22,255 bases of DNA from Candidatus Poribacteria bacterium. Lineage in GTDB: Bacteria; Poribacteria; DTPJ01; WJIO01. Position numbers and translations under genes: made by a program. Numbering within the stretch: position 1 is the stretch's first letter; each line of letters starts with the position of its first letter. Below, one piece after another: positions 1-22,255 of the stretch. The notes under the pieces are model-generated. The model saw only the letters and a program-made list of their open reading frames with translations. It was not told the DNA's origin and made no database searches. The DNA is taken from contig WJIO01000403.1 of assembly GCA_014730235.1 (NCBI GenBank), forward strand, positions 1 through 22,255, written 5' to 3'.

Positions 1-260
1 ATGCAATAGAAGCAAATGATACAGCAAAAATAGAAACCAGTCTGGCAAAAGTTAAATCAATGCAGAAAGAAAATAGAGAAAAGTCAGAAAAAATGGAAAA
101 AGAACTATTGGAACTTCTTACTCTGGAACAGGAAGCCAAACTTACAGTCATGGGAATTGTAAATAGTGATGGCGGTATGGGCATGGGCTTTGGTTTCCGG
201 GGTACAGGTAGACCTGGTGGCCCTCCTGGCGGGTTCGGTGGTAACAGACCCAGAAGATAA
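1..260 (+). CDS. C-terminal fragment of a coiled-coil protein with a Gly/Arg-rich tail (5' end outside the window)
   Basis: The reading frame is open from position 3 to the TAA at 258-260, so the gene starts upstream of the window; the ATG at 60 is probably internal. The visible 85 residues are a highly charged Lys/Glu helix, then LLTLEQEAKL, which resembles the LTxxQ motif of Spy/CpxP-type periplasmic proteins, then a tail rich in Gly, Phe, Arg and Pro (GFGFRGTGRPGGPPGGFGG). The tail resembles the disordered loops of the secretin encoded 0.8 kb downstream. It lies 7 bp before the GspC-like gene and is probably in the same operon. Function is not known; the Spy/CpxP resemblance is weak, and a secretion-system accessory protein is an alternative. 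Confidence 0.6.
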   Translation, partial: AIEANDTAKIETSLAKVKSMQKENREKSEKMEKELLELLTLEQEAKLTVMGIVNSDGGMGMGFGFRGTGRPGGPPGGFGGNRPRR

Positions 261-267
261 TAAATAA

Positions 268-1068
268 TTGACAGGGAAGAAACAACCAAACAGCAGGCAG
301 CGGAGGTTATGGGGAATCTCCGTTGCCACCTTTATGCTTATCCTCCTTTACGGAAAACTAAATATGAAATTATCAGGAGTAGAGATACCTAAAAAAACAG
401 CCATTGTAATTATTATAATTTTCGTTGGGGTAGGAATTCAAGGGGTTATATATGCCTTTCGTTATTTTAATGGAAATGATCCATCTGAACCAGAAATAAA
501 TAAGAATATTTCTAAAAATACAACAACTAGTAAATTCATATCTATAACCGGTGTAACGACATATAGAGACATGGAAGAATACCAGGTTGTAACAGACCAA
601 GATCTTCTTATGCCCCTGGGATGGGAGAAATCACAACCAAAACCAGAACCAGAAAAAGAACCCAAAACTTTCATCAGAGAAATAACAAGAGAAGAGCCTA
701 AACCAAACAAAAGCCTAATTCTAACAGGAATAACAAAGCTGGATGGTGAATTGATGGTTCTTATGGAGGATTTATCCGATAATAAAGCATATTATCTTAA
801 ACAGGGTGATGGTTTGAAAAATTACATGGTGGATGAAATAACCCAGGATAAAGTAATATTGACTAACGGTAAATCTGAGATAATAGCTCATCTTGGATCA
901 AGAACTACTTATAACTCAGATGGTGTTCTTCTGGCGTCTGCATCGTCTTACGAATTTGAACCATCAAGCGCAAAAACGGAATCGGAAACATCAGTTGATG
1001 ACGATACAAAATTAAGTATCATAGAGCGGATGAAAGCCCGACGGAGGAAGGAATTAGGCAAGGAATGA
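268..1068 (+). CDS. GspC/PilP-like inner-membrane protein of a type II secretion system
   Basis: Likely the bitopic or polytopic inner-membrane protein that links the inner-membrane platform to the secretin. Residues 13-31 and 43-64 are hydrophobic, the second strongly so (AIVIIIIFVGVGIQGVIYAF). A Pro/Glu/Lys-rich linker follows (about 120-150), then a small beta-rich domain (about 150-210, LILTGITKLDGELMVLMED) of the kind called HR domain in GspC and PilP. The C-terminus is charged. The start is a TTG only 7 bp after the preceding gene, with just a weak AGAAG upstream; an ATG at 364 would delete the first hydrophobic segment. The stop overlaps the gspD start as ATGA. The family call rests on domain layout and position before gspD, because sequence similarity in this family is low. 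Confidence 0.6.
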   Translation: MTGKKQPNSRQRRLWGISVATFMLILLYGKLNMKLSGVEIPKKTAIVIIIIFVGVGIQGVIYAFRYFNGNDPSEPEINKNISKNTTTSKFISITGVTTYRDMEEYQVVTDQDLLMPLGWEKSQPKPEPEKEPKTFIREITREEPKPNKSLILTGITKLDGELMVLMEDLSDNKAYYLKQGDGLKNYMVDEITQDKVILTNGKSEIIAHLGSRTTYNSDGVLLASASSYEFEPSSAKTESETSVDDDTKLSIIERMKARRRKELGKE

Positions 1069-3395
1069 AACAGATGATTAATCTATCACAAAGATATATT
1101 TATAGAATATTTTCATGGTTTTTATGTTCCATTGTATTTATATTATTTCTTTCTATAACTGGGGGATCAGTCTTAGCGCAGGAAGATGGCCTTATTTCCA
1201 TGAGTTTTCGTGATGCGGAAATTGATTATGTTCTTGACTTTTTCTCCAGGGCAACAGGATATACTGTAGTAAAGGATGCTGAAATAAAAGACCGAATAAC
1301 AATAATCGGGGAAAAAGATTTAACTACTGATCAGGCAATATCGGTGCTTAATTCTATTCTGGCTGTAAAAGGTTATACAACTGTAATTAACGATAAAGTT
1401 ATCAAAATAGTCAAGCTGGATAGTGCCAAGCAGGAAAATATACAGATAAATGTAGGTTCAGATCCGGATAATATTAATTCATCCGATACTATTGTTACCC
1501 AGATTATGCCCCTTTCAAATACCAATGCCGCTCAAATTGTAAAAGAGTTAAATGTATTAATGCCTGAATATGGTGTTATGGTTGCTCATACCCAGAGCAA
1601 CACACTTATTATTATTGCCAGTTCTTCCAAGATTAAAAAATTTGCCCAAATTGTGAAGGAACTTGATATTCCTGTATCTGATATGATCAAGGTAGAGGTT
1701 TTTCCCATACAATACAGAGAAGCGGAAGCCCTTGCTGATGTTATAGAGGATATTTTTGACAGACCTACAGGAACCAGCGCATCAGAGCAGGCGGAACGGG
1801 AACGAAACGCCATGTTACAAAGATTTCGGGGTAGAGTTCCTGGTGGGTTTGGGCCTCCAGGTAGCGAGCAGCAAGAGCAACAGACATCCACAGACAGCGA
1901 AATACTCCAGGTGCGAAGTAATGTAACTGTGGTAGCCGATGAGGATACCAACTCTATAGTAGTATCGGCCAGTCAATCTAATATAGCTTTAATTGGTGAA
2001 TTAATTAAAAAGCTGGATAAGGAAATTACCGGGCGCCCGGAAACCAGAATTTTTGCCCTTGAGAACGCAGATGCGGTTGAAGTTTCAGATGAACTTGATG
2101 AGGTTTTTGAATCCAGCAGCAGTTCGTCGAACCAAAACAGGTTTGGTTTTGGGAGATTTGGACGGGGACCTCAAGCCCCACAAACGCAAGGCGGACAATC
2201 CGGTGAAGGTATTCTTGGACTGCCTGAAATAAATGTAGTTGCTGATGAGCGCACAAACTCTGTTATTGTAACCACTACTACAGAACAAATGGATAATATA
2301 GGCCTACTTATCTCACAGCTCGATAAAGATATCTCGGATTTTGAGGAAACCACCGAAGTAATTCAACTGGAGAACGCTGAGGCAGATCAGTTAGCAGATG
2401 TGCTTAATGAGTTATTTGAAACATCCACCTTTGAACAAAGCCGGGGTAGAACTACAACCAGAGCCAGAGGCGGAGTTATGGGAACAGCTGCTGAAACCAT
2501 AGAAACAGCAAGAGGTCTTAGCGGGAACGTGAAAGTTGTGGCGGAAGACACGACAAATTCTCTGATGATAACCACATACAAACGTAATCTTGACAAAGTT
2601 AAAGAGATCATAAAAGCACTGGATATTATGCTGCCCCAGGTGTTAATTGAGGTTAAAATTGTAGAAGTCAGCCTTGATGATGAAAGTAAATTTGGCGTTG
2701 AATGGATGTGGGAACATACCACCACATCCAAAGGTAAAAGCTACAATAAGACCGGTGTAACCGGTTTTGGGTTAGCCGATGAAGTATATGGCCTTAAATA
2801 TGGCATAGTCGGTAAAACTATTGAGGGCATGTTGATGGCCCTGGAGAAAAACACCAACGTAAATATCCTTTCAACCCCTAGAATTTTAACCCTTGATAAC
2901 CATGAAGCTGTAATCAACATAAGTCAGGAAGTTCCTTATCTGGAAAGCACCCAGGAAACTCAAACCGGTGGCGTTTTGACCAGCTATAATTACAAGGATG
3001 TTGGCGTTATATTGACAGTTACCCCTCGCATCAACAAGTCGGAAACTGTATCTTTGGACGTAGAACAGGAAATAAACAGCCTGATTGAATTCACCCTCTT
3101 TGATGCTCCCGTAATTGCCAAACGCGAAGCATCTGCATCTGTGACCGTCAAGGATGGTCAATCAATGATCATCGGTGGAATTATTGAAGACAACAAAACA
3201 ACCACCATAAACAAAGTTCCCATTCTTGGTTCTATACCGTTTATTGGTAAGTTATTCCAGCGGGAAGAAGCCAATATAGAAAAAACTGAACTTATGGTAT
3301 TTATAACCCCACATATAATCCGGGATACTGAAGAAGCTGAAAAAATCACCCGGGAACAGAAATCAATAATAAATTTGCCCAGAAAAAAAGGTTAG
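1065..3395 (+). CDS. gspD: Type II secretion system secretin GspD, with one extra N-domain
   Basis: Outer-membrane secretin that forms the exit pore for folded periplasmic proteins. A signal peptide ends near residue 38 (SVLA/QE). An N0 domain (about 42-118) is followed by four NolW/secretin_N-type repeats at about 141-203, 210-320, 327-423 and 431-520. Each ends in a recognisable strand-helix unit such as VVADEDTNSIVV or VVADERTNSVIV. The secretin barrel occupies about 524-752 and includes VPILGSIPFIGKLF (718-731). The usual GspD has N0 plus three repeats; this one has four, three of them carrying long Gly/Arg/Gln/Ser insertions. At 776 residues it is longer than most GspD. There is no AMIN domain, which argues against PilQ. 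It overlaps the GspC-like gene by 4 bp and ends 4 bp from a convergent gene. Confidence 0.93.
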   Translation: MKQMINLSQRYIYRIFSWFLCSIVFILFLSITGGSVLAQEDGLISMSFRDAEIDYVLDFFSRATGYTVVKDAEIKDRITIIGEKDLTTDQAISVLNSILAVKGYTTVINDKVIKIVKLDSAKQENIQINVGSDPDNINSSDTIVTQIMPLSNTNAAQIVKELNVLMPEYGVMVAHTQSNTLIIIASSSKIKKFAQIVKELDIPVSDMIKVEVFPIQYREAEALADVIEDIFDRPTGTSASEQAERERNAMLQRFRGRVPGGFGPPGSEQQEQQTSTDSEILQVRSNVTVVADEDTNSIVVSASQSNIALIGELIKKLDKEITGRPETRIFALENADAVEVSDELDEVFESSSSSSNQNRFGFGRFGRGPQAPQTQGGQSGEGILGLPEINVVADERTNSVIVTTTTEQMDNIGLLISQLDKDISDFEETTEVIQLENAEADQLADVLNELFETSTFEQSRGRTTTRARGGVMGTAAETIETARGLSGNVKVVAEDTTNSLMITTYKRNLDKVKEIIKALDIMLPQVLIEVKIVEVSLDDESKFGVEWMWEHTTTSKGKSYNKTGVTGFGLADEVYGLKYGIVGKTIEGMLMALEKNTNVNILSTPRILTLDNHEAVINISQEVPYLESTQETQTGGVLTSYNYKDVGVILTVTPRINKSETVSLDVEQEINSLIEFTLFDAPVIAKREASASVTVKDGQSMIIGGIIEDNKTTTINKVPILGSIPFIGKLFQREEANIEKTELMVFITPHIIRDTEEAEKITREQKSIINLPRKKG

Positions 3396-3399
3396 TTTT

Positions 3400-4509
3400 C
3401 TAAATTCTTATACCCACATCTCCGGAATTTGACATGATAACAATTTCAGCACCACCATCATTAATGACGGCTTCCAGATAGTTTTCATTCTCCTCCCCTA
3501 TTTCAATATTTTCCGTTGAAATATCATGAGATACTTCCCCATGTATAGATGTCGCCTTTACTTTACATTTGGAATCTGACGGTAGAACAAGGGATACATC
3601 TCCTGCTTCTGAAACCAGATTTACTGCGGCATCTTTTACCTCAGAAAGCATTACTGCAACGATATCCCCATCACTTGTTCTAATATCCACCTGGTCGGAT
3701 ACTAGATTAGACAGGGAAATATCACCTCCATCAACACTGCATTGGATTTTTCCCTTTGTTTCAGGAACAGTCAGATCACCACCATGCAAACTAATGGCAA
3801 TATCTGAATTAACTGCCTGAACCGCTAAGTCACCGCCATTTTGAGATATTTCCATAGAAATAATATTCTCAGGAACTTCCAGAATTAAGTCCGACCCGAC
3901 TGAAGATATCTGAATTACATTATTTTCCTGTACCATTTTACTGGCTGCATTAGGATTGACTATTCGCAAAGATTGCCCTTCAGTTTTTCCTACTACCAGA
4001 TCGCCGCCGCTGTTTCTTACAATCAGACGAGATTCATCCGTTACATCAACCTGCGAAATCCTATTTTTCTGACTGGCTTCTTTTTCCCAGGGCCACTGCC
4101 AATCGGATTTTTCCCAGGGCCACTGCCAGTCGGGATCATCCCAAGGGAAATTGAAATCAAAATCAACACCGGATGGTCTTTCATTTTTCGCCTGGTTAAT
4201 CTTTGTATGTCCGCTTCCTCTGTGTTTTTTAACCCTTACTTCACAATTTTCAGTGGATTTATCTCTTGTAGAAAAAAACTTTCCCAAAACATCATCCTTT
4301 GGTCTTTCAATAACATCCAGGAGTTCATCAGCATCATCCACTTCAATTTTATTGGATCTAACCATAGTCAGTATGGTTTGTCGGGCTTTATTGTAGCTTT
4401 CTTTTGATGCGCCATCAATGGCATCAAGAATATCCTCTGCTTGCTCTACGGCGAGTTTATTATCTCTGATAAGATTCAATATAGTTTTTCGCTTGGGATT
4501 ATCATTCAT
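3400..4509 (-). CDS. DUF4097-like beta-repeat protein with two SHOCT-like N-terminal helices-pairs and a Trp-rich linker
   Basis: Residues 8-31 and 45-68 are two copies of a short helical motif (ILNLIRDNKLAVEQAEDILD and ILTMVRSNKIEVDDADELLD) matching the SHOCT-like domain found at the N-terminus of YvlB/LiaX-type proteins. A basic segment follows, then a Trp-rich repeat (about 121-143), and from about 155 a series of short beta turns of the type GGDL, DGDI and SGDV typical of DUF4097/toast-rack adhesin-like domains. No signal peptide or membrane helix is visible, so it is probably cytoplasmic or exported by another route. The ATG has GGAGAG nine bases upstream. It lies 18 bp behind a second DUF4097-like gene, so the two are probably co-transcribed. 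In related proteins this architecture is linked to envelope-stress responses; a role here is inference. Confidence 0.75.
   Translation of the reverse strand: MNDNPKRKTILNLIRDNKLAVEQAEDILDAIDGASKESYNKARQTILTMVRSNKIEVDDADELLDVIERPKDDVLGKFFSTRDKSTENCEVRVKKHRGSGHTKINQAKNERPSGVDFDFNFPWDDPDWQWPWEKSDWQWPWEKEASQKNRISQVDVTDESRLIVRNSGGDLVVGKTEGQSLRIVNPNAASKMVQENNVIQISSVGSDLILEVPENIISMEISQNGGDLAVQAVNSDIAISLHGGDLTVPETKGKIQCSVDGGDISLSNLVSDQVDIRTSDGDIVAVMLSEVKDAAVNLVSEAGDVSLVLPSDSKCKVKATSIHGEVSHDISTENIEIGEENENYLEAVINDGGAEIVIMSNSGDVGIRI
4084..4137 (-). repeat. 27-bp tandem duplication encoding DWQWPWEK twice
   Basis: Two nearly identical 27-bp units (starting at 4084 and 4111) lie inside the DUF4097-like gene and encode DWQWPWEKS and DWQWPWEKE. 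A related PWDD segment flanks them, so residues 123-141 contain seven tryptophans. Confidence 0.8.
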
Positions 4510-4527
4510 TATCTGTCACTCTCCATA

Positions 4528-4923
4528 TTAATTAATGGTTATTTTCCCCTGAATATTGCTGATATTGATTCTACCGCTTCCGTCATTTAAAACACCCTTT
4601 ATATGGTTTTTTGTCTTTTCTTCGTCTTTTAATGCCAGATTACATTCTATATTTTTAGCGTTTATACTACTGACAGACATAACGGCAGAAGTATCTTCCG
4701 GAATTGATAGACTTATTTCTCTATTCACCATGGATATATGGATATTACCCTCTGTTGCTGTGTCTTCCTGTCCTGCGCTTTTATCTTCAGTATTGACCTT
4801 GGGATAATAAATTTCGATAACATCAACAACATCTTCGGGAAACATTTGCCCAAAGATATAATCGGGAATGAGATTATTAAAGTGTATAACCTCCAGGGTG
4901 GAGAGATGGCCTGCACAATTCAC
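4528..4923 (-). CDS. Short DUF4097-like protein, probably lacking its original N-terminus
   Basis: The C-terminal two thirds (ISLSIPEDTSAVMSVSSINA, then GVLNDGSGRINISNIQGKIT) has the typical ending of a DUF4097/toast-rack domain, and the gene is 18 bp upstream of the longer DUF4097 gene on the same strand. The first 26 residues are antisense to the well-conserved GyrI-like frame on the other strand, and no Shine-Dalgarno sequence precedes the ATG at 4923. An internal ATG at 4845 (MFPEDVVDV) would give 105 residues, also without a good ribosome site. No signal peptide is present. I read it as the 3' part of a longer gene that lost its 5' end; it may still be translated. Confidence 0.5.
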   Translation of the reverse strand: MNCAGHLSTLEVIHFNNLIPDYIFGQMFPEDVVDVIEIYYPKVNTEDKSAGQEDTATEGNIHISMVNREISLSIPEDTSAVMSVSSINAKNIECNLALKDEEKTKNHIKGVLNDGSGRINISNIQGKITIN

Positions 4924-5097
4924 AATGGCAGCTATGAATTAATTGGAGATGCCTATAACGCTTTAATGAATTGGATTGAAGAAAACAGTTATGAGATAAG
5001 CGGCTGTGCCCGAGAGGTATATCTAAAAGGGCCAGAAATGGGTGCAGATCCTGCTACTTTTGTCACAGAAGTCCAGATTCCGGTAAAGAAGAAATAG
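4738..5097 (+). pseudogene. GyrI-like effector-binding domain fragment (C-terminal half only)
   Basis: From about 4860 to the TAG at 5095-5097 the frame encodes the second half of a GyrI-like / AraC effector-binding domain: the GGEMACTIHNGSYELIG core, the WIEENSYEISG helix-turn, then REVYL and VTEVQIPV. This fold binds small hydrophobic molecules, either alone or at the C-terminus of MerR and AraC regulators. The complete domain has two such halves (about 150 residues); only one remains. The open frame before about 4850 gives a Cys/Phe-rich sequence that is antisense to the DUF4097-like gene and is not family-like. No DNA-binding domain or ribosome site is visible. Possible starts are ATG 4738 and ATG 4906, and neither restores the domain. 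It is most likely a gene remnant. Confidence 0.6.
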
Positions 5098-5102
5098 AAT
5101 AT

Positions 5103-5134
5103 ATAACCCCGCCCATAAATATGGGCGGGGTTAT
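5103..5134. terminator. Strong hairpin between convergent genes, likely bidirectional terminator
   Basis: ATAACCCCGCCCAT and its exact complement ATGGGCGGGGTTAT form a perfect GC-rich stem of about 14 bp with a 4-nt loop. It lies 6 bp after the GyrI-like fragment (+) and 26 bp after the LamG gene (-). The flank is T-rich only when read on the minus strand, so it best serves the LamG gene. Confidence 0.75.
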
Positions 5135-5159
5135 AAGATATAGCAAAAACTTAGCGTTA

Positions 5160-5987
5160 TTACCTGATTTTTTTAATACTTCCCCATACTGTAGACAGCT
5201 TGCCTACTGCATCTACCGCCGCTCCTGTTTCCATATTCTGAATAACTTCATCTTCAGTTAAAGCTGCGGTATAAAGCCTTAATTCATCTACCGCCGCAGG
5301 GCAAAATCTTTCTATATTTCCCCTGTTGTTTGCCGCTCCGAGATAAGCAGGATGCTGGAAATCTACATATCCCACTGGTGTTTCTGTATACGCGTATACA
5401 AGTTCCTGCTCTGTGCCGTCCACCCATATTCTACATTCGTTATTCTCTGCATTTTCTATGACCCAGGCTATATGATGCCATGCACCGTCATATATATCAG
5501 CCTGAATTTCCGGTGCTAAGGCTTTGCCTGTTTCGTCTCTAATATAGAAATGGGTGTTTCCTTCTGCGTAAGCCCATCCTCCAACTGCTGTTCTGTTTAA
5601 ATCCACAGCCCATGCCATGGATAGACCATCAGTCAGGGTTTTAAATAGTGTCGTCCAATCCGGGGTGATTTCCGTCTTTATCCAGAAATCCATGGAGAAA
5701 TTTCCCAGATTTGAGCCAAAACCTTCCAGAACTCCCAACTCTATATAATTTCCTTCATCACCATCAAACTCCACAGCTTCAGCATATCGACCCTGAACTA
5801 CTTCAACATTACCATTAATAGCAACGTTATTATTCCCTGCTATATCCTGGACTATTTTTCCTGTAATTGTGGATTGGTCAAAAGGCCAGTATGCAAAAAG
5901 GTCTTTGGTGGCATAACCGGCCTGGGCTTGAAATTGAACAATAATTAACAAAAGAATAATTGTATAAAAGATGTGTAAATACTTCAT
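5160..5987 (-). CDS. Secreted LamG / concanavalin A-like lectin-fold protein
   Basis: A signal peptide is clear (residues 1-23, hydrophobic IILLLIIVQF, cleavage after AQA). The mature protein is one LamG-like jelly-roll (about 30-245) starting at FAYWPFD and ending at AVDELRLYTAALTEDEVIQN, the usual first and last strands of this family. Such domains bind glycans or proteins outside the cytoplasm; the ligand here is unknown. After the domain comes a short conserved-looking tail, GKLSTVWGSIKKIR. No catalytic domain is attached, so a binding or surface role is more likely than an enzyme. The start has an excellent AAGGAGG site 6-7 bp upstream. Only 49 bp separate the start from a MITE-like element, so the promoter lies inside or beyond that insertion. 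Confidence 0.85.
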   Translation of the reverse strand: MKYLHIFYTIILLLIIVQFQAQAGYATKDLFAYWPFDQSTITGKIVQDIAGNNNVAINGNVEVVQGRYAEAVEFDGDEGNYIELGVLEGFGSNLGNFSMDFWIKTEITPDWTTLFKTLTDGLSMAWAVDLNRTAVGGWAYAEGNTHFYIRDETGKALAPEIQADIYDGAWHHIAWVIENAENNECRIWVDGTEQELVYAYTETPVGYVDFQHPAYLGAANNRGNIERFCPAAVDELRLYTAALTEDEVIQNMETGAAVDAVGKLSTVWGSIKKIR

Positions 5988-6036
5988 TATTTACCTCCTT
6001 GATTCCAAGCATAAATTTTATGTCCTTGAAAACTTT

Positions 6037-6177
6037 GGCTCTTCCGGCTTGAGTGTGGTAAAGAAAGAAACTTTTTTATGCTGTCATTCCTGCTTCAAGC
6101 TTTTTGAAAAAGCTTGAAGCAGGAATGACAAGATTAGAGGATTTTCAATTATAACCCCCACTAAACCCAGAAGAACC
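6037..6177 (+). mobile_element. MITE-like palindromic element, copy A
   Basis: A 141-bp non-coding element with terminal inverted repeats GGCTCTTCCGGCTTGAGTG and (complement) GGTTCTTCTGGGTTTAGTG, flanked by the perfect direct repeat AAACTTT (6030-6036 and 6178-6184), which looks like a target-site duplication. It contains a 49-bp perfect palindrome at 6082-6130. It is homologous along its length to copy C (19726-19846) in reverse orientation and shares its ends with copy B. GG-beginning ends with 8-bp duplications are typical of ISL3-family transposons, so mobilisation by such a transposase is possible; none is in the window. Confidence 0.8.
6082..6130. repeat. Perfect 24-bp-arm palindrome with GTCATTCCTGC motif
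   Basis: The arms 6082-6105 and 6107-6130 are exact complements around a single G. The outer part (TGTCATTCCTGCTT) recurs in copies B and C of the element. The inner part (CAAGCTTTTTG) recurs at 19954-19978. It would form a very stable hairpin in RNA and could act as a terminator or stabiliser between the divergent LamG and dehydrogenase genes. Confidence 0.9.
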
Positions 6178-6256
6178 AAACTTTTTTTACTCCGTTCTTC
6201 GCAATAACACAGGGATGTAAAATTTATACTTGGTCCTTGATTTTAACGCTTGCTCA

Positions 6257-6300
6257 TAAGATAAAAATCTGTTATTATCTTAGGGAATATTGCCTATAAT
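6257..6300 (+). promoter_or_regulatory. Candidate promoter and operator for the dehydrogenase-Rnf operon
   Basis: A TATAAT box at 6295-6300 lies 133 bp before the dehydrogenase ATG. Thirteen bases upstream ends a perfect 8-bp inverted repeat (TAAGATAA at 6257-6264, TTATCTTA at 6275-6282), which could be an operator overlapping a poor -35 region. The rest of the 6185-6432 gap is AT-rich with nothing else recognisable. Sigma-factor preferences of the organism are unknown, so this is tentative. Confidence 0.3.
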
Positions 6301-6432
6301 ATATCTTTTTTTCATTTCTGGCAAGGGTAAAAAGCGGCTAATCTGCTAACAGGCATATTTTTTATGAAATAGCGATATTTCCTTTAGATTTTTTATGTTC
6401 GGCAGATTTAGTATATAGAAAGGTAAAAATAG

Positions 6433-7737
6433 ATGGAATCCCCAAATTTTATATCCAAAATTTCTGAAAGAAAAGCAAAGGTTTGTATAATAGGACTGGG
6501 ATATGTAGGTCTACCCCTGGCTATTGAGTTTGCAAGGGCAGGCTATGGTGTTATAGGGCTTGATCTATCGGAGGAAAAAGTCGAAAAAATTAATAAAGGT
6601 GAGTCCTATATACTGGATGTGCCAGAAGGTGTTATAAAACCATTGGCCACATCAGGAAGAATAACGGCTACAACGAACTATGAAATACTGGCTGAGGTGG
6701 ATGCCGTAAGTATATGTGTGCCAACCCCTCTCAGTAAGACAAGAGATCCAGACATATCCTTTGTTGTGGATGCGGCGGAAGGTATAGCAAAATATCTGCA
6801 TAACGATCAATTGGTTATCCTGGAAAGTACCACTTATCCGGGAACGACTGAAGAGGTGATTTTACCAATTCTGGAGAATACAGGTCTTAAAGTTGGGGAA
6901 GATTTCTTCCTTGCCTTTTCACCAGAACGTATAGATCCCGGAAACACACAGTATCAGGCCTATAATATCCCGAAAGTAGTCGGTGGAATAACTGAGCAAT
7001 GTACTCAAGCTGCATCGGCTTTATATAACCAGGTGCTGCAGAATGTTATATCTGTTTCGTCAGCCAGGGTTGCTGAGATGACAAAGCTGCTGGAAAATAC
7101 CTTCAGGATTGTCAATATAGGCATGGTGAACGAGATGGCCCTTTTATGTCACCGTCTGGGTATAAATGTGTGGGAAGTTATTGATGCTGCCAGCACAAAA
7201 CCCTTTGGATTCATGCCTTTTTATCCAGGCCCCGGTCTAGGTGGTCATTGTATACCAGTTGATCCCTTTTACCTGTCATGGAAAGCTCGTGAAAGTGGAT
7301 TTGAAGCCCGGTTTATAGAACTGGCAGGCAGGATAAACGGTACAATGCCTGAATTTGTGGTATATAGGATCAGTGATGCTCTGAATGAAAAACAAAAGAG
7401 CATAAATGGTTCAAAGATCCTTGTAGTTGGTGTATCCTACAAAAAAGATGTTCCCGATACTCGCCAATCTCCCGCCCTTGATATTATTGAGGCATTGATA
7501 GAAAAAGGTGCAGAAGTATCTTTCAGTGACCCATACGTTTCACATATAAATCTGGGTGGTAAAAGCCTGGAATCTATGGGACTGGATGCCGAATATCTGG
7601 CATCTATAGACTGCTGTGCTATTGTAACAAACCATACCAAGGTTAATTACTCCTCAATTGTTCAAAACAGCGATCTGGTTTTTGACTGTAGAAACGTTTT
7701 AAAAGGTTTCAAAGCAGCTAATATAGTAACGCTTTAA
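6433..7737 (+). CDS. Nucleotide-sugar 6-dehydrogenase (WbpA/UDP-N-acetylglucosamine dehydrogenase type)
   Basis: Cytoplasmic NAD-dependent four-electron oxidation of a UDP-hexose or UDP-HexNAc to its uronic acid, feeding surface polysaccharide synthesis. The N-terminal Rossmann motif is GLGYVGLPLA (21-30), followed by ESTTYPGTTEE. The central domain has K218 and N222 (TKLLEN) and the catalytic Cys273 in PGPGLGGHCIPVDPFY. The C-terminal NAD/UDP domain carries SYKKDVPDTRQSP (335-347). The combination LESTTYPGTT plus KPFGFMPFYPGPGLGGHC is typical of WbpA/WecC-like enzymes more than of UDP-glucose dehydrogenase, but the substrate is not proven. All key residues are present and 434 residues is normal. 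GAAAGG sits 9 bp before the ATG. It is followed after 5 bp by rnfC, so the two are probably co-transcribed. Confidence 0.9.
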   Translation: MESPNFISKISERKAKVCIIGLGYVGLPLAIEFARAGYGVIGLDLSEEKVEKINKGESYILDVPEGVIKPLATSGRITATTNYEILAEVDAVSICVPTPLSKTRDPDISFVVDAAEGIAKYLHNDQLVILESTTYPGTTEEVILPILENTGLKVGEDFFLAFSPERIDPGNTQYQAYNIPKVVGGITEQCTQAASALYNQVLQNVISVSSARVAEMTKLLENTFRIVNIGMVNEMALLCHRLGINVWEVIDAASTKPFGFMPFYPGPGLGGHCIPVDPFYLSWKARESGFEARFIELAGRINGTMPEFVVYRISDALNEKQKSINGSKILVVGVSYKKDVPDTRQSPALDIIEALIEKGAEVSFSDPYVSHINLGGKSLESMGLDAEYLASIDCCAIVTNHTKVNYSSIVQNSDLVFDCRNVLKGFKAANIVTL

Positions 7738-7742
7738 TAACT

Positions 7743-9104
7743 TTGAGTATTAAAAAGGTAAAAACATTTAAAGGCGGTCATAACTTCGGAAACCTGCTGG
7801 GTTCTCCTGAAAATGAAGTTAGGGAACTTGAACTTCCTAATAAGGTTTTTATTCCTCTAAAATATAATCATATCAGGGAAGTTCCTGCTATAGTAGAAGT
7901 TGGTGATAAAGTAAAAACCGGCCAGATAATCGGAATAGATGACAAAAACGAATCTTCTCCTGTCCACGCCAGTATCAGTGGATATGTGACGGATATATGT
8001 CCTGTAAATCTGTCGGGAGAAGAAGCAAAAGCAGTTGTAATAGAATCCGATGGTAAAGATGATTGGACTTCATCTTATGAGTCCAAATCCAATTTTGAGA
8101 GCATATCAAAAGAAGAATTAAATCGGATACTATATTTTTCAGGTTCAGGCTTTCCCGCCAGAGTAAATGAAATGGATAATTTGATTATCCGGGCTGTTTA
8201 TACTCAACCCTATTGCCTGAATAATGAAATCATAATTGGTAAAGACATAGATAATTTTGTTACCGGCCTTTGTATTCTGAAAAAAGCCCTAAATCCAAAA
8301 ACTAAAATTCATATAGGTATAGATAATAGGGATGAAAATTTGATCAAAATTTTGTATAAATCTCTGGATTGGCTGGAAATTCATCCACTAAAACCGAAAT
8401 ATCCCCAGGATCATCCTGTAATTTTGAAAAAAACTCTGCTGGACGAAAGTTTTTCTTCATCTTCTACTGTAATAATTGATACCCAGTCAGTAATTCACGC
8501 TTATTATTCTGTGGTAGAGGGTAAACCCGTTGTGGGAAAAATTATAGTTCTGGGAGGACATGGAATAACTGAAAGAGGTTTTGTAAAGATAAGAATAGGC
8601 ACACCTTTAATCTGTATATTGTCTAATAAAAATATTAAAGATAAGCGATGCATAGTTGGAGGTATTATTACTGGTAAAGAGTGTAATGACCTTTCAATTC
8701 CTGTAACCAGGGATATAGACTCCCTATCAATCCTTAAGGAAAATCATAATAGAGAATTCCTGTCTTTCATCAGACCGGGGGTGCGACGGGATTCTTTTTC
8801 CACATCTTTCCTGTCATCCATATTTCCCAAAATAAAAAAGCGATTTGATACTAACGAAAAGGGAGAACACAGACCGTGTATATACTGCAATTACTGTGAA
8901 GAAGCATGTCCGGTGGAGCTTATGCCTTATTTGCTAAATAACTATGTTACCCACGATATGCTGGATGAAGCAAGAGAAATGGGTTTGATGACCTGCATAG
9001 ACTGCGGATTATGTACCTACGTTTGTCCCTGCAAAATTCCATTGATGGAGAATATTCAATCAGGCAAAGAAATAATAAATGAAAATAATCAGGAAAATTC
9101 TTGA
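7743..9104 (+). CDS. rnfC: RnfC/NqrA-like subunit of a membrane flavin electron-transfer complex
   Basis: Peripheral cytoplasmic subunit that normally takes electrons from NADH or ferredoxin into the Rnf complex. The N-terminal barrel-sandwich region (about 7-85) has FKGG, VEVGDKVKTGQIIG and the HASISGYV segment typical of RnfC. The C-terminus carries two CxxCxxCxxxCP clusters: C379, C382, C385, C389 and C418, C421, C424, C428, as in RnfC and unlike NqrA. The middle domain has diverged: the usual Gly-rich loop and GAECEPY-like nucleotide site read GSGFPAR (134-140) and AVYTQPYCLNN (151-161). The start is TTG, 5 bp after the dehydrogenase stop and without a clear Shine-Dalgarno site, which suggests coupling. 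It overlaps the next gene by 26 bp. Confidence 0.85.
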   Translation: MSIKKVKTFKGGHNFGNLLGSPENEVRELELPNKVFIPLKYNHIREVPAIVEVGDKVKTGQIIGIDDKNESSPVHASISGYVTDICPVNLSGEEAKAVVIESDGKDDWTSSYESKSNFESISKEELNRILYFSGSGFPARVNEMDNLIIRAVYTQPYCLNNEIIIGKDIDNFVTGLCILKKALNPKTKIHIGIDNRDENLIKILYKSLDWLEIHPLKPKYPQDHPVILKKTLLDESFSSSSTVIIDTQSVIHAYYSVVEGKPVVGKIIVLGGHGITERGFVKIRIGTPLICILSNKNIKDKRCIVGGIITGKECNDLSIPVTRDIDSLSILKENHNREFLSFIRPGVRRDSFSTSFLSSIFPKIKKRFDTNEKGEHRPCIYCNYCEEACPVELMPYLLNNYVTHDMLDEAREMGLMTCIDCGLCTYVCPCKIPLMENIQSGKEIINENNQENS

Positions 9105-10152
9105 TACCGGCAGAAATATACTGGAAGGTCGTTCCGGCTGGGGGTTATTTAAGCCGGCCTGGGAAGCCCTGGATAAATTTTACTTTGGTGTTCCTGAAAT
9201 AACCTCTGGCGCACCGCATGTCCGGGACAATATAAGCCTTAAAAGGTGCATGATTTTTGTTATGATAGCCGCTGCGCCATCGGCTTTGGCATCTGTATAT
9301 TTTTTTGGCTGGCAGGCCCTTCTTGTTATCTTTGTCTCATATCTTTTTGGTGTCAGCACCGAATGGTTTTTCTCGGCAGTCCGGAAGGAAGAGATCAACG
9401 AGGGTGCTTTTGTAACCTGCCTGCTTTATCCCCTTACCTTGCCGCCAAGTATACCACTATGGGTTGTTGCTGTGGGAATAGTTTTTGGCACAGTTTTTGG
9501 CAAAGAGGTATTTGGCGGTACAGGTAAAAACCCCTTTAATCCGGCCCTTACAGGCAGAATATTTATAGCCATTGCATTTCCTTCTATAATGGCAAACCAA
9601 TGGCAAGAACCTATAGAAGGTATTTTTGGGGGATTTCAGTCATACTCGCCGGATGGGATAACTTCAGCTACACCTCTGGTAAATTTCAAAGGCTCTGGAG
9701 AAATAACCAGTTATTGGCATCTCCTTATGGGAGGTGCTCCGGGATGTCTTGGTGAAACCTCCCGGATACTGATAATTATTGGTGGGATATTTCTCATGGT
9801 AACAAAAATTAGCAACTGGAGAATTCCCCTGACTTATCTTGGCTCAGTTGCATTATTATCCTCTATTCTTTCTTTTTTTAAACCCGATATATTTGCACCG
9901 CCATTATTCCAACTGCTGGCTGGCGGCTTGATGTTTGGCGCCATGTTTATGGCAACAGATCCGGTCACGTGCACCATGACTATAAGGGGTAAATGGGTAT
10001 ATGGAATTATGCTGGGGATATTAACAGTTACTATAAGGGGATTATCAGTATATTCTGAAGGTGTGATGTTCTCTATACTCCTGATGAATATTTTTGCCCC
10101 GCTTATAGATAAAAGTGTATTGCATCGAATGAAATTAAGGTACGAGACATGA
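9079..10152 (+). CDS. rnfD: NqrB/RnfD integral-membrane flavoprotein subunit
   Basis: Multi-spanning subunit of Rnf/Nqr complexes that carries a covalently bound FMN and takes part in ion translocation. The core (about 105-160) reads KEEINEGAFVT, then LPPSIPLW, then GKEVFGGTGKNPFNPAL, closer to NqrB wording than to classical RnfD. The flavinylation motif is DGITSATPL (192-200), with Thr198 as the expected FMN attachment residue. The C-terminal part has FMATDPVTCTM (290-300). About ten hydrophobic segments are visible. At 357 residues it is between RnfD and NqrB in length. The start lies inside the rnfC end (26-bp overlap) and the stop overlaps the next gene as ATGA, a tight operon. Confidence 0.9.
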   Translation: MKIIRKILDTGRNILEGRSGWGLFKPAWEALDKFYFGVPEITSGAPHVRDNISLKRCMIFVMIAAAPSALASVYFFGWQALLVIFVSYLFGVSTEWFFSAVRKEEINEGAFVTCLLYPLTLPPSIPLWVVAVGIVFGTVFGKEVFGGTGKNPFNPALTGRIFIAIAFPSIMANQWQEPIEGIFGGFQSYSPDGITSATPLVNFKGSGEITSYWHLLMGGAPGCLGETSRILIIIGGIFLMVTKISNWRIPLTYLGSVALLSSILSFFKPDIFAPPLFQLLAGGLMFGAMFMATDPVTCTMTIRGKWVYGIMLGILTVTIRGLSVYSEGVMFSILLMNIFAPLIDKSVLHRMKLRYET

Positions 10153-10733
10153 AAAACAGGATATGGACAGTTGTTTTTCTGGTTATAATTGTTTGTATTT
10201 CTACTATACTGCTGGATTATGTTTATGTCTATACTGAACCAGTGGTCCAACAAAATCAGCAGATTAAAATACAAAAAAGCGTTCTGGAAGTTCTGGGTAT
10301 TGATTATGAAGAAGATAAAATGACAGAAGTATTTAGCAAATCCATTAATATACATAAATTGGATGAATATACCATATACAGAACCGGAACAGGGGAAACT
10401 GCTTTCATGATAGAAGGTCCGGGTCTGTGGGGGGAGATTTCCGCTTTAGTAGCCCTGGAACCAGACATGGAAACTATAAAAGGCTTAAGGGTATTGGAAA
10501 ATAATGAAACGCCGGGTTTAGGAGGTCAAATTGCTGAAGATTGGTTCCAGGATCAGTTTAAGGGAAAGAAGATAAAACCGGAGATAAGAATTATACCCTA
10601 TAAAAAGGTAAAATCGGTTAATGAAGTGGAGGCCATTAGCGGTGCAACAAAAACGAGTAAGGCCTTTGAGAAAATAATAAATGAAAATATAAAAATAATC
10701 CTAAAGTTAAATACTTATCCCTCTAACCCATAA
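10149..10733 (+). CDS. rnfG: NqrC/RnfG FMN-binding subunit
   Basis: Periplasm-facing, membrane-anchored flavin subunit. One N-terminal helix (about 6-26) is followed by an FMN_bind domain. The features are GLWGEISALVALEPD (92-106), NNETPGLGGQIAEDWF (118-133) and the flavinylation motif EAISGATKTS (161-170), where Thr167 should carry the FMN. The ETPGLG element is shared by NqrC and RnfG. It overlaps the upstream gene by 4 bp and its last 27 bp overlap the 3' end of the convergent sensor gene. No rnfE, rnfA, rnfB or nqrDEF follows, so the operon ends here. Flavinylation would need an ApbE-type enzyme, which is not in the window. Confidence 0.9.
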   Translation: MKNRIWTVVFLVIIVCISTILLDYVYVYTEPVVQQNQQIKIQKSVLEVLGIDYEEDKMTEVFSKSINIHKLDEYTIYRTGTGETAFMIEGPGLWGEISALVALEPDMETIKGLRVLENNETPGLGGQIAEDWFQDQFKGKKIKPEIRIIPYKKVKSVNEVEAISGATKTSKAFEKIINENIKIILKLNTYPSNP

Positions 10734-13700
10734 CCTAAAAATATCCATACTAAAGCGATATTGACACTTTCCATCATTTTTGAGATTTCTTTCCAGAATA
10801 CCCTTCCGGGACAGATTGAACATAATGCTTTCGATTACTTTTTTGCTTTTGTTGTCTCCCATGTAAACAGATAGATCACCGGGCATATTATAATCAAAGG
10901 GCTTATTTAATATTTGGGCCATAGATGAAAGTATTTTCTGTTCGTAAGGCTCAAGGAATTTCCATTTCTCCATCATTATACTTTTTTGCTTATCTATTAT
11001 TTCATTAATCACATATTCCACATCCGACTGTCTTACTATGTTCCTTTCTACCGTGTTCAATCTATCCACCAGATTCTTGAATAATAACTGGGTATAATAT
11101 GGATGTCCAGCCGTCATGCGAAGCAGTTTGTTGAAAATACCTTTTGCATAAATAACATGCCCTTCTATGGGTTTTATAAGCTCCAGTATATCCTTTTTGG
11201 AAAAATTCCTTAGCTGACGATGAGAACATAATCTGGCTACAGAATGCCAGCAAGATCTGATTTGGGAATCGAAAGCTTTTGGGCCAGTTAATATTAAAAC
11301 CAGATTAGGGATAAGTTTTATCAATTCAGCCAAATAGGCTGGGAAATCCTCTCCCAAAGCTCTGTTTTCAATTCGCTCTTCTATCTCTTCATAATCATCA
11401 AATAATAGAATTAAACGACGACCGGAAAAATTTTTCAGCATTTCTGCAATGGCTTCAGAAAATGTTTCTCTTGATTCAATTCTGGATAGATCAAAATCCT
11501 TTGTATTAAAACCTCTATTAGATATAATTTCCTTAATATCCCTAGCTATCCACTTCAGTAATTCTTCTTCCCTGGTAAATTTGGCATTTTTTATATCAAC
11601 AAAAACAGGCAAAACTCTTTCACCAAGAATACCTCTCTCTATTTGTAGTATCATAGACGTTTTGCCTGTTTTTCGTTCACCGGTAAGAAGAATAATTACA
11701 CCCTGTTTTTCCCGACTTAGCCTCATTTGTATAAACTGGATGAAGTTGTTTCGCCCCACAAACATCTTATCTGAAGATACAGGCTGATCCACAATAAATG
11801 GATTTGGCAAAGGTTTGAATACCCGGTTTCTTTGACGGACTGTTAATGCTGTATAAGCTAATGTAGGTATCAGGAAAACCACCAGTATTGTTATTACAAG
11901 AAACCAATTGTGCTTATAAAAAGGAGGTTTAGCTACTTTCATTTTTATTGTTATGGGTTCGGAGTAGTTAATATTCCTGTCAATAGCCTGTATTCTGAAA
12001 TTATAATCACCGGGTTTTTCAAATATATAGTCAATGGATGTGTTTTTTATGGGTTTACTCCAGTTTGGTTCTGCGGTGTCAATGCTGTAGCGATACTGTC
12101 TTTTTTCCGGTGCAGTTCTGAAATCCATGGAATTGAAAAATATAGTAATCCTTGTTCCTATTTCAAAATCCGGTAATACATCAGCAGCATTATAGCTTTG
12201 ATCAGCTTTAAGGGAAACTATTTCTATTTTTGGCGATGCCTTTTTCCTTTCGTACCTTATAACACCTTCCTGAGTTCCAAACCAATGGAAGCCATCAGAA
12301 TCCTGGTATATAGAGAATATGCTGTTACTATTGAAGCCATCCCTGGTATCCAGAGAAGACCAAACTGTGCCGTCATATATGGAAACACCTCCACCATCAG
12401 TACCAAACCACATCAAACCATCCTGATCCTGATATATAGAAAGTACTATATTATGGGAAAGGGAATCCTCTGTGGTAAAATGAATAACCTGATTGTCATC
12501 ATATACAAAAACGCCTTTATCTGTACCAAACCATAAACGATTTTCTGAATCACAATAAATCGTATTTATGTGCTTATTTATCAATCGTGGTTCAATGTTA
12601 AAAGCTGTAACAGTGTTTCCATCATATTTATAGACACCTTCGTCTGTTCCAATCCAGGTAATATTATTTTTATCCTGGCAAATGTTTCTCACAATACTAT
12701 TGGTCAAATTGCTCTTTTCCCCAATTTTCTTTAGTGTGGTACCGTTATAGTAAAATATCCCATCTCCATAAGTACCAAACCAGATTGCATCATCTTCATC
12801 AAGATAGATAGATCGTATATCAAAATTTGACAGGACTTTTTCTGGCACAATGAAATTACCGTCACTAAATCTGTAAATACCCGCGCTGGTACCAAACCAT
12901 AGTGAATTATTAGACGATTTTTGCATACACCACACCCTGTCATCGGGCAAACTATCCCTGCCTTTAAAGGACACAAAACCCTTACCGTCATAGTATGAAA
13001 TACCGTTAAGGGTGGCAAACCAGATATTACCATCTTCATCACTGCATATAGATGTAACGTTGTTATTAACAAGCCCATCCTTAATCCCGAAACAGGTTAT
13101 TTCTTTATTCAGGCATGAAACACCTCCTCTCAGGGATGTGGCATTACCTGTGCCAAACCACAAGAATCCATCTTGATCCTGATATATTGCATTGACGTTG
13201 TTATCCAGCATACCATCGGCAGTTGTAAGGTTTACAAAGCTTTCACCGTCATACCTGGAAGCGCCGCCTTTTGTTCCAAACCATATATTTTCGTCCTTAT
13301 CAATATAGATGCTGTTGATGCAATTGCTTGCCAGACCATCGTTTTTGGTGATATTCTTGAAATTATTTCCATCATACAGAGACGCTCCACCGTCAGTTGC
13401 AAACCATATCAAGCCATCGGGATCAAGGGAAATATCATAAACTTTGTTATTTATAAGTCCATCAAACTTTGTGAAATTTGTAAATTTCCCCCCAGAATAA
13501 TAAGATACCCCTCTATCTGTACCTATCCACATAGAACCTTTATTATCAAAAAGTATTGATCTTACATTGTTATTAACCAGGCCGTCTTTCTCGGTAAGAT
13601 TTGAAAATCTGATACCATCATGAGATGAAATACCAGCATTAGTGCCGCACCATACAGCACCTTTAGAATCAACACTGACGCAGTTTACGTTGTTGCTTAA

Positions 13701-15140
13701 CAGGCCATCTTCTGATGTCAGACCTATCATTTCGCCGTTATCGTAATGCAGCAAGCCTTTGTCCGTAGCAAGCCATATATTCCCCTGATCATCAATATGA
13801 ATATCGTTAACTTTATCGCTTGCCAGACCGTAGGATGTATTAATATTTTTAAAATTATTGGAATCAAAACATGATATACCGCCGCCGGCTGTTGCAAACC
13901 ATATATTCCCATCGGATTTGGAGCCGCAAATATCTGTAATAATGTCGTATGCAAGTCCATCCAGATATGTGTAGTTTTTCCATGTCCACTTTTTAAATGG
14001 ATGTAGTTTAAAAGATATATCTTCAGTCGTTTCTCCTTTTTTGATATATATGGTATTGGCTTCTAATTCTCGGGTAGAATATTTATTTTCACCGGCATAA
14101 TATACATAACCTGTGTCAGTTTGACACCTTAACTTATATTTTCCCGGTTTAAGGTTAATAAATTGGTATTCACCTTTATTATTGCTTAAGACAGTGGAAA
14201 CCGGTAATTTATTATCTGAATTGGATTCTATTACCTGAACAGGTACAGCTACATGAGGAGTTTTTCCATCACCCATTAGGAGCTTACCTTTAATGCTTAA
14301 TGCCGGTTTTAACTTTAGATCCTGCCTGCGATACATACCTTCCTGAACGTGGATACCCGTCTCCCAGTTGCCGTATTTACCTTTAGTAGCCGACAGGTCG
14401 TATATGCTCTGCACTGGATGGATCAAAAGACGGTAACGTCCCCGATAATCAGAAGTTGCTCTGGCAACTTCCTTACCTTTGCGTTGTAATCTTACATCTG
14501 CGTTATATACAGGTATTCCATCGCTTTCAACAATCACACCGGAAACCACTGCGCTGCAAGTTTTCAATGCCCTTATAGAAAATAAACAGGAATTGCCTGA
14601 TGTAGAAAATTTTATGATGCATGAGTTTAATCCCTTTTTGAGGTTTGCCGTAAAGGATGTTCCATCAATCTTTAGTTTGCCGGATAGAGGATTATTGTAG
14701 ACTTCTTTTCCGTTTATCCACATAACAAAGGCTGAATTACTGGCCATGAGAAAACGGAATTCCCCAGGCGTGGCGGTTCTGAGGTAGCAAAAGGCATACG
14801 CGGTATAATTGGAGTGATAGCCTATTGCTTTCTGGAAGTCTACAATATCACCTCGGGAGGAGTGTTTTTTCCAGGTAGGTTTTGGACTTTTTGCAGTTGG
14901 TGGGTTGCTGATAATTAATGGATCAACATTTCTTTGGCTGCTGTATTCCTCAAGAAAGTCTCTTCCAATATCATTCGGGAAAAATGGTCCTAATATCATC
15001 CAGTCACGTATATATTCGGACAGATAATCTATATTTCCCGACGTATAATCCAGAGATATGACTACCCGATCATCACCTTCTGACCGGGCATTAGTGACAA
15101 ATACAAAGATAACAAGCACACATAATATCCATCTTTGCAT
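10707..15140 (-). CDS. Transmembrane Reg_prop/Y_Y_Y sensor fused to a cytoplasmic STAND/AAA-type NTPase
   Basis: Domains in order: a signal peptide (1-20); a jelly-roll-like region beginning DWMILGPFF (about 45-195); two carboxypeptidase-regulatory-like beta-sandwiches (about 198-278 and 280-380); fourteen Reg_prop repeats about 41 residues apart, each with a W(F/I)(G/A)T core followed by G(I/V)xxYD (about 395-963, probably two seven-bladed propellers); a Y_Y_Y domain (about 964-1072); one membrane helix (about 1079-1102); then a P-loop NTPase with Walker A GERKTGKTS, Walker B LILLFDDYEE, LILTG, AGHPYYTQLL and a winged-helix-like end. The outside half equals that of hybrid two-component sensors, but there is no histidine kinase, receiver or HTH. 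I chose ATG 15140 because GGGGT lies 7 bp upstream; GTG 15146 is too close to it. It ends convergently, overlapping rnfG by 27 bp. Confidence 0.85.
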   Translation of the reverse strand: MQRWILCVLVIFVFVTNARSEGDDRVVISLDYTSGNIDYLSEYIRDWMILGPFFPNDIGRDFLEEYSSQRNVDPLIISNPPTAKSPKPTWKKHSSRGDIVDFQKAIGYHSNYTAYAFCYLRTATPGEFRFLMASNSAFVMWINGKEVYNNPLSGKLKIDGTSFTANLKKGLNSCIIKFSTSGNSCLFSIRALKTCSAVVSGVIVESDGIPVYNADVRLQRKGKEVARATSDYRGRYRLLIHPVQSIYDLSATKGKYGNWETGIHVQEGMYRRQDLKLKPALSIKGKLLMGDGKTPHVAVPVQVIESNSDNKLPVSTVLSNNKGEYQFINLKPGKYKLRCQTDTGYVYYAGENKYSTRELEANTIYIKKGETTEDISFKLHPFKKWTWKNYTYLDGLAYDIITDICGSKSDGNIWFATAGGGISCFDSNNFKNINTSYGLASDKVNDIHIDDQGNIWLATDKGLLHYDNGEMIGLTSEDGLLSNNVNCVSVDSKGAVWCGTNAGISSHDGIRFSNLTEKDGLVNNNVRSILFDNKGSMWIGTDRGVSYYSGGKFTNFTKFDGLINNKVYDISLDPDGLIWFATDGGASLYDGNNFKNITKNDGLASNCINSIYIDKDENIWFGTKGGASRYDGESFVNLTTADGMLDNNVNAIYQDQDGFLWFGTGNATSLRGGVSCLNKEITCFGIKDGLVNNNVTSICSDEDGNIWFATLNGISYYDGKGFVSFKGRDSLPDDRVWCMQKSSNNSLWFGTSAGIYRFSDGNFIVPEKVLSNFDIRSIYLDEDDAIWFGTYGDGIFYYNGTTLKKIGEKSNLTNSIVRNICQDKNNITWIGTDEGVYKYDGNTVTAFNIEPRLINKHINTIYCDSENRLWFGTDKGVFVYDDNQVIHFTTEDSLSHNIVLSIYQDQDGLMWFGTDGGGVSIYDGTVWSSLDTRDGFNSNSIFSIYQDSDGFHWFGTQEGVIRYERKKASPKIEIVSLKADQSYNAADVLPDFEIGTRITIFFNSMDFRTAPEKRQYRYSIDTAEPNWSKPIKNTSIDYIFEKPGDYNFRIQAIDRNINYSEPITIKMKVAKPPFYKHNWFLVITILVVFLIPTLAYTALTVRQRNRVFKPLPNPFIVDQPVSSDKMFVGRNNFIQFIQMRLSREKQGVIILLTGERKTGKTSMILQIERGILGERVLPVFVDIKNAKFTREEELLKWIARDIKEIISNRGFNTKDFDLSRIESRETFSEAIAEMLKNFSGRRLILLFDDYEEIEERIENRALGEDFPAYLAELIKLIPNLVLILTGPKAFDSQIRSCWHSVARLCSHRQLRNFSKKDILELIKPIEGHVIYAKGIFNKLLRMTAGHPYYTQLLFKNLVDRLNTVERNIVRQSDVEYVINEIIDKQKSIMMEKWKFLEPYEQKILSSMAQILNKPFDYNMPGDLSVYMGDNKSKKVIESIMFNLSRKGILERNLKNDGKCQYRFSMDIFRLWVRGISI

Positions 15141-15159
15141 AGACACTACCCCGATTTCT

Positions 15160-15284
15160 GTTAAGCAGTTTAGTTAATTATCAGGTGGGTGAAGCTCCTG
15201 CTGAGCCCTGCAAATGATTTTAACAGAAAGGCTCAGCAAGCTCTTCGTCCTACCAATTATCTATGGAATTTTAAACCGCTTAAC
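15160..15284. mobile_element. Palindromic MITE-like element of a second family
   Basis: The ends GTTAAGCAGTTTA (15160-15172) and TAAACCGCTTAAC (15272-15284) are inverted repeats with one mismatch. Inside, AATTATC...GAAG...TGCTGAGCC on the left mirrors GGCTCAGCA...CTTC...AATTATC on the right, so the two halves form a long imperfect palindrome around an unpaired centre (about 15208-15229). It holds no ORF, and no clear target-site duplication was found. It lies 20 bp upstream of the sensor-NTPase start, so it occupies that gene's promoter region. Confidence 0.6.
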
Positions 15285-15344
15285 TTTCACATGGAATCAT
15301 CGGCAAACATGTCATGCTAAGTTTATCTTTTACCGATAAAACCA

Positions 15345-16619
15345 TTATACTTTCAAGTCAAATATCTCTATATTATTGTCCCAGAGCATAGCTTTTGCCA
15401 CTTTAAGGGCCATGTCCTCGTCCATATAACCGTCTTCAACGATATCAGCTAGTGTATTAGAAAAAGTTTGGATATACAGCTTAATTTTTGCTATAGTCCA
15501 TTCAACATAATAGCTATCCGAATACCAGCCCACAAGTTTTGGATAAGGTACAGCCTGAAGTCTTTCCAGTATCATAGGTTTTATGATACATGGATAAAAG
15601 GTATACCACCAGTGACCGGCGGCATAGCAGTTAGCAAAAGTCTTTGCATATATAGCAAGCTCATGAGTCAAAACAGTATTAAGAATACTGAAAATCATCT
15701 TAACGTTGGGGAATCGGTTCAGAGCATCCCGGAAGGTTTTCATCATATCCATCCGGGTAGAAAACCCATCCCATTCCAGCCTTTTATGTATCTTTCGATC
15801 CACACCCAGCATCATCTGGAACGGCAGATTAAATTCATCACAAACCTCAAACAGACTATAAAGCATATAAGATTTTAACCGGGTTAATTCATAATCTGTA
15901 ACGCGTTTTCCCTGCAGTATATTATCATATATTCCAGCAGCATCTGATTCTGCCACCACAAAAGCCTGAAAATCAGGAGGTAGTGATATGGCCATGGATG
16001 CGGCCCCGATTCCTACGAACTTTTGAGCGATCTGCTTTATACCTTTTTTAACATCACCGAGATTTTTTACCGATGATCCTGTAAGTTTCTCAAGCTTCTC
16101 GCGGGTGGTATCCTGGTCAATTTCCAGAACCCATTCGTCTGTCCTTAAGCTTGGGACAAAATATTCCATATCACAACCTGTCATATCCTCATCAGGCAGA
16201 TTTGTCAAAAACGATTTTTTTATATTTATACTATCCAGAGCTTTTTTATACCAGCCATCCTGACTCATGGTTTCAGATGATATCTCGCATAGATCTTGCC
16301 AATTTTCCTCGTTTATGACTTTATCTTTAAATCCCAGGGCTTCGCATATTGTCATAAAGCCCCACCAGGTAGTGGTATTCTGGATTCTTGGTATATATGG
16401 CAAAGCATTCTTTAAAAAATCATCAGGTGGTAGGGAATCGTCCATTAACGTTTCCACATCCATCCCGGCTGTAGATAGCTCCATCTTGATGTAGTGGTAG
16501 CCAAATATATTCCCGATAACACCGGCTGAAGGCGTTGGATGTTGCAAATGCGTATGTGGATCTATAATTTCCATTTTGCTTATTTCCGCTTCCAGCCTTC
16601 TGGATAATTCACTTCTCAT
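15345..16619 (-). CDS. Uronate isomerase-like (UxaC-like) amidohydrolase-superfamily protein
   Basis: A TIM-barrel metal-dependent hydrolase fold. The first strand carries DPHTHL (His22 and His24). Next come GYHYIKMELSTAGM and a helical insert, which match the DHYKWRAMR-like helix and NPLYHW region of glucuronate isomerase in layout. The last barrel strand has GWYSDSYYVEW (364-374), where Asp368 takes the place of the conserved Asp. The C-terminus DNNIEIFDL is the usual DNxxxLF end. Uronate isomerases convert glucuronate or galacturonate to the keto sugar; the substrate here is not shown. The middle-strand His expected in such proteins (QIHTG type) reads QMMLG (268-272). Length of 424 is a little short of UxaC. 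The ATG has AGGAGG 6 bp upstream. A signal peptide is absent, so it is cytoplasmic. Confidence 0.7.
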   Translation of the reverse strand: MRSELSRRLEAEISKMEIIDPHTHLQHPTPSAGVIGNIFGYHYIKMELSTAGMDVETLMDDSLPPDDFLKNALPYIPRIQNTTTWWGFMTICEALGFKDKVINEENWQDLCEISSETMSQDGWYKKALDSINIKKSFLTNLPDEDMTGCDMEYFVPSLRTDEWVLEIDQDTTREKLEKLTGSSVKNLGDVKKGIKQIAQKFVGIGAASMAISLPPDFQAFVVAESDAAGIYDNILQGKRVTDYELTRLKSYMLYSLFEVCDEFNLPFQMMLGVDRKIHKRLEWDGFSTRMDMMKTFRDALNRFPNVKMIFSILNTVLTHELAIYAKTFANCYAAGHWWYTFYPCIIKPMILERLQAVPYPKLVGWYSDSYYVEWTIAKIKLYIQTFSNTLADIVEDGYMDEDMALKVAKAMLWDNNIEIFDLKV

Positions 16620-16683
16620 TTTATCCTCCTAAACTTAAACAATAAAACCAACAGGTAAAATAAATGAGTTTAATAATATTATT

Positions 16684-16847
16684 GGTTCTTCAGGGTTTAT
16701 TGTGGTAATGTAAAAAACATTGTCTAATTAAGAAAAAACATCCTATGTTTGTCATTCCTGCTTGCGCAGGAATGACTTATTGAAGTAGATATGCTCTTAC
16801 TTAACCAGTAGAATTTCCTTCATTTCCATACTAAACCCGGAAGAGCC
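16684..16847 (-). mobile_element. MITE-like palindromic element, copy B
   Basis: A 164-bp non-coding element with ends GGTTCTTCAGGGTTTATTGTGG and (complement) GGCTCTTCCGGGTTTAGTATGG, the same two end types as copies A and C, in minus orientation. The interior is mostly unrelated to A and C except for the GTCATTCCTGC palindrome (16751-16776). Flanks AATATTATT and ACATTTATT are only partly alike, so any target duplication has decayed. It lies 64 bp upstream of the amidohydrolase start. The remaining part of the gap, 16848-17044, is AT-rich with nothing recognisable. Confidence 0.75.
16751..16776. repeat. GTCATTCCTGC palindrome inside copy B
   Basis: Arms GTCATTCCTGC (16751-16761) and GCAGGAATGAC (16766-16776) are exact complements around TTGC. 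The same arm sequence occurs in the centre of copy A and, with mismatches on one arm, in copy C. Confidence 0.9.
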
Positions 16848-17044
16848 ACATTTATTAAACTTACTAAATCACCCATTTTATATTTATCATAACACCCGAC
16901 AATTTATTTATCAAGCCCTTTATTATGACAATCTGATTTTATACAAACAAAGAAACAAAAAAGCTATTTTTGACCTACTTAAAACCCAAAAGTGTTCACT
17001 TATGGAACAAACAATCGTCTTCCTAAATGTAACAACCTGAATAA

Positions 17045-19702
17045 TTAATCCAGAACATTCAAAAATCCATCGCTGGTGCAGACCAGAATTTCAGCTAGAC
17101 CATCGCCATCCACATCTGCCAATATGGGCGTTCCCGGATCAGCCGATAAAACCACACGCCAGAGAACATGATTATCAGCATGATGATCCAGAGCTATTAA
17201 CTCGTTTGATCCCAGGGGATATAAGAATTCATCGTAACCATCGGAATCAATATCTCCACTAGCGAAGTGTCCGCCGCTCATGGAACCATGACTTTTAAGG
17301 TCTTTCACTTCCCATTTTACCTGCCCTGTTTTGCCGTCGTAACAGGCGATCCTGCCGTCCAGATGATAAAAGGCGATGTCCGGGATTCCATCACCATCGC
17401 AGTCACCGACACCTTGTAGACCGCGAGCGCCAAAATCATTACTTAGGGCTTTTTCCCACAATATATCACATTCAGGGGTCATAATAGCTATGCCGCCGAT
17501 GGCAAAGGAAAACGAGGCCAGCAGGAATTCAGTATTACCATCACCATCAAAATCCGCCGGAATAGGTGTAGAATAAGATTGCCAGCGTTTGAATACATCA
17601 CTCCATATATTTACCGGTTTCTGAAAAGGTTTGCCGGTATTGCCATCCAGTGCATAATAAATATAGGCATAACTGCCGTATATCTCATGGTAACCATCGC
17701 CGTTATTGTCAAAACAAACATAGTTGTTGGGATAAGGCCAGGCCTTGCCTGTATCATCTCGCCATATCTTCCTATGCCACCGTATATCCCCTGTCCTGCC
17801 GTCCAGGCAAAGCATTTCGGGTTGAGTGTTGGCCTGTATGGTAACCAAAACATCCCAACCCTCCTTCCTGAATAAGCCTACTCTGAAAGTTTCGGTAAGT
17901 CCTGGAGCGATCCAGTCAAACTCCGATTTCCAGTAAACTGAACCTTCATGACGTAAAGCGTATATAGTGGTATGCTCTTCATCACCGTTATCACAGCAGA
18001 TAATCTCTTTCTTCCCGTCACCGTCCAGATCAACGACCGACACAGGCGCATGATCAGTTTTCCATGTTACCCACACAGGTTGAGCCGATGCCCGGAATTT
18101 CCACAGCGTTTCAAAGTTGTTATCTTCAAGACGCATAACCCGGATAAATGCCTCAGCATCCTCAACAATTATCTCGTTTTTGCCATCACCATCCACGTCA
18201 GCCACAGCAGGTGTTGCCCTGAAATTCCCTTTTTGATAATGAGATTTTATCTTGGCCGCAGAATTTTCCAGACCGATATTTCCCGATTCAGCATTTACCT
18301 CAACCAGGATACCCAGATCAGAACTCGCTGCCAGGGCTTTAGGCGGCGTTTTAGAAGGGCTTGTTACGGTAAATTTGGTTTTATATTCCTTGCCATCAAC
18401 AGGCAGGAGCTTTTTACCCACAGAAACAAAAAATCCCTCTACATCACCATAACCATTTGTAACCAGAACCGAACGGGTAACAGGCCCCCGGGAGCTTGCG
18501 CTGTTCACATTGTCCGGGAAAAAGTAAGGACGCATGCAAAAACGTCCTTTATCATCGCTCTCCCATCGCTGTATAACCTGATTATCCTTGAGAGTTGAAA
18601 CAAAAAGCCTTGATCTGCGATCAATAGTCTTGTCCAGGGCTTCACTCATGAAGAAGTCAAAACATCCATCCGAATCCAGATCAGCCACAGCCCACAGGTA
18701 GCGATCCTGAATCTCGTATTTAACTTCACCTGTTATAACATCAAAGACTACAACCCGCCACCGTCCTTCTTCCCTGAAATCGTGGATATTTACAGCGAAT
18801 TCTATTTTACCATCACCATCCAGGTCCCGGACTGTATTGGGAAGGTTTTGCAGGTAAAATTCTCTGGGAACAGCCACATCACCTTCGTCTTTCAAATATT
18901 TATGCGACCAGACCATTTCCAGACCTGATGGTTTGTTTGCAATATACTCCAAGTGCGGCGGATCATCGGCCTGTATAACAAAATCCGGACGGCCATCACT
19001 GTTTACGTCCACCACATCAAGCTGACCATAGTTCCTACCTACATTCCAGGATACGCTTTCCTTTTCTTTGCCGGTAAGGGCATCATAAATAGCCAGATGA
19101 TAATGGGTTAAAAGAATAACTTCATCCTGCCCGTCCAGATCAGTATCAGCAATAGCCACTACCGGGGAATACATATCTTTGATCCGCTCAGTTTGCCATA
19201 CCAGCCGGGGGTTGTCCGCACCTTTGTCATAGGCATACATGCGACCGTAGTTTTCCTCCGCGCCTATGCTAAAGGCATTGTCAAACTCCACCTTCTGGTA
19301 TCCCGGAATATCCGGCAGCAGTTTTGCCAGTCTAACGGCTGATTGATTAGTTTTATTTGTCATAGAGCCTTTGCCATCAATATCAACGGAAGGCTGGCTT
19401 AAACCCCATTCAATGCTTGTTCTGCTCAAATAACCATTCCCGAAAATCTCTTCTGGTATACTGACTTCCTCATTTTTATCATCAGAATAATTAACCACCA
19501 GGTGATTAGCCCACATTCCAAGATAATGACGCTGGAGCAATTTCGGTGTTTCAGCCATCTTACCCTTTAATTCCGTATGACCGGTCATCTGGGGATCATG
19601 ACGATCCATAGGCCATTCACTGCCAGAATTGTCCATATCAGCACTCCCGTTGTAAGCAAATAATGCTATTATTGCAGTAAAACAAAAAAAGTATATCATC
19701 AC
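17045..19702 (-). CDS. Secreted FG-GAP/VCBS-repeat protein
   Basis: A large exported protein with a signal peptide (1-20, FFCFTAIIALFAYNGSA) followed by EWPMDRHDPQMTG, a start common to secreted propeller proteins. At least eleven calcium-binding-type DxDxDGxxD/E loops occur along its length (for example DTDLDGQDE, DLDGDGKIE, DFDGDGNTE, DVDGDGLAE), alternating with WxxxL-type blade strands, consistent with one or two integrin-alpha-like beta-propellers. The protein ends directly on the last blade, without an anchor or sorting domain. Such proteins bind ligands or matrix; no enzymatic domain is seen. The GTG at 19702 is followed immediately by an ATG; GGAAG lies 7 bp before the GTG. The gene stands alone, with a MITE-like copy beginning 23 bp upstream. 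Confidence 0.85.
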   Translation of the reverse strand: MMIYFFCFTAIIALFAYNGSADMDNSGSEWPMDRHDPQMTGHTELKGKMAETPKLLQRHYLGMWANHLVVNYSDDKNEEVSIPEEIFGNGYLSRTSIEWGLSQPSVDIDGKGSMTNKTNQSAVRLAKLLPDIPGYQKVEFDNAFSIGAEENYGRMYAYDKGADNPRLVWQTERIKDMYSPVVAIADTDLDGQDEVILLTHYHLAIYDALTGKEKESVSWNVGRNYGQLDVVDVNSDGRPDFVIQADDPPHLEYIANKPSGLEMVWSHKYLKDEGDVAVPREFYLQNLPNTVRDLDGDGKIEFAVNIHDFREEGRWRVVVFDVITGEVKYEIQDRYLWAVADLDSDGCFDFFMSEALDKTIDRRSRLFVSTLKDNQVIQRWESDDKGRFCMRPYFFPDNVNSASSRGPVTRSVLVTNGYGDVEGFFVSVGKKLLPVDGKEYKTKFTVTSPSKTPPKALAASSDLGILVEVNAESGNIGLENSAAKIKSHYQKGNFRATPAVADVDGDGKNEIIVEDAEAFIRVMRLEDNNFETLWKFRASAQPVWVTWKTDHAPVSVVDLDGDGKKEIICCDNGDEEHTTIYALRHEGSVYWKSEFDWIAPGLTETFRVGLFRKEGWDVLVTIQANTQPEMLCLDGRTGDIRWHRKIWRDDTGKAWPYPNNYVCFDNNGDGYHEIYGSYAYIYYALDGNTGKPFQKPVNIWSDVFKRWQSYSTPIPADFDGDGNTEFLLASFSFAIGGIAIMTPECDILWEKALSNDFGARGLQGVGDCDGDGIPDIAFYHLDGRIACYDGKTGQVKWEVKDLKSHGSMSGGHFASGDIDSDGYDEFLYPLGSNELIALDHHADNHVLWRVVLSADPGTPILADVDGDGLAEILVCTSDGFLNVLD

Positions 19703-19725
19703 TCTAATTCTTCCATAATAATATT

Positions 19726-19846
19726 GGTTCTTCCGGATTTAGTGTGATTATAGTTGAAAATTCTCTCAGCTTGTCATTACTTCGAAAGCAGGAATGACAG
19801 CATAAAGAAGTTTCTTATCTTTTACCACACTGAACCCGGAAGAGCC
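19726..19846 (-). mobile_element. MITE-like palindromic element, copy C
   Basis: A 121-bp non-coding element in minus orientation with ends GGTTCTTCCGGATTTAGTGTG and (complement) GGCTCTTCCGGGTTCAGTGTGG, flanked by a perfect 8-bp direct repeat ATAATATT (19718-19725 and 19847-19854). Its full length aligns with copy A reversed, including the GTGGTAAA, AGAAACTT, TTTATGCTGTCATTCC and GAxxATTTTCAA blocks. The central palindrome has one mutated arm (GTCATTACTTCG). It sits directly before the VCBS gene. Confidence 0.85.
19747..19752 (-). promoter_or_regulatory. Candidate -10 box for the VCBS gene inside copy C
   Basis: Read on the minus strand this is TATAAT, 44 bp before the GTG start, a position that would give an untranslated leader of under 40 bases. 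The upstream ATGACA is 19 bp away, longer than ideal for a -35. The matching site in copy A is TATAAC (6150-6155). Confidence 0.35.
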
Positions 19847-19953
19847 ATAATATTTAATATTCCCTGTTTTTCTCAGGATTGCAGCTATTAGTCATTTTAT
19901 TCTATGTTTAATTATAAAATTCATCATTCCTGGTAAATTCTTATTCCTTTTTG

Positions 19954-19978
19954 CTCAAGCTTTTTGAAAAAGCTTGAG
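19954..19978. repeat. Stand-alone copy of the inner palindrome of element A
   Basis: Arms CTCAAGCTTTTT and AAAAAGCTTGAG surround a single G, identical over the inner 21 bp to the centre of the palindrome at 6082-6130, but here without the terminal repeats. It lies 100 bp after the MATE stop on the minus strand and could act as that gene's hairpin, though no T-run follows. Confidence 0.8.
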
Positions 19979-20010
19979 GCAGTCTGCAAAATCTTATAAG
20001 CATCAAGTTG

Positions 20011-20042
20011 ATGTTGGATTTCACAAACTCAACCCAACCTAC
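20011..20042. repeat. Degenerate GTTGGGTT...CAACCCAAC dyad
   Basis: ATGTTGGATTTCAC and AACTCAACCCAACCTAC form an imperfect inverted repeat of the widespread CAACCCAACCTAC type of intergenic palindrome. Only one copy is present in the window. The rest of 19855-20077 holds nothing else recognisable apart from the hairpin at 19954. Confidence 0.4.
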
Positions 20043-20077
20043 ATTCTGTTTACGAATCACGGATTCCAGATCACTCC

Positions 20078-21427
20078 CTAAACCTTCTTATGCTTCCAGC
20101 GACCTATACTGAACCAGCCAGCGGTCATCAAACCCTGAATAATGCTGGATATGGCAATACCAAGCCAGATACCCATAAGTTCATATCGCTGGGCTAATAA
20201 CAGGGAAAGTCCGATTCTGAAGGCCAGAAGTCCGATAGCGGTCATGATCATAGGTGATAAAGTATCTCCTGCACCATTTAAAGCTCTACCTAGAATGATG
20301 GCCAATGCAATGAATCCGAAGGCAACAGCGGCGATCCTGAGGTAAACCGTTCCAATTCTTAATACTTCCGGATGGTCATTAAAAATGGGTATAATGCTTC
20401 TGGCAAATATGATATATACTATACCCATAAAAACCATGATGGCTGCCCCGATTCCTGTTATTATCCATGCTGTTCTTGCCGCTCTATCAGGTTTATCGGC
20501 ACCGAGATTCTGACCAACCAGGGTAGAAACAGCCGTACCCAGACCAAAGCCAACCATCAAAACAACAAACTGAAGTCTCATTACTACCACATAAGCAGCT
20601 ATGGCAAAAGTTCCATAAATGGCCACCACACGAGTCAATACAAGACCGGATAAATTTCTCAATATACCCTGAAGGGAAGAAAAAACTCCTATTTTCATTA
20701 TTCTTCCCATAGTCGAAAGGTTCGGCTTTTCACCATCAAATCGCAAGTCTATTATAGTTTCCTTTGTAAAAAAGAAATATAAATATAAGAGAACACCTAA
20801 ACCCCTTGCAATAACAGTTGCCCAGGCTGAACCAGCAACACCCAAGTCCGGAAATACCCATATTCCAAATATTAAAAGGGGATCAAGGCCTATGTTTATT
20901 AAAGTTGATATAACCAGAGCAATTAATGGGGTTCTGGCATCTCCAGCCGCCCGAAACATGGATGCCATTATTATGGAAAGGATCATGGTAAATGAGCCAA
21001 GAAACATGGCTCTGATATAACTGACCCCATGATCTACTACTGCATCGCTGGCACCGAGAAGCTCCAGTAAAGGTTTTGCCGATGGATAACCAATTAACGC
21101 CACTATTGCGTAGAAAAACACCCCCAGATAAAGGGATTGTACAGCTACATGCTCAGCTTCTTCTTTCTGATTAGCGCCAAAAAACCTTGAGACAAGTGCA
21201 ATATTACCAGTGTATATACCAAAGATTACCACATAAAGCATCCCCAGTATAACACCACTCATACCCACAGCCGCCACCGCCGAAGGCCCCAGCTTTCCCA
21301 CAAATATCATGTCTACGATGCTAAACAGGTTTTGTAATATATTACCTATCATTATCGGCAGCGAAAGCCGCCATATACTGCTGATTATACTCCCCTCTGT
21401 TAAATTCATACTTGAGGGTTTTCTCAT
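20078..21427 (-). CDS. MATE-family multidrug/toxin efflux transporter
   Basis: An inner-membrane exporter that uses a Na+ or H+ gradient to expel organic cations, drugs or metabolites. About twelve hydrophobic segments are arranged as two MatE repeats (about 19-180 and 240-405). The first begins SLPIMIGNILQNLFSIVDMIFVGKLGP, quoted here only as the SLPIMIGNILQNLFS start, and both halves contain Gly/Pro-rich MatE signatures (AAVGMSGVI near 52-60, GRALNGAGDT near 384-393). The length of 449 is normal for the DinF/NorM group; substrate cannot be told. The ATG has GAGGT seven bases upstream and lies 18 bp behind the DUF6785-type gene, so the two probably form an operon. Confidence 0.93.
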   Translation of the reverse strand: MRKPSSMNLTEGSIISSIWRLSLPIMIGNILQNLFSIVDMIFVGKLGPSAVAAVGMSGVILGMLYVVIFGIYTGNIALVSRFFGANQKEEAEHVAVQSLYLGVFFYAIVALIGYPSAKPLLELLGASDAVVDHGVSYIRAMFLGSFTMILSIIMASMFRAAGDARTPLIALVISTLINIGLDPLLIFGIWVFPDLGVAGSAWATVIARGLGVLLYLYFFFTKETIIDLRFDGEKPNLSTMGRIMKIGVFSSLQGILRNLSGLVLTRVVAIYGTFAIAAYVVVMRLQFVVLMVGFGLGTAVSTLVGQNLGADKPDRAARTAWIITGIGAAIMVFMGIVYIIFARSIIPIFNDHPEVLRIGTVYLRIAAVAFGFIALAIILGRALNGAGDTLSPMIMTAIGLLAFRIGLSLLLAQRYELMGIWLGIAISSIIQGLMTAGWFSIGRWKHKKV

Positions 21428-21445
21428 TAAAATACCTCACTATTC

Positions 21446-22255
21446 TTAAATCCAAAAAGCATAAGTCGGGACATGGATAAATATCCCTATCAAAGTCCAG
21501 AAACCACCAACAATAAATTCTCCCAGTATCAAACCCAGGAAAAACGGTATAAATCGTCTTAATGTGCTGAGACCCCCGTATCTTAGCACAAGCAACTTAA
21601 CTGCCCAACTGATCAAAAGGGGAAACCATATCAAATTCATAGACCAGCTAGGAGCCAGGGCATAACCTAGAGGATGCAGTGGAAACCATATAAACCTAAG
21701 TCGAAGGATCATAAGTACTATGGTAAATATAACACCAAAACCAAGAAAACCCAATGCAGCAAAATCCGGCGGCGATGGGTAAAAGAACCACCTTTGCAGT
21801 CTGTTGTGTGTCTCCCAGCCAAATCCGCCGTGAAACCCTATGGTGTGATAAGAATGGAGAAATGCCCAGGCAGATGTTACGCTTCCGATAAAAGTTGCAA
21901 TGATTATTGCTGTGCCAAATCGTTTCCAACCAAGATTAAGGCTATGGGAAATTTTCATAGACTCCAGTTGATGGGGCATTGCATGTCCCCGATAATCTCT
22001 GTTAAAACCGTAAAAAAGCGTCAAAGCCGTCAGATTTCGTGGATCAAGGCGGCGCGTACCGAAGAATGTGGATACAAAGGAATCTGTTCCCGCTGATCCC
22101 ACCGACCACAGATCATGTACCGGCGCGCCCAATTCTGCCCTAAGCCGGGTTATGGCGATTGATATGGCAAAATATAACACAAAAAAGACTATTGCTATCC
22201 ACACAGCCATCCCAGCCTGGATGGAAAACACCACCAGAGCCGCAAATCCTACGAC
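21446..22255 (-). CDS. C-terminal part of a DUF6785-type polytopic membrane protein (5' end outside the window)
   Basis: The frame is open to the right edge of the window (VVGFAALV before the GTG at 22234), so the real start lies beyond it. About seven hydrophobic segments are visible in 269 residues. The motif ITRLRAELGAPVHDLW follows a membrane helix, and a soluble-like stretch with RRLDPRNLT and GHAMPHQLESMKI follows. This matches the DUF6785/DUF6784 family, membrane proteins of about 600-700 residues with unknown role seen mainly in Poribacteria and Planctomycetes and often found near carbohydrate genes. It is followed after 18 bp by the MATE gene. Transporter-like function is a guess from topology. 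Confidence 0.75.
   Translation of the reverse strand, partial: VVGFAALVVFSIQAGMAVWIAIVFFVLYFAISIAITRLRAELGAPVHDLWSVGSAGTDSFVSTFFGTRRLDPRNLTALTLFYGFNRDYRGHAMPHQLESMKISHSLNLGWKRFGTAIIIATFIGSVTSAWAFLHSYHTIGFHGGFGWETHNRLQRWFFYPSPPDFAALGFLGFGVIFTIVLMILRLRFIWFPLHPLGYALAPSWSMNLIWFPLLISWAVKLLVLRYGGLSTLRRFIPFFLGLILGEFIVGGFWTLIGIFIHVPTYAFWI

Follow-up and report, generated by a model that had tools for sequence, protein, structure and literature searches.

How might a receptor with the ectodomain of a Bacteroidota HTCS sensor pass on its signal when a nucleotide-binding module stands in place of the histidine kinase? A sensor of the Reg_prop/Y_Y_Y type is usually coupled to histidine kinases. The question is raised by a gene on a stretch of DNA of 22,255 nucleotides from Candidatus Poribacteria (the window), which corresponds to an entire contig (C349) of a genome of 5.53 Mb and 91.6% completeness. 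The gene consists of a single unbroken frame of about 1478 codons, along which GC and GC3 are flat. The features of the gene and of its predicted product are collected in Table 1.

Table 1. Receptor gene and predicted features of its product, with positions in the window.
Feature	Residues	Position	Strand	Basis or remark
Receptor gene	1477-1479 aa	10707..15146	minus	Start GTG 15146 or ATG 15140; stop ends at 10707
Putative signal peptide, MQRWILCVLVIFVFVTNARSEG	1-22	15075..15140	minus	Read from sequence
N-terminal beta-rich domain	23-198	14547..15074	minus	Conserved in Poribacteria
Carboxypeptidase-regulatory-like domain 1	199-277	14310..14546	minus	PF13620
Carboxypeptidase-regulatory-like / SdrD_B-like domain 2	280-378	14007..14303	minus	PF13620 and PF17210
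14 Reg_prop blades	385-975	12216..13988	minus	Pfam, motif count, PDB sequence matches
Y_Y_Y domain	985-1070	11931..12188	minus	PF07495
Single membrane helix, then RQRNR	1079-1101	11838..11906	minus	Hydropathy
Predicted STAND NTPase core and lid	1107-1385	10986..11822	minus	AF2 model and PDB matches
Walker A, GERKTGKTS	1154-1162	11655..11681	minus	Alignment with relatives
Walker B, LILLFDDYEE	1243-1252	11385..11414	minus	Relatives carry DEYE
Sensor-1-like strand, LILTG	1282-1286	11283..11297	minus	
GxP motif, GHPYYTQLL	1345-1353	11082..11108	minus	
Predicted C-terminal winged helix	1386-1477	10710..10985	minus	AF2 model

Pfam analysis of the receptor gave matches above the cut-off for Reg_prop (E-value 5e-70, in 13 stretches), CarboxypepD_reg (twice), Y_Y_Y and AAA_35. 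Counting of the blade motif gave exactly 14 blades with a spacing of roughly 40-46 residues, and the propeller part matched in sequence the HTCS sensor structures 3v9f, 4a2l and 3ott (E-values from 1e-45 to 3e-28). As in 3v9f and 4a2l, the 14 blades presumably form two seven-bladed propellers. Together with hydropathy analysis, these data confirmed the 14 blades, the Y_Y_Y domain and the one membrane helix of a previous reading made from the letters of the DNA (hereafter the sequence-only reading), and the two carboxypeptidase-regulatory-like domains that it had proposed were recovered as the two CarboxypepD_reg matches. The N-terminus, described there as jelly-roll-like, proved to be a real conserved domain with 37% and 28% identity to the N-termini of two poribacterial proteins (L200 and L202, respectively), and the single-sequence model (pLDDT 35) was too poor for its fold to be assigned.

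The ectodomain had also been placed at the cell surface. The signal peptide and the outer membrane implied by a type II/III secretin gene in the window (1065-3395) and by the Candidatus Poribacteria genome point instead to a periplasmic sensor, and the protein is predicted to be a single-pass receptor of the inner membrane. A glycan or polymer, as suggested earlier, may be guessed as ligand.

The genes around the receptor were inspected as well. Its 3' end converges on an rnfG-like gene (10149-10733) with an overlap of 27 bases. Upstream, on the same strand (15345-19702), a UxaC-like protein and a large FG-GAP/PQQ-like protein are encoded, from which a link of the neighbourhood to the use of sugar acids appears possible.

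The cytoplasmic part gave no credible match when its NTPase sequence was searched against the PDB. Its structure was modelled with AlphaFold2 from an alignment of the sequences of 54 relatives, with a mean pLDDT of 93.8 and a pTM of 0.89. In a fold search, the best full-length PDB match of the model was the archaeal STAND ATPase 2qen (Z 22.8, rmsd 4.5, 322 aligned), followed by a second archaeal STAND ATPase, 2fna (Z 21.2), by Orc/Cdc6, and then by CED-4, Apaf-1 and plant NLRs. Intact Walker A and B motifs in an ASCE P-loop fold, a GxP lid and a C-terminal winged helix, the criteria of STAND proteins, were all found. The cytoplasmic part is thus predicted from the model to be a STAND NTPase with a winged helix, as the sequence-only reading had proposed on the basis of Walker A, Walker B, LILTG, AGHPYYTQLL and a winged-helix-like tail. 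Immune receptors of plants and animals also belong to the STAND class of switch ATPases. A degenerate histidine kinase, which the AlphaFold check might have revealed, is ruled out by the absence of any HisKA or HATPase_c Pfam match and by the STAND fold of the model. Neither Pfam analysis of the gene nor reading of the adjoining genes revealed a kinase, a receiver or an AraC-type HTH, in agreement with the earlier description. The nSTAND2 family model (PF20702) did not match the window protein. In fold and in the order of NTPase and winged helix, the protein resembles the archaeal STAND ATPases of the SSO1545/PF01637 kind (2fna, 2qen); these are apparently soluble and, unlike the window protein, have no ectodomain.

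The order CarboxypepD_reg, Reg_prop, Y_Y_Y, helix, NTPase and winged helix was found in 11 Acidobacteriota genomes (eight, and three more), where Pfam was run on two of the receptors and the order in the other nine was taken from motifs and alignment. For another poribacterium, G063, five loci encode a related NTPase, joined to a Y_Y_Y or propeller part wherever the contig is long enough. This recurrence, together with the even GC, rules out an assembly fusion at 11800-11900. Reg_prop was absent from the 80 NTPase relatives that ranked highest in the first collection scan, and the fusions surfaced only in the genome searches. The fold search and the recurrence argue for the view that an HTCS-like ectodomain here feeds not a histidine kinase but a predicted nucleotide switch. 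The product of one of the five G063 loci (contig C725; L048, 7913-10768), a Reg_prop-Y_Y_Y-NTPase protein, has no obvious signal peptide or membrane helix and is probably cytoplasmic. At another locus (G000, contig C117; L013, 1335-3478), Reg_prop, Y_Y_Y and helix run into a fragment of a sigma-54 AAA+ activator that lacks the P-loop part and lies in a different frame; this may represent a chimera, a pseudogene or an assembly error.

The two halves of the receptor appear to differ in origin. Segments of the ectodomain are 28-42% identical to poribacterial receptors with other outputs, and the N-terminal domain is common to such receptors where checked. In many Poribacteria, the same type of ectodomain ends in an RsbU/SpoIIE-type (PP2C-type) phosphatase or a histidine kinase, as judged by sequence motifs. 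The phosphatase, an output not usual for the Reg_prop-Y_Y_Y sensor, was observed on the Reg_prop-Y_Y_Y-TM receptors L134-L145, L147, L148, L150 and L151. Receptors of this kind (L134-L145, L202) are like the window receptor in their ectodomain, including the N-terminal domain, and unlike it in the output module. The NTPase shares 30-32% identity with the acidobacterial receptors, against only 22-23% with those of G063. In the NTPase tree, the window copy groups with the acidobacterial receptors and the receptor of the poribacterium G064 (support 99/99 and 100/99). A clade of the window and G063 NTPases, meaning a single origin of both poribacterial Reg_prop-STAND fusions, was rejected (AU p 9e-5), and a clade of the window copy with the acidobacterial Reg_prop receptors alone was not (AU p 0.08). 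The placement in the tree and the rejection of the window-G063 clade indicate at least two separate origins of the propeller-STAND fusion. On these comparisons, the ectodomain is a poribacterial chassis that carries an NTPase from another lineage.

The proposal of a one-protein receptor was not borne out by the nearest NTPase relatives, which nearly always have a second gene, for a soluble STAND NTPase with a Ser/Thr kinase or cyclase-like domain. At four of the first eight acidobacterial Reg_prop receptors, a linked gene encodes an nSTAND2 NTPase (PF20702, E-value about 1e-65) fused to a Ser/Thr kinase (PF00069). A search with a profile of the partner NTPase detected one strong partner in each of these eight genomes, unlinked in four, and the partner was found in all 11 acidobacterial genomes with a Reg_prop receptor. 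In 396 sampled Acidobacteriota genomes, the receptor NTPase was present in 24, the partner in 23 and both in 22 (Fisher p 9e-33, which ignores shared descent); both sets were defined as matches with E-values up to about 1e-60, a cut-off chosen after a gap in the E-values was seen. By their coordinates, receptor and partner share a contig and lie within about 2 kb of each other in 13 of the 22 genomes. The trees of receptor and partner NTPases showed two corresponding lineages, and the NTP-binding motifs are intact in the aligned partners. Other sensors in the acidobacterial set are periplasmic-binding-protein-like, TPR or multi-helix. At L266, L268 and L269, the ectodomain of acidobacterial receptors from this NTPase lineage resembles a periplasmic amino-acid-binding protein, and a STAND-kinase gene adjoins the receptor gene. 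After the receptor gene of the poribacterium G064 come a soluble STAND gene and, at a greater distance, a STAND gene whose cyclase-like domain scored below the Pfam cut-off (19.2 versus 21.9 bits). The same gene order is found on contig C154 of G063, where the cyclase-like domain was recognised by eye only. Since the nearest NTPase relatives nearly always co-occur with a STAND-kinase or STAND-cyclase-like gene, the receptor lineage looks like a two-protein system. Adjacent pairs of genes for related P-loop NTPases, of which frequently just one has a membrane helix, were also seen in Chloroflexota and Cyanobacteria (loci L053, L055, L057-L059, L065, L067 and L071; L106, L108, L117 and L130).

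For the window copy itself, the window contains no second STAND gene beside the receptor gene, and searches with partner profiles, at the sensitivity used, detected no kinase or cyclase partner in its genome. The STAND profile A3 recovered from this genome only the receptor itself (1.1e-12) and a CHAT/NB-ARC/TPR-like protein on contig C173 (1.8e-4), and the STAND-cyclase query gave no match. As no partner was found in the assembled genome, the window receptor is best called an orphan of this lineage, or a receptor with an unassembled partner. Given an incomplete genome and a diverged window NTPase, this result is no proof of absence; the partner may not have been assembled, may have diverged strongly, or may have given way to a different STAND protein or target. 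The window NTPase has DDYEE instead of the DEYEL of its relatives, has lost the YWREMLRRSLFRK stretch and forms a long branch (1.83) in the NTPase tree. The long branch and the loss of residues common in relatives suggest that it may have changed function.

On balance, a model in which receptor and partner NTPase co-assemble, with the window copy as an orphan, was considered slightly more probable than not. It builds on the architecture, the fold, the lineage and the genetic tie of the lineage to STAND-kinases, from which we infer the signalling steps. The periplasmic ectodomain would sense a ligand, whose binding would rearrange a receptor dimer held via Y_Y_Y. The receptor NTPase would then exchange its nucleotide, open and co-assemble with the partner NTPase, by which the attached kinase or cyclase would be turned on or off.

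The lack of a partner in the genome is also what would be expected from a receptor acting alone, in which the winged helix binds DNA and the NTPase serves as switch, as a membrane one-component regulator like CadC or ToxR. The winged helix is slightly basic (16 K+R versus 10 D+E), and DNA is bound by Orc/Cdc6 proteins, which were among the fold matches. However, this charge is only mildly positive, a winged helix is standard in STAND NTPases and common to soluble relatives with other domains, and a partner enzyme accompanies the closest relatives; action as a lone DNA-binding receptor is thus rated as unlikely. For the co-assembly model, a precedent for hetero-multimers is found in the passage on predicted two-gene nSTAND2 systems in Kaur et al. 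(2021; PMC8195603). There, these pairs are predicted conflict systems with GT4 or HEPN effectors, for which hetero-multimers were suggested. The lineage of the window receptor is like the systems of that passage (Fig. 6C) in having two STAND proteins per unit and an nSTAND2 partner in the relatives. It is unlike them in that one member is a transmembrane receptor, that the effectors are Ser/Thr kinase or cyclase-like, that the aligned partners keep their NTP-binding motifs intact, and that the window copy has no second gene. The same passage does not mention transmembrane receptors or kinase and cyclase partners.

The prediction of nSTAND2 pairs as counter-invader systems in that passage (PMC8195603), together with the DS8 anti-phage model, which matches weakly around the P-loop, would suit a defence or conflict sensor. 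Its STAND NTPase would answer phage or damage to the envelope and would set off in trans an effector that kills or arrests the cell. The PADLOC E-values, however, are only 0.0017 and 0.015, GT4 and HEPN are replaced in the partners by kinases or cyclase-like domains, the same ectodomain is used with ordinary signalling outputs, and no defence-island neighbours of the receptor gene were found in the window, all of which make a defence role improbable. A decaying or newly made chimera without signalling role, as might be suspected from the long branch after partner loss, the lost conserved residues and the missing partner, is most doubtful in view of the intact frame, the retention of all NTP-binding motifs and the well-folded model.

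The window receptor is like the Bacteroidota HTCS (3v9f, 4a2l, 3ott) in its Reg_prop propellers, Y_Y_Y and membrane helix, and unlike them in having a STAND NTPase instead of histidine kinase, receiver and AraC HTH. In a literature search on Reg_prop with STAND or ATPase, limited mainly to papers outside subscription, no description of this architecture was found. Neither HTCS ectodomains nor STAND NTPases are new, and pairs of STAND genes had already been predicted; a transmembrane receptor built from the two, with a STAND-kinase as partner, did not appear in the literature searched. Transmembrane sensing in bacteria has been described mostly via histidine kinases, chemoreceptors, cyclases and transmembrane Ser/Thr kinases. 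Whether the propeller-STAND receptors represent a distinct signalling class is judged about evenly balanced. An even chance is given to the reading that the co-assembly model describes a type of transmembrane signalling not described before, in which interchangeable periplasmic sensors (Reg_prop propellers, periplasmic-binding-protein-like, TPR or multi-helix) on a STAND NTPase would activate a soluble STAND-kinase or STAND-nucleotidyl cyclase by heterotypic NTPase assembly. The prediction of the model is testable in a culturable acidobacterium. If true, a switch of the NLR class with its genetically tied STAND-kinase or STAND-cyclase would provide another route of transmembrane signalling in bacteria, and the NTPase class of immune receptors would be linked to ordinary environmental sensing.
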